Of a stretch of DNA of 51,014 bases, positions 1-51,014 are shown piece by piece (within the stretch, counting starts at the first letter, position 1; every line of letters begins with the position of its first letter). The stretch comes from Flavobacteriia bacterium (lineage in GTDB: Bacteria > Bacteroidota > Bacteroidia > Flavobacteriales_D > Crocinitomicaceae): positions 1-51,014 of the forward strand of contig JACOTM010000071.1 in assembly GCA_016178305.1 (NCBI GenBank), written 5' to 3'. Both the position numbers and the translations under genes were made by a program. The notes under the pieces were generated by a model. It saw nothing but the letters and a program-made list of their open reading frames with translations, was not told the DNA's origin and did not search any database.

Positions 1-172
1 AGAAGTAGCAAAATACGAATTAGGTGAAGATTTTTCAATCGACACAGGTGTTGAGTTTGGAAGACTTTATAGAAAGGATGGAAATTGGAAATTTGAAGCA
101 TCTGGAATTGGTTACAAGGCTGATTTAGGATTCTTTTTAGAAAAATATTATAACGGAACTATTATAAAATAA
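1..172 (+). CDS. TerD family protein, C-terminal fragment
   Basis: The reading frame is open from the first base of the window (codons start at base 2) and stops at 170-172. The visible 56 residues include FGRLYRKDGNWKFEASGIGY, which matches the last beta-strands of TerD domains and resembles the C-terminus of the next gene (ELYRHNGDWKFRAIG). TerD domains are calcium-binding beta-sandwich proteins of the Ter stress response. The gene ends 9 bases before the next TerD, so the two are tandem paralogues in one operon. The 5' part lies outside the window, so its length and any fused domains are unknown. Confidence 0.85.
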   Translation, partial: EVAKYELGEDFSIDTGVEFGRLYRKDGNWKFEASGIGYKADLGFFLEKYYNGTIIK

Positions 173-181
173 CCTAATTAA

Positions 182-853
182 ATGGCAATTAATTTACAAA
201 AAGGTCAAACTATTGATCTAAGAAAAAATGATAGAGGGGAAGATATATACGATCTTTCACAAGTTACTATTGGACTTGGTTGGGATGTTAAACAAATAAA
301 AACTGGTTTTTTGGGTAAACTATTAGGTGGTAAAGAAGAAGAATATGATTTAGATGCCGTTGCATTCTTATTGGACTCTAATGGAAAAATAGCAAATTTA
401 GGAAGAACAATTACTAGAGGTAATCAGCAAATGGGTCTTTTTGAAGGAGATATAATTTTTTTTAATTCACTAAAACATCCATCTGGTCAAATATGGTTAA
501 CAGGGGATAATAGAACAGGTGAAGGAGATGGTGATGATGAACAAATCATAGTACGTTTAAACACTTTAGATGAAAAATACCAAAAAATAATATTTCTTGT
601 AACTATCTATCAAGGTAGACAAAATAATCAGCATTTTGGAAAAGTTGAAAATGCTTTCATTCGAGCGGTTGATGCAAGAGGTAAAGAAATTGCAAAATAT
701 AGTTTATCTGGTAATGAATCTATGAATGGTAAGTGTTCAATGGTATTTTCAGAATTATATAGACATAATGGAGATTGGAAATTTAGAGCTATCGGAGAAC
801 CACATACTACAGATTCATTTATAGATTTATTAAAACCTTACACTTACCAATAA
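182..853 (+). CDS. TerD family stress protein
   Basis: This 223-residue protein has the TerD-type core: an early IGLGWDV strand, the acidic stretch YDLDAVAFLLDSNGK (about residues 58-72), a second acidic stretch DGDDEQIIVRLNTL, and the terminal ELYRHNGDWKFRA strand pair. In the family these acidic loops bind calcium. It is about 30 residues longer than a minimal TerD domain because of a linker after GWDV and a C-terminal tail. Its stop codon overlaps the start of the next VWA gene by one base (TAATG), so the two are probably translationally coupled. It likely acts in the cytoplasm with the TerY-like proteins downstream. Confidence 0.9.
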   Translation: MAINLQKGQTIDLRKNDRGEDIYDLSQVTIGLGWDVKQIKTGFLGKLLGGKEEEYDLDAVAFLLDSNGKIANLGRTITRGNQQMGLFEGDIIFFNSLKHPSGQIWLTGDNRTGEGDGDDEQIIVRLNTLDEKYQKIIFLVTIYQGRQNNQHFGKVENAFIRAVDARGKEIAKYSLSGNESMNGKCSMVFSELYRHNGDWKFRAIGEPHTTDSFIDLLKPYTYQ

Positions 854-1491
854 TGAGAAAATTACCTGTATATCTATTATTAGACTGTTCTGGGTCAATG
901 ATGGGAGAGCCAATTGAGGCTGTTAAAAATGGAGTTCAAGTAATGGTTAGTACTTTACGTAATAATCCACAAGCTATTGAGACAGCATTTATTAGCATAA
1001 TAACATTTGATAGTTCTGCAAGACAAATAATACCATTAACGGAATTATCAAATTTTCAAATGAAAGATATCCAAGCAACCGGGACAACATCTTTAGGAGA
1101 AGCATTGAAAGTATTATCTAATTCTATTGATACTGAAGTTGCCAAAACAACGCCAGAAACAAAAGGTGATTGGAAACCTCTAGTTTTTATTATGACTGAT
1201 GGAATGCCAACTGATGATTGGAAAAGTGGTTTAGCTGAATTTCAGAAAAGAAAAACTGGAATTGTCGTTGCTTGTGCTGCTGGCAATAATGCAGACTCAG
1301 AAGCATTAAAAGCTATTACTGACAATGTAGTAAGTTTAGCTACTGCTGATACTCAAAGTATTGGGAAATTTTTTCAATGGGTAACTGCTTCAATCGGGGT
1401 TTCATCAACAAAAGTAGAAGATAGTGGTAAAGAAGTTGGCGGTTTAAATGAATTACCACCTCCACCATCTGAATTGAATATTGTTGTATAA
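853..1491 (+). CDS. TerY-like VWA domain protein (copy 1)
   Basis: This 212-residue protein is essentially a lone von Willebrand factor A domain. The MIDAS motif is intact: LLDCSGSM near residues 9-16 gives the DxSxS signature, followed by a TGTTSLGEAL threonine loop and the aspartate strand VFIMTDGMPTDDW. The family, TerY-like, binds a divalent metal at MIDAS and mediates protein-protein contacts. It lacks the zinc-ribbon tail found on the third copy and ends in a proline-rich segment (LPPPPSELNIVV). It is the first of three VWA paralogues in the operon and overlaps the upstream terD by one base. Confidence 0.9.
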   Translation: MRKLPVYLLLDCSGSMMGEPIEAVKNGVQVMVSTLRNNPQAIETAFISIITFDSSARQIIPLTELSNFQMKDIQATGTTSLGEALKVLSNSIDTEVAKTTPETKGDWKPLVFIMTDGMPTDDWKSGLAEFQKRKTGIVVACAAGNNADSEALKAITDNVVSLATADTQSIGKFFQWVTASIGVSSTKVEDSGKEVGGLNELPPPPSELNIVV

Positions 1492-1505
1492 GATTTAATT
1501 TGATA

Positions 1506-2141
1506 ATGAGAAGATTACCTGTTTACTTTCTATTAGATACATCGGGGTCTATGTATGGAGAACCTATTCAAGCTTTAAATAATGCGTTGAGTGGAATGAT
1601 ACATTCTTTAAGAACTGATGCACAGGCACAAGAGACATTATGGATTAGTATTGTAACATTTGAAAGAGAAGTCAAGGAAATTGTACCTTTGATTGATTTA
1701 CAATCTTTTCAATTGCCAGAAATTACTTGTCCTCAAAGCGGACCTACTTTTACAGGGAAAGGTTTAGAAATTATTCATCAAAAGGTTACAAATGAAATTC
1801 GTAAAGGTTCACCAGAACAAAAAGGTGATTGGCGACCTTTATTATTTGTGTTTACAGATGGTAAACCAAGTGATTTACAATTATATCGTGAAATGATTCC
1901 AAAAGTGAAATATTTAAATTTTGGAACAATAATAGGCTGTGCTGCTGGAAAATTAGCAGATGATTCGATGTTAAAAGAATTATGCGATACGGTTGTTCAT
2001 ATTGATACAGCTGATTCAACAACTTTAAGACAATTTTTTAAATGGGTTTCTGATACGATAGAGCAAGGGAATAAAAGTATGGGAACAACAGATCAAGTTA
2101 ATTTACCGCCAGCACCAAGTCAAGAATTTATTATTATATAA
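1506..2141 (+). CDS. TerY-like VWA domain protein (copy 2)
   Basis: This is a second single-domain VWA protein with MIDAS motif LLDTSGSM near the N-terminus and a later VFTDGKPSD strand. I chose the ATG at 1506 (MRRLPVYFLL) because the paralogues begin MRKLPVYLLL and MSRRLPIYFLI; the TTG at 1500 would add only two residues. It ends with a tail (LPPAPSQEFIII) like that of copy 1, so the two single-domain copies look like a duplication. The next small ORF starts two bases after its stop. Role inferred from context: adaptor or sensor in a TerY-phosphatase-kinase module. Confidence 0.9.
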   Translation: MRRLPVYFLLDTSGSMYGEPIQALNNALSGMIHSLRTDAQAQETLWISIVTFEREVKEIVPLIDLQSFQLPEITCPQSGPTFTGKGLEIIHQKVTNEIRKGSPEQKGDWRPLLFVFTDGKPSDLQLYREMIPKVKYLNFGTIIGCAAGKLADDSMLKELCDTVVHIDTADSTTLRQFFKWVSDTIEQGNKSMGTTDQVNLPPAPSQEFIII

Positions 2142-2143
2142 GA

Positions 2144-2311
2144 ATGAACGAAGAAAACTACATTAAACAAAAAGCAAAAAAAGATGTAATATTTGGCTCT
2201 TTATGGTTGGTAGGAGGTTTAGTATTTACCTTTGCTGAGATTGGTTATATTTTTTGGGGAGCTATAGTATTTGGCGGTATTCAATTGTTTAAAGGTATAT
2301 CAAATTTATAA
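2144..2311 (+). CDS. Small two-helix membrane protein in the Ter operon
   Basis: An ATG two bases after the preceding stop opens a 55-residue ORF. The charged N-terminus (NEENYIKQKAKKD) is followed by two hydrophobic stretches (VIFGSLWLVGGLVFTF and IGYIFWGAIVFGGIQLF) that would form a membrane hairpin. I do not recognise a named family. The tight packing (2-base gap before it, 1-base gap to the next small ORF) supports it as a real gene and suggests a membrane component for the VWA module. Alternatives are a chance ORF or a fast-evolving toxin-like peptide; nothing in the sequence shows the latter. Confidence 0.6.
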   Translation: MNEENYIKQKAKKDVIFGSLWLVGGLVFTFAEIGYIFWGAIVFGGIQLFKGISNL

Positions 2312-2312
2312 T

Positions 2313-2555
2313 ATGTTTAAAATAATATTAGATATATTAGTTATAGGTCTCTTTTTATACTCTAAACTTTTACCCTATAAGGATCGATTACATTCAAAAT
2401 ATAAAAGGATATTTTCTTTTTTTGATAAACTCTTTAATCCAATTTTATTTTTTCTAAAAAAATATATTAAGCCCTTTGAAGTAGGGCAAAGTATATCAAT
2501 TGATATGTCGCAAATATTTCTTTTAACCTTATTTCTCTTATTAATGAGTATCTAA
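2313..2555 (+). CDS. Small membrane protein in the Ter operon
   Basis: An 80-residue ORF starts at the ATG at 2313, just after the previous small ORF; an upstream start at 2271 would overlap that ORF. It has an N-terminal hydrophobic helix (IILDILVIGLFLYSKLL), a basic middle, and a C-terminal hydrophobic helix (MSQIFLLTLFLLLMSI). No family recognised. It sits 18 bases before the third VWA gene. The pair of tiny membrane proteins between VWA paralogues is not part of the ter core I know, so they may anchor or signal for the complex, but this is inference from position only. Confidence 0.55.
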   Translation: MFKIILDILVIGLFLYSKLLPYKDRLHSKYKRIFSFFDKLFNPILFFLKKYIKPFEVGQSISIDMSQIFLLTLFLLLMSI

Positions 2556-2573
2556 CAAATTAATTCAAAAAAC

Positions 2574-3629
2574 ATGAGTAGAAGATTACCAATTTATTTT
2601 TTAATAGATATATCCGAATCTATGGTTGGAGAACCAATTCAGCAAGTTGAAGAAGGTATAGCAACTATAATCCAAACATTAAAAACGGATCCAAATGCTT
2701 TAGAAACAGTATGGATTTCAATTATAATTTTTGCTGGACAACCAAAAACATTGGTACCACTTCAAGAAATAATAACTTTTTATCCGCCAAGATTTCCAAT
2801 TGGGGGAGGAACTTCATTAAGCAAAGGCCTTGGCCATTTAATGTATGAATTAAGAAAAAATCAAATTTTAACTACACCAGAAAAAAAAGGTGATTGGAAA
2901 CCAATTGTCTTCTTGTTTACAGACGGAGTACCGACTGATGATAGTAAAAAAGCTATAGAAGAATGGAAACAAAATTGGCAAAGAAGTGCAAATATGGTAG
3001 CTGTATCTTTTGGAGATGAAACAGATACAAAATTATTAGGCGAATTAACTGAAAATGTTTTACACTTTAAAAATGCTGATAAAGATGCCTATAAACAATT
3101 CTTTAGATGGGTTACTGATTCAATTAAAACAAGTTCAGAAAGTGTTGAAAATAATTCAACGGGCTTTGAATTATCAAAAATTGACGGTGATACTTTGTCA
3201 AAAATTGACTTAACAAAAAATGAAAATAATCCTTATATAGATAATAATTACGTTGTTTTATCTGCAAAGTGTCAAAATACTAAAAGGCCTTATTTAATGA
3301 AATACAAGAGAAATATTTCATCAAATAATTTTTCAGGACTTGAATTAAATACTCTTGCATATCGCTTAGTTGGTGCATATCAGGTCGATAATACATACTT
3401 TGAGTTATCAGATGATTCTGTTATAAATTTAAAAATTAATACAAACGAATTAATTGGAGCTCCAACTTGTCCTTGTTGTGGAAATCAATTTGCATTTGCT
3501 GCATGCCAATGTGGAAAAATTCATTGTATTGGTGAAGAAGATATTAGTGAATGTCCATGGTGTGGAAATCAAGGTAGATACGGCGCATCTAGTGAAGGTG
3601 GTTTTGATGTTAATAGAACTCAAGGGTAA
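2574..3629 (+). CDS. VWA protein with C-terminal TerY-C zinc ribbon
   Basis: This 351-residue protein has an N-terminal VWA domain with MIDAS motif LIDISESM and a later VFLFTDGVPTDD strand, a middle region of about 100 residues, and a cysteine-rich tail with CPCCG, ACQCGKIHC and CPWCG clusters (about residues 298-333). That arrangement matches TerY with its TerY-C zinc-ribbon extension. Its stop overlaps the phosphatase start (TAATG at 3627-3631), so VWA, phosphatase and kinase form a coupled triad. The tail probably binds zinc and mediates binding of partners. This is the most complete of the three VWA paralogues here. Confidence 0.9.
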   Translation: MSRRLPIYFLIDISESMVGEPIQQVEEGIATIIQTLKTDPNALETVWISIIIFAGQPKTLVPLQEIITFYPPRFPIGGGTSLSKGLGHLMYELRKNQILTTPEKKGDWKPIVFLFTDGVPTDDSKKAIEEWKQNWQRSANMVAVSFGDETDTKLLGELTENVLHFKNADKDAYKQFFRWVTDSIKTSSESVENNSTGFELSKIDGDTLSKIDLTKNENNPYIDNNYVVLSAKCQNTKRPYLMKYKRNISSNNFSGLELNTLAYRLVGAYQVDNTYFELSDDSVINLKINTNELIGAPTCPCCGNQFAFAACQCGKIHCIGEEDISECPWCGNQGRYGASSEGGFDVNRTQG

Positions 3630-5080
3630 TGAGTGCTTCAAATTATATTTTATCTCTTTTGGAAAACAAAAAAATAATATCAGCGGATATAGTTTCAGAT
3701 TTTATAAAAGCCTTTTCTGAAGATAAAGAGAATATAAGTTTAGCAGAACAGATAATTCAAAATCAAAATTTAATAATGATGAATTTTAAATTAAAATCAA
3801 GAATTGAAGACATTAAAAGGTTATCTATTCCGTTAAAAAATGGAACAGTTGGCAAAGATTTTAAAAGCGTAATAAATTATGATGATTTAAATTTATCGGA
3901 TTTAATTTTTACAGAATTTAGAGGCTTAGAAGAAATTGGATTAAAATATAATGAAATAGAAGACTCTATAGAAGGAAATCCTATTCAAAGTGGTGATCAT
4001 AATATTCAATTATTATTTCGTATTGATGGCGAAAATGAAGATTCAGAATTAAATATCAAAGAGTTTTCAATTATTATCAATCCCGATCCTAAATCATTAT
4101 GGAAAGATATTGAAAGTGATAAAAATGATCCTTTTTGGAAAGATGATAATGTTTCAACCGTTGATATTGTTGGAGAGAAGAAAATTGTAATTGCATCTAA
4201 AAGAGGTCGAAGTCATGCAAATGTAGGTTCTTTTAGAGATGATGATTTTGCGTATAAATACTTTAACAATTCTGGATGGACTGTAGTTGCAGTTAGTGAT
4301 GGTGCAGGAAGCTATTCTTTATCAAGAAAGGGTTCAGAAATTGCTTGTAATGCAGTTGTAGAATATTTTGAAAAGCATTCGGATATTGATCTACATAAAG
4401 ATTTTGAAGATAAATTATTAGAATTTGATATGTCAAGAGATGAGGTATTATTAAATGAGATACAAATTCTTGCAAAAAAAAACTTATACAAAGCGACTGT
4501 TTTTGCTCATAATGAGATTAAAGAATTCGCTGATAAATTAGCAATTGAAAAACCTGAATTATTCAATAATCCAAAAGCAAAATCTCCTATAGATTATTTT
4601 CATTCAACTTTAATTTTTACACTTTTTAAAAAATTTGATTTTGGTTATCTAGTGTTGACATTTGGTGTTGGAGATTGCCCAATTGCGATAGTTAACAAAG
4701 ATAAGACGATTACTTCTTTAATGAATTGGTTAGATGTTGGAGAATTTGGAGGAGGAACGCGTTTTATAACGCAGCCAGAAATTTTCCATTCAGAAAGTAA
4801 TCCAATGGCAACACGTTTTAATTTTCAAATTTTCCCGGATTTTAGTTATTTATTTTTAATGACAGATGGGATTTACGACCCAAAATTTGTGGTAGAAGCT
4901 AATCTTGAGAAAAATGAAAAGTGGCAGGAGTTTATTTCTGATTTAGAGGGAAATAATGATGATAAATCAAAAGTGAATTTTAATTATGCTAATGAAGAAA
5001 TAGATATTGAACTTTCTAAATGGATGGATTTTTGGAGCCCAGGTAATCACGATGATAGAACATTAGCAATAATTTATTAA
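3629..5080 (+). CDS. PP2C-like serine/threonine phosphatase of the TerY triad
   Basis: The C-terminal two thirds of this 483-residue protein form a PP2C domain. The metal-binding motifs appear in order: VVAVSDGAGS (about residue 223), LTFGVGDCP (about 345), LMTDGIYD (about 412) and NHDDRTLAI (about 473). PP2C enzymes use two metal ions to dephosphorylate Ser/Thr. The N-terminal 180 residues are mostly helical and acidic, with no family I can name. It overlaps the VWA gene by one base and is followed after one base by the kinase, so it probably opposes that kinase on a shared substrate, possibly a VWA or TerD protein. Confidence 0.88.
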   Translation: MSASNYILSLLENKKIISADIVSDFIKAFSEDKENISLAEQIIQNQNLIMMNFKLKSRIEDIKRLSIPLKNGTVGKDFKSVINYDDLNLSDLIFTEFRGLEEIGLKYNEIEDSIEGNPIQSGDHNIQLLFRIDGENEDSELNIKEFSIIINPDPKSLWKDIESDKNDPFWKDDNVSTVDIVGEKKIVIASKRGRSHANVGSFRDDDFAYKYFNNSGWTVVAVSDGAGSYSLSRKGSEIACNAVVEYFEKHSDIDLHKDFEDKLLEFDMSRDEVLLNEIQILAKKNLYKATVFAHNEIKEFADKLAIEKPELFNNPKAKSPIDYFHSTLIFTLFKKFDFGYLVLTFGVGDCPIAIVNKDKTITSLMNWLDVGEFGGGTRFITQPEIFHSESNPMATRFNFQIFPDFSYLFLMTDGIYDPKFVVEANLEKNEKWQEFISDLEGNNDDKSKVNFNYANEEIDIELSKWMDFWSPGNHDDRTLAIIY

Positions 5081-5081
5081 G

Positions 5082-6602
5082 ATGAGTACGAAGAGTGTAA
5101 ATTCAATCATCACCCAAGGAAAATCTTATCAATATGTTGATAATGGTGAACCAATGAGAGGAGGAATGAAGGATGTGTATTTCAGTCCTGATAGAAGTTA
5201 TGTCGTTGCTTTCTATAGAAATCAGCAAGATTTTAATTCCAAAGAACGACTAAAAAGAATAGCAACTACTTATTATGATTCATTTTTCAATAAAGAAGGT
5301 GGAGATTATTACAAAGAGTTGTATTCATGGCCTACTGATGTTATAGAAGAGAATAATAAAATAGGCGTTGTTGTTCCATGTTATAATTCAAATTTTTTCT
5401 TTAAAAAAGGATATACAAACAATGATATTTTAAAAGGGAAAGAAAAAGAAGGAAAATGGTTTGCAAGTGCCAAATTTAGGGTGAAAGATTCTAAAACGAA
5501 ATTAGATAGTTCAGAATTAGGGGATTGGTTAAGTTATTTTCAAGTATGTGTGAATATTTCACGTGGGGTAAAAAGATTACACGCAGCTGGTTTAGCTCAT
5601 TCTGACTTATCTTATAAAAATGTTTTAATTGATCCAGTTACAAAATCGGCTGCCATCATTGACATAGATGGTTTAGTTGTTCCAGGTTTGTTTGCGCCAG
5701 ATGTAATAGGTACTGCGGATTTTATCGCCCCTGAAGTATTGGCAACCAAGCATTTACCGCTTTCAGATTCAAATAGAAAATTACCGAAAAGAGAAACAGA
5801 TCTTCATGCATTAGCTGTTTTGATATATATGTATTTATTATACAGGCACCCCTTAAGAGGTGGTCAATATTTTGGACAAATTGATGAAACGGAAGAAGAA
5901 AATTTAATGATGGGGGAAAAAGCTCTTTTTGTAGAGCATCCGTCAAATGATAAGAATAGAAATTTTAAACGTGAGTATGGTGACAATTTAATTAAATTTT
6001 CACCATGGACAGATTTAAAGAAAACACCTTATACGATTACCGGTCCTTATATGAAGGATTTATTTGAGCAGGCATTTATCAAAGGATTACATACTCCATC
6101 TGAAAGACCACCAGCAGTAATGTGGGAAGAAGCGCTTATTAAAACAAATGATTTAAAGCTTCAATGTAGTAATTCTCAGTGTGATCAAAAATGGTTTATC
6201 TATATTAACACTATTGATACAAGATGCCCTTTTTGTAACACAAAATATCACCAAACTATTCCTGTTTTAGATTTCTATTATCAATTTAAAGAGGGAGTTT
6301 GGAAGCCTGAAAACCAAAGACTAGTTATTTATAATCAAACTACATTACATAAATGGCATACAAATAAAAATATTTTAAGAAATGAAAGGTTGACATCTCA
6401 AGATAAAATTAGAGATGGATATTTTTCTTTTCATAATCAAAAATGGGTTTTTGTAAATGAAAATCTAAATAGTTTAAAAGATTTAACTGAAGACAAAGAA
6501 ATTCCAAAAGGTGCTTTTGTTGAGTTAAGTGAAGGAAAAAAACTTTTACTTTCTAAAGAAGAAGGTGGAAGAATAGTAATAGTATCAATAGCAAATAAAT
6601 AA
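5082..6602 (+). CDS. Divergent protein kinase with zinc-ribbon tail (TerY triad)
   Basis: This 506-residue protein has a kinase-like domain: an N-terminal nucleotide loop region (RGGMKDVYF), the catalytic loop HSDLSYKN (Asp about 175), the metal-binding IIDIDG (about 196-200) and GTADFIAPE as activation-segment end. The usual beta-3 lysine motif VAxK reads VVAFYR, so the ATP-anchoring lysine is not evident. After the kinase comes a four-cysteine cluster (CSNSQC and CPFC, about 360-385), a likely zinc ribbon, and a C-terminal domain of unknown fold. It starts two bases after the phosphatase stop and precedes terC by three bases, so it is part of the same operon. Confidence 0.85.
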   Translation: MSTKSVNSIITQGKSYQYVDNGEPMRGGMKDVYFSPDRSYVVAFYRNQQDFNSKERLKRIATTYYDSFFNKEGGDYYKELYSWPTDVIEENNKIGVVVPCYNSNFFFKKGYTNNDILKGKEKEGKWFASAKFRVKDSKTKLDSSELGDWLSYFQVCVNISRGVKRLHAAGLAHSDLSYKNVLIDPVTKSAAIIDIDGLVVPGLFAPDVIGTADFIAPEVLATKHLPLSDSNRKLPKRETDLHALAVLIYMYLLYRHPLRGGQYFGQIDETEEENLMMGEKALFVEHPSNDKNRNFKREYGDNLIKFSPWTDLKKTPYTITGPYMKDLFEQAFIKGLHTPSERPPAVMWEEALIKTNDLKLQCSNSQCDQKWFIYINTIDTRCPFCNTKYHQTIPVLDFYYQFKEGVWKPENQRLVIYNQTTLHKWHTNKNILRNERLTSQDKIRDGYFSFHNQKWVFVNENLNSLKDLTEDKEIPKGAFVELSEGKKLLLSKEEGGRIVIVSIANK

Positions 6603-6605
6603 AAA

Positions 6606-7370
6606 ATGAACGAGTTAATTCAACAAATTTTAGACAATCCAGGAGCATCATTAGGTATCATTGGAAATTTAGTAATCATTGAAAGTTTACTTTCAGTTGA
6701 TAATGCAGCAGTTTTAGCAACAATGGTAATGGATTTGCCAGAAAAACAAAGAGATAAAGCATTAAAATATGGTATTTGGGGAGCTTATATTTTCCGAGGT
6801 TTAGCGATGATTTTTGCTTCTTTATTAATAAAAATTTGGTGGTTAAAACCAGTAGGTGGACTATACTTATTATATCTCGTTTATGGTTATTGGAAAGGTA
6901 AACAAACTGAATCTGAAGAAGATGATATTGTTGATAAAAATTCAAATTGGTTATATAGAATTACAGTAGGTTCATTGGGTAATTTTTGGGCAACAGTATG
7001 TTTAGTAGAGCTAATGGATATGGCTTTTTCTATTGATAATGTATTTGCAGCAGTTGCATTTACACCAAATATCATTTTAGTATGTATCGGTGTTTTCATT
7101 GGAATACTTGCAATGAGATTTATAGCTCAATGGTTTGTTAAATTAATGGAAAAGTATTCATTTTTGGAAACAGCTGCGTTTGTTGTAATTGCTATTTTAG
7201 GAGTTAAACTAACATTATCTTTAGTAGAACATTTTTCACCTAAAAGTGAATTAGCATTATTTCTAAAGGGAGAAACAGCAGATATTATTATGTCAATCAC
7301 TACTGTTTCAATCTTTTTTATTCCAATAATGACTTCAAGAATTTTTAATTTTCCAAAGAAAAATGATTAA
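6606..7370 (+). CDS. TerC family integral membrane protein
   Basis: This 254-residue protein has about seven hydrophobic helices and the two TerC/Alx signatures with acidic residues inside membrane segments: ESLLSVDNAAVLATMV near residue 26 and LMDMAFSIDNVFAAVAF near 140. TerC proteins are linked to tellurite resistance and, in Alx/MeeF-type members, to manganese export. It is the last gene of the Ter operon, starting three bases after the kinase stop and followed by a strong hairpin. It probably provides the membrane transport or membrane anchor for the cytoplasmic TerD/VWA complex. Confidence 0.92.
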   Translation: MNELIQQILDNPGASLGIIGNLVIIESLLSVDNAAVLATMVMDLPEKQRDKALKYGIWGAYIFRGLAMIFASLLIKIWWLKPVGGLYLLYLVYGYWKGKQTESEEDDIVDKNSNWLYRITVGSLGNFWATVCLVELMDMAFSIDNVFAAVAFTPNIILVCIGVFIGILAMRFIAQWFVKLMEKYSFLETAAFVVIAILGVKLTLSLVEHFSPKSELALFLKGETADIIMSITTVSIFFIPIMTSRIFNFPKKND

Positions 7371-7375
7371 AAATA

Positions 7376-7412
7376 AACCTATCCCTACTAAATAATTTAG
7401 TAGGGATAGGTT
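7376..7412 (+). terminator. Strong hairpin ending the Ter operon
   Basis: A perfect inverted repeat lies 6 bases after the terC stop: arms of 17 bases (core CCTATCCCTACTAAA at 7378-7392 pairing with 7396-7410) and a 3-base loop. The downstream T-run is weak (TTAAAT), but stem length and position argue for a transcription end or an mRNA-stabilising hairpin. Confidence 0.8.
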
Positions 7413-7424
7413 AAATATAAAATT

Positions 7425-7718
7425 ATGAGAATCATTATCAAAATCATTATCTCCCTCCTCCTTTTCCTCTGCTTAGCAGACATGCCATACGGCTACTATC
7501 AATTTGTACGTTTTGCAAGTTGTATTGCGTTTGTATATTTTGCTTATCAAGCGAATGAAAAAGAAGAGAAAACTACTTCAATCATCTATATTGTATTAGC
7601 TATATTATTTCAACCATTTTTGAAAATTTCGCTTGGTAGGGAATTGTGGAACTTTGTTGATGTAATTGTTGGGATAGGGTTATTAGTAAGTATTAGTAGA
7701 AATTTTAAACATAAATAA
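7425..7718 (+). CDS. Small integral membrane protein, DUF6804-like
   Basis: This 97-residue protein is almost wholly hydrophobic, with three predicted helices, a conserved-looking PYGYYQFVRF segment after the first and a terminal LGRELWNFVDVIVG segment. It resembles small flavobacterial membrane proteins grouped as DUF6804; I recall this family only loosely. No function is known to me. It starts 12 bases after the Ter operon hairpin and ends one base before the next lipoprotein gene, so those two form a small unit that may receive read-through from the Ter operon. Confidence 0.7.
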   Translation: MRIIIKIIISLLLFLCLADMPYGYYQFVRFASCIAFVYFAYQANEKEEKTTSIIYIVLAILFQPFLKISLGRELWNFVDVIVGIGLLVSISRNFKHK

Positions 7719-7719
7719 T

Positions 7720-8301
7720 ATGGTAAAGTATATATTCATATTAAGCATACTGGTATCTTGTACGACAGCAGTTGTTAAGTTAAAAAGTAGTAAATCGGTA
7801 TTACCAAAAGCTTTTTATGGGGATGAAATAGGCAGCCTTGAGTTTCAATCTAAAAAGAACTTGATGTACATTACTCATAGGAACCAACTTTTTCAAAAGA
7901 TTAAATTGCAAACTGTAGGTTTTGAGGTGTTTGAATTAATAGATTGGAATTTTGATGGATATAAAGACCTTTCTATTTTAAAAGAAATCGCATCTGGGGG
8001 TACAGTTTATGAAATTTGGAATTTTAATAAGGAGAAAAAACAGTTCGTTTACAACGAAGAAATTTCAAATAACTTTATCAAAGTTGATACTTTTCAAAAA
8101 CAAATAATATTTTATTATAGAGGTGGTTCGGGAATTGAATCTTGGAGTTATTATAAATATAAAAATGATAAATTAGTGTTTGATTCAGAAAAAGTTTTGG
8201 AGAGTTGGATAGATCAAAATACCAATGTTTGGAAAAAAACAACTATTTCAAAAAAAGTTGGAGATAAAGTTATCCAAGAAATAGATAGTGTAATGATCTA
8301 A
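7720..8301 (+). CDS. Lipoprotein, XAC2610/FG-GAP-like
   Basis: A short signal peptide ends in the lipobox LVSC (Cys14), so the mature 180-residue protein is probably lipid-anchored. The middle carries FELIDWNFDGYKDLSIL and ASGGTVYEIWNF, the aspartate-rich 'DxNxDGxxDL' type loop found in VCBS/FG-GAP and XAC2610-like repeat proteins, where it binds calcium. Function is unknown. It lies one base after the small membrane protein gene. The 240 bases after its stop hold no gene that I can see. Confidence 0.7.
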   Translation: MVKYIFILSILVSCTTAVVKLKSSKSVLPKAFYGDEIGSLEFQSKKNLMYITHRNQLFQKIKLQTVGFEVFELIDWNFDGYKDLSILKEIASGGTVYEIWNFNKEKKQFVYNEEISNNFIKVDTFQKQIIFYYRGGSGIESWSYYKYKNDKLVFDSEKVLESWIDQNTNVWKKTTISKKVGDKVIQEIDSVMI

Positions 8302-8541
8302 AATTTGTATTAATATAATCTATTGTGAATTACAAAATTGTTCATTCAATGCTCACAACCAGTAACTTTTACAGTGGTTTAAAAGAATACATCAATTATT
8401 AAAAAAGAGAACCATGATAATATATCGCTGACAGATTTGATTAAACTAAAGATGGAGATTTTTTTATTTCGGGTTGGTTGAGAAAAGATTGAATTAAAAA
8501 TTATTACTACATTTAAAAAACAAATTTATTTATATTTCCCC

Positions 8542-9975
8542 ATGAATCTATTTGATTACAACCTTCAAGCAATTTTCCAGGGGAATCCTTACTACACTTA
8601 CAATACAGCTTTAAGTTTCTTGTGTTTTGATGAAAATAATAATGAATTTAATGAAAAGAAACTGAATCGATTCAAAGAGTTCTTAGAATTATATAGTCAA
8701 AAATGCGTCTATCAATCTCTTTTATTTCAGTGTTTTGAAAATGAAAAATTTACTGCAAAAGAAGATCATTTATCTTTATTTTATTCCCTTTCAGAACATG
8801 AATTAGAATTGTTTTATCAATTTCACATTCAGTTTTTTTCTATCGATATTGAAAAAGTATTTTACAATCCAGAATCAGCTAATATTTTCTTTCTTTTAGC
8901 CTTGCTTTATGCTAAATTTCCAAATCATTTTTATCGACCAATTAAACATTTTAAAGGATTTAAGAATGTCAAATTTGTTTACATGGAAGAAACTTTTATG
9001 GCCGATTTAATTTGTCATTTATTAGTAAAATATGAACGACCAAAGTTAATATTAAGACATTTTTATTTACTAACATTTACAGAAATTGTTTTATTTATTT
9101 TGGCCTTAGACGGAAAAAATATTCGAAATTGTCCTTTGTTTATCCATTTTCCGACAAAAAAAGAATTCAGTAATTTAATATTATTGGACATCCCAATTTT
9201 AAAATTTGAAAACAAAATTTTTCTAAGATGTTTGATCATTTCAAGATTCATTCAAGTAAGACAAAATTTAGATCAAATTAGGTGGTTTTTAAGGTTTTCT
9301 AAAATGTTTATTTCTAATCCTGAATTATTTATGTTTTATATCAATGATTGGAAAAAAGCATTTGAACTAATTGAAGATGATTTTAGGTATGATTATATTT
9401 TAAGAGAAAAAATTGATTTTTTGGATGCTACGGTTGGTAAAAATGGTTTTACATTAGCAGGGAGAAATTATAGAACTCTTAATCGTCTAAGTTATGAATG
9501 GCATCAATCATTTATTATTGATAATATTGATATTTCAAATGAGGATGTTTTAACTTATTCAAACTCTTTTCCTCATTGGCGGGCAGTTATAATGCAGTCT
9601 GAGAAAATGAAATCAATTCCACAAAAAAAATGGGAAGGAATAGATATCCTTGATTATTATTTTGATTTTGAAGGGAAGGAGTTTTTTGCAGTTCAACTAA
9701 AAAGAGAAAGTGAATTACAAATTGAAGGTAATTTAATGAGCCATTGTGTTTCTAGTTATGTTGATGTTTGCAGTACTGGGGAAAGTAGTATTTGGAGTAT
9801 ACGAAAAAAAGTTAGACATACTTTCAAACCATATATCACCGTTGAAATTCAAAAGAAGCAACTTGTACAAGCTAGTAAAAAAGCAAACAGGCAACCGAGC
9901 AAAAAAGATTTTCAAATGTTAAAAATTTGGTTTGACATGGTTGGATTTGATTTTGGTGAGTATTATGAAAGATAG
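8542..9975 (+). CDS. PcfJ-like protein
   Basis: The C-terminal 130 residues of this 477-residue protein match the PcfJ-like domain: an EGNLMSHCVSSYVD segment (about 395-408) with conserved His-Cys, then SSIWSIRKK, a beta-strand YITVEIQ and the tail QPSKKDFQML..WF. PcfJ was first named from a conjugative plasmid, but related proteins occur on many chromosomes and their activity is unknown. The N-terminal 350 residues are helical and rich in aromatic residues. The gene stands alone, with a 240-base gap before and about 200 bases after. No conjugation or phage gene lies nearby in this window. Confidence 0.8.
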   Translation: MNLFDYNLQAIFQGNPYYTYNTALSFLCFDENNNEFNEKKLNRFKEFLELYSQKCVYQSLLFQCFENEKFTAKEDHLSLFYSLSEHELELFYQFHIQFFSIDIEKVFYNPESANIFFLLALLYAKFPNHFYRPIKHFKGFKNVKFVYMEETFMADLICHLLVKYERPKLILRHFYLLTFTEIVLFILALDGKNIRNCPLFIHFPTKKEFSNLILLDIPILKFENKIFLRCLIISRFIQVRQNLDQIRWFLRFSKMFISNPELFMFYINDWKKAFELIEDDFRYDYILREKIDFLDATVGKNGFTLAGRNYRTLNRLSYEWHQSFIIDNIDISNEDVLTYSNSFPHWRAVIMQSEKMKSIPQKKWEGIDILDYYFDFEGKEFFAVQLKRESELQIEGNLMSHCVSSYVDVCSTGESSIWSIRKKVRHTFKPYITVEIQKKQLVQASKKANRQPSKKDFQMLKIWFDMVGFDFGEYYER

Positions 9976-10013
9976 ATGCTAGTCCGTTTCAGTCCGTTGT
10001 TTTCTAAGACTTG

Positions 10014-10081
10014 ATATGTACGGTTTTATTTTTACTTTAATTTTAATTGAACAACTTTATTTTTTTGTCCGTCGTACATAT
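10014..10081. repeat. Widely spaced inverted repeat
   Basis: ATATGTACG at 10014-10022 is matched by CGTACATAT at 10073-10081, with 50 AT-rich bases between. Nearby 9981-9999 holds a short direct repeat, AGTCCGTT twice. It lies between the PcfJ-like gene and the convergent rrf2 gene and may be a long terminator stem or remnant element ends. I see no coding sequence in this gap. Confidence 0.4.
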
Positions 10082-10173
10082 AGCTGTGCTTAGTGAATAT
10101 ACAAGTATCTTCGCCAGATTCAATTATAAGTTCATTTGTAACAAACAAACATCAAGTGTCAAATATCTAATAT

Positions 10174-10629
10174 CTAATCTCTAAATTCATTTTTCTCAAT
10201 TTTTAAAAAAGTCATACCATTTTGAAGACCATAAGTTAATTGATGTAAATTGGTTGTGTCTAACATTTCTTTAATCCCATTTTTGATGATTTTGAATTGG
10301 TTGTGGATAGGGCAGGGACATATTTCAGAACATTCCTTCATGCCTAATCCACAACCCTTGTAAATGCTGTCCCCATCTATTGAAAAAACAATATCACGAA
10401 GCATAATAGTACTAATATTACTCGGACTTATCATAAATCCACCTGAAGGACCTTTAACCGAGTCAACAATTTTATTTTTCACCAATTCTTGTAAGATCTT
10501 TGCCGTAAAAGGTTCTGGAGAGTCAATTTCTTTGGCAATTTCTTTTAAACTTACTCGTTTATCGCTCAAAGATTGCGTAGCGATATAGATGCACGCGCGG
10601 ATTCCGTATTCACAAGCTTTTGAAAACAT
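10174..10629 (-). CDS. Rrf2 family regulator with cysteine cluster (NsrR/IscR-like)
   Basis: This 151-residue protein is a typical Rrf2 regulator: an N-terminal winged helix (SKACEYGIRACIYIA; VSLKEIAKEI; GPSGGFMIS as wing) and a dimerisation helix. Cysteines at 93, 100, 104 and 106, with His109, sit where IscR and NsrR bind an Fe-S cluster. NsrR uses its cluster to sense nitric oxide. Divergent nadA-nadB-norCB and nearby ric fit a nitric-oxide or Fe-S stress role, though IscR-like function cannot be excluded. A minus-strand -7 box TATATTTG lies at 10654-10647. Confidence 0.88.
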   Translation of the reverse strand: MFSKACEYGIRACIYIATQSLSDKRVSLKEIAKEIDSPEPFTAKILQELVKNKIVDSVKGPSGGFMISPSNISTIMLRDIVFSIDGDSIYKGCGLGMKECSEICPCPIHNQFKIIKNGIKEMLDTTNLHQLTYGLQNGMTFLKIEKNEFRD

Positions 10630-10646
10630 TTATTGTTATTTTAAGA

Positions 10647-10654
10647 CAAATATA
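10647..10654 (-). promoter_or_regulatory. Putative -7 box of the rrf2 gene
   Basis: On the minus strand this reads TATATTTG, an exact fit to the Bacteroidota -7 consensus TAnnTTTG, 17 bases upstream of the rrf2 start codon. No clear -33 TTTG was found. Confidence 0.5.
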
Positions 10655-10690
10655 AGAATTCAATGAAGATGTCTATAATAGAATTTATTT

Positions 10691-10713
10691 AAAGGATAAA
10701 AAAGTCTTTTATT
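10691..10713. promoter_or_regulatory. Putative Rrf2-type dyad operator of nadA
   Basis: AAAGGA at 10691-10696 faces TCTTTTATT at 10705-10713 across 8 bases. The same arrangement occurs before ric (17741-17766), and a related one before nrdD (17922-17947). Its centre lies about 27 bases upstream of the nadA -7 box, covering the expected -33 position, as for a repressor site. Confidence 0.5.
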
Positions 10714-10727
10714 ATTTTCTTTTTTCA

Positions 10728-10735
10728 TATTTTTG
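10728..10735 (+). promoter_or_regulatory. Putative -7 box of the nadA operon
   Basis: TATTTTTG fits the Bacteroidota -7 consensus TAnnTTTG and lies 18 bases before the nadA start codon. The -33 position is occupied by the dyad at 10691-10713. Confidence 0.55.
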
Positions 10736-10753
10736 CTAAATACAATTTAAGAA

Positions 10754-11686
10754 ATGAAAAGAGAAGAATTGATCGATCGAATTCAACAATTGAAAAAGGA
10801 TAAAAATGCGGTTGTATTAGCTCATTATTACCAAACGGGGGACATTCAAGATGTTGCTGATTTTATTGGAGATAGTCTTGGATTGTCAATAGAAGCAAAA
10901 AAAACAACTGCAGACATTATTGTTTTTGCGGGGGTTCATTTTATGGCAGAAACAGCGAAAATTTTAAATCCAACAAAAAAAGTACTCTTACCAGATTTAG
11001 AGGCTGGATGTTCATTAGCAGACTCTTGTACGCCAGAAATGTTTCAAAATGTAAAAAATAAATTTCCAAATCATACAGTTATTACTTATGTGAATTGCTC
11101 TGCTGAAATTAAAGCAATGAGTGATATTGTTTGTACTTCTTCGAATGCATTGAAAATAGTAGAGTCAATTCCTAATGATCAACCGATATTATTTGCACCA
11201 GATAAGAATTTAGGTGCATACATTGTTAAAAAAACAGGTCGTGAAATGGAATTATGGGAAGGCGCTTGTGTTGTACATGAAGCCTTTTCTTTAGAAAAAT
11301 TAATTAAAATAAGACTAAAACATCCTAAATCTAAAATAGTTGCACATCCAGAATCTGAAGAACAAATTTTGAAATATGCTGATTTTATAGGATCTACCTC
11401 TGAAATGAAAGCTTTTATAATCGATTCGGATAGAGAAGTGTTCATTGTTGCAACTGAAGAAGGAATTTTACACGGTTTAAGAAAAGAAGTTCCAAATAAA
11501 ATATTAATTCCAGCACCTGTCTATGAGGATAATTCCTGTGCTTGTGGGGAATGTGCTTTTATGAAAGTAAACACCCTTCAAAAATTATACAATTGCATGG
11601 TAAACGAAAGTCCAGAAATTCAAATTTCAGATGAATTAATTCGGCAAGCGGTAAAACCAATAGAACGAATGTTAGCAATAAAATAA
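10754..11686 (+). CDS. nadA: Quinolinate synthase NadA
   Basis: NadA condenses iminoaspartate with dihydroxyacetone phosphate to quinolinate, the NAD precursor, using an oxygen-sensitive 4Fe-4S cluster. The 310-residue protein shows the family landmarks: [20 protein letters not shown] near residue 19, [24 protein letters not shown] and the C-terminal CACGECAFM cysteines. Length is normal for the short NadA type. It is the first gene of a unit with nadB 99 bases downstream and is transcribed divergently from the Rrf2 regulator, whose presumed operator overlaps its promoter. The cluster makes this enzyme a plausible nitric-oxide target. Confidence 0.95.
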
Positions 11687-11785
11687 GATCAATTGATTTT
11701 GATAATTCTGGAATAAAAGCCAGTATATCTAAAGTTATAGAGTTGTTTTATGAAATAATATTAATCAAAATATAAAGACTATAAA

Positions 11786-13426
11786 ATGGAAAAAATAGAT
11801 GTTATAGTGGTTGGTTCTGGAATTGCAGGACTTTCATTTTCAATTTATTTAGCCCAAAAGCGCACAGATATATCCATCGTTGTTTATACAAAATCAGAAC
11901 AAACGGAATCAAATACACGCTATGCTCAAGGTGGGATTGCAGGTGTTTTGAATATGAAAGAAGATTCTTTTCAAGCACATATTGATGATACTTTAGAAGC
12001 AGGTGGATTTGAATGTGATGAATATATTGTTGAAAAAATTATTAAGTCTGCACCTGATCGAATTTTAGAATTGGAATCTTGGGGAGTAAATTTTACAAAA
12101 GATAAAAATGGAAAAAAGGAAGCTGCTTTAGAAGGTGGACATACTTTTCCGAGGGTAGTTCATGCAAAAGATTCTACAGGGAACGAAATTGAAAATGCTT
12201 TGATTCAAAAAATGAAAGAATATTCAAATATTCAAATATTTAATCATTATCAAGTTTTAGACTTAATCGTTTCAAACAATCAAACCAATGGGGTAGAGGT
12301 TTTAAACACCCGGACAAAAATAATTAAATTAGTGAAATCCAATGCAGTTGTACTTTCTACGGGAGGTTGTGGGCAGCTATTTAAATTCACTACAAATCCA
12401 TCGATAGCAACGGGTGATGGAATTGTTTTAGCTTCTAAAGTTGGAGCGAAAATTAAAGGAATGAATTATATTCAGTTTCATCCAACGGCTTTTTATGAAA
12501 ATAATAAATCACCTTTATTCTTGATTTCGGAAGCTGTACGAGGTGCTGGTGCTTACTTGATTAACTCAAAAGAAGAACGATTTGTTTTTCAGATGGATTG
12601 TAGAGGAGAATTAGCAACAAGGGATATTGTTACAAAAGCAATACTCAATGAATTAAAAACGCAAAAAACAGCACATGTGTATTTAGATTGCAGACATCTT
12701 GATTTTTTAGACTTTAAGCATTCTTTTCCGATGATTACTGCTTATTGTGAAAGTAAAGGGATTGATATTCGAAAAGATTGTATTCCAGTAGTTCCAGCTG
12801 CTCATTATCAATGTGGCGGAATAGAAGTGAATGAATTTGGAGAAACAGCTGTACAGAATTTATATGCTTTAGGAGAATGTTCGAACACAGGAATGCATGG
12901 CAAGAATAGATTGGCATCAAATTCTTTATTAGAAGCTGTGGCTTTTGGATATTTTGCATCGAATGATATAGCTAAAAAGAATTTTAGATTGCATAATTTA
13001 ACTTTAAATGAAACAATTTTAAATGTTGATATAGAATTAAATAGTCAAAATAAAATTATTTCGGAAATTCAAAATATCATGTACAATCATGCGATGATAG
13101 GATCAGATATAAAAACGATTAATGAAGGAATTCAAAAACTGAATACACTAAAACTGGATCAACACTGCAACGATACTTTTTCTTTGAATTTATGGAAATT
13201 ACAGAATGCAATTTGTTTATCAAATATTATATTAGAACAGATGAAATCAGACCTAGAAATCAAATCGAACAATCCAACAAATTTTCAAAATATTACAAAC
13301 CTCTCCGATTCAGTAACTCACTCATCGGTGACTGATACACACGTATCATTGACTGACATTCACTCATCGGTGACTAAGGTTCTCGAAGTCACCGTTTCCG
13401 TTCAACCCCAAACATTTAAACAATGA
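11786..13426 (+). CDS. nadB: L-aspartate oxidase NadB with repeat-derived tail
   Basis: NadB oxidises L-aspartate to iminoaspartate with FAD and supplies NadA. The 546-residue protein has the N-terminal FAD motif VVGSGIAGLSFS, the NTRYAQGGIAGV segment, the substrate loop PTAFYE and the late ECSNTGMHGKNRLASNSLLEA motif. The helical C-terminal domain ends about residue 500. The last 40 or so residues are different: serine/threonine/valine-rich heptads (SVTDTHV, SLTDIHS, SVTKVLE) encoded by a 21-base tandem repeat and a palindrome of the family seen at 15277-15348. The stop overlaps the next start (ATGA), so cytochrome c translation is coupled to it. Confidence 0.94.
   Translation: MEKIDVIVVGSGIAGLSFSIYLAQKRTDISIVVYTKSEQTESNTRYAQGGIAGVLNMKEDSFQAHIDDTLEAGGFECDEYIVEKIIKSAPDRILELESWGVNFTKDKNGKKEAALEGGHTFPRVVHAKDSTGNEIENALIQKMKEYSNIQIFNHYQVLDLIVSNNQTNGVEVLNTRTKIIKLVKSNAVVLSTGGCGQLFKFTTNPSIATGDGIVLASKVGAKIKGMNYIQFHPTAFYENNKSPLFLISEAVRGAGAYLINSKEERFVFQMDCRGELATRDIVTKAILNELKTQKTAHVYLDCRHLDFLDFKHSFPMITAYCESKGIDIRKDCIPVVPAAHYQCGGIEVNEFGETAVQNLYALGECSNTGMHGKNRLASNSLLEAVAFGYFASNDIAKKNFRLHNLTLNETILNVDIELNSQNKIISEIQNIMYNHAMIGSDIKTINEGIQKLNTLKLDQHCNDTFSLNLWKLQNAICLSNIILEQMKSDLEIKSNNPTNFQNITNLSDSVTHSSVTDTHVSLTDIHSSVTKVLEVTVSVQPQTFKQ
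13327..13394 (+). repeat. Palindromic repeat with tandem heads inside nadB
   Basis: Heads with the GTGACT/TTGACT core occur at 13327, 13348 and 13369, exactly 21 bases apart. The last head forms a hairpin: arms CGGTGACT (13368-13375) and AGTCACCG (13387-13394) with the 11-base loop AAGGTTCTCGA. The loop is one base different from the copy at 15831-15861, while both arms differ together, as in a conserved stem. The 21-base period keeps the nadB frame open. Confidence 0.8.
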
Positions 13427-13845
13427 AAATTAAACCTATTTACATTTTTATCATATTGGTAATTTCTTATTTAATATATTCATTTACTTTGTATTATAAT
13501 TCTTTTTCTAAAGTTGAAGTAAAAGCATATTCCAATGAAAAAGCAATTGAAGGTAGATTGGTTTTTCAAAAATACAATTGTCAGGATTGTCACCAATTAT
13601 ATGGTTTAGGAGGATATTTAGGACCTGATTTAACGAATGTTTATAAAAAATACCAGCAAAATGATGTTATTCTTAAAGCCTTTTTTAAAGGCGGGATGCA
13701 ACAAATGCCGGAGTTTAACTTAACTACGATTGAAGAAAATCAACTGATTGAATTTTTTAAAATGACCAATTCTTCAGGGAGTGCTGACCCTAGAGACTAT
13801 CAATTTTTTCCTTCTGGAATGATCGAGCAAAAAGATAAAAAATAG
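13423..13845 (+). CDS. Membrane-anchored cytochrome c, NorC-like
   Basis: A single N-terminal membrane helix (about residues 5-25) anchors a small periplasmic cytochrome c domain. The heme site is CQDCH (Cys53, Cys56, His57), and Met95 in the MQQMPEF segment is the likely distal ligand. The sequence NCQDCHQLYGLGGYLGPDLTN and overall size (140 residues) match NorC, the electron-entry subunit of nitric oxide reductase. Its start overlaps the nadB stop by four bases (ATGA), and the NorB-like subunit follows 17 bases after its stop. Confidence in the cytochrome is high; the nitric-oxide role depends on its partner. Confidence 0.85.
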   Translation: MKIKPIYIFIILVISYLIYSFTLYYNSFSKVEVKAYSNEKAIEGRLVFQKYNCQDCHQLYGLGGYLGPDLTNVYKKYQQNDVILKAFFKGGMQQMPEFNLTTIEENQLIEFFKMTNSSGSADPRDYQFFPSGMIEQKDKK

Positions 13846-13862
13846 TTCAAAAAGAAATTAGT

Positions 13863-15200
13863 ATGCAAAAAAATAATGGAAATATATTTTTAGTAACAGC
13901 CTTATCTTTGCTGGGAGTTGGGTTAATTGCAGGAGTATTGGCTAGTCAGAGTTATTTAATTCCTAACTTTTTAAAAAAAACAATAGGTTTTGTTTCACTG
14001 AGACCCTTGCATGTTTCATTTGTAATGTTTTGGATAATGTTGGGTGCAATAGGTTGTGTTTACAGTGGTTTACAGAAAATTAAACAAACAAAAACAATAT
14101 TGTTTTTATCGAAATTGCAATGGGTATTTTTGATAATAGCCATAATAGGTATTTTTCAATCTTATCTGACCAAAAAATTTGGAGGTCGTGAATATTGGGA
14201 ATTTGATCCAATATGGGCATTACCGATATTATTATCTTGGTTGACATTTGTAATAAATTTCTTTCTTATTGTAAAAGGATATCGTAATTGGCCTGTTTAT
14301 ATTTGGATGTGGATGACAGGAATATTGTTTTTTACGTTTATTTTTCTAGAAAATTATCTATGGATATTTCCAGCATTTCGTTCTAATTTTATTAATGATA
14401 TGACAATACAATGGAAAGTTAATGGTTCAATTGTAGGGGCTATTAATCAACTTTTATATGGAATGTCTTTTTTTTTAATGGATAAAATTCAGCACAATGG
14501 GGAAGGAAAAGTTGGTACAAGTAAATTAGCATTCACAATGTATTTTCTTGGTTTAACAAATTTAATGTTTAATTGGGGACATCATATTTATACCTTGCCA
14601 ACAGACAGTTATGTAAGGTTTGTCAGTTATGCAATTAGTATGACAGAATGGATTTTTTTCATTAAAATAATAATGGATTGGAAGAAAACAATTGGAGAAT
14701 TTAAGTTGCATTTAAATTATTTTCCATTTCGATTTTTAGTTGCAACTGAATTTTGGGTTTTCGTAAATTTAGGGCAAGCAATTTTAATGTCTATTCCTGT
14801 GTTAAATATATTTACACATGGTACGCATGTAACAGTAGCTCATTCAATGGGAACAACAATAGGAATTAACAGTATGATTTTATTTAGTGCTTGTTTTTAT
14901 TTTATTAATAACGAAATAATTTCATTTGAAAGACCAACAAAAACGCTTAATTTTTCATTTTGGTTAGCTCAAATCAGTTTAATGTTCTTATTTCTTTCTT
15001 TAGACATTAGCGGTATTTTAAAAGGTTTTTGGCAGTTGAATCAAGAGCAAAGTGCCTTTTCAATCATGATGCAAGAATTAAAACCTTTGTTCATCATTTT
15101 TGTTATTTCAGGTGTTGGATTAGCAATAGCTTTTTTTAGCCTAATTTATCACTTACTGAAAGCAGCCTTTATCTCACAATTAATCAACAAAAACAACTAA
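13863..15200 (+). CDS. NorB-like heme-copper oxidoreductase subunit with altered metal ligands
   Basis: This 445-residue, roughly 12-helix membrane protein belongs to the heme-copper/NorB superfamily. His50 (RPLHVSF), His240-His241 (NWGHHIY) and His327 (VAHSMG) match heme- and metal-ligand positions of cytochrome c nitric oxide reductase. Two positions differ from the Pseudomonas enzyme: the first non-heme metal histidine is replaced (Asn187 in QWKVNGS, with no His between 180 and 210), and the second low-spin heme histidine appears to be Met329. The catalytic glutamates after that histidine are also absent. The NorC-like gene upstream and Ric nearby support nitric oxide reduction, but the chemistry may not be standard. 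Confidence 0.82.
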   Translation: MQKNNGNIFLVTALSLLGVGLIAGVLASQSYLIPNFLKKTIGFVSLRPLHVSFVMFWIMLGAIGCVYSGLQKIKQTKTILFLSKLQWVFLIIAIIGIFQSYLTKKFGGREYWEFDPIWALPILLSWLTFVINFFLIVKGYRNWPVYIWMWMTGILFFTFIFLENYLWIFPAFRSNFINDMTIQWKVNGSIVGAINQLLYGMSFFLMDKIQHNGEGKVGTSKLAFTMYFLGLTNLMFNWGHHIYTLPTDSYVRFVSYAISMTEWIFFIKIIMDWKKTIGEFKLHLNYFPFRFLVATEFWVFVNLGQAILMSIPVLNIFTHGTHVTVAHSMGTTIGINSMILFSACFYFINNEIISFERPTKTLNFSFWLAQISLMFLFLSLDISGILKGFWQLNQEQSAFSIMMQELKPLFIIFVISGVGLAIAFFSLIYHLLKAAFISQLINKNN

Positions 15201-15276
15201 CTATTTTTTAATTGATGTATATAATAAACGAAAATTCCCAAGCATATATTTAACTAAGTCTCCCCCTCACCAGATT

Positions 15277-15348
15277 GTTGACTGAGGCATCATAAGTTCC
15301 GTTGACAGAGGCGTGACCATTTCGTTGACTGAGGTACTCGAAGTCAAC
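15277..15348 (+). repeat. Palindromic repeat with tandem heads after norB-like gene
   Basis: Heads GTTGACTGAGG, GTTGACAGAGG and GTTGACTGAGG begin at 15277, 15301 and 15324 (spacing 24 and 23). The last head closes a perfect hairpin with 7-base arms GTTGACT (15324-15330) and AGTCAAC (15342-15348) and the 11-base loop GAGGTACTCGA. It lies 76 bases after the NorB-like stop and may also serve as its 3' end. The rest of the 15201-15440 gap shows no gene. Confidence 0.8.
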
Positions 15349-15440
15349 ACTTATTGATATAAAATAAACTAAATTTAGTTTCTATTTCCAAAAAATTATA
15401 ATTAACTTCAATAGACTAATTTAAAAGAAAGATCTAAATC

Positions 15441-15768
15441 ATGAAAGGATACGATGTATATATTAGAATGCTGTGATGGAAGTTATTACACAGGAAGTAC
15501 GATAAATATAAAAAGAAGACTTTTTCAACATCAAAACGGAGAAGGCGCAAATCACACAAAAAAGCGATTACCTGTTAACTTGGTTTATTTTGAAGAATAT
15601 CCTAGGATTGAAACAGCATTTTACCGTGAAAAACAAGTTTAAGGATGGAGAAGACAGAAAAAAGAAGCATTAATCTATGGTCAATTCAATCTTTTACCAG
15701 AATTAGCAAAAGCATACAGAGATATCCAAAAGAAAGATTTGAATGAATTAATTCCAACAATTGATTGA
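15441..15768 (+). pseudogene. GIY-YIG endonuclease, broken
   Basis: Small (about 100 residue) GIY-YIG domain proteins start with a YILEC strand, then SYYTGSTINIKRRLFQHQNG, and continue past FYREKQV into GWRRQKKEALI. Here the frame from ATG 15441 (M-K-G-Y) is shifted by one extra base near 15454 before Y-I-L-E-C, and a TAA at 15640-15642 interrupts REKQV/GWRRQKK where a CAA would read through. After the stop the same frame continues to TGA 15766-15768 with family-like sequence (EALIYGQFNLLPEL). The gene therefore carries two lesions. A 62-residue product from ATG 15454 would lack the C-terminal part. Confidence 0.85.
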
Positions 15769-15784
15769 ATTAGAGAACCTCATA

Positions 15785-15880
15785 GTTGACAGAGGTTCAA
15801 TTTTTTATCGTATTTTATTTCGAGAGTCCCATAGTTGACTGAGGTTCTCGAAGTCAACTATAAGGTACTCGAAATCAACC
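15785..15880 (+). repeat. Palindromic repeat group between GIY-YIG pseudogene and bioB
   Basis: A head GTTGACAGAGG starts at 15785. A full copy follows at 15831-15861 with 10-base perfect arms ATAGTTGACT and AGTCAACTAT and the 11-base loop GAGGTTCTCGA. A decayed tail copy, GGTACTCGAAATCAACC, occupies 15864-15880. The hairpin lies about 30 bases past the bioB stop on the opposite strand and could end bioB transcripts. Confidence 0.8.
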
Positions 15881-15891
15881 AGACTCCCCCT

Positions 15892-16818
15892 TCAATTCAT
15901 ATTCAACCCTAAAATCTGCAGCATTTCTCGATCTTCTTCAACACTTTGATTGGGAGATGTCAATAGTTTTTCTCCTAAAAAAATAGAATTGGCTCCTGCT
16001 AAAAAGCATAAAGCTTGTCCTTCCGTAGAAAGTCTTTCCCGTCCTGCTGATAAACGAATGTGGCTTTGTGGGATAACTATTCTAGTGGTGGCAATGGTTC
16101 TGATTAATTCCCATACTGAAATTGAATTAACATCTTCCAGTTTTGTTCCTTCAATTGGAACAAGTGAATTGATAGGGATTGAATCAGGGGGAGGAGTCAT
16201 TTGAGCTAAAGAATGAATCATACTTAAACGGTCTTGGATAGATTCTCCCATTCCAATTATTCCACCAGAGCATAAACTCATACCAGCATTTCTTGCAATT
16301 TCTAAAGTATTGATTCGATCGTCAAATGTATGCGTACTGACGATATTAGGATAGTTTTCTTTTGAGGTTTCAATATTGTGATTGTAATAATCTAATCCTG
16401 CATCAGCCAATCGGTCAGCTTGTTCTTTCGTGATAAAACCTAAAGTACAGCAAACTTGCAAATCAAATGATTTAACAGTTCGGATCATTTCTAAAATTGT
16501 CTCAAAATCTGAAGTATTCCGAACCTCTCTCCAAGCTGCGCCTAAACAAACTCTTGAGGCACCATTTTTTTTTGCATTTTTTGCTAAAGCATATACTTCT
16601 GTAACCTCCATTAATTTATGGATTTTAACTTTCGAATTATTTTTTATAGATTGTGAACAATAAGAACAATCCTCTTTACAACCACCAGATTTGATATTGA
16701 TCAGTGTACTTGCTTGAATTTCATTCTTGTTGAAATGTTGTAAATGAACAGAATGTGCTTTGTAGATTAGTTCTAAAAGAGGCTGGTTGTAAATTTCTTC
16801 TATTTTTTCGATTTCCAT
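15892..16818 (-). CDS. bioB: Biotin synthase BioB
   Basis: BioB is a radical SAM enzyme that inserts sulfur into dethiobiotin in the last step of biotin synthesis. The 308-residue protein has the SAM cluster motif CKEDCSYC (Cys47, Cys51, Cys54), CLGAAWREV, LDYYNHNIETS, CSGGIIGMGE and the C-terminal SAGRE segment near the substrate and 2Fe-2S sites. Length is slightly short but complete. No other biotin genes are next to it. It is separated from the upstream ric gene by a terminator and has palindromic repeats directly after its stop. It is another Fe-S enzyme in a region rich in them. Confidence 0.95.
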   Translation of the reverse strand: MEIEKIEEIYNQPLLELIYKAHSVHLQHFNKNEIQASTLINIKSGGCKEDCSYCSQSIKNNSKVKIHKLMEVTEVYALAKNAKKNGASRVCLGAAWREVRNTSDFETILEMIRTVKSFDLQVCCTLGFITKEQADRLADAGLDYYNHNIETSKENYPNIVSTHTFDDRINTLEIARNAGMSLCSGGIIGMGESIQDRLSMIHSLAQMTPPPDSIPINSLVPIEGTKLEDVNSISVWELIRTIATTRIVIPQSHIRLSAGRERLSTEGQALCFLAGANSIFLGEKLLTSPNQSVEEDREMLQILGLNMN

Positions 16819-16881
16819 ATATAAAGTAAAATGTAATTGTATTTTAAGGTTGTTTTCTTGCTGTTTTTGTTGTTAAATCAA

Positions 16882-16917
16882 AAAAACGGAATACACTTTA
16901 GAGTATATCCCGTTTTT
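16882..16917 (-). terminator. Rho-independent terminator of ric
   Basis: On the minus strand a stem with AAAAACGG/CCGTTTTT ends (16882-16889 and 16910-16917), an inner AT-rich extension with one bulge, and a trailing T-run lies 38 bases after the ric stop. It separates ric from bioB. Confidence 0.75.
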
Positions 16918-16954
16918 CATTCAATTTAAAAAACTATATTCGGTTAGACTAGGT

Positions 16955-17704
16955 TTAGACATTAAACAAATTGTTTTCTATTTCGATTGCTTTTTTGAAT
17001 AATATGTTGTTTTCTAAATGAATATGATGATGAAGGTCTTCTTCAAATTCTGCTAATTTTGAAAATAATACTCTATAAGTAGCACAAGCATGTTCAGGAG
17101 GTGTGAAATTATTTGAAAGCTCTTTTGCTTTTTCCATACTGTTTCCTGCTGAAATATGCTCCATTTCCATCATTTTTATTGGGTTTTGAATAGTTCCAAA
17201 TCCTGGTCTCTCTACAGTTAAACCTAATTTATTCGCTTCATTTAATTGTTTGATGTAAGGAAAAAGAATCATTTCCTCTTTTGGCATGTGCATCGTTAAT
17301 TCTTCGGCAACTTCACTGAAATATTTACTAATTTCATGTAATTCAGGATTATGATCCCCATGAACTCTACATACTTTATTCATGAACTCATACATTACTG
17401 GAATCGATTGTGTAACGTAATGATGGTGAACATCGACAATATGATTAGCCAAATCACTTAAATCCCAAGTGTTGAAATCAATCGTAGTATCTTTAATTTG
17501 AGTATCTATTTCAGCTAATTCAGCTTTTAATTGAACGGCATCTATATTTTTTTTAGCACATGCCTCATCTATTGAAACGTTTCCTCTACAACAAAAATCG
17601 ATACCATGTCTTTTGAATACTTCTGCTTTTCTAAAATCTTGTGCGACTAATTCGCCAATTGTGTAATCAGAAATATTTTTCTCTATTGCTATATTGTTTT
17701 CCAT
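16955..17704 (-). CDS. ric: Iron-sulfur cluster repair di-iron protein Ric (ScdA/YtfE)
   Basis: Ric repairs Fe-S clusters damaged by nitric oxide or oxidants. The protein (249 residues from MENN) has an N-terminal ScdA_N domain with DFCCRG (Cys38-Cys39) and a hemerythrin-like domain with the di-iron histidines and glutamates in HHHYVTQS, HGDHNPELHE, HMPKEEMILFPYI, EHISAGN and HHHIHLENNILF. I placed the start at 17704 because a strong minus-strand promoter lies at 17722-17753; the longer frame from 17752 would begin inside it. A dyad like that of the nadA promoter overlaps this promoter. It is a single-gene unit, divergent from nrdD. Confidence 0.94.
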   Translation of the reverse strand: MENNIAIEKNISDYTIGELVAQDFRKAEVFKRHGIDFCCRGNVSIDEACAKKNIDAVQLKAELAEIDTQIKDTTIDFNTWDLSDLANHIVDVHHHYVTQSIPVMYEFMNKVCRVHGDHNPELHEISKYFSEVAEELTMHMPKEEMILFPYIKQLNEANKLGLTVERPGFGTIQNPIKMMEMEHISAGNSMEKAKELSNNFTPPEHACATYRVLFSKLAEFEEDLHHHIHLENNILFKKAIEIENNLFNV

Positions 17705-17721
17705 GACATTTATTTTTTCTA

Positions 17722-17753
17722 CAAATATAAAGATAAAAATAATAAAGGACAAA
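17722..17753 (-). promoter_or_regulatory. ric promoter
   Basis: On the minus strand TTTG (17753-17750) is followed after 20 bases by TATATTTG (17729-17722), a full match to the Bacteroidota TTTG/TAnnTTTG promoter pattern. It lies 18 bases before the ric ATG and fixes the start codon. Confidence 0.75.
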
Positions 17754-17766
17754 ATTATCTTTTATT
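17741..17766. promoter_or_regulatory. Putative Rrf2-type dyad operator of ric
   Basis: AATAAAGGA (17741-17749) and TCTTTTATT (17758-17766) form an inverted repeat with 8 of 9 positions complementary and an 8-base spacer. It covers the -33 element. It is the best of three related dyads in this region. Confidence 0.55.
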
Positions 17767-17921
17767 GTTTCACCTTTGAAAAATTTATATCTTTCATGAA
17801 TACTGGTTTTTGATTACTATTTGATTGTTTTTATGTATTTGTAATACAGTTAATTAACAGTTTGTGTTTGTGTGTTGATAAATTTTGTTTTAAAATTTTC
17901 AACAGAATTTTGTTAGCAACT

Positions 17922-17947
17922 AATTAAAGATAAATTAGTCTTTTAAT
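17922..17947. promoter_or_regulatory. Putative Rrf2-type dyad operator of nrdD
   Basis: AATTAAAGA (17922-17930) faces TCTTTTAAT (17939-17947) across 8 bases, with 7 of 9 positions complementary. Its centre is about 25 bases before the nrdD -7 box, the same geometry as at ric and nadA. The left half is weaker than the others. Confidence 0.4.
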
Positions 17948-17957
17948 AGAGAACTTT

Positions 17958-17974
17958 AATACTTTTGAAGTATT
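17958..17974 (+). promoter_or_regulatory. nrdD -7 box within a small palindrome
   Basis: TACTTTTG at 17960-17967 fits TAnnTTTG. It is embedded in AATACTT/AAGTATT (17958-17964 and 17968-17974), a perfect 7-base inverted repeat with 3 bases between, which might be a second regulator site. Confidence 0.5.
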
Positions 17975-18016
17975 CAAATAACCACTTCAAATTGCTAATT
18001 GAAAATAATTTACTGT

Positions 18017-20116
18017 ATGGAAAAATTTGTAATTAAAAGAAATGGCGAGTATAAATTGTTGGAAGACTACAAGATTAAACAAGCGATTGAAAAAGGATTC
18101 TTAAGTGTAGGGAAGGAGTATAACGATGCTATTTTCTCAAATGTAATCACTTGTTTAGAAGAAAAAGATGTTTGGTCTGTAGAAGAAATACAAGATGTTA
18201 TCGAAAAAGAATTTTTTGTTACAAATGATTTTGATGTAATGCGATCTTTTATGTTGTATCGTCATACTCGTAAATTGCAGCGGGAAAACAGTAAGGGGTT
18301 AGTCGATGATACAACGTATGTTAATAGTACACAAACAATAGAAGAATATATTAGTCAAACAGATTGGAGAATAAATGCAAATGCAAATACTTCTTATTCC
18401 AATGCTGGATTGGTAAATAATGTTGCAGGTAAAATTATCGCAAATTATTGGTTGGATAAAGTTTACAATAAAGAAGAAGGGGTGGCACATCGTAACGGTG
18501 ATATTCATATTCATGATTTGGATTGTTTGACTGGATATTGTGCGGGTTGGAGTTTACGCGTTCTTTTAAATGATGGTTTTAATGGTGTGAGAGGTCGTGT
18601 TGAGAGCAAAGCTCCAAGTCATTTCAGAGAGGCATTAGGGCAAATGGCTAATTTTTTAGGGATTTTACAAAGTGAATGGGCAGGAGCTCAAGCTTTTAGT
18701 TCTTTTGACACCTATTTAGCTCCTTATGTTTTTAAAGATAATTTAACCTATGAAGAAGTTTTTAAAGCTGTTAAAAGTTTTGTGTATAATTTGAACGTTC
18801 CAGCAAGATGGGGGCAATCACCCTTTACAAATATTACGATTGATTGGGTTCCTCCTTCAGATTTGAAAGACCAAAATCCAACGCGTAATGACAACCATTT
18901 GTTCAAAGGAATATCAAAATTGAATATTTTAGAAAGAGCAAAAGAACGAGGTGTTGAGTCTATTGAAGAGTTGTGTTACAAGCATTTTCAACCAGAAATG
19001 AACATGATTAACAAAGCATATTATACGGTTATGACTGAAGGAGATGCTAATGGACAACCTTTCACGTTTCCAATTCCAACTGTAAATATCACTGAAGACT
19101 TTGATTGGCATGGAGAAAATACAGATTTGTTATTTGAAAATACAGCCAAAATAGGATCTTCATATTTTCAAAATTTCATCGGAAGTCAATTTGTAATGGA
19201 TGAAAATGGACATCGCGTGGAAAATCCGTTGGCTTACAAACCAAATGCTGTTAGGAGTATGTGTTGTCGCTTGCAATTGGATTTACGCGAATTATTGAAA
19301 CGTGGTAATGGTCTTTTTGGAAGTGCTGAAATGACAGGAAGTATTGGTGTTGTGACAATTAATATGGCTCGATTAGGGTATATTTATAAAGGAAACAAAA
19401 AAGAATTATTGAAACGATTGGATAACTTATTAGAAATTTCTAAATCAACATTAGAGAAAAAAAGAGTTTTCATCCAAGATATGTATGATCGGGGATTATA
19501 TCCTTATACAAAAAGATATTTACAACATTTTAGAAATCATTTTTCCACAATTGGAGTGAATGGAATTAATGAAATGATTCGAAATTATTCAAATGATGAT
19601 TTTGATGTATCTTCTGAAGAAGGAATCGATTTTGCAAATGAAATATTGGATTTGATTCGTTTGAGAATGAAAGAATTTCAAGAACAAACGGGGAATTTAT
19701 ACAATTTGGAAGCAACTCCTGCAGAAGGAACAACTTATCGTTTTGCAAAAGAGGATAAAAAACGTTTCAATGATATTATTCAAGCAGGTTTTGGTGATAA
19801 TGTTTATTATACTAACAGTTCGCAATTACCTGTAGATTACACTGAAGATCCTTTTGAAGCCTTACAATTACAGGACGAATTACAATGTAAATATACTGGA
19901 GGAACAGTTTTGCATTTGTATATGAATGAAAAGATTAGCTCTCCTGAAGCTTGTAGAAACATGGTGAAAAAAGTAGTCTCAAATTTCAGATTACCTTACA
20001 TTACAATTACCCCTATTTTTAGTGTTTGTCCTGTTCACGGCTATCTTTCAGGCGATCATGAATATTGTCCAAAATGTGATGATGTTTTGTATGAAGGATT
20101 GAAAAAAAAAGAATAA
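18017..20116 (+). CDS. nrdD: Anaerobic (class III) ribonucleotide reductase, catalytic part without glycyl-radical domain
   Basis: NrdD reduces ribonucleoside triphosphates without oxygen. The 699-residue product starts with an ATP-cone (MEKFVIKRNGEYKLLEDYKI to about 90), continues with the ten-stranded barrel including CAGWSLRVLLNDGF and MCCRLQLDL, and ends with a zinc site (CPVHGYL..CPKC) and then stops at EGLKKKE. In known NrdD proteins the glycyl-radical loop follows this zinc site in the same chain; here it is encoded by the next gene. I chose ATG 18017; the TTG at 17999 would add six residues. The order nrdD, radical gene, nrdG implies one operon. Confidence 0.93.
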   Translation: MEKFVIKRNGEYKLLEDYKIKQAIEKGFLSVGKEYNDAIFSNVITCLEEKDVWSVEEIQDVIEKEFFVTNDFDVMRSFMLYRHTRKLQRENSKGLVDDTTYVNSTQTIEEYISQTDWRINANANTSYSNAGLVNNVAGKIIANYWLDKVYNKEEGVAHRNGDIHIHDLDCLTGYCAGWSLRVLLNDGFNGVRGRVESKAPSHFREALGQMANFLGILQSEWAGAQAFSSFDTYLAPYVFKDNLTYEEVFKAVKSFVYNLNVPARWGQSPFTNITIDWVPPSDLKDQNPTRNDNHLFKGISKLNILERAKERGVESIEELCYKHFQPEMNMINKAYYTVMTEGDANGQPFTFPIPTVNITEDFDWHGENTDLLFENTAKIGSSYFQNFIGSQFVMDENGHRVENPLAYKPNAVRSMCCRLQLDLRELLKRGNGLFGSAEMTGSIGVVTINMARLGYIYKGNKKELLKRLDNLLEISKSTLEKKRVFIQDMYDRGLYPYTKRYLQHFRNHFSTIGVNGINEMIRNYSNDDFDVSSEEGIDFANEILDLIRLRMKEFQEQTGNLYNLEATPAEGTTYRFAKEDKKRFNDIIQAGFGDNVYYTNSSQLPVDYTEDPFEALQLQDELQCKYTGGTVLHLYMNEKISSPEACRNMVKKVVSNFRLPYITITPIFSVCPVHGYLSGDHEYCPKCDDVLYEGLKKKE

Positions 20117-20174
20117 ACACTTTGAAAACAGCAGAATAAAAAAGTATTGAAAATAAAACAAACAATTTAACAAA

Positions 20175-20354
20175 ATGAGCGATATGAAATTAAAAGAACA
20201 AGCATTGGAATTAAAATTAGACAATTCGTTGAGAACAAAATGTTTAGTTTACACACGTGTAATGGGATATCATCGCCCTGTAGAAAGCTTTAATATAGGA
20301 AAAAAAGGAGAACATAAGCAACGAAAACATTTTAAAGAAAATTGTGGCTGTTAG
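20175..20354 (+). CDS. Separate glycyl-radical subunit of class III ribonucleotide reductase
   Basis: This 59-residue ORF carries YTRVMGYHRPVESFN, the glycyl-radical loop normally found at the C-terminus of NrdD (R-V-x-G-Y-x-R-P-V), with Gly31 as the predicted radical residue, then GKKGEHKQRKHF, the matching terminal segment. It ends NCGC. It has its own short helical N-terminus and lies 58 bases after the nrdD stop in a different frame, so it is not a simple read-through. Its last 11 bases overlap the GTG start of nrdG, the activase that would make its radical. It likely docks onto NrdD as a small subunit. Confidence 0.88.
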   Translation: MSDMKLKEQALELKLDNSLRTKCLVYTRVMGYHRPVESFNIGKKGEHKQRKHFKENCGC

Positions 20355-21024
20355 TCCGATATATGGAATAACTCCTTTTTCATTACTTGATTATAAGGAT
20401 TATACATCATGTATTATATGGTTTGCTAGATGTAATATGAAATGCTTATACTGTTATAATCCAGAGATCGTATTTGGAAAAGGAGTTTATGAATATCAAT
20501 ACGCATTAGATTTTTTAGAGAAAAGAAAAGGATTGTTGGACGGGGTAGTGTTGAGCGGAGGAGAATGTACCGTCCATACAAACTTTTACCAATTTGTTGA
20601 AGATATAAAATCAAAAGGATTTAAGGTGAAAATTGATACGAATGGATTACGACCTTTTACAATTGATCGGTTGATTACGAATGACTTGGTTGATTTTATT
20701 TCTTTAGATTTCAAAACACATAAAGATGATTTTTACGATTTGACGGGCTCTCAAATTTTTGAACAATTTGAAAGAACTTTAGAGATTTTATTAGAAAGTC
20801 AGATTTTATTTGAAGTACGAACAACGATTCATTCAGAATTAATTCGACCGAGAGATTTTGAAAAAATGCTTCGATTTTTAGAACAAAAAGGATATAAGCA
20901 AACTTATTATTTACAACCATTTCGAAATGGAGTTGGTACAGTAGCCGAATTGCCTCCTTCCGTAATTTCGGATGAATTAAAACAAATGAAATCGGATGAT
21001 TTTGAAATAATTTGGAGAAATTAA
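20344..21024 (+). CDS. nrdG: Radical SAM activase NrdG for anaerobic ribonucleotide reductase
   Basis: The 226-residue protein carries the radical SAM motif ARCNMKCLYC (Cys30, Cys34, Cys37) close to the N-terminus, a glycine-rich LSGGECT segment for SAM binding and a partial barrel, as in NrdG-type activases. These abstract hydrogen from the radical glycine of NrdD. The start is a GTG at 20344 that lies within the end of the 59-residue radical subunit gene; no better start is present between the stop at 20354 and the Cys motif. The overlap suggests coupled synthesis of activase and its target. Confidence 0.9.
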   Translation: MAVSPIYGITPFSLLDYKDYTSCIIWFARCNMKCLYCYNPEIVFGKGVYEYQYALDFLEKRKGLLDGVVLSGGECTVHTNFYQFVEDIKSKGFKVKIDTNGLRPFTIDRLITNDLVDFISLDFKTHKDDFYDLTGSQIFEQFERTLEILLESQILFEVRTTIHSELIRPRDFEKMLRFLEQKGYKQTYYLQPFRNGVGTVAELPPSVISDELKQMKSDDFEIIWRN

Positions 21025-21058
21025 TGAGATGTCAACGTTATTTTAAACGATTTTTTTT

Positions 21059-21898
21059 ATGAGCGAAAAAAAAAGACAACAAATAGATGTTGAAGAAGTA
21101 ATCAAACAAAAGAATCCTAAATTATTAAAAGTCTTACCGAGATTTGTGATAAATTATATTAAAAAAATCATTCACCAACGTGAAATGAACCAATTATTGG
21201 ATGAAACTGAGTTTGATTTTGAATTGGATTTTATAAGAAAAGCGTTAATTCATTTTCAATTTAATATAGAAAGTAAAGGATTGGAAAATATTCCTGAAAA
21301 GGGGAGTTGCATTATTGTATGTAATCATCCATTAGGAGGATTAGATGGAATTGCAGTAATGAATGAAGTGGGTAAAGTTCGATCAGATATGAAAGCTTTG
21401 GTTAATGATATTTTGATGAATTTAAAAAATTTAAGCACTCTTCTAATACCGATTAATAAACAAGGAAAAAATACGATTGAAAATAGTAAACGAATTAATA
21501 ATGCCTATTTATCAGATGAATGTTTGATTTTATTCCCAGCAGGTTTAGTTTCTCGCAAACAAAAAGGATGTGTTAAAGATTTGGAATGGCAAAAAAGTTT
21601 TATCACAAAAGCAATTAAATTTAAGCAAGACATTATTCCTGTTTTTGTAGATGCACAAAACAGTAAATTCTTTTACAATTTAGCATTGTTACGAAAAAAA
21701 ATAGGGTTAAAAGTTAATTTAGAAATGTTTTTCTTGGTCGATGAAGTTTATAAACAAAAAGGTAAAACCATTCGAATAACTTTTGGAAAACCAATTTCAT
21801 TTACTCAATTTTCAACTGAAAAAACACATTTAGAATGGGCTGAAGAAATGAAAAAACATGTTTATACTTTAGCTATTAATTCAGAGAAAGTATGGTGA
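21059..21898 (+). CDS. Lysophospholipid-type acyltransferase
   Basis: This 279-residue protein has a PlsC-like acyltransferase core: CNHPLGGLDGIAV near residue 90 is the His/Asp catalytic motif and LFPAGLVSRK near 160 the substrate-binding block III. The spacing is HxxxxxD rather than the classical HxxxxD, seen in a related subgroup that includes ornithine-lipid type enzymes; I cannot tell which acceptor it uses. The N-terminus is charged (EVIKQKNPKLLKVLPRFVINYI) and probably membrane-associated. It overlaps the next acyltransferase by 7 bases, so two acyl transfers to one lipid are plausible. Confidence 0.8.
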   Translation: MSEKKRQQIDVEEVIKQKNPKLLKVLPRFVINYIKKIIHQREMNQLLDETEFDFELDFIRKALIHFQFNIESKGLENIPEKGSCIIVCNHPLGGLDGIAVMNEVGKVRSDMKALVNDILMNLKNLSTLLIPINKQGKNTIENSKRINNAYLSDECLILFPAGLVSRKQKGCVKDLEWQKSFITKAIKFKQDIIPVFVDAQNSKFFYNLALLRKKIGLKVNLEMFFLVDEVYKQKGKTIRITFGKPISFTQFSTEKTHLEWAEEMKKHVYTLAINSEKVW

Positions 21899-22620
21899 TT
21901 TTCAGAAGTATTTATAAAATTTATTATTTAATTGTATTTGCCTTTTCGCTGGTGATTACTTATCCAATCATGCGTTTTTTGCTTTCAAAACCACGTTATT
22001 TTCCAATGGCATTTAAAGTTATGAAAATTCATGCATTTCTTTTATTAGTCTTTGCTGGTGCGAGATTAAAAGTTGATGGAAAAGAAAATATTCCAAAATC
22101 CGGAGCATATATTATTTGCCCCAATCATACTTCATTTATTGACATCTTTTGTATTTACACCGTTTTTAAAGATTATTTTGTTTTTACGGGAAAAAAAGAA
22201 ATTGAAAAATGGCCCTTGTTCCATATTTACTACACTTCAGGTATGAATATTTTGGTGGATCGTGAAAATAATGACGGAAATTTTCAATCTTTCAAACGAA
22301 TGTCGCAAGTTTTAGCAGAAGGAAAACCTTTGGCAATTTTCCCAGAAGGGACGATTTCTAAAAAAGCACCCCAATTAGAACCTTTTAAAACAGGTGCTTT
22401 TACATTAGCGATTCAACGTCAAGTTCCTATTTTACCAATTTCATTTGTTACCAATTGGAAAATATTACAAAGAGGAACCTTTTTTAAAGCTAAATGTGGA
22501 CCTGGAATTGCTCGGATGATAATTCATCCCCCCATTCTTACTACAGGAATGAAAAAATCAGAAAGTTTAGCATTGCAAGAAAAGATTGAAAATTGTATTC
22601 AGCAAAGTTTAATCCAATGA
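21892..22620 (+). CDS. 1-acylglycerol-3-phosphate-type acyltransferase (PlsC family)
   Basis: The 242-residue protein has an N-terminal membrane helix pair and the PlsC motifs CPNHTSFIDIF (HxxxxD), ILVDREN, and FPEGTIS for phosphate binding. The family acylates the sn-2 position of lysophosphatidate at the cytoplasmic membrane, or a similar lyso-lipid. Its start overlaps the upstream acyltransferase stop by seven bases. Whether it is the main PlsC or works with its neighbour on another lipid cannot be seen. Confidence 0.88.
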   Translation: MVIFRSIYKIYYLIVFAFSLVITYPIMRFLLSKPRYFPMAFKVMKIHAFLLLVFAGARLKVDGKENIPKSGAYIICPNHTSFIDIFCIYTVFKDYFVFTGKKEIEKWPLFHIYYTSGMNILVDRENNDGNFQSFKRMSQVLAEGKPLAIFPEGTISKKAPQLEPFKTGAFTLAIQRQVPILPISFVTNWKILQRGTFFKAKCGPGIARMIIHPPILTTGMKKSESLALQEKIENCIQQSLIQ

Positions 22621-22672
22621 TTTGTGTGATTTTAATCATAAATAGTTCGGAATTAGCAGTCTAATTTTGTAA

Positions 22673-24382
22673 ATGTGTCAGTTTTTTCGACTGAAACGAA
22701 TTTATGGAATAGGTGGAGATTTTGCAGTTAATTTAATTAAAGCATTTGAAAAGAATTTCGATTTATTACCTGCAAGTAATGAAATGCACGCATCTTTTTC
22801 TGCATGTGCCCAAGCGGAAATTGAAAGTTTAGGTTGCTGTTTGACTACTTATACCGTTGGAAGTTTACCTTGTATTAGCGCTGCTGCATTAGCGAAAAGT
22901 GAAAAATTACCAGTTATATTTGTTTCAGGTGCTCCAGGAGAAAATGAAATTGGGAATACAGCGATTCACCACACTGTTACTTCTGCTTCTTCATGGAATA
23001 TTGATTACGATGCAAGTTTAAATAGTTTCAGAGGATTAGGTATTCGAGCAGAACGTTTGCAAGGACAGAGAAATCTAGGTCAGCCAGATTTAGCTGGAGA
23101 ACAGTTTTTTGAATTGATTTTACATGCTTATACCTATAATGAACCTGTGTTTATTGAAATTCCTAGAGATTTAATTTTTATGAAAACACAATCGTTAAAA
23201 TTACCTGAAAAGATAGAAGACATTGTGATTAATAGAATTTCTTACAATTCTACAGATGTATTGGTTGAAGAAATAAGTTATAGATTAAAGAATTGTAAAA
23301 AGCCGGTATTGTACTTCGGTGGAGCATTAAAATTAAATGTGAAATTAAAAAAAATAGTACTCCAATTTTGTGAAAAAAATGCGATTCCTTTTATCTCAAG
23401 TTGGTTTGGAAAAGGAATATTGGATGATTTTCATTCCTTAAGTTTAGGAGCTTACAATGGGGTGTTCACAGAACAAAAAAGTCGAAAATATTTTGAAAAT
23501 GAGGTCGATTATATTCTTGAAATAGCAACAAGTATTTATAAAATGGATGCCAATTCAGCTTTCGGAACGGGTACGCATATTCTTGAAGGATTTGAAAATA
23601 AAACAGTCTTGAATGGTACTTCAAAATTACAAGTAGATTTAATCGCCATTTTTGAAAAGTTGATTGAAGTTAATTTTGAAATGTTTGATTTTATTCCAGA
23701 AATAAATATTGAAGATGAACTTTCTTTGGATACCAGAATTGACTTTCACAATTTGACACGTGTATTGAATGAAATCCAAACGAAAAGCTCTAAGCCATTT
23801 ATATACCTTCCAGAAGTTGGAAATTCTTATTTTGCGAGTTATAGTTTAAAAATAAAAAATACTTCAATCGCTAGAGGATGGCTTTGCAATGCTTGGTATG
23901 GAGCAATGGGAACTTCGATGCCTTATGCAAGAGCTGTTTGTGAAGTTTTAAAAGAGAAGCAAGCAGATGATGTCGCGATAGTAATTACAGGTGATGGTGG
24001 CTTCCATTTTCAATTGAATGAATTAATTCATTTTATGAAAAATAATTTGAACGTTGTTATCTTGTATATGAGAAACAACATCTTTCATTTAGGTAAAAAT
24101 AGCGAATCTAAAATTTACAGTTGCTCATCTCCAGAGTTTGATATTCAAAAGTTAATAGAAAGTTATGGAGGAATAGTATATAAATGTTCTTTGAAAAAGG
24201 ATTTTCAATTTTGTTTAACAGAAACAATAAATTTAAACAAAGGAATTACATTAATTGAGATTCCTGTTGATCCAAAGGAGGAATTTCAATGTAGAGAAAT
24301 ACAATTGTTAAACACCTATATTGGTGCGAAAAATGGTGTCGAAAAAGCTGTTGCAGCTTGGAATAATATTATAAATGAATAA
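22673..24382 (+). CDS. ThDP-dependent 2-keto acid decarboxylase with shortened N-terminus
   Basis: This 569-residue protein matches pyruvate/indolepyruvate decarboxylase-like enzymes: the activating glutamate in ASNEMHASF, the paired histidines in TAIHHTVTS, and the ThDP/Mg motif ITGDGGFHFQ..NN. The start is unusual. A stop codon sits directly before the ATG, and the chain opens with FFRLKRIYGIGGDFAVNL, while relatives read RL..YG, about six more residues, then GxPGDF. The first strand of the PYR domain therefore seems deleted in frame. It may be inactive, or the family may differ. The thioredoxin-like gene follows after 12 bases. Confidence 0.8.
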   Translation: MCQFFRLKRIYGIGGDFAVNLIKAFEKNFDLLPASNEMHASFSACAQAEIESLGCCLTTYTVGSLPCISAAALAKSEKLPVIFVSGAPGENEIGNTAIHHTVTSASSWNIDYDASLNSFRGLGIRAERLQGQRNLGQPDLAGEQFFELILHAYTYNEPVFIEIPRDLIFMKTQSLKLPEKIEDIVINRISYNSTDVLVEEISYRLKNCKKPVLYFGGALKLNVKLKKIVLQFCEKNAIPFISSWFGKGILDDFHSLSLGAYNGVFTEQKSRKYFENEVDYILEIATSIYKMDANSAFGTGTHILEGFENKTVLNGTSKLQVDLIAIFEKLIEVNFEMFDFIPEINIEDELSLDTRIDFHNLTRVLNEIQTKSSKPFIYLPEVGNSYFASYSLKIKNTSIARGWLCNAWYGAMGTSMPYARAVCEVLKEKQADDVAIVITGDGGFHFQLNELIHFMKNNLNVVILYMRNNIFHLGKNSESKIYSCSSPEFDIQKLIESYGGIVYKCSLKKDFQFCLTETINLNKGITLIEIPVDPKEEFQCREIQLLNTYIGAKNGVEKAVAAWNNIINE

Positions 24383-24394
24383 AATATTAGAGTT

Positions 24395-24991
24395 ATGGAA
24401 ATGGAACAAAAAATGCAGACGATAAATTATACTGATTACATGAATTTAGTATCAAAATTGGTTGAAAACAGAAAAACAACAGGAAGTGATCAGTCTGAAA
24501 AGTTAATTGAATTTACGAAGTTGAATCAACAACGAATGAATCGTTTAAATAAAACCATTCAACTAACAGATGAGGAAGTAACGCAAATAAATCAATTAAA
24601 TGAACCAAAAAATCTTTTGGTAATTGGTGAAGCTTGGTGTGGTGATTGTGCTCAAATTTTACCGATATTAAATAAAATTGTAGAGGCATCCAATGGAATA
24701 TTAACGTTAGAAATAATTTCTAGAGAAGCATCACCTGAATTAATTGAAACTTATGGAAACAATGGGGTAATTTCTATCCCTAAAGTTTTGATTCGGGATA
24801 ATACTAACGAAAAATTATTGGCTACTTGGGGTTCAAGACCAAAGCCTGCATTAGACATTCTTAAAAAATGGAAAGAAAATCAAGAGACCATTACGCATGA
24901 ACAATTTGAACAAGAGTTGCATTTATGGTATGCAAAAGATAAAGGAAAAGCCATTATTCAGGAGATATTAGAGTGTTTAAAAACCGTTTAA
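24395..24991 (+). CDS. Thioredoxin-like protein (Thioredoxin_9 type)
   Basis: The 198-residue protein carries a thioredoxin fold with active site EAWCGDC (Cys82, Cys85) preceded by the strand NLLVIG and followed by a cis-proline region SIPKVLI. A 70-residue helical N-terminus and a C-terminal helical tail (ETITHEQFEQELHLWYAKDK) match the Thioredoxin_9 group. No signal peptide is visible, so it is cytoplasmic. Its substrate is unknown. The 12-base gap from the decarboxylase gene suggests co-transcription without a clear functional link. Confidence 0.82.
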   Translation: MEMEQKMQTINYTDYMNLVSKLVENRKTTGSDQSEKLIEFTKLNQQRMNRLNKTIQLTDEEVTQINQLNEPKNLLVIGEAWCGDCAQILPILNKIVEASNGILTLEIISREASPELIETYGNNGVISIPKVLIRDNTNEKLLATWGSRPKPALDILKKWKENQETITHEQFEQELHLWYAKDKGKAIIQEILECLKTV

Positions 24992-25059
24992 TATGTTTTG
25001 ATAGCTATTATTTGAAGTTTTTCAATAACTTTTTCAATCAAATTTTTAATAAGATGGAA

Positions 25060-26286
25060 TTAAAAATAACTTGAAAAACCGAATTGAAAGCCCCCCATTA
25101 ATCCAGGAGAATTCCCTAAGAAGTCTCTTGTTGCTTGGTGGCGGTAATTCAGTCGGAAAACTGTTTGTGCAGAAGGTCTAAAGCTTATAGATGGAACAAA
25201 GCCCCATGTGTCTTCGGCTATATTTTTCCCTGTTTCGATAAGTGTTCCATTGTTCCAATCAACATATTCGAAACGAATTGAAAGGTTAACAACTGCGGAT
25301 TTCCAATTTAATATAGGCAGTTTAATGATCGGTTGAACGATATCCATAAATCCACCCCATTGCTTATTTCCATATTGTTGTATATAATTCGAAGGAATAT
25401 TAATGTTTATCCAAACACATTCAAAAATGATGTTTGTTTTCGTCTTTTTTATCGTTGAATTAAAATCGACTGCAAAAATATCCAACCTTCTTTTGAAATC
25501 GAGAATTAAACCATCCTCTTGAAATTTATTGTAAACACCTCCCATATATGAAATTCCAATTTCACCTATTTTTTGGTGGCGAAGTGCTGTTTTTCCGGTT
25601 ATTAAGGGTAAACCACTATTTATTTCTTCAAAACGCTCTTTGTTGTTTTTTGCTGCGGGTAAAAAAGTTTTATTTTCAGTGTTGTCAATAATGGTATTGT
25701 CAAAACTTCCAGATATGTATATCTCATATCCAAACATCCATTTATTTTTACTTTTTTTTCCAAATAAACCAAATCCAGAATTACTCCATGTTGCCGGTAA
25801 TAATTGGGTAGCTGAAATAGGGCGATCAATAAATTCCCATTTTGGACCATCGTGGTTTTGATTGAAACCACCTATCGGATTCATAATAACTCCTCCTCTA
25901 AAATTAACAAGTGGATGTAATTCTAAATCTAAAGAAGCAAATTCAATACCAATCTCTTTTCCTCCTTCTTCAAATTCAATTTCACTTAAAAATTTGATAC
26001 GATTATTTATTCTTGATGAAACAAAAAGAGTCATTCTACGTGCTTGTAATTGGTGTCCTTCTGTTACACCATCAGTTACCAAATATTGCCAATTTGCTTC
26101 GATATATCCACCCATTGCAACGGGAGATTTTCCAATATTAAGGAATGGACGATTGTAAATTGCATCCATATTCATTGTTTTGGTTGAGGTATCTTTTGAA
26201 ATTCTATTTAATAATGTACTATCTATTTGTGAATAAGATATAAATAAATTAAATATTATACTTAGAAATATTATTATTTTAACCAT
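25060..26286 (-). CDS. Outer membrane porin-like beta-barrel
   Basis: A signal peptide (IIIFLSIIFNLFISYSQ) precedes about 390 residues rich in alternating aromatic and polar strands, ending in an aromatic residue (GFQFGFSSYF), as outer membrane barrels do. Motifs such as LNIGKSPVAMGGYIEANW and ATWSNSGFGLFGK recall phosphate-selective-porin-like or DUF-type barrels. Substrate unknown. It starts one base after the Rieske stop and is the last gene of the unit with di-heme oxidoreductase and Rieske lipoprotein, suggesting an envelope redox/uptake module. Confidence 0.75.
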   Translation of the reverse strand: MVKIIIFLSIIFNLFISYSQIDSTLLNRISKDTSTKTMNMDAIYNRPFLNIGKSPVAMGGYIEANWQYLVTDGVTEGHQLQARRMTLFVSSRINNRIKFLSEIEFEEGGKEIGIEFASLDLELHPLVNFRGGVIMNPIGGFNQNHDGPKWEFIDRPISATQLLPATWSNSGFGLFGKKSKNKWMFGYEIYISGSFDNTIIDNTENKTFLPAAKNNKERFEEINSGLPLITGKTALRHQKIGEIGISYMGGVYNKFQEDGLILDFKRRLDIFAVDFNSTIKKTKTNIIFECVWININIPSNYIQQYGNKQWGGFMDIVQPIIKLPILNWKSAVVNLSIRFEYVDWNNGTLIETGKNIAEDTWGFVPSISFRPSAQTVFRLNYRHQATRDFLGNSPGLMGGFQFGFSSYF

Positions 26287-26287
26287 T

Positions 26288-26728
26288 TTATCGTAAAGAA
26301 ATTACTAATTGTGAATTAATTATTTGATAAGGAAAGACCCTTAAACTTGATTCTGCCGGTCCAAATTCAACCTCACCTTTATTGTTGAATTCAGCTCCAT
26401 GTGCTGGACAGTGAAGGCGATCACCGAACACTTGAAGTTCGGCTCCTTGATGGCTACATTTTAAATAAATGGCTTTGTATTCGGTCGGGCTATTGCGAAA
26501 AATACAAATAGGAAATTGAATAATCTCATTTTGAATAATGATGTGATTTCTATAAGTAATTTTTCCATTTTTAATTATTTCAAAATCTTTTAAATCAATT
26601 AAAATGTCTGAATCTTTAATCGTTCCATGAACTGTTTTTGTATGCCCACAACTTTGAAATAAGGTTGCAATAGCTACGCCTTTAGCACAAGCAAATGCAC
26701 AAGAGCGAATAAATTCTTTTCTATTCAT
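26288..26728 (-). CDS. Rieske 2Fe-2S lipoprotein
   Basis: The 146-residue protein has a Rieske domain with ligands CSH (Cys91, His93) and CPAH (Cys107, His110). Its N-terminus NRKEFIRSCAFACAKG resembles a Tat signal and is followed by a lipobox-like LFQSC (Cys27), so it is probably folded with its cluster in the cytoplasm, exported by Tat and lipid-anchored. In the periplasm or outer membrane it could pass electrons to the di-heme protein encoded directly upstream. The stop of that gene abuts its start codon. Confidence 0.86.
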   Translation of the reverse strand: MNRKEFIRSCAFACAKGVAIATLFQSCGHTKTVHGTIKDSDILIDLKDFEIIKNGKITYRNHIIIQNEIIQFPICIFRNSPTEYKAIYLKCSHQGAELQVFGDRLHCPAHGAEFNNKGEVEFGPAESSLRVFPYQIINSQLVISLR

Positions 26729-27916
26729 TTAGAGTGATTCTAAAAATTGTATTAATGCTTTTTTATCTTCGTCGGCAAGTGCTTTATACATCATTTTACG
26801 CGTATATGCCTCCCCTCCATGAAACAAAATGGCTTCTTCAATACTGTGTGCTCGACCATCGTGTAATAAAAAATATTGCCCGCCTTGTGATTTTTTAGCT
26901 AAACCCAATCCCCAAAGTGGCGCTGTTCTCCATTCACTTGTATAGGCAATTCCTTCCGTATAATTATCATCTAAATTATATCCCATATCGTGCAGCAGTA
27001 AATCTGTGTATGGATGAAATTCTATATTTGATAATGCTTTTATTGGTGAATAACCTGTCTGAAGTGTGGGCTTGTGGCAACTGATACATTGAATTTGATT
27101 GAAAATTTCTTCTCCTCGAATGACTTTTGAGTCCGCTTTGTTTCGTTGACTTGGGGCTTTTAATGTAGAGATATAAAAAGTTAAATCATTTATTTTTTGA
27201 TTTGAAATTTCAGGATCAGTTTCTTGGTTTGAGAATAAATCTATCGGATGAAATGTTGATGTAATTCCAATATCTTGATTTAATGCGTTCACAATTTGAT
27301 GTCTTAAGTCATAAACAGAAGCTTTTTTACCAAAACGACCGATGTATTTTCCATTCATTAATATTGCATCATTTCGAACTGTTAAATAGGAAGGTATAGT
27401 AATCCAATTTGGACGTCCAGAAACACCGTCTCCATCTAAATCATCAGGGTCAGATTGTGCTAAAATTGTAGCATCAGTAACGAAATGAAAATAACCTAGT
27501 CCAACAATTGCAGGTGCTATTAATTTTGTAAAAGAAGTATTTGAAGGAAGAATTTCAGGAGAATATCCAGGAATAGCTTTGTTTTGAATTTGTGGTCCTC
27601 CTTGGTTTAAAAATAAATTGCCCAATTCATCTGTTTGCCCAAATCGAATTAAGGCATTGCTAGGATGTCCTTTGCCATCAATTGAGTGACAAGAAGCGCA
27701 ACTATTTGATACAAAAATAGGACCTAATCCTGTTGCAGTCGTAAATATTTCTCCAAAAACAGCGTCTCCTTTTAAAAATTGCTGATGTTCTTCTGAGGTT
27801 AATCCTGTAATTGGTCCTTCGAGTGCTTCTGCATCAGTAGGAATTGGAGGTATAATTTTTTTACAAGAAATTATGAAGATAATGCTTAAAAGTAAAATAA
27901 AAAAGATTTTATTCAT
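26729..27916 (-). CDS. Di-heme oxidoreductase lipoprotein (DHOR/DUF1111 type)
   Basis: This 395-residue protein has a lipobox (IIFIISC, Cys18) and two c-type heme sites: CASCH (Cys73, Cys76, His77) and CISCH (Cys277, Cys280, His281), with family segments IDGKGHP, GLGYFHF and LHDGRAHSIEEAILFHGGEA. It belongs to the di-heme 'thiol oxidoreductase' family, related to di-heme peroxidases; members often sit in iron-uptake loci. A dyad TTTAG-N6-CTAAA overlaps its presumed promoter and matches the metalloregulator operator before the ABC importer, so it may be metal-regulated. Confidence 0.88.
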   Translation of the reverse strand: MNKIFFILLLSIIFIISCKKIIPPIPTDAEALEGPITGLTSEEHQQFLKGDAVFGEIFTTATGLGPIFVSNSCASCHSIDGKGHPSNALIRFGQTDELGNLFLNQGGPQIQNKAIPGYSPEILPSNTSFTKLIAPAIVGLGYFHFVTDATILAQSDPDDLDGDGVSGRPNWITIPSYLTVRNDAILMNGKYIGRFGKKASVYDLRHQIVNALNQDIGITSTFHPIDLFSNQETDPEISNQKINDLTFYISTLKAPSQRNKADSKVIRGEEIFNQIQCISCHKPTLQTGYSPIKALSNIEFHPYTDLLLHDMGYNLDDNYTEGIAYTSEWRTAPLWGLGLAKKSQGGQYFLLHDGRAHSIEEAILFHGGEAYTRKMMYKALADEDKKALIQFLESL

Positions 27917-27951
27917 TACAGATAAAAAGTTTAAGTTTTGTGTAAATAAAA

Positions 27952-27967
27952 TTTAGACAAATCTAAA
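27952..27967 (-). promoter_or_regulatory. Promoter with DtxR-type dyad before the di-heme oxidoreductase operon
   Basis: A minus-strand -7 box TAGATTTG (27965-27958) lies inside a perfect palindrome TTTAGA-CAAA-TCTAAA (27952-27967). The TTTAG-N6-CTAAA pattern also occurs at 34921-34936 before the dtxR-like gene. It is suited to repression by that family. Confidence 0.55.
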
Positions 27968-28064
27968 AATAATTAAATGAAATGTGTAATTATTTCTTTT
28001 TTATTTTTCAATCACTTGTTTATTAGTTTGTAGCAATGAATTTTTATAGAATTTACGTTGCAGT

Positions 28065-28718
28065 TTAATTTTTTGAATCAGGTTTTAGAACCATCCAGCA
28101 ACCAACAGCAGCAGTAGCACCAAGAATTGGAGCGATGAGGTATATCCAAGAGTGTTCTAAATGTCCTGAAATAACTGCGGGTGCAAATGAACGAATTGGA
28201 TTCATTGAGGCTCCGCTAATAGGACCAGCAAACATCGCTTCTAATAATACAACTCCACCAATAGCAATACCAGCGAACATTCCTTGTTCTTTACTGCCTT
28301 TGGCAACATGAATAATTACAAACATTAAAATAAATGTTAAAATAAATTCTAATATAAATGATTGCATTTCTGTACCTGTAGGAATTGTCGCTCCTAATTT
28401 TTGGTTATGAGGAAACAAAAATTTAAGGGTGAAACTAGCAAGAAAAGCACCGATACCCTGACTTAAAATATAGGGAATGATTTCTTTGAAGGGAAAGACT
28501 TTTGCTACATAAAATGCGAGTGTAACTGCGGGATTTAAATGCGCTCCAGAAATATCTCCAATGGTGTAAATCATTGCGGCAACAATTAGTCCGAAAGTAA
28601 TTGCAATTCCAACATGAGTAATAACTCCGCTTGCTTCTTGATTGATAATGATTGCACCTGTTCCACAAAAGACAAGGGCAAAGGTTCCTATTATTTCAGC
28701 TAAATATTTTTGAATCAT
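28065..28718 (-). CDS. Aquaporin/aquaglyceroporin of the arsenic operon
   Basis: The 217-residue, six-helix MIP channel has the first pore motif GAHLNPAVTLAF and the second as GASMNPIRSFAPA, NPI in place of the usual NPA. It starts three bases after the stop of arsC and belongs to the arsR operon. Aquaglyceroporins conduct arsenite, and in Sinorhizobium AqpS works with ArsC by letting arsenite leave the cell down its gradient. No Acr3 or ArsB is present in this window, so the same arrangement is likely here. Confidence 0.9.
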   Translation of the reverse strand: MIQKYLAEIIGTFALVFCGTGAIIINQEASGVITHVGIAITFGLIVAAMIYTIGDISGAHLNPAVTLAFYVAKVFPFKEIIPYILSQGIGAFLASFTLKFLFPHNQKLGATIPTGTEMQSFILEFILTFILMFVIIHVAKGSKEQGMFAGIAIGGVVLLEAMFAGPISGASMNPIRSFAPAVISGHLEHSWIYLIAPILGATAAVGCWMVLKPDSKN

Positions 28719-28721
28719 AAC

Positions 28722-29336
28722 TTATTTTATTTTTGAAAAAACGAATAATGTTTCTAGCGCTATTTGAAACGAGCGTTCCCTGTATTTTTGATCTTGCAAT
28801 GCTGTTCCGTCATATTCTTTTGGGTCATTGTAAGTTGTTCCAATTCTTAATTCAACTCCAGCAATAAAAGGGCAATTTTCTTCCGCATCTCCACACGTCA
28901 TTAAGGCTGCAAAATTTGAAATTGGATTAAATTCATCATCGTATTTTTTTGAAAAGCAAAAGCAAGGTTCTTTAGTTTCACTATAAAATACTTCATGAAT
29001 AGGATTAGAAGATTCTGTTTTTAGTTGAATCTTAAATCCTAATTCTTTTAAAGCATTTATAGCATTAATATGGAATGCTGTAGTTTCTGTTCCGCCAGAA
29101 AAAGTAGTGACATTTTGGATGTTAAAATAATCTGAAGCAACTGCCGCCCAGATTTGACCAAAGTGACTTCTTCTAGAATTGTGGGTGCATATATACATGA
29201 GTTGAATCGCTTCATTTCTATTTTTTTTATTTTGAATATAATTTGAAATTTCTTCTAAAAGAGCCTTTCGATCATTAGGAATAGTGTCAAATTGAAGCAC
29301 TAAAGCGTCGCAAGTTTTTTTTATTTTATCGAACAT
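28722..29336 (-). CDS. Arsenate reductase, thioredoxin-coupled LMW-phosphatase type
   Basis: The protein has a low-molecular-weight phosphatase loop CTHNSRRS (nucleophile Cys50, Arg56) and the later cysteine pair CGDAEENC (Cys148, Cys155), the triple-cysteine relay of thioredoxin-coupled ArsC. It reduces arsenate to arsenite in the cytoplasm. At 204 residues it is about 70 longer than the Staphylococcus type, with a 40-residue helical N-terminal extension. The aquaporin gene follows directly, so product arsenite can leave through that channel. Lone phosphatase activity on protein tyrosine is the alternative. Confidence 0.88.
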   Translation of the reverse strand: MFDKIKKTCDALVLQFDTIPNDRKALLEEISNYIQNKKNRNEAIQLMYICTHNSRRSHFGQIWAAVASDYFNIQNVTTFSGGTETTAFHINAINALKELGFKIQLKTESSNPIHEVFYSETKEPCFCFSKKYDDEFNPISNFAALMTCGDAEENCPFIAGVELRIGTTYNDPKEYDGTALQDQKYRERSFQIALETLFVFSKIK

Positions 29337-29416
29337 ATTTTATTGCAGCTTGTTATTTCTTAAGAAGTTAGATGTTACGCTTTTAATTTTGCAAACATCT
29401 AACCTTCCGTGTCTAA

Positions 29417-29896
29417 TTAACAACATCCTCCCCCCGGAGTACATGTCGTTGATTGATTGTTTAAATCAGCTAAATTGACTTTTAATTTTTCTGAAGGGAT
29501 ACCACATTTATCCTGAGCTAAGCAATTTGTTTGTTTGGACAGTAATAAAAAATGGTTTCCATCAAAATCTAAATTGTATTTACCAACAGTGTCTTGCTGG
29601 TATTCAACTTCAATTTCAGCATCTTGTAAATTCAATATTTTTTCCGAAAGTTCGATAATGTTTTTTAATTTTTGAGGAGCTAATCGATGATCGAAATCAT
29701 TAGCTTCCCACAATTGGAAATTAACTACTTTTTCTTCCCGTACAGTTCCGCCACAATCGATAAAATTTTTGGTAATCATTCCAACTTCAGTGACATGAAA
29801 ATGAGTTGGTACAAATTGACCATTCGGCAAGATAAATGTTACCGTTTCAATCGTTTTTAATAGAGGTTTAATTTCTGATAATTTCATTTTTTTCAT
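29417..29896 (-). CDS. DUF6428-like protein of the arsenic operon
   Basis: The 159-residue cytoplasmic protein resembles DUF6428 family members, which I recall as frequent arsR/arsC neighbours in Flavobacteriia. Features include VTFILPNGQFVPTHFHVTEVG, a strand pair with IDCGGTVREE, and a C-terminal CTPGGGCC tail suited to binding a soft metal or metalloid. Function is unknown; the tail and operon position suggest arsenic or antimony binding. The start could be MKKMKL or the inner MKLSEI. Confidence 0.75.
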   Translation of the reverse strand: MKKMKLSEIKPLLKTIETVTFILPNGQFVPTHFHVTEVGMITKNFIDCGGTVREEKVVNFQLWEANDFDHRLAPQKLKNIIELSEKILNLQDAEIEVEYQQDTVGKYNLDFDGNHFLLLSKQTNCLAQDKCGIPSEKLKVNLADLNNQSTTCTPGGGCC

Positions 29897-29967
29897 TTTT
29901 TACTTACAATTAATCTGTTTATCTAAATCGAATTTAAACTGTGAAAATTTTTAATATCTAATATCGG

Positions 29968-30591
29968 TTATGAGATGTTTATTATTTTCCCACCGTTTTC
30001 GATATACTTATTATAATACTCTTCTTTCATTTTTGTATCCCCTAATCTTTCATACAAATGTGAAAGTTCAAGATAAGAATAGGGGTTATTTGATCCATGT
30101 TCAATAGATTTTTTAAAAGCCTCAATTGCTTCCTCGTTTCTATTTTCATCGCGTAATATATAACCTAAATCTCCATAAACAATTTCCTTGTTTAATCCTT
30201 TTTCTAAACCATTTATTAAAACATCAATTCCTATTAGTGGATTTTCTTTCGAATAATATAGGTCATAAACACCGAAACAATTTGAAGCTACTGCTGGAAT
30301 AACAGTCCCTTCGTAATTATAATATTCACTTATTTTAATGTTTCTTAAGAATCTTTTTTTAATTACAATATCTGAAATTCTTTCTGGCGTATTAATATCC
30401 ATGAAGCATTCGTTTATTTTTTTCTTTTTTACTTCCAGTGCTCGAATTATAAAATAGCCAACTTCGTCAGGAATCGTTTCAAATTCTGTTGGTATAATTT
30501 CAAAATCTAATTCATTGTCAAAATCCTGATTAATAACTCTAAAAATTTTAGTCAGTTTATCTTGATATATGTCTCTAAGTTTTATCTTCAC
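29968..30591 (-). CDS. TPR-containing protein in the arsenic operon
   Basis: This 207-residue protein ends in tetratricopeptide-like helices (VYGDLGYILRDENRNEEAIEAF, then NPYSYLELSHLYERLGD); the first 110 residues are acidic and of no family I know. No signal peptide. It lies 24 bases after arsR and 71 before the DUF6428-like gene, so it is co-transcribed with arsenic genes, though I know no arsenic role for it. It may be an insertion into the operon. Confidence 0.65.
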   Translation of the reverse strand: MKIKLRDIYQDKLTKIFRVINQDFDNELDFEIIPTEFETIPDEVGYFIIRALEVKKKKINECFMDINTPERISDIVIKKRFLRNIKISEYYNYEGTVIPAVASNCFGVYDLYYSKENPLIGIDVLINGLEKGLNKEIVYGDLGYILRDENRNEEAIEAFKKSIEHGSNNPYSYLELSHLYERLGDTKMKEEYYNKYIENGGKIINIS

Positions 30592-30615
30592 AATGGTTTT
30601 TTTTTAATCTAAAAT

Positions 30616-30945
30616 TTAACACCTAGTATCACACTCGTTCACATTAGCAATAGTTAACTGAATATATTTTTGAATTTTTTTTAAAGTTTTTTGATTCAAG
30701 CAATAGCAAATTGAATTTCCATCGATTGAACCTTTGATTAAATTTACATTTTTCAACTCTTTTAGATGTTGTGAAATTGTGGGTTGAGAAAGAGGAAGTT
30801 CAGTTACTATCGCACCGCAGACACATGATTTTTTTTGGAGAAGAAATTCAATTATAGCAATTCTTGCTGGATGCCCAAGTGCTTTCATTAAAGAAGCGAT
30901 TTCGTTCTGTTCCTCTGAAAAATAATCAGATTTTGAAATTCCCAT
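30616..30945 (-). CDS. arsR: ArsR family metalloregulator
   Basis: This 109-residue winged-helix repressor has the recognition helix region LSQPTISQHLKELKNVNL and cysteines in KSCVCGAIV (Cys40 and Cys42, the ArsR CxC metal-sensing motif) plus two terminal cysteines in NECDTRC. ArsR releases DNA on binding arsenite or antimonite. It is the first gene of the operon arsR, TPR protein, DUF6428-like, arsC, aquaporin. A palindrome ATATTGCAATAT lies 14 bases upstream and is probably its own operator. Confidence 0.93.
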   Translation of the reverse strand: MGISKSDYFSEEQNEIASLMKALGHPARIAIIEFLLQKKSCVCGAIVTELPLSQPTISQHLKELKNVNLIKGSIDGNSICYCLNQKTLKKIQKYIQLTIANVNECDTRC

Positions 30946-30959
30946 TGCGTTTGTTTTTT

Positions 30960-30971
30960 ATATTGCAATAT
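30960..30971. promoter_or_regulatory. Likely ArsR operator
   Basis: The 12-base perfect palindrome ATATTGCAATAT lies just before arsR. On the minus strand the adjoining TAATATTG resembles a -7 box, so the repressor would cover the promoter. Confidence 0.55.
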
Positions 30972-31068
30972 TACGATAAATAATTGAAATAACTCTGATT
31001 ATTGAAAAAGAATTTAAAAAAATAATGCAAGAAGCAAGAAGTAAATGAGAAAAATTAAAGATGAAATT

Positions 31069-31374
31069 TTAGTCGAAACTAGTGAATTGCCAACCAAATG
31101 TTCCTCCATCTAAAAAATAACTTTCTAATTGGAAATGGTCTCGTAAAATTTGTGAAGCTTTTTCAGATCGTCCACCACCTTTTCCGCAAATTGTAATGTA
31201 AATACTTGTTTGATCTTTGCTGAAATGACCATTTTCAATTGCTTCAATAGGTATATTTACCGCTTGCGGAATATGATTCAAATTAAATTCTTCGTCAGTT
31301 CGCACATCAATTAAGTGAACTTTTTTTCCAGAAATTAACATTTCATGAAGCATTTCTTTTGTGATACTTTTCAT
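31069..31374 (-). CDS. Single-domain rhodanese-like protein
   Basis: The 101-residue protein has the rhodanese fold signature: VHLIDVRTDEEFNLNHIPQAVNIP and an active-site loop CGKGGGRSEKA with the catalytic cysteine. Such proteins carry persulfide sulfur. It lies 7 bases after the MFS transporter stop, so they are one unit, upstream of the arsR operon on the same strand. Whether sulfur transfer links to arsenic handling is not shown by the sequence. Confidence 0.85.
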   Translation of the reverse strand: MKSITKEMLHEMLISGKKVHLIDVRTDEEFNLNHIPQAVNIPIEAIENGHFSKDQTSIYITICGKGGGRSEKASQILRDHFQLESYFLDGGTFGWQFTSFD

Positions 31375-31381
31375 CGATAAT

Positions 31382-32614
31382 TTATAATTGAGTTATTTTT
31401 TCCATTCGGCTTAACAGGATGAATGAAGAAATAAGGGTTAATATTCCGATTAGAAAAATTGAGGAGTTAATTCCAAACGAATCAGCTATAATTCCCGTTA
31501 ATATTGCCCCAATAGCATAACCTAAATCTCTCCACAATCGAAAAATACCGATACTTTTCGCTCGGTCTAAAGGATGCGTATTTTCAGCAATTGTTGCTAG
31601 AAAAGTAGGGTAAACCATAGCTGTTCCCCAACCTAAAATAGCTGCTAATAGTATGTAATGATAAAATGAATCAGCGTAAATGAAAAACAAAAGGGCTATT
31701 CCTTGCACAAACATTCCCCAAAAGAGCATGTTTTTCTTTGAATAATGGTCAGACATTTTACCGGTAAATAATTGTCCAATTCCCCAAACTGCTGGATAAG
31801 TAGCTGTTATTATTCCGATGTCATTTAGGGGATAATTTTTCTGAGCTAATAAAATTGGAAATAAACCCCAAGCCATTCCATCATTTAAATTATTGATTAG
31901 TCCTGCTTGAGAGACAGATCCTAAATTTTTATGAAACCAAGTTGTGTCCCAAAAAATATTTTTTAATTGTTTGAGTTTACTGGTACCAGTTTCTATAGAT
32001 ACATGGTGTCTGGTATCTTTGATAAAAAAAAAGGAGGTAAATAGACCCAAGAAAGATAAGCCGATTCCTAAGTAAAAAGGGTAAGGTCTAAGTCCGTATG
32101 TGTTAGCGATCCAGCCAGTAAAAAAAGCAATAAGTGCAACTGAAATATAACCTGCAAATTCATTTAAACCCATTGCCAGTCCTCTATTTTTTTCCCCTAC
32201 TAAGTCAATTTTCATTACCACGGTGCTCGACCAAGCTAGTCCTTGGTTGATTCCTAAAAAGATGTTTGCTGCAATTATCCAATTCCAGTTTGGAGCATAC
32301 ATTAATATAAACGGAACAGGTAAAGCGAAAATCCATCCGATTACGAGTAAATTTTTTCGACCAAATTTATTCGCTAATGTTCCTGCAAAATAATTTGTTA
32401 ATGCTTTAACGATACCAAATACAATGATGAAAGAAAGAATCGCAGTTTTAATAGCTAAATGAAATTCTTTTTCGGCTATTTCAGGTAAAATTGAACGTTC
32501 CAAACCAACCATTCCACCAACAAAAGCATTGACAATTATTAATAAAACAAATTGATGAATATTTTCTTTTAACCCTAATTTTATATTTTTTTTCATATTC
32601 GTTAATTCTTTCAT
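31382..32614 (-). CDS. Major facilitator superfamily transporter
   Basis: About 410 residues with twelve hydrophobic helices and the MFS loop signature GTLANKFGRKNLLVIGW between helices 2 and 3, repeated as GKMSDHYSKKNMLFWG in the second half. Substrate is unknown. It is paired with the rhodanese gene and adjacent to the arsenic operon, but it lacks the neighbours expected for ArsJ, the MFS arsenical exporter. I use the ATG at 32614 (MKELTN); an inner ATG at 32596 (MKKNIK) is equally possible. Confidence 0.85.
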   Translation of the reverse strand: MKELTNMKKNIKLGLKENIHQFVLLIIVNAFVGGMVGLERSILPEIAEKEFHLAIKTAILSFIIVFGIVKALTNYFAGTLANKFGRKNLLVIGWIFALPVPFILMYAPNWNWIIAANIFLGINQGLAWSSTVVMKIDLVGEKNRGLAMGLNEFAGYISVALIAFFTGWIANTYGLRPYPFYLGIGLSFLGLFTSFFFIKDTRHHVSIETGTSKLKQLKNIFWDTTWFHKNLGSVSQAGLINNLNDGMAWGLFPILLAQKNYPLNDIGIITATYPAVWGIGQLFTGKMSDHYSKKNMLFWGMFVQGIALLFFIYADSFYHYILLAAILGWGTAMVYPTFLATIAENTHPLDRAKSIGIFRLWRDLGYAIGAILTGIIADSFGINSSIFLIGILTLISSFILLSRMEKITQL

Positions 32615-32799
32615 TAAAATCTGCGGCACTTTCCTTGTATTTAAGGAAAGCTAAAATCTGATTAATGCCATTTTGCTTTGAATTTACCAGTATATTTTCA
32701 GGAATAAACATCAAAAATCAGGAAACAAGAATTTTCAAAGTCAAACATAGAAACAATAAATGAAACAATTCTTTACAAATGATAAGAAATTGAAAAGAG

Positions 32800-33363
32800 T
32801 TAATTTTTAGCTCTTATTCGACTTAAACTAACAGGTGTGATTCCTAAATAAGAAGCTATTAATTTTAAAGAAACTCGTTTGATTATATCAGAAGATTCTG
32901 TTATTAAGAAGGTATATCGTTCATCCGCAGTGTGAAATTGGATGTTTTCAATTCGATTAATTGTATCAATATAAGCATTTTCAAAAATTAAACGAAAAAG
33001 ACGTTCGATTTCGGGATATGAATCATATAATTTAAAAAGTGCTATCGCGTCTATTGCAATTAACTCCGTATTTTCTAAAACTTGAATTGCTTTTCGGGAA
33101 GGATTTTTAGAGAAAAGACTTTCAGCTCGAGCAATAATAGAATTTTCAAATGCAAAACTTTCAGTTATTTCTAAGTCATCTTTAAAATAATAAATTCGTG
33201 CTAAACCTTTTTTGATGAAGTAAATTGTTTTGCAAGCATGTCCAATTGGTTGCAAAATAGTGTTCTTTTTAACTGAAATAGTTGTAGATATTAAAGAAAT
33301 AGCATTTTGTGAATCAGTAGATATTTCATGAAATTTTTTAAAATAAAGAAAGATTGAATTCAT
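32800..33363 (-). CDS. Crp/Fnr family transcriptional regulator
   Basis: The 187-residue protein has a cyclic-nucleotide-binding-like beta-roll (NTILQPIGHACKTIYFIKKGLARIYYF) and a short C-terminal helix-turn-helix ending LKLIASYLGITPVSLSRIRA. The Fnr cysteine pattern is absent, so it does not look like an oxygen sensor. This short type, common in Bacteroidota, is a plausible local regulator. It is transcribed toward the MFS gene, 185 bases away. Confidence 0.88.
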   Translation of the reverse strand: MNSIFLYFKKFHEISTDSQNAISLISTTISVKKNTILQPIGHACKTIYFIKKGLARIYYFKDDLEITESFAFENSIIARAESLFSKNPSRKAIQVLENTELIAIDAIALFKLYDSYPEIERLFRLIFENAYIDTINRIENIQFHTADERYTFLITESSDIIKRVSLKLIASYLGITPVSLSRIRAKN

Positions 33364-33598
33364 AAATAAAAATTGAATCTGAATGAACTATTAGAAACGC
33401 AGTTAAAATATAAAATTAACAATTCTTTGTATCGATTAATAATAAAATGGAAAGATTATTAATTATTTTTTAATGGATTAGAAAATTTAGACAAATTAAT
33501 CCTTTCAGGATCAAAATATGATGTTGCTCATAAGTAAATAGGAGTATATCGTTTATCTTTATCGTTTATTTTGTTGAACGTAGGTTACTTTTTTTATA

Positions 33599-34081
33599 AT
33601 GGCTAAACAATCAAATTTTAAAAAGTCAAAAGCACCAAAGCTTTCTGAAACAACTATGACGCAAATTGTATTTCCAAATGATACGAATCCAATGGGGATT
33701 TTACAAGGTGGCCGTTTAGTCCATTGGCTAGATACTGCAGCAGCAATATGTTCACAAAATCATGCTGAACATATTTGTGTAACCGCATCTATAGATAGCG
33801 TTAAATTTAAAGCTCCTGCAAAAGTAGGGGATATCATTACTATAAAAGCAAAAGTAACGCGTTCTTTTCATTCTTCAATGGAAATTTTTGTACAAGCATG
33901 GGCAAAAAAAGTGTTGACTCAAAAAGAATATTTAATTAATGAAGCTTTTTTTACTTTTGTAGCGATTGATGATTATGCTAATCCAACAGAAGTTCCTGTT
34001 TTGAAACCAACTACTGATGCTGAAAAACAGGAATATGAATTAGCAGATGAACGTAAAAAAGCGCGTTTGAAATCGAAATGA
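33599..34081 (+). CDS. Acyl-CoA thioesterase, hotdog fold
   Basis: This 160-residue protein matches the YciA/BACH acyl-CoA hydrolase group: TMTQIVFPNDTNPMGILQGG, then the catalytic aspartate in LVHWLDTAAAICSQNH, and SVKFKAPAKVGDII. These hydrolyse fatty acyl-CoA to fatty acid and CoA in the cytoplasm. Single hotdog domain of normal length. Monocistronic as far as seen, with 235 bases before it that contain no gene and 118 after. Confidence 0.92.
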   Translation: MAKQSNFKKSKAPKLSETTMTQIVFPNDTNPMGILQGGRLVHWLDTAAAICSQNHAEHICVTASIDSVKFKAPAKVGDIITIKAKVTRSFHSSMEIFVQAWAKKVLTQKEYLINEAFFTFVAIDDYANPTEVPVLKPTTDAEKQEYELADERKKARLKSK

Positions 34082-34199
34082 TTCATCGAAATCAAGTTGT
34101 TAAGGTTAAGAAAAGGTCTAAAATTTTAACGATAGGTGGTCACGAAAATTAATAAATACGATATTTTCCATTGTTTTTTCTTTAATTTGCTTTTATATT

Positions 34200-34868
34200 A
34201 TGAAAAGAGAAATTATTGAGACTTCGGATGGTTCTAAAACAATTCGTATAATTGATTTAGATGAAAATTACCATTCAAATCATGGTGCTTTACAGGAAGC
34301 AGAACATGTTTTTATTCAAAATGGACTTAAGTATTTTCAAGGTAAAACAGATGTTGAAATTCTTGAAGTTGGTTTTGGGACAGGATTGAATGCTTTTTTG
34401 ACTGCAATTTATGGTTTAGAAAATTGTCAAAAAATTTCATACACTGGTATTGAGGCCTTTCCTGTAGCTGTGGAAGAATTAGAATTACTTGAATATCAAT
34501 TTTTAAAAGGTGAGAAAAACAGTTCCATTTTTTCGAAAATTCATCAAGTAGAATGGAATTCATGGAACGAAATTCATCCCTATTTCAGATTGAATAAACT
34601 AGAAGAAAAAATTCAAAATAGCTTACTGAAAGCTAATACTTTGGATTTGGTTTATTTCGATGCATTCGGTCCGCGCGCGCAAATTGAAATGTGGACAACT
34701 GAAATTTTTAATAAATTATTTGAGGCAATCAAACCGAATGGCTTTTTAGTGACTTATTGCGCAAAAGGTCAAGTCAAAAGAGATTTAAAATCTGTAGGTT
34801 TCGAAATAGAACCACTTCCTGGACCTCCCGGAAAACGTGAAATGACAAGAGCTTGGAAAAGGTTGTAA
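34200..34868 (+). CDS. mnmD: tRNA 5-(aminomethyl)-2-thiouridine methyltransferase MnmD
   Basis: The 222-residue protein has the SAM-binding loop ILEVGFGTGLNAFLTA and the MnmD/MnmC motif VYFDAFGPRAQIEMWT near residue 150. MnmD performs the final methylation of the wobble uridine in certain tRNAs; in E. coli it is fused to an oxidase as MnmC, whereas this is the stand-alone form. Length is as expected. A DtxR-type regulator gene follows after 100 bases and is separately promoted. Confidence 0.92.
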   Translation: MKREIIETSDGSKTIRIIDLDENYHSNHGALQEAEHVFIQNGLKYFQGKTDVEILEVGFGTGLNAFLTAIYGLENCQKISYTGIEAFPVAVEELELLEYQFLKGEKNSSIFSKIHQVEWNSWNEIHPYFRLNKLEEKIQNSLLKANTLDLVYFDAFGPRAQIEMWTTEIFNKLFEAIKPNGFLVTYCAKGQVKRDLKSVGFEIEPLPGPPGKREMTRAWKRL

Positions 34869-34920
34869 GGGATGTTGTATTGAATTTTAGGAAAAGTCAA
34901 TTTTAATTAATAATTCAATA

Positions 34921-34953
34921 TTTAGCCTTGTCTAAAAATAGTTTGTATATTTG
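34921..34953 (+). promoter_or_regulatory. Promoter and DtxR-type operator of the metal importer operon
   Basis: A -7 box TATATTTG at 34946-34953 is preceded by the dyad TTTAG-N6-CTAAA at 34921-34936. The dyad covers the -33 region, as for autorepression by the regulator encoded downstream. The TTG at 34951 lies within the -7 box, so translation must start later, at 34969. Confidence 0.65.
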
Positions 34954-34968
34954 TTTAAAACAGGATGT

Positions 34969-35628
34969 ATGTTAACACAAAGTGAAGAGAATTATCTAAA
35001 AGCAATTTATTCATTATCGGAGCAAAATGCTGAAATGATCTCTACCAATTTGTTAGCTGATAAAATGGCAACAAAAGCTTCTTCGGTTACAGATATGATT
35101 AAGAAATTATCTGAAAAATCATTAATAACTTATCTGAAATACCAAGGATGTGAATTGACTCCTTTTGGTCGCGAAACAGCTTTGCAAATTATACGTAAAC
35201 ATCGCTTGTGGGAAGTGTTTTTAGTTGAAAAATTAAATTTTGGTTGGGAAGAAGTACATGAAATAGCAGAACAACTTGAGCATATACAATCTTCTAAATT
35301 AACAGATAAATTAGATGAGTTTTTAAAGTTTCCGAAAATTGATCCACATGGTGATCCTATTCCAGATAAAAATGGTGTTTTTCAAAAACAAATTATAGCA
35401 CAGCCATTAGCATCGATCCAAATATCCGAAAAAGCAACAATAACAGGAGTTGAGGATGGCTCTTCAGAGTTTTTTCAGTTTTTAAAAAGATATGAAATTG
35501 GATTAGGGACCGAAATAAAAGTACTGGAAAAATTTTCATTTGATCAATCTATTTTAATATTAGTTGGCGATAAAGAAATTAATTTATCAGCGCTAGTATC
35601 TCAAAAAATATACGTTTGTCAAGCATGA
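34969..35628 (+). CDS. DtxR/MntR family metalloregulator
   Basis: The 219-residue repressor has the N-terminal helix-turn-helix (LTQSEENYLKAIYSL; TKASSVTDMIKKL), the dimerisation helices with ligand positions His78, Glu82, His97, Glu101, Glu104 and His105, and a C-terminal SH3-like FeoA domain. DtxR has Cys at the position of Glu101; MntR has Glu, which favours manganese, but the N-terminal MntR ligands are not conserved. It represses when metal is bound. The stop overlaps the next start (ATGA), so regulator and importer are one operon. Confidence 0.9.
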   Translation: MLTQSEENYLKAIYSLSEQNAEMISTNLLADKMATKASSVTDMIKKLSEKSLITYLKYQGCELTPFGRETALQIIRKHRLWEVFLVEKLNFGWEEVHEIAEQLEHIQSSKLTDKLDEFLKFPKIDPHGDPIPDKNGVFQKQIIAQPLASIQISEKATITGVEDGSSEFFQFLKRYEIGLGTEIKVLEKFSFDQSILILVGDKEINLSALVSQKIYVCQA

Positions 35629-36530
35629 AATCAGGATTACTCATTTTAGCAATAGGAATTTTGATGTTTGCTTGTAAATGGGATGCTCAAAAGTATAATT
35701 CGCCTAAAATGATTGTTTGTACGACTACAATTGTTGGAGACATAGTCAAAAATATTGTAGGGAATCGTTATGAAATTAAAACATTAATGGGAGCAGGTGT
35801 TGATCCACATATTTATGAAGCCAAGCCATCAGATGTTCGTGCAATGGGAGAGGCAAATGTTATTATTTTGAGTGGATTACATTTGGAAGGAAAAATGTCT
35901 GATTTATTTCTTCGCTTGAAAGATGAAAAAAATATTATTTCATTTTCTGATGGTATGAACGTAACAAAATTGATTCGTTTAAATGCCCATTCTTTTGATC
36001 CTCATGTATGGTTTGATGTTGATTTATGGGGAAAAGGAATGCTTCATTGTAAAAATAGTTTACAGAAAATTTATCCGAAAGATGCCGTGTTTTTTGAAAA
36101 AAATTACCAAAAAATGAAACTGAAATTTCAACTTTTAAAACAGGAAATCACCAAAAAAATAAATACGATTCCCCGTTCGAAGAGAGTATTGGTTACTTCT
36201 CATGACGCATTTCATTATTTTGGAAAAGCTTATGGAATTGACGTGAAAGCTTTACAAGGAGTGTCAACCGTGACTGAACCAGGATTGCGGAATGTTTCAA
36301 ATTTAGTTGATTTTTTAGTTGAAAAAAAAATACCTGCCGTTTTTATTGAAAGCAGTGTTTCTTCGAAATCGATAAAAGCAGTTTTGGAGGCTTGTTTGAA
36401 AAGAGGTCATCAGTTGAAAATAGGGGGGACGCTCTATTCAGATGCGCTTGGAGGTTCTGGTTCCAATGCAAATACGTATCTTAAAATGATTCGACAAAAT
36501 GTGCAAACTTTTACAAATTCAATGAACTAA
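35625..36530 (+). CDS. Metal ABC transporter substrate-binding lipoprotein
   Basis: A signal peptide ends in lipobox LMFAC (Cys17). The mature protein has the TroA/MntA-type ligands: His in AGVDPHIYEAKPSD, His in NAHSFDPHVWFDVD, Glu in AVFIESSVS, and Asp in LYSDALG. These bind manganese, zinc or iron. I set the start at ATG 35625, which overlaps the regulator stop by four bases. The ATPase gene follows after 4 bases. It lacks the His-rich loop typical of ZnuA, so manganese or iron is more likely than zinc. Confidence 0.92.
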   Translation: MKSGLLILAIGILMFACKWDAQKYNSPKMIVCTTTIVGDIVKNIVGNRYEIKTLMGAGVDPHIYEAKPSDVRAMGEANVIILSGLHLEGKMSDLFLRLKDEKNIISFSDGMNVTKLIRLNAHSFDPHVWFDVDLWGKGMLHCKNSLQKIYPKDAVFFEKNYQKMKLKFQLLKQEITKKINTIPRSKRVLVTSHDAFHYFGKAYGIDVKALQGVSTVTEPGLRNVSNLVDFLVEKKIPAVFIESSVSSKSIKAVLEACLKRGHQLKIGGTLYSDALGGSGSNANTYLKMIRQNVQTFTNSMN

Positions 36531-36534
36531 CTTT

Positions 36535-37329
36535 ATGAAAGGAAAATCAAGTATAGAAGTTCATAATTTATCTGTGACCTATCAAAATGTTCCTGTTTTG
36601 TGGGATATTGATTTCAGTTTACCTCAAGGTCAAATCATTGGAATTGTAGGTCCAAACGGTTCAGGAAAATCAACATTGCTGAAAGCGATTATGGATTTAG
36701 TTCCGATATCTAGCGGTTTTGTTAAAATTATGGATAAATCTCTAGGTTTAGTAAGAGATCTTGTAGCTTATGTTCCTCAACGAGAATCGGTGGATTGGAA
36801 TTTTCCAGCATCAGTTGAAGATGTTGTGATGATGGGGAGATATAAAAAGAATAAATTATTCAATCGTTTAACAAAAATTGACAAAGAATTAGTTCAAGAG
36901 GCAATTGCTAAAGTTAAATTAGAAAAATATAAGGATAGACAAATTGCACAATTGTCTGGAGGTCAGCAACAACGTGTTTTTATAGCTAGAGCATTGGCAC
37001 AAGGAGCTGATATTTATATCATGGATGAGCCATTTGTAGGAGTTGATATGGCAACAGAAAAAACGATTTTGGATTTATTGATTTTAATGAAAAATGAAGG
37101 TAAGACAATCATTATTGTGCATCATGATATTCAAACAGTTTCTAATTTCTTTGATTATATTGTATTATTAAATACTCGATTAATCGCCCATGGTAAAACA
37201 AGTGAAACTTTGACAGGAGAAAATTTACAAGCTACTTATGGAGGGCAATTGAATTTGTTAACGAAGATTCAAACACTGATAAAAGCGAAAGACTTTCCGT
37301 TACGCGAAGAAGGTTTTGAGGATAAATAA
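36535..37329 (+). CDS. Metal ABC transporter ATP-binding protein
   Basis: The 264-residue ATPase has Walker A GPNGSGKST (39-47), Q-loop VPQRES, signature LSGGQQQR (about 140), Walker B IYIMDEP and the switch His in IIVHHD. It energises uptake by the two permeases downstream. Its stop overlaps the first permease start by one base. It matches the ZnuC/MntB-type family. Confidence 0.95.
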   Translation: MKGKSSIEVHNLSVTYQNVPVLWDIDFSLPQGQIIGIVGPNGSGKSTLLKAIMDLVPISSGFVKIMDKSLGLVRDLVAYVPQRESVDWNFPASVEDVVMMGRYKKNKLFNRLTKIDKELVQEAIAKVKLEKYKDRQIAQLSGGQQQRVFIARALAQGADIYIMDEPFVGVDMATEKTILDLLILMKNEGKTIIIVHHDIQTVSNFFDYIVLLNTRLIAHGKTSETLTGENLQATYGGQLNLLTKIQTLIKAKDFPLREEGFEDK

Positions 37330-38606
37330 TGAAGGACACTTTGACATATTTTTTATCTGACTCAGTAGCTTTGAAAGTATTGCTGGGAGTGATTATTATT
37401 GGTGCAACATCAGGAATTGTAGGGACATTTTCTTTTTTGCGCAAAAAAACGTTAGTGGGAGATGCAATAGCACATTCATTACTTCCTGGGATTTGTTTAG
37501 GTTTTTTGTTTACAGGAACAAAAGATCCTATCGGATTGATGTTTGGAGCATTAATTTCAGGATGGATTTCTGTTTGGGTAATTGATTATTTAGTATCTAA
37601 AACCAAATTAAGTGAAGATACAGCAATCGCTTTTGTTTCAACTTTTTTCTTTGCAATAGGCTCCGTTATATTATCGGTCATTTCAAAAAGTCAAAATGGA
37701 AATCAGTCAGGATTAAAAGATTTTTTATTTGGGAAAGCAGCCACGATGACGAATTACGATGTGAATGTTTTTGCGGTATTATCTGTATTGATAATAATTA
37801 TGGTTACCGTTTTTTATAAACCATTTAAAATGTTGGCTTTCAATAAAGAGTTTGCACATGCAATAGGTTGGAATACAAAATGGATAGAATTTTTACTTTC
37901 TACAATCACTGTTTTGACAGTCGCAATCGGAATACAAGCTGTTGGGATTGTATTAACTTCGGCTTTATTAATAGCACCTTCTTCAGCTGCTCGTTACTGG
38001 ACTAATAATTTAGTAAAAATGATTATCATTGCGGCTTTTATTGGAATGTTTTCAGGTGTTATAGGTGTTATTATTTCAGCCTCACAAGAAAATATGCCAA
38101 CAGGACCATGGATTGTTTTTGTGTTATTTTTAATTACATTGCTTACTTTATTATTTTCTCCTCAAAAAGGTTGGTTTTCAATTCAGAAAAATCAAAGAGA
38201 AAATAAACGTAAAATTTCAGAAGAGAATGTTTTAAAAATATTTTACCAATTAAAAGAGTCTAAAATCGACCAAGTTTCTTACAGCGTATTTCTTGAAAAA
38301 AGAATGATGGATACAAGAGATTTATCAAAAACAATTCAAAATTTAATTCATAAAAAATGGTTGAAAAAGTTAAATTCAGATTATTCATTGACCGAAAATG
38401 GGGCAGTTGAAGCATCACGAGTCGTAAGGTTTCATCGTTTATGGGAACTATATTTGACCAAAAGGATGAATTTTAAAGAAGACCATATTCACGGAACAGC
38501 AGAAACAATAGAACATTTAATTACGCCTGAAATAGAGAAAGAATTATTAAAAGAATTAAATTTTCCTCTGGCAGATCCTCATAACAAAGAAATTCCATAC
38601 GAATGA
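37329..38606 (+). CDS. Metal ABC permease fused to a DtxR-like domain
   Basis: Residues 1-285 form a typical ZnuB/MntC-type permease (about eight helices, with GDAIAHSLLPGICLGF and GIVLTSALLIAPSSAARYW). Residues 295-425 are a cytoplasmic extension resembling the DtxR repressor fold: a winged-helix region (KISEENVLKIFYQL), then SLTENGAVEASRVVRFHRLWELYL and IHGTAETIEHL. This closely parallels CELTPFGRE..IIRKHRLWEVFL and VHEIAEQLEH of the repressor three genes upstream, and keeps the histidines and glutamates used for metal binding. It may sense cytoplasmic metal on the transporter. Confidence 0.9.
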   Translation: MKDTLTYFLSDSVALKVLLGVIIIGATSGIVGTFSFLRKKTLVGDAIAHSLLPGICLGFLFTGTKDPIGLMFGALISGWISVWVIDYLVSKTKLSEDTAIAFVSTFFFAIGSVILSVISKSQNGNQSGLKDFLFGKAATMTNYDVNVFAVLSVLIIIMVTVFYKPFKMLAFNKEFAHAIGWNTKWIEFLLSTITVLTVAIGIQAVGIVLTSALLIAPSSAARYWTNNLVKMIIIAAFIGMFSGVIGVIISASQENMPTGPWIVFVLFLITLLTLLFSPQKGWFSIQKNQRENKRKISEENVLKIFYQLKESKIDQVSYSVFLEKRMMDTRDLSKTIQNLIHKKWLKKLNSDYSLTENGAVEASRVVRFHRLWELYLTKRMNFKEDHIHGTAETIEHLITPEIEKELLKELNFPLADPHNKEIPYE

Positions 38607-39466
38607 GTTTGAATGATTTTTTGACATTGTTAACGGCAGCAACTATTGGTTTAAGTTGTGCTATTCTAGGATGTTTCTTAGTTTTAAGGAAAGTCGTAAT
38701 GGTTGGAGATGCTATTTCACACAGTGTTTTACCTGGAATTGCAATTGCTTATATCGTCAGCGCAAATTTTAATTCAAGTTTATTATTGATAGGCGCAGCC
38801 ATTTTTGGTGTGATTACCACATTAATAATAGATTTTTTTCATAAGAAATTAAAATTGCAAGAAGATGCTTCAATAGGTATTACGTTTACTTGGTTGTTTG
38901 CTTTAGGAGTGATTATTATTACATTATTTACAGAAAGTAATACCGATTTAGATCAAGATTGCGTTTTATTTGGAGAATTAAGTTCTTCGTTTTTAGATAA
39001 AATTATTATGAATGATTACTTAATCGGAACAAGAAGTTTTTGGATGATATTTCCTGTTTTTTTAATAATTGTAATTTTTGTAGTTCGAGGGTTTAAAGGA
39101 CTTTTACTCATTTCATTCAATGAAGAATATGCAAAGTCAAAAGGTATTCATGTTTCCATGTGGAATTTGATTTTTATGAGTTTGGTTAGTATTACAACTG
39201 TAATGAGTTTTGAAAGTGTTGGAGCGGTATTGGTTGTAGGATTATTGGTAATTCCACCAGCCACAGCATATATCCTTTCAAATGATCTAAAAAAAATGAT
39301 ATTTATAGCTTGTGGTTTGACCCTTTTAGCTTGTATATTAGGATTTTATTTTTCAATTTTAATAGATGTTTCTATGAGTTCAATGGTCATTGTAACCTGT
39401 GGAATGTTGTTTTTTAGTGTTTTAGCATACGAAAAGTTAAAAAAAATGTTAAAAAGTAAAAAATAA
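38603..39466 (+). CDS. Metal ABC permease
   Basis: This 287-residue permease has the family segment RKVVMVGDAISHSVLPGIAIAY and VGLLVIPPATAY, with about eight helices and no C-terminal extension. It overlaps the previous permease by four bases (ATGA), so the importer probably uses a permease heterodimer of one fused and one plain subunit. It is the last gene of the operon. Confidence 0.93.
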   Translation: MSLNDFLTLLTAATIGLSCAILGCFLVLRKVVMVGDAISHSVLPGIAIAYIVSANFNSSLLLIGAAIFGVITTLIIDFFHKKLKLQEDASIGITFTWLFALGVIIITLFTESNTDLDQDCVLFGELSSSFLDKIIMNDYLIGTRSFWMIFPVFLIIVIFVVRGFKGLLLISFNEEYAKSKGIHVSMWNLIFMSLVSITTVMSFESVGAVLVVGLLVIPPATAYILSNDLKKMIFIACGLTLLACILGFYFSILIDVSMSSMVIVTCGMLFFSVLAYEKLKKMLKSKK

Positions 39467-39542
39467 TATTTTTTTTAATCGATTGAAATTCAGTTTAGTA
39501 TATAAAATCTATCTATTTGATGCTAAAATAATTTAAATTTTA

Positions 39543-39575
39543 TTTGTTTTGTAAAGATAAATGTGTGTATCTTTG
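39543..39575 (+). promoter_or_regulatory. Promoter upstream of putative small RNA
   Basis: TTTG at 39543-39546 and TATCTTTG at 39568-39575, separated by 21 bases, fit the Bacteroidota promoter pattern. No ORF starts soon after; a hairpin terminator follows about 57 bases later. Confidence 0.5.
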
Positions 39576-39581
39576 CTTCAT

Positions 39582-39677
39582 ACAATTTCATAGTTGTAGT
39601 TTAGGTTTTATAGTTTTAGCAAGGTTTAGCGAAAAGAGAAACACATTCCATAAGGATTTGTTTCTCTTTTTGTTTTT
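39582..39677 (+). ncRNA. Putative small RNA or leader
   Basis: Between the promoter at 39543-39575 and the terminator at 39632-39670 lies an approximately 95-base segment without an ORF or a family I recognise. It could be an independent small RNA or an attenuated leader of the dehydrogenase gene that begins at 39721. Ends are approximate. Confidence 0.35.
39632..39670 (+). terminator. Rho-independent terminator
   Basis: A perfect 12-base stem, AAAAGAGAAACA (39632-39643) with TGTTTCTCTTTT (39659-39670), a 15-base loop and a T-rich tail (TTTTTGTTTTTT) make a convincing terminator. Confidence 0.75.
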
Positions 39678-39720
39678 TAGGCCTTTTTTTTGTATTTAAA
39701 TTAACCCCAAATTGATTATA

Positions 39721-40446
39721 ATGAGTAAAATATTAATAATTTCAGGAGGAAATAAAGGTATTGGTAAAGGTCTAACAACAATTTATTTAGAAAAAGGATA
39801 TATTGTTTATTCATTTTCAAGAAGCATTAATTCGGAGTTTGTTCATGATAATTTAGTTCAATTTAAAGTAGATGTTTCCAATATTGATGAATTGGAAGTA
39901 AATATATTAGATGTTTTTAGCACAATAGATTTAAATCAGAATGAAGAAATAACGTTAATTAATAACGCAGGGACATTAGGGTGTGTTAATCAATTGACTC
40001 AAATTTCAGTTGAGGACATTCAAAATACATTAAATACGAATTTGTTGGGACCAATAATCATTACTAAATTATTTCTAAATTATTTCAATTCACAAAAGAA
40101 AAAAATTATTAATGTTTCCTCTGGAGCAGCGTCAAAAGAATTTTACGGATGGTCAGTTTATGGTACAACAAAAGCTGGACTTGATTTTTTTTCAAAATCC
40201 ATTGCGTTCGAATATCCAGAAGTGAAAGTGTTGAATATATATCCAGGTGTAGTTGATACAGACATGCAACAAGAAATTAGATCTAAATCAACACTTGAAT
40301 TTAAACTGGTAGATCAATTTATTGATTATAAAAAAAAGAATGTATTGAATGATATTTACGTAGTAGGGAAGAAAATATTTGAATTATCAGATGAAGGAGC
40401 TTTTTATTCAGGTGAAATTATTAGAATTAAAGATAATAGAGAATAA
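39721..40446 (+). CDS. Short-chain dehydrogenase/reductase
   Basis: The 241-residue SDR has the cofactor motif SGGNKGIGKG at residues 8-17, the NNAG motif (INNAGTLG), a catalytic serine in NVSSGAAS and YGTTK as the Tyr-Lys pair. The arrangement resembles sepiapterin-reductase-like SDRs, but the substrate is not clear. I chose ATG 39721 over TTG 39712. It appears monocistronic. Confidence 0.9.
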   Translation: MSKILIISGGNKGIGKGLTTIYLEKGYIVYSFSRSINSEFVHDNLVQFKVDVSNIDELEVNILDVFSTIDLNQNEEITLINNAGTLGCVNQLTQISVEDIQNTLNTNLLGPIIITKLFLNYFNSQKKKIINVSSGAASKEFYGWSVYGTTKAGLDFFSKSIAFEYPEVKVLNIYPGVVDTDMQQEIRSKSTLEFKLVDQFIDYKKKNVLNDIYVVGKKIFELSDEGAFYSGEIIRIKDNRE

Positions 40447-40572
40447 GAGATTTTCAAATCTAATGAAAATCGGAGTGTGAAATTTAAATTCAAAACAGTT
40501 ACTAAGTATATGTAAAAATATTTATTTTAGAATAAAGTTATTTTTTTTATCTTTAGACACACTATTTTAAGA

Positions 40573-41940
40573 ATGAGGGATAAGCAAATAGATCAAATTT
40601 TAAATACTTTAAGGTCTATCAATAAAGATGAATTTAAAGCTTCTATTACAACGGAAAATTCGTTTGATAGTATCTTAATTGAATTGAGCTTCCTTGAAAA
40701 TAAAATAGATTCACAAAAAAAGCGTATAAAAAATATTATTGAGTGTATCACTGAAAGTTGTACCGGTAATTTAAATAATCAGATTCCGATATCATCTGAG
40801 GAAGATGAATTAGATGTTATTTCTTTAGGATTCAATACCTTTCTTGAAGAATTGACAGAGACTACTGTTTCAAAAGATAAATTAATAGAAGCAAATAAAG
40901 AAATAATAGAACGTGAGCAAAAATTAGACGAAGCTCAAAAAGTTGCTAAAATTGGAAGCTGGGAATATGATTTTACGACAAACAAAACAATTTGGTCTAA
41001 ACAATTATATTCTATTTTTGAAATATCACCAGATACAACAGGTGATTTAATCGAACAATTTAGATCAAAAATTCATCCAGAAGATGTTCAGTTTTTTGAA
41101 AAAATGGCTTCTTTTGATCAGTCGGCAAAAAGTCACTTTCATGAATTTAGACTGATAACAAAAAAAAAATCAATCAAATATATTTTAGCAACGATTTATT
41201 CAAATTTTGAAAAAGGAAAATCGAGTCAAATTTTAGGTACATTTCAAGATATTACAGAAAGAAAAAAAACAGAACAAAAAGTTCTTGAACTAGAACAATC
41301 GGAAACAAAACACAAAAAGAAATTAATAGAAGCGATTCTTTTTACAAAAGAAAAAGAACAAAAAAGAATGGCTCAAGAGTTACATGATGATATTGGTTCT
41401 TCGTTAATGGTCATAAAATTTGCAGTGCATAAATTTGATGTAGAAGAAGAAAAAAAACAAGAATTATATGATTCAATTTCCGAAATTGTCGAAAAAGTAA
41501 GAAATTTATCGAATGAACTTTCTCCAAATGTCTTAGAAGAGTTTGGTTTAGTTAATGCTTTACGACATTATTCTGTATTATTAAAAAAATCAACTCCTTT
41601 AGAAGTTTATTATGATACGAATATTATTGATCATACTTATCTTACGAAAGAGGAGGAAATTTCACTTTATAGAGTCGTTCAAGAAATAATTAACAATATT
41701 TTGAAATATGCTGAAGCAACAATTGTTAAAATTGATCTTTCATATCGCGACAATCTTATTTCTCTTACCATAGAAGATAATGGAAAAGGTTTTATTCCAT
41801 CAAATAAGCATAAAAACGGATATACATTAGGGATTCTTAACATAGAAAGTAGAATTGATTATATTCAAGCTGAAATTTCTTATATACCAAGAAAACCAAA
41901 AGGAACAATTGTTAAGATATTGAAAATAATTTCAGTTTAA
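40573..41940 (+). CDS. Soluble sensor histidine kinase with PAS domain
   Basis: This 455-residue kinase has a coiled N-terminus (1-110), a PAS/PAC domain (about 120-235, ending GTFQDITERKK), a HisKA_3 dimerisation helix with MAQELHDDIGSS (His271 phospho-acceptor) and a HATPase_c domain (QEIINNILKYAEA, EDNGKGF, GILNIESRI), the NarX/DesK class. No membrane helix is visible, so it senses something inside the cell. No response regulator is adjacent. Confidence 0.88.
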   Translation: MRDKQIDQILNTLRSINKDEFKASITTENSFDSILIELSFLENKIDSQKKRIKNIIECITESCTGNLNNQIPISSEEDELDVISLGFNTFLEELTETTVSKDKLIEANKEIIEREQKLDEAQKVAKIGSWEYDFTTNKTIWSKQLYSIFEISPDTTGDLIEQFRSKIHPEDVQFFEKMASFDQSAKSHFHEFRLITKKKSIKYILATIYSNFEKGKSSQILGTFQDITERKKTEQKVLELEQSETKHKKKLIEAILFTKEKEQKRMAQELHDDIGSSLMVIKFAVHKFDVEEEKKQELYDSISEIVEKVRNLSNELSPNVLEEFGLVNALRHYSVLLKKSTPLEVYYDTNIIDHTYLTKEEEISLYRVVQEIINNILKYAEATIVKIDLSYRDNLISLTIEDNGKGFIPSNKHKNGYTLGILNIESRIDYIQAEISYIPRKPKGTIVKILKIISV

Positions 41941-42030
41941 CTTTTGACATCCCTCTCCTTTTCAATTTTAAATAACATCTGAGTTTGAAATGTTAATCTA
42001 CATATTCACAATTCAGTATGATATACAATT

Positions 42031-44349
42031 TCAATAAATTTTAAAAGGAATTTTTAATCGAATTGATATGTTTCTTCCAAGTTCATTACTATAGTATCTG
42101 AATCGATTGAGATAGTCTCGGTAACTTTCATTTGTTAAATTATTGATAGATAGATTTAATTTCAATTCTTGTTCCTTTATATTAATCGAAAAACCAGTTT
42201 CTATATTGGAAATTAGGTAAGCTTTTGGTGAATCAATGAAATCAACATCTTGAGGTAAATTCCACTGTTTAGCGACATATAAAACGCCTATTTGGAAATA
42301 TATTTTTTCTAATTTCCCCCATTTTTCTTTGTCAAATTGAAGGGATAAATCAGTTCTGTTAGAAGGAATATTTATTAAAAAATCATGAATAGATTGATTA
42401 TAAGCATATATTAAGCTTGATTTACTTTGTAAGGTTATAAATGGGAGAAATTTATAATTAATCGCAAAATCAATTCCCGAAATTATTACATTCGCCTGTT
42501 GATATTTAAAAAGGGGAAATACACCAAATTCTGTTTCAATAAATTGTTTTGTAGGATTGATATAAATAAAATGATTCATTTGGTTGGTATAAGCCCCAAT
42601 TTCAAAATTTAATTTTTCTTTGGAGTAATTTAAAAATAGTTGTAAATTATTTGAAATTTCGGATTGTAATGTTGAGTCTCCGATTTCAAAAGATGCTGCA
42701 CTTTGGTGAATGCCATTTGCATACATTTCTATTGGAGAAGGGGGTCTCCATCCTTTACTGAAAGCAAGGTGTAAATTGATTTTTTTTGAAAATTGATAAA
42801 TTGATCCTAATGAAAAACTTGTGTTATTCCATGTTAATTTTTGGTATATTTTATCCGGATTTTCAATGATTCGAAGCATTTGCTTAGAATCATATCGTAA
42901 TCCAGCTTCAAAAATAATTTTCCGAAAGTGATATTTTTCCATCCAAAATATACCTTTGGTTAGATTTAAATAATTTGGAATTAATGCAACTTCTTCTGAG
43001 CCAGAAAAAGTATTTTGTTGTGTTAATAAATTCAAGCCAATACATCCTGAAAAATGTTTATAAGTTTGATGTTCCCATACTAGTTCTGAGATTTGAGAAT
43101 TTAATTGAAAAAGAGCATCAGGATTATTTGTAGTTTCATTTTCAGTTCCCCCTCCCTCAAATTCTGAGCGTTTATTTTTTTGAATTGAAAAGGTATAAAT
43201 TACTTTTCCATATTTTTGAAATTGATATTCACTTTTTACTTTGAGCATTTGATGATTTACTTCTTGAAATCCACGATTAATTTTATACGAAAAAATGGAT
43301 GGAACTAATGGTGTTTTTGATTGATATAATAACAATAAATCATCGAGTTTTTCAACATTGGATCCCGTATAAATTCCATTTTTTGAATTGAAACTGCTAT
43401 AATATGTATTGAGTTTGAATCGGGTAGTAATATAGTTTAAAACAACTGAAAAATCTTTCTCTATTGATGCACTATTCGTTAAATAATAAGTCGGGGTTTT
43501 CATACTACCTCTTTCGATACCTGTTACTTGTGCTCTCCAGCTTAATCCTTTTAATTTTTTATCAAAACAACCTTCTAGATAATTTGAGATAGTTCCACTT
43601 TTCCCATTTGAAGCACAAATGCTATTCATTTCTCCACGAAGAGCACGGATTCTGGGAAGTTCTTTTGTTTCAACTAAAACGACACCAGCTATAGCTTCTA
43701 GGCCATATCTAATACTACTAGCACCTTTAATTACACTTAATTTGGAAGCAATAAAAGGGTCAATTTCCGGCGCATGATCACTTCCCCAGTTTTGCCCCTC
43801 TAAACGTACACCATTATTTAAAATTAACACACGATTTCCATATAAACCATGAATCATAGGTTTTGAAATTGTAGGGCCAGTTTGAACTGAATTTACGCCA
43901 GATATTGCTTTTAAACTTTCACCTAAAGATTTACCTCTTATTTTATCAAGGTCCTCATTTGTTAATGTGATTTTTTGTAACGATTCTATTTCTTGATTTT
44001 TAATAATATGTCCCTCAATCACGACATCTTGTAGCTCATGAAAACAAGACTCTATCTCTACAATTAAACTTGTATCTGATGATAATTCTAATTGTATAAT
44101 GGTTGGACTTTCATTTTCGGAATGAAAAAAATCAATACTATATTTTCCGCTACACAGTTTAGTGAATTCAAATTTCCCAATGGAATCCGATAAAAAAAAG
44201 GTATTCTGAAATTTAATTTTTGAATAAGGAATACCTTCTTTTGACTTTTGATCTAAAATTTGTCCTTTTATGGTTAATGAACATTTAATATCTTGTGCAT
44301 ACCCACAGATGCACATCCTTGTAAATATTAAAAAGAATATGACTTTCAT
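42031..44349 (-). CDS. TonB-dependent receptor with carboxypeptidase-like N-terminal domain
   Basis: A signal peptide is followed by a CarboxypepD-regulatory-like domain (about 25-105), a plug domain (LRGKSLGESLKAISGVNSVQTG, IHGLYGNRVLILNNGVR, about 118-230) and a 22-stranded barrel region to the C-terminal KIPFKIY. Such receptors import metal chelates or other ligands. It is preceded by the small Cys/His-rich exported gene (44445-44753), a pairing seen with metal receptors, so copper or zinc may be the cargo, but this is inference. Confidence 0.92.
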   Translation of the reverse strand: MKVIFFLIFTRMCICGYAQDIKCSLTIKGQILDQKSKEGIPYSKIKFQNTFFLSDSIGKFEFTKLCSGKYSIDFFHSENESPTIIQLELSSDTSLIVEIESCFHELQDVVIEGHIIKNQEIESLQKITLTNEDLDKIRGKSLGESLKAISGVNSVQTGPTISKPMIHGLYGNRVLILNNGVRLEGQNWGSDHAPEIDPFIASKLSVIKGASSIRYGLEAIAGVVLVETKELPRIRALRGEMNSICASNGKSGTISNYLEGCFDKKLKGLSWRAQVTGIERGSMKTPTYYLTNSASIEKDFSVVLNYITTRFKLNTYYSSFNSKNGIYTGSNVEKLDDLLLLYQSKTPLVPSIFSYKINRGFQEVNHQMLKVKSEYQFQKYGKVIYTFSIQKNKRSEFEGGGTENETTNNPDALFQLNSQISELVWEHQTYKHFSGCIGLNLLTQQNTFSGSEEVALIPNYLNLTKGIFWMEKYHFRKIIFEAGLRYDSKQMLRIIENPDKIYQKLTWNNTSFSLGSIYQFSKKINLHLAFSKGWRPPSPIEMYANGIHQSAASFEIGDSTLQSEISNNLQLFLNYSKEKLNFEIGAYTNQMNHFIYINPTKQFIETEFGVFPLFKYQQANVIISGIDFAINYKFLPFITLQSKSSLIYAYNQSIHDFLINIPSNRTDLSLQFDKEKWGKLEKIYFQIGVLYVAKQWNLPQDVDFIDSPKAYLISNIETGFSINIKEQELKLNLSINNLTNESYRDYLNRFRYYSNELGRNISIRLKIPFKIY

Positions 44350-44444
44350 ATTTTTAGTGTTGTTTTTGAAAATAAATTATTATCTCTTCCAAAAAAATCT
44401 ATCTAAATTCTTTCTAAAGAGACATTACTGTAAAAGATTTGTTT

Positions 44445-44753
44445 TCAAAAACTAGGAGGTCCACGGTGTATAAAAGGTAGAAATTCATGACAATGGTTAT
44501 ATTCAAAGTATGAATTTACTATTTGGACATAATTTTTTAATTTGAAATGATAAAATATAAGCGATTGTATATCAAATGAATCTATGTTGTAATCACAGGC
44601 GAAACATTTTTTTTCAAATTTTAATGTATGATTTTGATTTTTTGAAAAATGAGCATGTTTTTCTAGGCCGCAATCATGCCAAATTGATTTGGGAGTGACC
44701 AAAACAAAAAAGCTGAAAAGCAAAATAAAAGAAAGCCATTTTTTTAATTTCAC
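44445..44753 (-). CDS. Small exported Cys/His-rich protein, DUF2946-like
   Basis: A 102-residue protein with an N-terminal signal helix (WLSFILLFSFFVLVTP), then WHDCGLEKHAHF, KKCFACDY, NHCHEF and a C-terminal HRGPPSF. Cysteine and histidine spacing and the RGPP end recall small envelope proteins next to copper- or zinc-related TonB receptors. It is encoded 95 bases upstream of such a receptor on the same strand. Function unknown; metal binding is inferred. Confidence 0.7.
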   Translation of the reverse strand: MKLKKWLSFILLFSFFVLVTPKSIWHDCGLEKHAHFSKNQNHTLKFEKKCFACDYNIDSFDIQSLIFYHFKLKNYVQIVNSYFEYNHCHEFLPFIHRGPPSF

Positions 44754-44771
44754 AAGTCAAAATTAAGTATA

Positions 44772-45893
44772 TTATTTTGCAACAATACGATTGAAACGAA
44801 TATTTAATGATTGTTCGATCTGTCTTATTTTACGAATCTCTTTATTATCAACTATACTGAGCGAAACTCCTTTTTTTCCAGCTCGGGCTGTTCTACCACT
44901 TCGGTGTGTATAATTTTCCATTTTTTCAGGTAAATCATAGTGAACAACAAAGGATAAATCGTCAATATCTATTCCTCTTGCAGAAACATCTGTGGTAATA
45001 AGTAATTGAATTTTATGATTTTTAAATGCCCGCATTGCTTTTTCACGTTCCCTTTGTTGTAAATCTCCATGAATAGCATCAGCAATGAATTTTTTAGTTT
45101 TTAATTGTTCAACTAATTTCTGACAACCAGCTTTCGTACGACAAAAAATAATCCCGCTAGTTCCTCCTTGAACAGCTAAAAATTGAACTAAAGTTGAAAA
45201 TTTAAAATTTGCATCACAAGTTACAAATTGATGTTCAATCTGATTGTTTACTTGATTGCGCTTGCTCACAGTAACACTTGGAGCATCTGGAGACATGTAT
45301 TTCCCAATAATATTTTTCAAAGTGTCGGGTAAAGTTGCTGAAAATAACCAAGTGTTTCTCGACCCAATTGTGTATTTCAATATTGCATCTAATTCATCTT
45401 TAAATCCCATGCTTAACATTTCATCCGCTTCATCCAAAACAATGGTTTCAACATAACTTAAATCTACAGCTTTTCGATCTAATAAATCAATTAAACGTCC
45501 TGGTGTTGCAACAACGATATGTGTTGGACGAGATAATTTGAAAATTTGTTCATCTATTTTTTCTCCTCCATAAACCGCTTCGATAAAAATTTTATCAGAG
45601 GAAAATTTGGTGTATTTAAATAATTGCTTCGCTATTTGTTGTCCTAATTCTCTAGTTGGCGATAAAATTAATGCTTGGATTTTTTTTTCTTCTGGAATTA
45701 TTCGTTGTAATAATGGCAAACCAAAAGCGGCTGTTTTCCCTGTTCCAGTATTGGCCTGACCGATAAAATCAGTTCCTTGATCCAATAAAAAAGGAATCGC
45801 TTTTTCTTGAATTTCAGTAGGTTTTGTAATTCCCATAGCTTCTAAAGCCTGAATAAATTGCTCTTTTACGCCTAATTCCTTAAATGTTTTCAT
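44772..45893 (-). CDS. DEAD-box RNA helicase
   Basis: The 373-residue protein has the Q motif region, Walker A GQANTGTGKT (45-54), PTRELG, VLDEADEM, SAT, and HRSGRTAR. These ATPases remodel RNA duplexes, for example in ribosome assembly. It contains only the helicase core; the basic C-terminal tail of many relatives is absent. It lies 43 bases after aroB on the same strand. Confidence 0.95.
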   Translation of the reverse strand: MKTFKELGVKEQFIQALEAMGITKPTEIQEKAIPFLLDQGTDFIGQANTGTGKTAAFGLPLLQRIIPEEKKIQALILSPTRELGQQIAKQLFKYTKFSSDKIFIEAVYGGEKIDEQIFKLSRPTHIVVATPGRLIDLLDRKAVDLSYVETIVLDEADEMLSMGFKDELDAILKYTIGSRNTWLFSATLPDTLKNIIGKYMSPDAPSVTVSKRNQVNNQIEHQFVTCDANFKFSTLVQFLAVQGGTSGIIFCRTKAGCQKLVEQLKTKKFIADAIHGDLQQREREKAMRAFKNHKIQLLITTDVSARGIDIDDLSFVVHYDLPEKMENYTHRSGRTARAGKKGVSLSIVDNKEIRKIRQIEQSLNIRFNRIVAK

Positions 45894-45936
45894 TTTAATA
45901 TGATTATCTTCTAGAAAATTCTAAAAGCTACAGGTT

Positions 45937-47001
45937 TTATATATTTATCAAATAATTTAATGCTTCTTCAATTTCTTTGTTGCCGAAATTTTGATCAAAT
46001 TCACAGTTTCCAATCGATGTTAAAACACATCCTTTTATTTCCCCTGAAAAATTCTTTTTATCATTTTGCATTAAGGATATAATGTTTTCTATTTCAGTTG
46101 ACTCTATTTCTATTTTTGGAAAAACAGCGGTTAAAATCCGTTCTATTTCAAGCCATTGTTCTTCTGAAAGTATTCTACGTTGATACGAAATAAACGCTTC
46201 AGCTAACATCCCTAATCCAACGGCGTGTCCATGTGATATTGGCTCTTTATCCAATAAATATCCTTCAATTCCATGACCAATTGTGTGTCCAAAATTTAAT
46301 TTTTTACGTACATTGGCTTCTTTCGGGTCTTCTGATACAATTTGATTTTTTATTCGAATTGATTTTTCAATAAAAGCACCAGTTATTAAATCTTCTAAAG
46401 CTTCTATGGCAATTAATTCATTCCAATGATTCGCATCGCAAATCAAGGCATGTTTGAGCATTTCAGCATATCCATTCATCAATTCATGCTTCGGTAAAGT
46501 TCCTAAAAATGAAGAATCAATAAACAATGCTTTCGGATTGGTAAATGTACCCAATTGATTTTTATAAGGCCCCAAATCTATCCCTGTTTTTCCTCCGATT
46601 GAAGCATCAATCATTCCTAATAGGGTAGTTGGAATATTAATAAAATCTATTCCTCTTTTGAAAATTGAAGCAATGAACCCCCCCATATCTGTTACAATTC
46701 CTCCTCCTAAGTTGATGATCAGATCTTTACGGCCAATTTGATAATCAGAAAGAGCTTCCCAAACTTGAAAACAAACTTCCATAACCTTGTTTTCTTCACC
46801 TGTAGGCAACAACATCACCTCTGCTTCTTTTAATTCATCAAAGCTTGTGATCAAAAACTCTAAACAAAAATCATGAGAATTTTCATCTACAATAATTACA
46901 ATTTTAGAATTTTTGTATTTGTTTTTCAGTAAATTATGAAAAGAAGAGTTTAACAAACTTCCCAGTTCAATCGGATATTCTGAAGCAATATTTTTAATCA
47001 T
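45937..47001 (-). CDS. aroB: 3-Dehydroquinate synthase AroB
   Basis: AroB converts DAHP to 3-dehydroquinate in the shikimate pathway using NAD. The protein has PTGEENK, the NAD loop LGGGIVTDMGGFIAS, INIPTTLLGMIDASIGGKTGID and KLNFGHTIGHGIE with metal-binding histidines. I use the start at 47001 (MIKNIASEYP, 354 residues) because a minus-strand -7 box lies at 47036-47029; a longer frame from 47058 would begin upstream of it. Divergent from proline dehydrogenase. Confidence 0.95.
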   Translation of the reverse strand: MIKNIASEYPIELGSLLNSSFHNLLKNKYKNSKIVIIVDENSHDFCLEFLITSFDELKEAEVMLLPTGEENKVMEVCFQVWEALSDYQIGRKDLIINLGGGIVTDMGGFIASIFKRGIDFINIPTTLLGMIDASIGGKTGIDLGPYKNQLGTFTNPKALFIDSSFLGTLPKHELMNGYAEMLKHALICDANHWNELIAIEALEDLITGAFIEKSIRIKNQIVSEDPKEANVRKKLNFGHTIGHGIEGYLLDKEPISHGHAVGLGMLAEAFISYQRRILSEEQWLEIERILTAVFPKIEIESTEIENIISLMQNDKKNFSGEIKGCVLTSIGNCEFDQNFGNKEIEEALNYLINI

Positions 47002-47028
47002 ATTCACTATTGTAAAGCTAATTTTAAA

Positions 47029-47036
47029 CAAATGTA
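47029..47036 (-). promoter_or_regulatory. Putative -7 box of aroB
   Basis: The minus strand reads TACATTTG, matching TAnnTTTG, 27 bases before the aroB ATG. It supports the shorter aroB start. Confidence 0.5.
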
Positions 47037-47105
47037 AATAAACCCTTTTAGAATACATACAAGATATGAAAAAAGGAATTACTTTTGTCCTACATATTTT
47101 GCATT

Positions 47106-48272
47106 ATGATATCTTTTGACAACACAGAAATTGCTTTTAAAAGCAAATCAGATAAGGACCTTAAAAAGGCTTATTGGTTATTCAAAATTGTAGGAAATCC
47201 TTCAATGGTGAAATTCGGTAAATCAGCGACTAACTTTTCATTAAAAGCCAAGTTGCCAATCAAAGGAATAATAAAGGCAACTATTTTTAATCAATTTTGT
47301 GGTGGCGAAACAATTAAAGATTGTAAACATGCTATTGACACTTTAGGGAACTTTGGAATTGGTACTATTTTAGATTATTCGATTGAAGGTAAAACGAGTG
47401 ATGAAGATTTTAATGCAACTGTGAAAGAAATTGTTTCCACAATTAACGAAGCTAAAACGAATAAAAATATTCCTTTTGGCGTTTTTAAAGTAACTGGAAT
47501 TGCGCGATTTGCAATTTTAGAAAAAGCAAATCCTGAAAATGCAATATTAAACGAAGCTGAACAAAAGGAATTGAATGATGTCATCAGTAGAGTAGATACA
47601 ATCTGTAAAGCTGGTTTTGAAGCTGGAATTCCAGTTTTTATTGATGCAGAAGAAACATGGATTCAAAATACAATTGACAGAATAACTGTTCAAATGATGC
47701 AAAAATACAATCTTGAAAAAGCTATTGTTTATAACACGGCTCAAATGTACCGTCATGATCGATTGGAGTTTTTGAAAAATGAAATCAAAGAAGCACGTGA
47801 AGGCAATTATTTTTACGGAATTAAATTAGTTCGTGGTGCCTACATGGAAAAAGAAAGAGAAAGAGCGATTGAAAAAGGATATTCTTCACCAATTCAACTA
47901 GATAAAGTAGCTTCTGATCGCGATTTTGATAAAGCTTTAGAATTAATCCTCGATAATATTGATGTAATGTCTTTATGTGCAGGGACACACAATGAAGAAA
48001 GTTCTGATTATTTAGCTGAATTAATAGCTCAAAAAGGATTAGAGAAAGATGATTCACGCATATATTTCGCACAATTGTTAGGAATGAGTGACCATATTTC
48101 TTATAATTTAGCTCATAATAATTACAGAGTTGCCAAATATGTTCCTTATGGGCCTATCGAAGAAGTAATGCCATATTTATTAAGAAGAGCTGATGAAAAT
48201 ACGTCGGTTGCGGGACAAACAGGTAGAGAACTTCGATTAATTATGGCTGAAAGAAATAGACGTAAGAAATAG
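47106..48272 (+). CDS. Proline dehydrogenase
   Basis: The 388-residue monofunctional PRODH has the FAD barrel with family motifs: FVEA-type start replaced by PVFIDAEETWIQ, TAQMYRHDRL, YGIKLVRGAYMEKERERA and the C-terminal PYLLRRADENTSV..GREL. It oxidises proline to pyrroline-5-carboxylate and passes electrons to quinone. I chose ATG 47106 (MISFDN); the TTG at 47085 adds seven residues. No P5C dehydrogenase domain is fused. Confidence 0.93.
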   Translation: MISFDNTEIAFKSKSDKDLKKAYWLFKIVGNPSMVKFGKSATNFSLKAKLPIKGIIKATIFNQFCGGETIKDCKHAIDTLGNFGIGTILDYSIEGKTSDEDFNATVKEIVSTINEAKTNKNIPFGVFKVTGIARFAILEKANPENAILNEAEQKELNDVISRVDTICKAGFEAGIPVFIDAEETWIQNTIDRITVQMMQKYNLEKAIVYNTAQMYRHDRLEFLKNEIKEAREGNYFYGIKLVRGAYMEKERERAIEKGYSSPIQLDKVASDRDFDKALELILDNIDVMSLCAGTHNEESSDYLAELIAQKGLEKDDSRIYFAQLLGMSDHISYNLAHNNYRVAKYVPYGPIEEVMPYLLRRADENTSVAGQTGRELRLIMAERNRRKK

Positions 48273-48441
48273 TTCGTTTGATTCAGAAACGATTGAATTT
48301 GTTATGGCTTCTTTTTCGATTGTTATTATTTTTGTAAATAAAGATCTATTATATCCTTCAAATAATGTCTCAAAAATCAAAAAATAATCTCATAAAAATT
48401 CTAAAAAGTAAAATCAAAACAGTTTCTCAGAATTTTTAACA

Positions 48442-48473
48442 CAATCAAAGTTTATTTCGATAAACTTTGATTG
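48442..48473. promoter_or_regulatory. Perfect hairpin before the LytTR gene
   Basis: A 14-base perfect stem (48442-48455 with 48460-48473; core AATCAAAGTTTAT) closes on a TTCG tetraloop 15 bases upstream of the LytTR start. Neither strand has a T-run after it. It could control translation of the regulator, form an operator, or be a factor-assisted terminator. Confidence 0.6.
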
Positions 48474-48488
48474 ATACTTTACCGCTTT

Positions 48489-49364
48489 ATGAATAGCCTT
48501 CGAATTAAAACTTTTTTGAATCAACCCTACACTAAAAAAGGAAATCCTTGGACCAATATTGTTTTAATTTCTTGCTCAATCAGTATATTCATGTTGATTA
48601 TACAACCGTTTGATATGAATAATATTCCGTATTTGGAAAAATATTTTGTCTTAATTGGTTTTGGTTTAGTTACTTTGATTGTAGCATCATTGCATCAAGT
48701 AGCTAGTGTTACGCTATTTAAAAAATATTATGACCCTACCAAATGGACTGTAAAAAAGAATTTCAAATTAATTACACTCATTTTTTTTCTTATCGGTTGG
48801 GGAAACATTTTTTACATTAAATTAATAGCTAAAGATTTTAATATTTCAATATCCACTATTTTTATTTTCCAAATTTATACTTTGGTGGGAGGTATCTTTC
48901 CTGTCAGTTTAAGTGTAATCTTATTACAACAATACCGACAATTAAAATTTAATGACATTTTAGTCTCTGATTTTGAGAATCAAATACTGAAAATAAATGA
49001 TACTTTTGAAAATAATAAAGAATTAAAATTTTTATCTGAAAATGGAAAAGATTTTCTAACTATTTTGGAATCACAATTAGTATTTATCGAAACGCAAGGA
49101 AATTATCTCCAGATTTATTATTACTCTAATAATTTAATTGAAACAAAATCAATTCGAAACACATTAAAAACGATTGAATTGATGTTCGAAAATAAAAATT
49201 TTATACAGAAAACGCATCGTGCATTTTTAGTCAATTTGAGACAACTTGAAACGTATCAAAGTAATGTGAATGGATTTTATTTAAAATTGAAGAATTGTGA
49301 TGTTAAAATTCCAGTTTCAAGAACGTATTCAAAAAATATACGAAGCTTTTTAACTCAATTATAA
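48489..49364 (+). CDS. Membrane-bound LytTR transcriptional regulator
   Basis: The 291-residue protein has four N-terminal membrane helices (about residues 20-145), a linker, and a C-terminal LytTR DNA-binding domain (LVFIETQGNYLQIYY; FIQKTHRAFLVNLRQLE; VPVSRTYS-like IPVSRTYSKNI). This arrangement is common in Bacteroidota and senses at the membrane. I chose ATG 48489; a TTG at 48471 would lie inside the upstream hairpin. No linked histidine kinase is present. Confidence 0.88.
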   Translation: MNSLRIKTFLNQPYTKKGNPWTNIVLISCSISIFMLIIQPFDMNNIPYLEKYFVLIGFGLVTLIVASLHQVASVTLFKKYYDPTKWTVKKNFKLITLIFFLIGWGNIFYIKLIAKDFNISISTIFIFQIYTLVGGIFPVSLSVILLQQYRQLKFNDILVSDFENQILKINDTFENNKELKFLSENGKDFLTILESQLVFIETQGNYLQIYYYSNNLIETKSIRNTLKTIELMFENKNFIQKTHRAFLVNLRQLETYQSNVNGFYLKLKNCDVKIPVSRTYSKNIRSFLTQL

Positions 49365-49493
49365 TTCTGAAAATTTTTAAAATTAACTGTAAACAAGGTA
49401 ATTCATCCCTTATTAATAGTCAAATATCCCTAGATGCAATTATGTTTTAGAATCATTTTATGTTTGTGTAAAATTTAATTTAAAAACGATAAT

Positions 49494-50312
49494 ATGCTTA
49501 ACAAACAAAATATATTTAACATTCTTCATTGTTTCATCTTTATGATGATATATGAAAATTCCTTCGGTCAATTTGATGAAAAATTTTATTTTCCTTCGAA
49601 AGAAATACAAATTAGTGATAGTCTAACATTTGAAAGTTATTTTTTCAAAATAGACAATGATAGTCTTAATTACATCGTGTTTAATCCTCAGAATAATCAA
49701 ATAAAAACAACTTGTATTTATTTTCATGGAGCAGGAGGCAACTATAGTAATTATATTAATTTAATTAAGCCTATTATTAAATGCGGGATTCAAGTAATTA
49801 TGGTTGATTTTAGAGGGTATGGTAATTCTTCAGGAAAACCAACTCATTTAAATATCAAAGCAGATGGAGAAAAATTATTAAGCTTTTTGTTAGATAAATT
49901 TAAAATGAATAAAATCATACTTTACGGTGCTAGTATGGGAACTCAGATTGCAACTTATTTAGCCCAAAAATATCAAGATGAAATAACGGCTCTGGTGTTA
50001 GATGGAACGATAAGCTCATTTACAGATATTGCATTGGTTTCCGCTCCTTTGGCACAGAAAAGCATGATACAGCAATATGTTACAGCACCCTATTCTGCCA
50101 AAGAAGATATTCAATTAATTCAACCCAATAATATGAAAATACTAATAATTCATTCCGAACAAGACTCCGAAATTCCAATTGCTATGGGAAAAGAGGTTTT
50201 TCAAAATGCGCCAATTCCGAAAGATTTATGGATTTATTCCGGTGAGCATTTAGAAGCACCTCTTAAAGAAACCAAACTGTTTATGGAAAAGATAAAGCTG
50301 TTAATTCAATAA
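49494..50312 (+). CDS. Secreted alpha/beta hydrolase
   Basis: An N-terminal signal (NILHCFIFMMIYENSFG) precedes a hydrolase fold with oxyanion strand YFHGAGG (His78-Gly79), DFRGYGNSSG, the nucleophile elbow GASMGT (Ser147), then IHSEQDSEIP aspartate and the final catalytic histidine in GEHLE. BAAT/FrsA-like relatives include bEM46-type peptidases, but the substrate is unknown. It is probably periplasmic. It stands alone. Confidence 0.88.
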   Translation: MLNKQNIFNILHCFIFMMIYENSFGQFDEKFYFPSKEIQISDSLTFESYFFKIDNDSLNYIVFNPQNNQIKTTCIYFHGAGGNYSNYINLIKPIIKCGIQVIMVDFRGYGNSSGKPTHLNIKADGEKLLSFLLDKFKMNKIILYGASMGTQIATYLAQKYQDEITALVLDGTISSFTDIALVSAPLAQKSMIQQYVTAPYSAKEDIQLIQPNNMKILIIHSEQDSEIPIAMGKEVFQNAPIPKDLWIYSGEHLEAPLKETKLFMEKIKLLIQ

Positions 50313-50332
50313 TCAATATATTCGTCTTCAAA

Positions 50333-50374
50333 TACGAATCTGTGCGCGAAATTTTTGTCGAACTCAGATTCGTA
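50333..50374 (+). terminator. Inverted repeat after the hydrolase gene
   Basis: TACGAATCTG (50333-50342) and CAGATTCGTA (50365-50374) form a perfect 10-base stem with a 22-base loop, 20 bases after the hydrolase stop. There is no T-run, so termination is likely but not certain. The rest of the gap to 50497 shows no gene. Confidence 0.5.
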
Positions 50375-50497
50375 AATTATTCAATATAACCTTTGTTTTG
50401 AGGGGATAATATTTGTTTTGAACAAATAAAATGTTCTTAAATGATTTATCTTAAATTTGAACTTTCTTTATAGGCAACTAATTTTTGAATTAAAATT

Positions 50498-51014
50498 TTG
50501 AAAAATCATAACTATTTTGAATACTTAAAAGATAATGAATTAAATTATCATCATTTTTTATCTTTACTACAAACAAAAACAATAAAAAAAGGAAATTTCT
50601 TTTTAAAAGGAAATGAAAAATGTAATTATTTAGGATTAGTAGTTCATGGTGTACTTCGAAGTTTTTATATAAACAATAAGGGTGAAGAAATTAATTTTTT
50701 GTTTCATATTGAAAATCAATTGTTTGGTGATTATGAAAGTGCTTTAATAAATGAATGCTCAAAATTAAATATTCAAGCTTTGAAAGATACTACCATATTA
50801 ATTATTGCGAAAGAAGATCTTTTTAAATTATATCAAAGTAATGAGTATTGGCAAGAATTTGGCCGGAAAATTTCTGAATCAATTTATATTTCTTCTAAAA
50901 AGAGAATCGAAGAAATGCTTTATTACTCGCCTGAAGAAAGGTATCAAAACTTAGCCCAAAATTATCCGCAAATATTACAAAATATCCCTCAAAAACACAT
51001 TGCAAGCTATATAG
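50498..51014 (+). CDS. Crp/Fnr family regulator, cut by window end
   Basis: The open frame has an in-frame TGA at 50486 and the first usable start is a TTG at 50498; it continues to the window end (172 codons). The beta-roll is visible (TIKKGNFFLKGNEKCNYLGL, then VLRSFYINNKGEEINFLF) and the sequence ends in QNIPQKHIASYI, the beginning of the recognition helix. It belongs to the Bacteroidota Crp/Fnr type without Fnr cysteines. The TTG start is inferred; the C-terminus is outside the window. Confidence 0.85.
   Translation, partial: MKNHNYFEYLKDNELNYHHFLSLLQTKTIKKGNFFLKGNEKCNYLGLVVHGVLRSFYINNKGEEINFLFHIENQLFGDYESALINECSKLNIQALKDTTILIIAKEDLFKLYQSNEYWQEFGRKISESIYISSKKRIEEMLYYSPEERYQNLAQNYPQILQNIPQKHIASYI

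Follow-up and report, generated by a model that had tools for sequence, protein, structure and literature searches.

Introduction

In canonical class III ribonucleotide reductases (RNRs), such as those of T4, Thermotoga maritima and Prevotella copri, the catalytic chain NrdD and the activase NrdG appear to be built from the same elements as the proteins that we describe here, i.e. an ATP cone, a barrel, a zinc site and a glycyl loop, with the activase gene located adjacent to nrdD. In these enzymes, the glycyl loop and its tail form the C-terminus of NrdD itself (PMC11226230), while in the locus that we present here they are a separate gene product. According to the solved class III structures, the C-terminal radical domain must exit the barrel in order to meet NrdG (PMC11226230, PMC12662201).

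Small stand-alone glycyl-radical proteins have been described as spare parts of pyruvate formate-lyase (PFL), namely YfiD/GrcA and T4 Y06I, one of which is phage-borne (PMC8683613); these proteins repair a complete enzyme of another subfamily, whereas the host enzyme in the present case has no radical domain of its own. According to a 2021 paper on YfiD, just these two PFL spare parts had been validated, and similar parts of other glycyl-radical enzymes were a matter of speculation (PMC8683613). The division of an RNR catalytic chain over two genes is also known, from the split class II NrdJa/NrdJb and the split class I NrdA of phage Aeh1, but these belong to other classes and are divided at other points; the consulted parts of a 2011 review list both and no split class III enzyme (PMC3267527). 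The nrdD coding sequence itself occurs in pieces in phages (the T-even intron, phiAS4 and Lactococcus phage 949), but these are individual phages whose gene has an intron, an intein or a recent break (PMC3653736), and a conserved stand-alone radical subunit is not part of them.

The closest deposited case is the megaplasmid nrdDG of Alcaligenes eutrophus (Cupriavidus necator) H16, whose sequence is split into a 676-aa NrdD, a 66-aa small ORF and NrdG. We have found no description of a stand-alone NrdD radical subunit in the open-licence literature, as far as its text was accessible; one may exist in papers behind a subscription, with Siedow 1999 as the foremost candidate. The accessible parts of two RNR family surveys and of the 2011 review (PMC3267527) are silent on such a subunit, as are those of PMC9669993, PMC9531940, PMC3019208, PMC11194802, PMC4390871, PMC2795772, PMC3322345 and PMC12288474, and those of PMC11226230, PMC2864759, PMC8683613, PMC12662201 and PMC3653736.

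Here, we describe a locus that very probably encodes a class III RNR with a two-polypeptide catalytic unit, where a 59-aa protein would serve as a trans-acting glycyl-radical subunit that is also supplied by phages. Our reading draws on comparisons at the level of sequence: the split itself, its conservation, the lack of any other glycyl-radical domain in the source genome, the separability of the two genes, and the phage copies.

The nrdD-nrdG locus

The features of the window, i.e. the whole stretch of 51,014 nucleotides that has been analysed, are listed in Table 1. Its NrdD contains an ATP cone (PF03477, 50.6 bits), a barrel that carries the active-site cysteines in the motif MCCR (residues 415-418), and a zinc site (CxxH...CxxC), and both the barrel (PF13597, 544.7 bits in a Pfam search) and the ATP cone score above the curated cut-offs, placing the chain among the class III NrdD proteins; the same is seen with NF006126 (positions 3-649 of 684, 1072.8 bits) and with TIGR02487, likewise above its cut-off. 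The chain ends ahead of the glycyl loop: the PF13597 match covers positions 2-528 of 562 and stops there, and the C-terminus of the protein is CPVHGYLSGDHEYCPKCDDVLYEGLKKKE, with KKKE as the last residues before the stop.

The missing stretch of the profile is found on the 59-aa ORF, which matches positions 532-562 of PF13597 with 29.1 bits (cut-off 26.2); its predicted radical residue is Gly31, in YTRVMGYHRPV, and it carries a cysteine of the invariant type, Cys23. In a Pfam search at E up to 0.1, the 59-aa protein matches the NRDD family only, and the PFL-type radical domain that marks the YfiD/GrcA proteins is not matched; restoration of a cut enzyme in the manner of YfiD/GrcA would be a likeness in working and not in family. 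The third protein scores 181 bits against TIGR02495, the profile of the anaerobic RNR activase (cut-off 131.15), and 63.9 bits against PF04055. The original prediction, that NrdD ends after the zinc site and that the loop is on a separate ORF, agrees with our analysis in all coordinates, frames and letters, including the spacing, the change of frame, the position of Gly31 and the overlap with the GTG of nrdG. NrdD does not run into the small ORF, because the stop-to-stop frame of the latter starts at about 20157.

Table 1. Features of the window around the class III RNR genes.
Feature	Position	Strand	Remarks
COX1-family haem-copper protein	13863-15200		close to the nrd genes
ScdA/hemerythrin repair-type protein	16955-17752		close to the nrd genes
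nrdD, class III RNR large chain	18017..20116	+	699 aa, ATG start, TAA stop
gap between nrdD and small ORF	20117..20174	.	58 bases
stand-alone glycyl-radical subunit (predicted)	20175..20354	+	59 aa, frame other than that of nrdD
nrdG, radical-SAM activase	20344..21024	+	GTG start, 11-base overlap with small ORF

The two genes that are listed first in Table 1 fit a life at the oxic-anoxic border, and would be expected near nitrogen-oxide metabolism.

The probable sole radical carrier of the class III enzyme

Searching the whole source genome with PF13597 (E 0.001) has returned the NrdD piece and the loop piece only, with no second NrdD and no other glycyl-radical domain at that limit. Elsewhere, the genome encodes a class I/II RNR large chain, and the class III enzyme is therefore presumably the anaerobic one. 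No second full-length NrdD was found in 19 other split genomes that have been searched whole. A catalytic unit of two polypeptides, in which only the small protein carries the radical, had been proposed from the window alone, and this proposal is supported by the single PF13597 pair in the source genome and by the result for the 19 split genomes; we infer that the radical is taken up by the small protein and handed on to NrdD.

These searches also bear on whether the small protein is a mere repair part, similar to YfiD, for an otherwise complete enzyme. The logic would be that of YfiD, which has a demonstrated role in repair (PMC8683613), and additional orphan copies of the small gene occur in three of the 19 split genomes that have been searched whole (G664, G665 and G668), as well as in G1189 and G1225. 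However, NrdD is without the loop from the start, both in the source genome and in the split genomes that have been searched whole; the small protein would therefore be needed for the first turnover and not just after damage, which makes a role in repair alone highly improbable. As the radical subunit proper, the small protein may additionally serve repair.

One locus shows what a spare part in the strict sense could look like: locus L245 of genome G490 encodes a stand-alone glycyl-radical protein of 94 aa, zinc site included (3312-3596, minus strand; PF13597 positions 489-560, 63.6 bits), overlapped by a 154-aa protein that matches Fer4_12 (2864-3328, minus strand) and may be its activase. 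G490 also has a complete 797-aa NrdD (L248), and the 94-aa protein may be a genuine spare part for an NrdD of a different type.

Conservation of the small protein

Relatives of the small protein have been found at 579 loci on genome contigs. In the best 80 of these, the relative is a short stand-alone frame in every case, a count that gives no unbiased rate, because the loci were ranked by their likeness to stand-alone proteins. In 79 of the same 80, the fetched DNA also holds an NrdD that lacks the glycyl-radical domain and an NrdG frame; the remaining one (L109) is an orphan copy. The best 80 loci include Flavobacterium, other Bacteroidota, Campylobacterota, Akkermansiaceae, a Turicimonas and one betaproteobacterial metagenome-assembled genome (MAG); one record (L068) is titled as a Bifidobacterium breve MAG, but its locus is Flavobacterium-like and it is probably a mislabelled bin.

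In the alignment of the 59-aa protein with seven stand-alone relatives, Gly31 and Cys23 are invariant, and every one of the 249 frames matching the small-protein profile, 80 of them viral and the other 169 cellular or fused, has glycine at the radical position. The comparison of the codon core of the window's small ORF (33 codons) with 47 relatives has given a pS of 0.79 and a pN of 0.046, or 0.044 once the 8 codons used for finding the core and anchoring the alignment are omitted; the pN/pS ratio is near 0.06 either way, and is a rough value, because a pS near 0.79 is close to saturation. These substitution counts indicate that the small ORF is under purifying selection.

Gene arrangement and separability

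The gaps between nrdD and the small ORF range from -92 to +631, with the first in-frame ATG taken as reference, and the offset of the small frame relative to NrdD takes all three values (47, 17 and 15 of 79). Where the two are in the same frame, they are separated by TAA, TAG or TGA, with more than one stop at several loci. The genes may also be far apart: about 9 kb separate nrdD from the small gene and an nrdG in G1025, and in G1189, the small gene and nrdG are located at about 95 kb from nrdD, with two further orphan copies elsewhere. In one locus (L091), the order is reversed, with the small gene ahead of nrdD. From these arrangements, the two parts appear to be separable as genes. In the gap of another locus (L055), we have observed a broken mix of the start of the small ORF and the NrdD zinc site, which resembles what a local duplication might leave behind.

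Programmed frameshifting or stop read-through could in principle join the two ORFs into one chain in the cell, as the two genes share about 17-20 bases, at one fixed offset, in many Bacteroidota loci, and a single in-frame stop separates the parts in some Campylobacterota and Akkermansia. The wider sample makes such joining very unlikely: the window has its 58-base gap and change of frame, its relatives show the range of gaps, offsets and stop codons given above, the small gene may be located kilobases away from nrdD or precede it, and viral records carry the small gene alone. An intron between nrdD and the small ORF has been considered and rejected, because the gap is 58 bases and the genes overlap in many relatives.

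Distribution of the split

In our survey of bacterial genomes with PF13597, splits have mostly been called from the match rows, either as a loop-less NrdD with a separate match to positions 528-562 or as a match that crosses an in-frame stop; 20 stretches, picked mainly as doubtful or unusual cases, have been checked on the DNA, which has brought in the small ORF of G1216, overlooked until then. In the family of the source organism (240 genomes), the split occurs in 6 of the 10 genomes that match PF13597, all 6 with the small frame, and the other 4 are fused. Bacteroidota (395 genomes surveyed) show the split in 10 of 28 matching genomes, next to 17 fused and one weak partial match; Pseudomonadota (398 surveyed) in 13 of 57, next to 41 fused, 2 with another split and one weak match; and Campylobacterota (150 surveyed) in 59 of 75, next to 15 fused and one broken. 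Akkermansia has the split as well. The arrangement thus appears old and widespread, extending well beyond the source genome.

It is also found on complete plasmids, in Sulfuricurvum kujiense, Aquabacterium olei, Bradyrhizobium, Cupriavidus necator H16, Paracoccus and Sulfuricystis; among the annotated plasmid records, five name the small gene nrdD, one gives it the same product name, one calls it hypothetical and one does not list it. In C. necator H16, nrdDG is reported to be essential for complete denitrification (PMC2864759, citing Siedow 1999), an indirect indication that the split enzyme works in a cell.

This recurrence bears on whether the split of the window has arisen through an error of sequencing or assembly, or through gene decay. 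The source assembly consists of 124 contigs, and no NrdD was found in the 11 other genomes of the genus that have been searched, as might be expected of an artefact or a remnant; yet the same arrangement occurs in independent genomes of several phyla, complete plasmids included, and the small ORF bears the signs of purifying selection. After the comparison with the relatives, sequencing error, gene decay and frameshift have been rejected; the probability of error or decay is next to negligible, both being in practice refuted by the recurrence. The two outcomes that would have told against the original prediction, namely an error that joins the ORFs in one frame and a second full-length NrdD, have both been looked for, and neither has been seen.

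A second, apparently independent split occurs in two Pseudomonadota genomes (G1008 and G1076; loci L292 and L293), in a distant NrdD of the classic type: NrdD is cut at the same point by TAG, followed by an in-frame 58-aa ORF that carries RITGYLVG. Two further irregular cases have been noted: at L306 (G1234), a stop interrupts NrdD after about 379 aa, with no small gene at the limit used, and in G026:C208:81-2783 (L005, L012), one long frame has two separate matches to the NrdD profile, at positions 1-263 and 256-560, with roughly 320 aa between them that are a possible intein.

Split and fused forms in the NrdD tree

A quick IQ-TREE phylogeny of 60 NrdD rows, with SH-aLRT support only and several long branches, places all 45 split rows within one group of 52 rows (support 98), together with 6 fused rows and one whose small gene is located elsewhere. 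Within the tree, the split label changes 7 times, or at least 5 times when only the starred branches are counted. Fused rows are nested in split groups, with the two parts joined by a short linker, e.g. L303 beside the split L310. The pattern is probably that of a single old split followed by re-fusions. Because 6 of the 52 rows of the clade are fused, the split is not needed for the chemistry.

Structural model and proposed mechanism

A search of the PDB with the small-protein profile has found no relative (best E 0.61, unrelated), and solved homologues are therefore reached only via NrdD and a model. For the model, we have used the read-through chain of locus L034, where NrdD, the stop and the small ORF are in one frame. 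The AlphaFold2 model (mean pLDDT 79.7, pTM 0.75) superposes over its length on NrdD structures, e.g. on that of P. copri NrdD (8p2s_B) with a Z of 32.3 and an rmsd of 2.7 over 556 residues. The second cysteine of MCCR aligns with the cysteine of MGCR in P. copri NrdD; we take the thiyl cysteine of the window's NrdD to be Cys417. The superposed range (88-769 of the model on 85-735 of 8p2s_B) spans Gly711, although the alignment of the loop itself is not proven thereby; Gly711 is the radical residue of P. copri NrdD (PMC11226230). The model represents a single chain and not a complex, and its pLDDT is 62-66 in the radical loop and below 50 in the finger loop; because of the former values, docking of the radical loop at the proposed site is consistent with the model, and not proven by it.

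The mechanism that we propose is as follows: NrdG would abstract a hydrogen from Gly31 of the 59-aa protein, which would dock at the mouth of the NrdD barrel, in the place that the covalent glycyl-radical domain takes in other NrdDs, and the radical would be transferred from there to the active-site cysteine of NrdD. Oxygen would destroy just the 59-aa part, which could be replaced by exchange. A subunit that acts in trans could therefore be carried by phages as their own copy; such a copy would work with the NrdD and NrdG of the host, to the presumed benefit of the phage.

Phage copies

A profile of eight small proteins has been searched against viral contigs, giving 136 viral loci. In 78 of the best 80, the fetched flanks hold no NrdD, the exceptions being L133 and L175. 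Among 40 whole viral records that have been compared with PF13597, 38 have the loop piece without NrdD, one (G702) has both, and one (G686) has no match at the limit used, its small ORF having been found by the small-protein profile; viral records are often fragments, and NrdD may lie outside some of them. One of the 38 (G685) has an additional weak match to positions 503-529. All ten phage copies that have been compared with phrog_4132, as well as the window's ORF, match it, only over about positions 115-162 of 179; phrog_4132 is a phage family without known function.

The phage copies are more variable than the cellular ones, with a mean pN of 0.159 and a mean pS of 0.479 (106 pairs with a pS of 0.05-0.6). 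Four viral proteins (L188, L189, L174 and L162) have an N-terminal cysteine-rich segment (C..H...GR..P.DC) that is absent from the cellular ones. A tblastn search of 50,697 phage records has returned 4 weak matches for the window's small protein and 2 for one phage copy, mostly inside annotated NrdDs; at that sensitivity, the phage copies reside in IMG/VR contigs and prophages and not in the isolates that were searched.

Several phage copies are located between holin and endolysin genes, and G665, G1189 and G1225 have neighbours of this kind in stretches that resemble prophages. There, the small gene is flanked by a holin and a GH108-type endolysin at L242 and by a holin and a DUF5675 protein at L299; it has an endolysin on one side at L308 and a holin on one side at L300, and in Turicimonas it follows a lysozyme-type endolysin. 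Ten neighbours that have been checked against PHROG were partly picked for their lysis-like look; 3 of these have no match and one is a tail protein. A less biased set comes from 57 dereplicated loci, with 85 of 207 immediate and 85 of 307 farther ORFs, for which the best 25 of 84 and of 157 families, respectively, are listed: the immediate neighbours include endolysins (phrog_315 4, phrog_7 3, phrog_435 2) and holins (phrog_2073 3, phrog_785 2), in families that may share proteins, while most match none of these, and the farther ORFs include at least one endolysin among the best 25 families listed.

The position near lysis genes makes a late block of host DNA synthesis thinkable, where the small protein would regulate NrdD or NrdG, or act as a decoy for one of them, instead of carrying the radical, and phage copies would inhibit the host enzyme. 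Against such a role, which we regard as quite improbable, the source genome has no other glycyl-radical domain, the radical glycine and its surroundings are conserved in both cell and phage copies, and natural fusions of the two parts exist (L032, L296, L303, L304, L311 and L312).

It is somewhat more likely than not that the glycyl-radical subunit is an exchangeable part that moves alone, and that phages and prophages of split hosts carry only this part, often in or near the lysis cassette, to keep up or restore dNTP synthesis by the NrdD and NrdG of the host after oxygen damage.

Implications

In current annotation, naming the 59-aa gene nrdD, or omitting it, obscures the fact that an essential anaerobic enzyme has its radical subunit there. 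As a natural two-part enzyme, the split NrdD would make activation, docking and radical transfer separately testable, and it offers a candidate spare part in an enzyme of DNA synthesis, with many phage-borne copies. A cheap and replaceable oxygen-sensitive part would suit microaerophilic or denitrifying carriers. If the proposed role of the phage copies is true, the spare-part principle would extend from PFL to another glycyl-radical enzyme, and the small gene would be a very small auxiliary metabolic gene.
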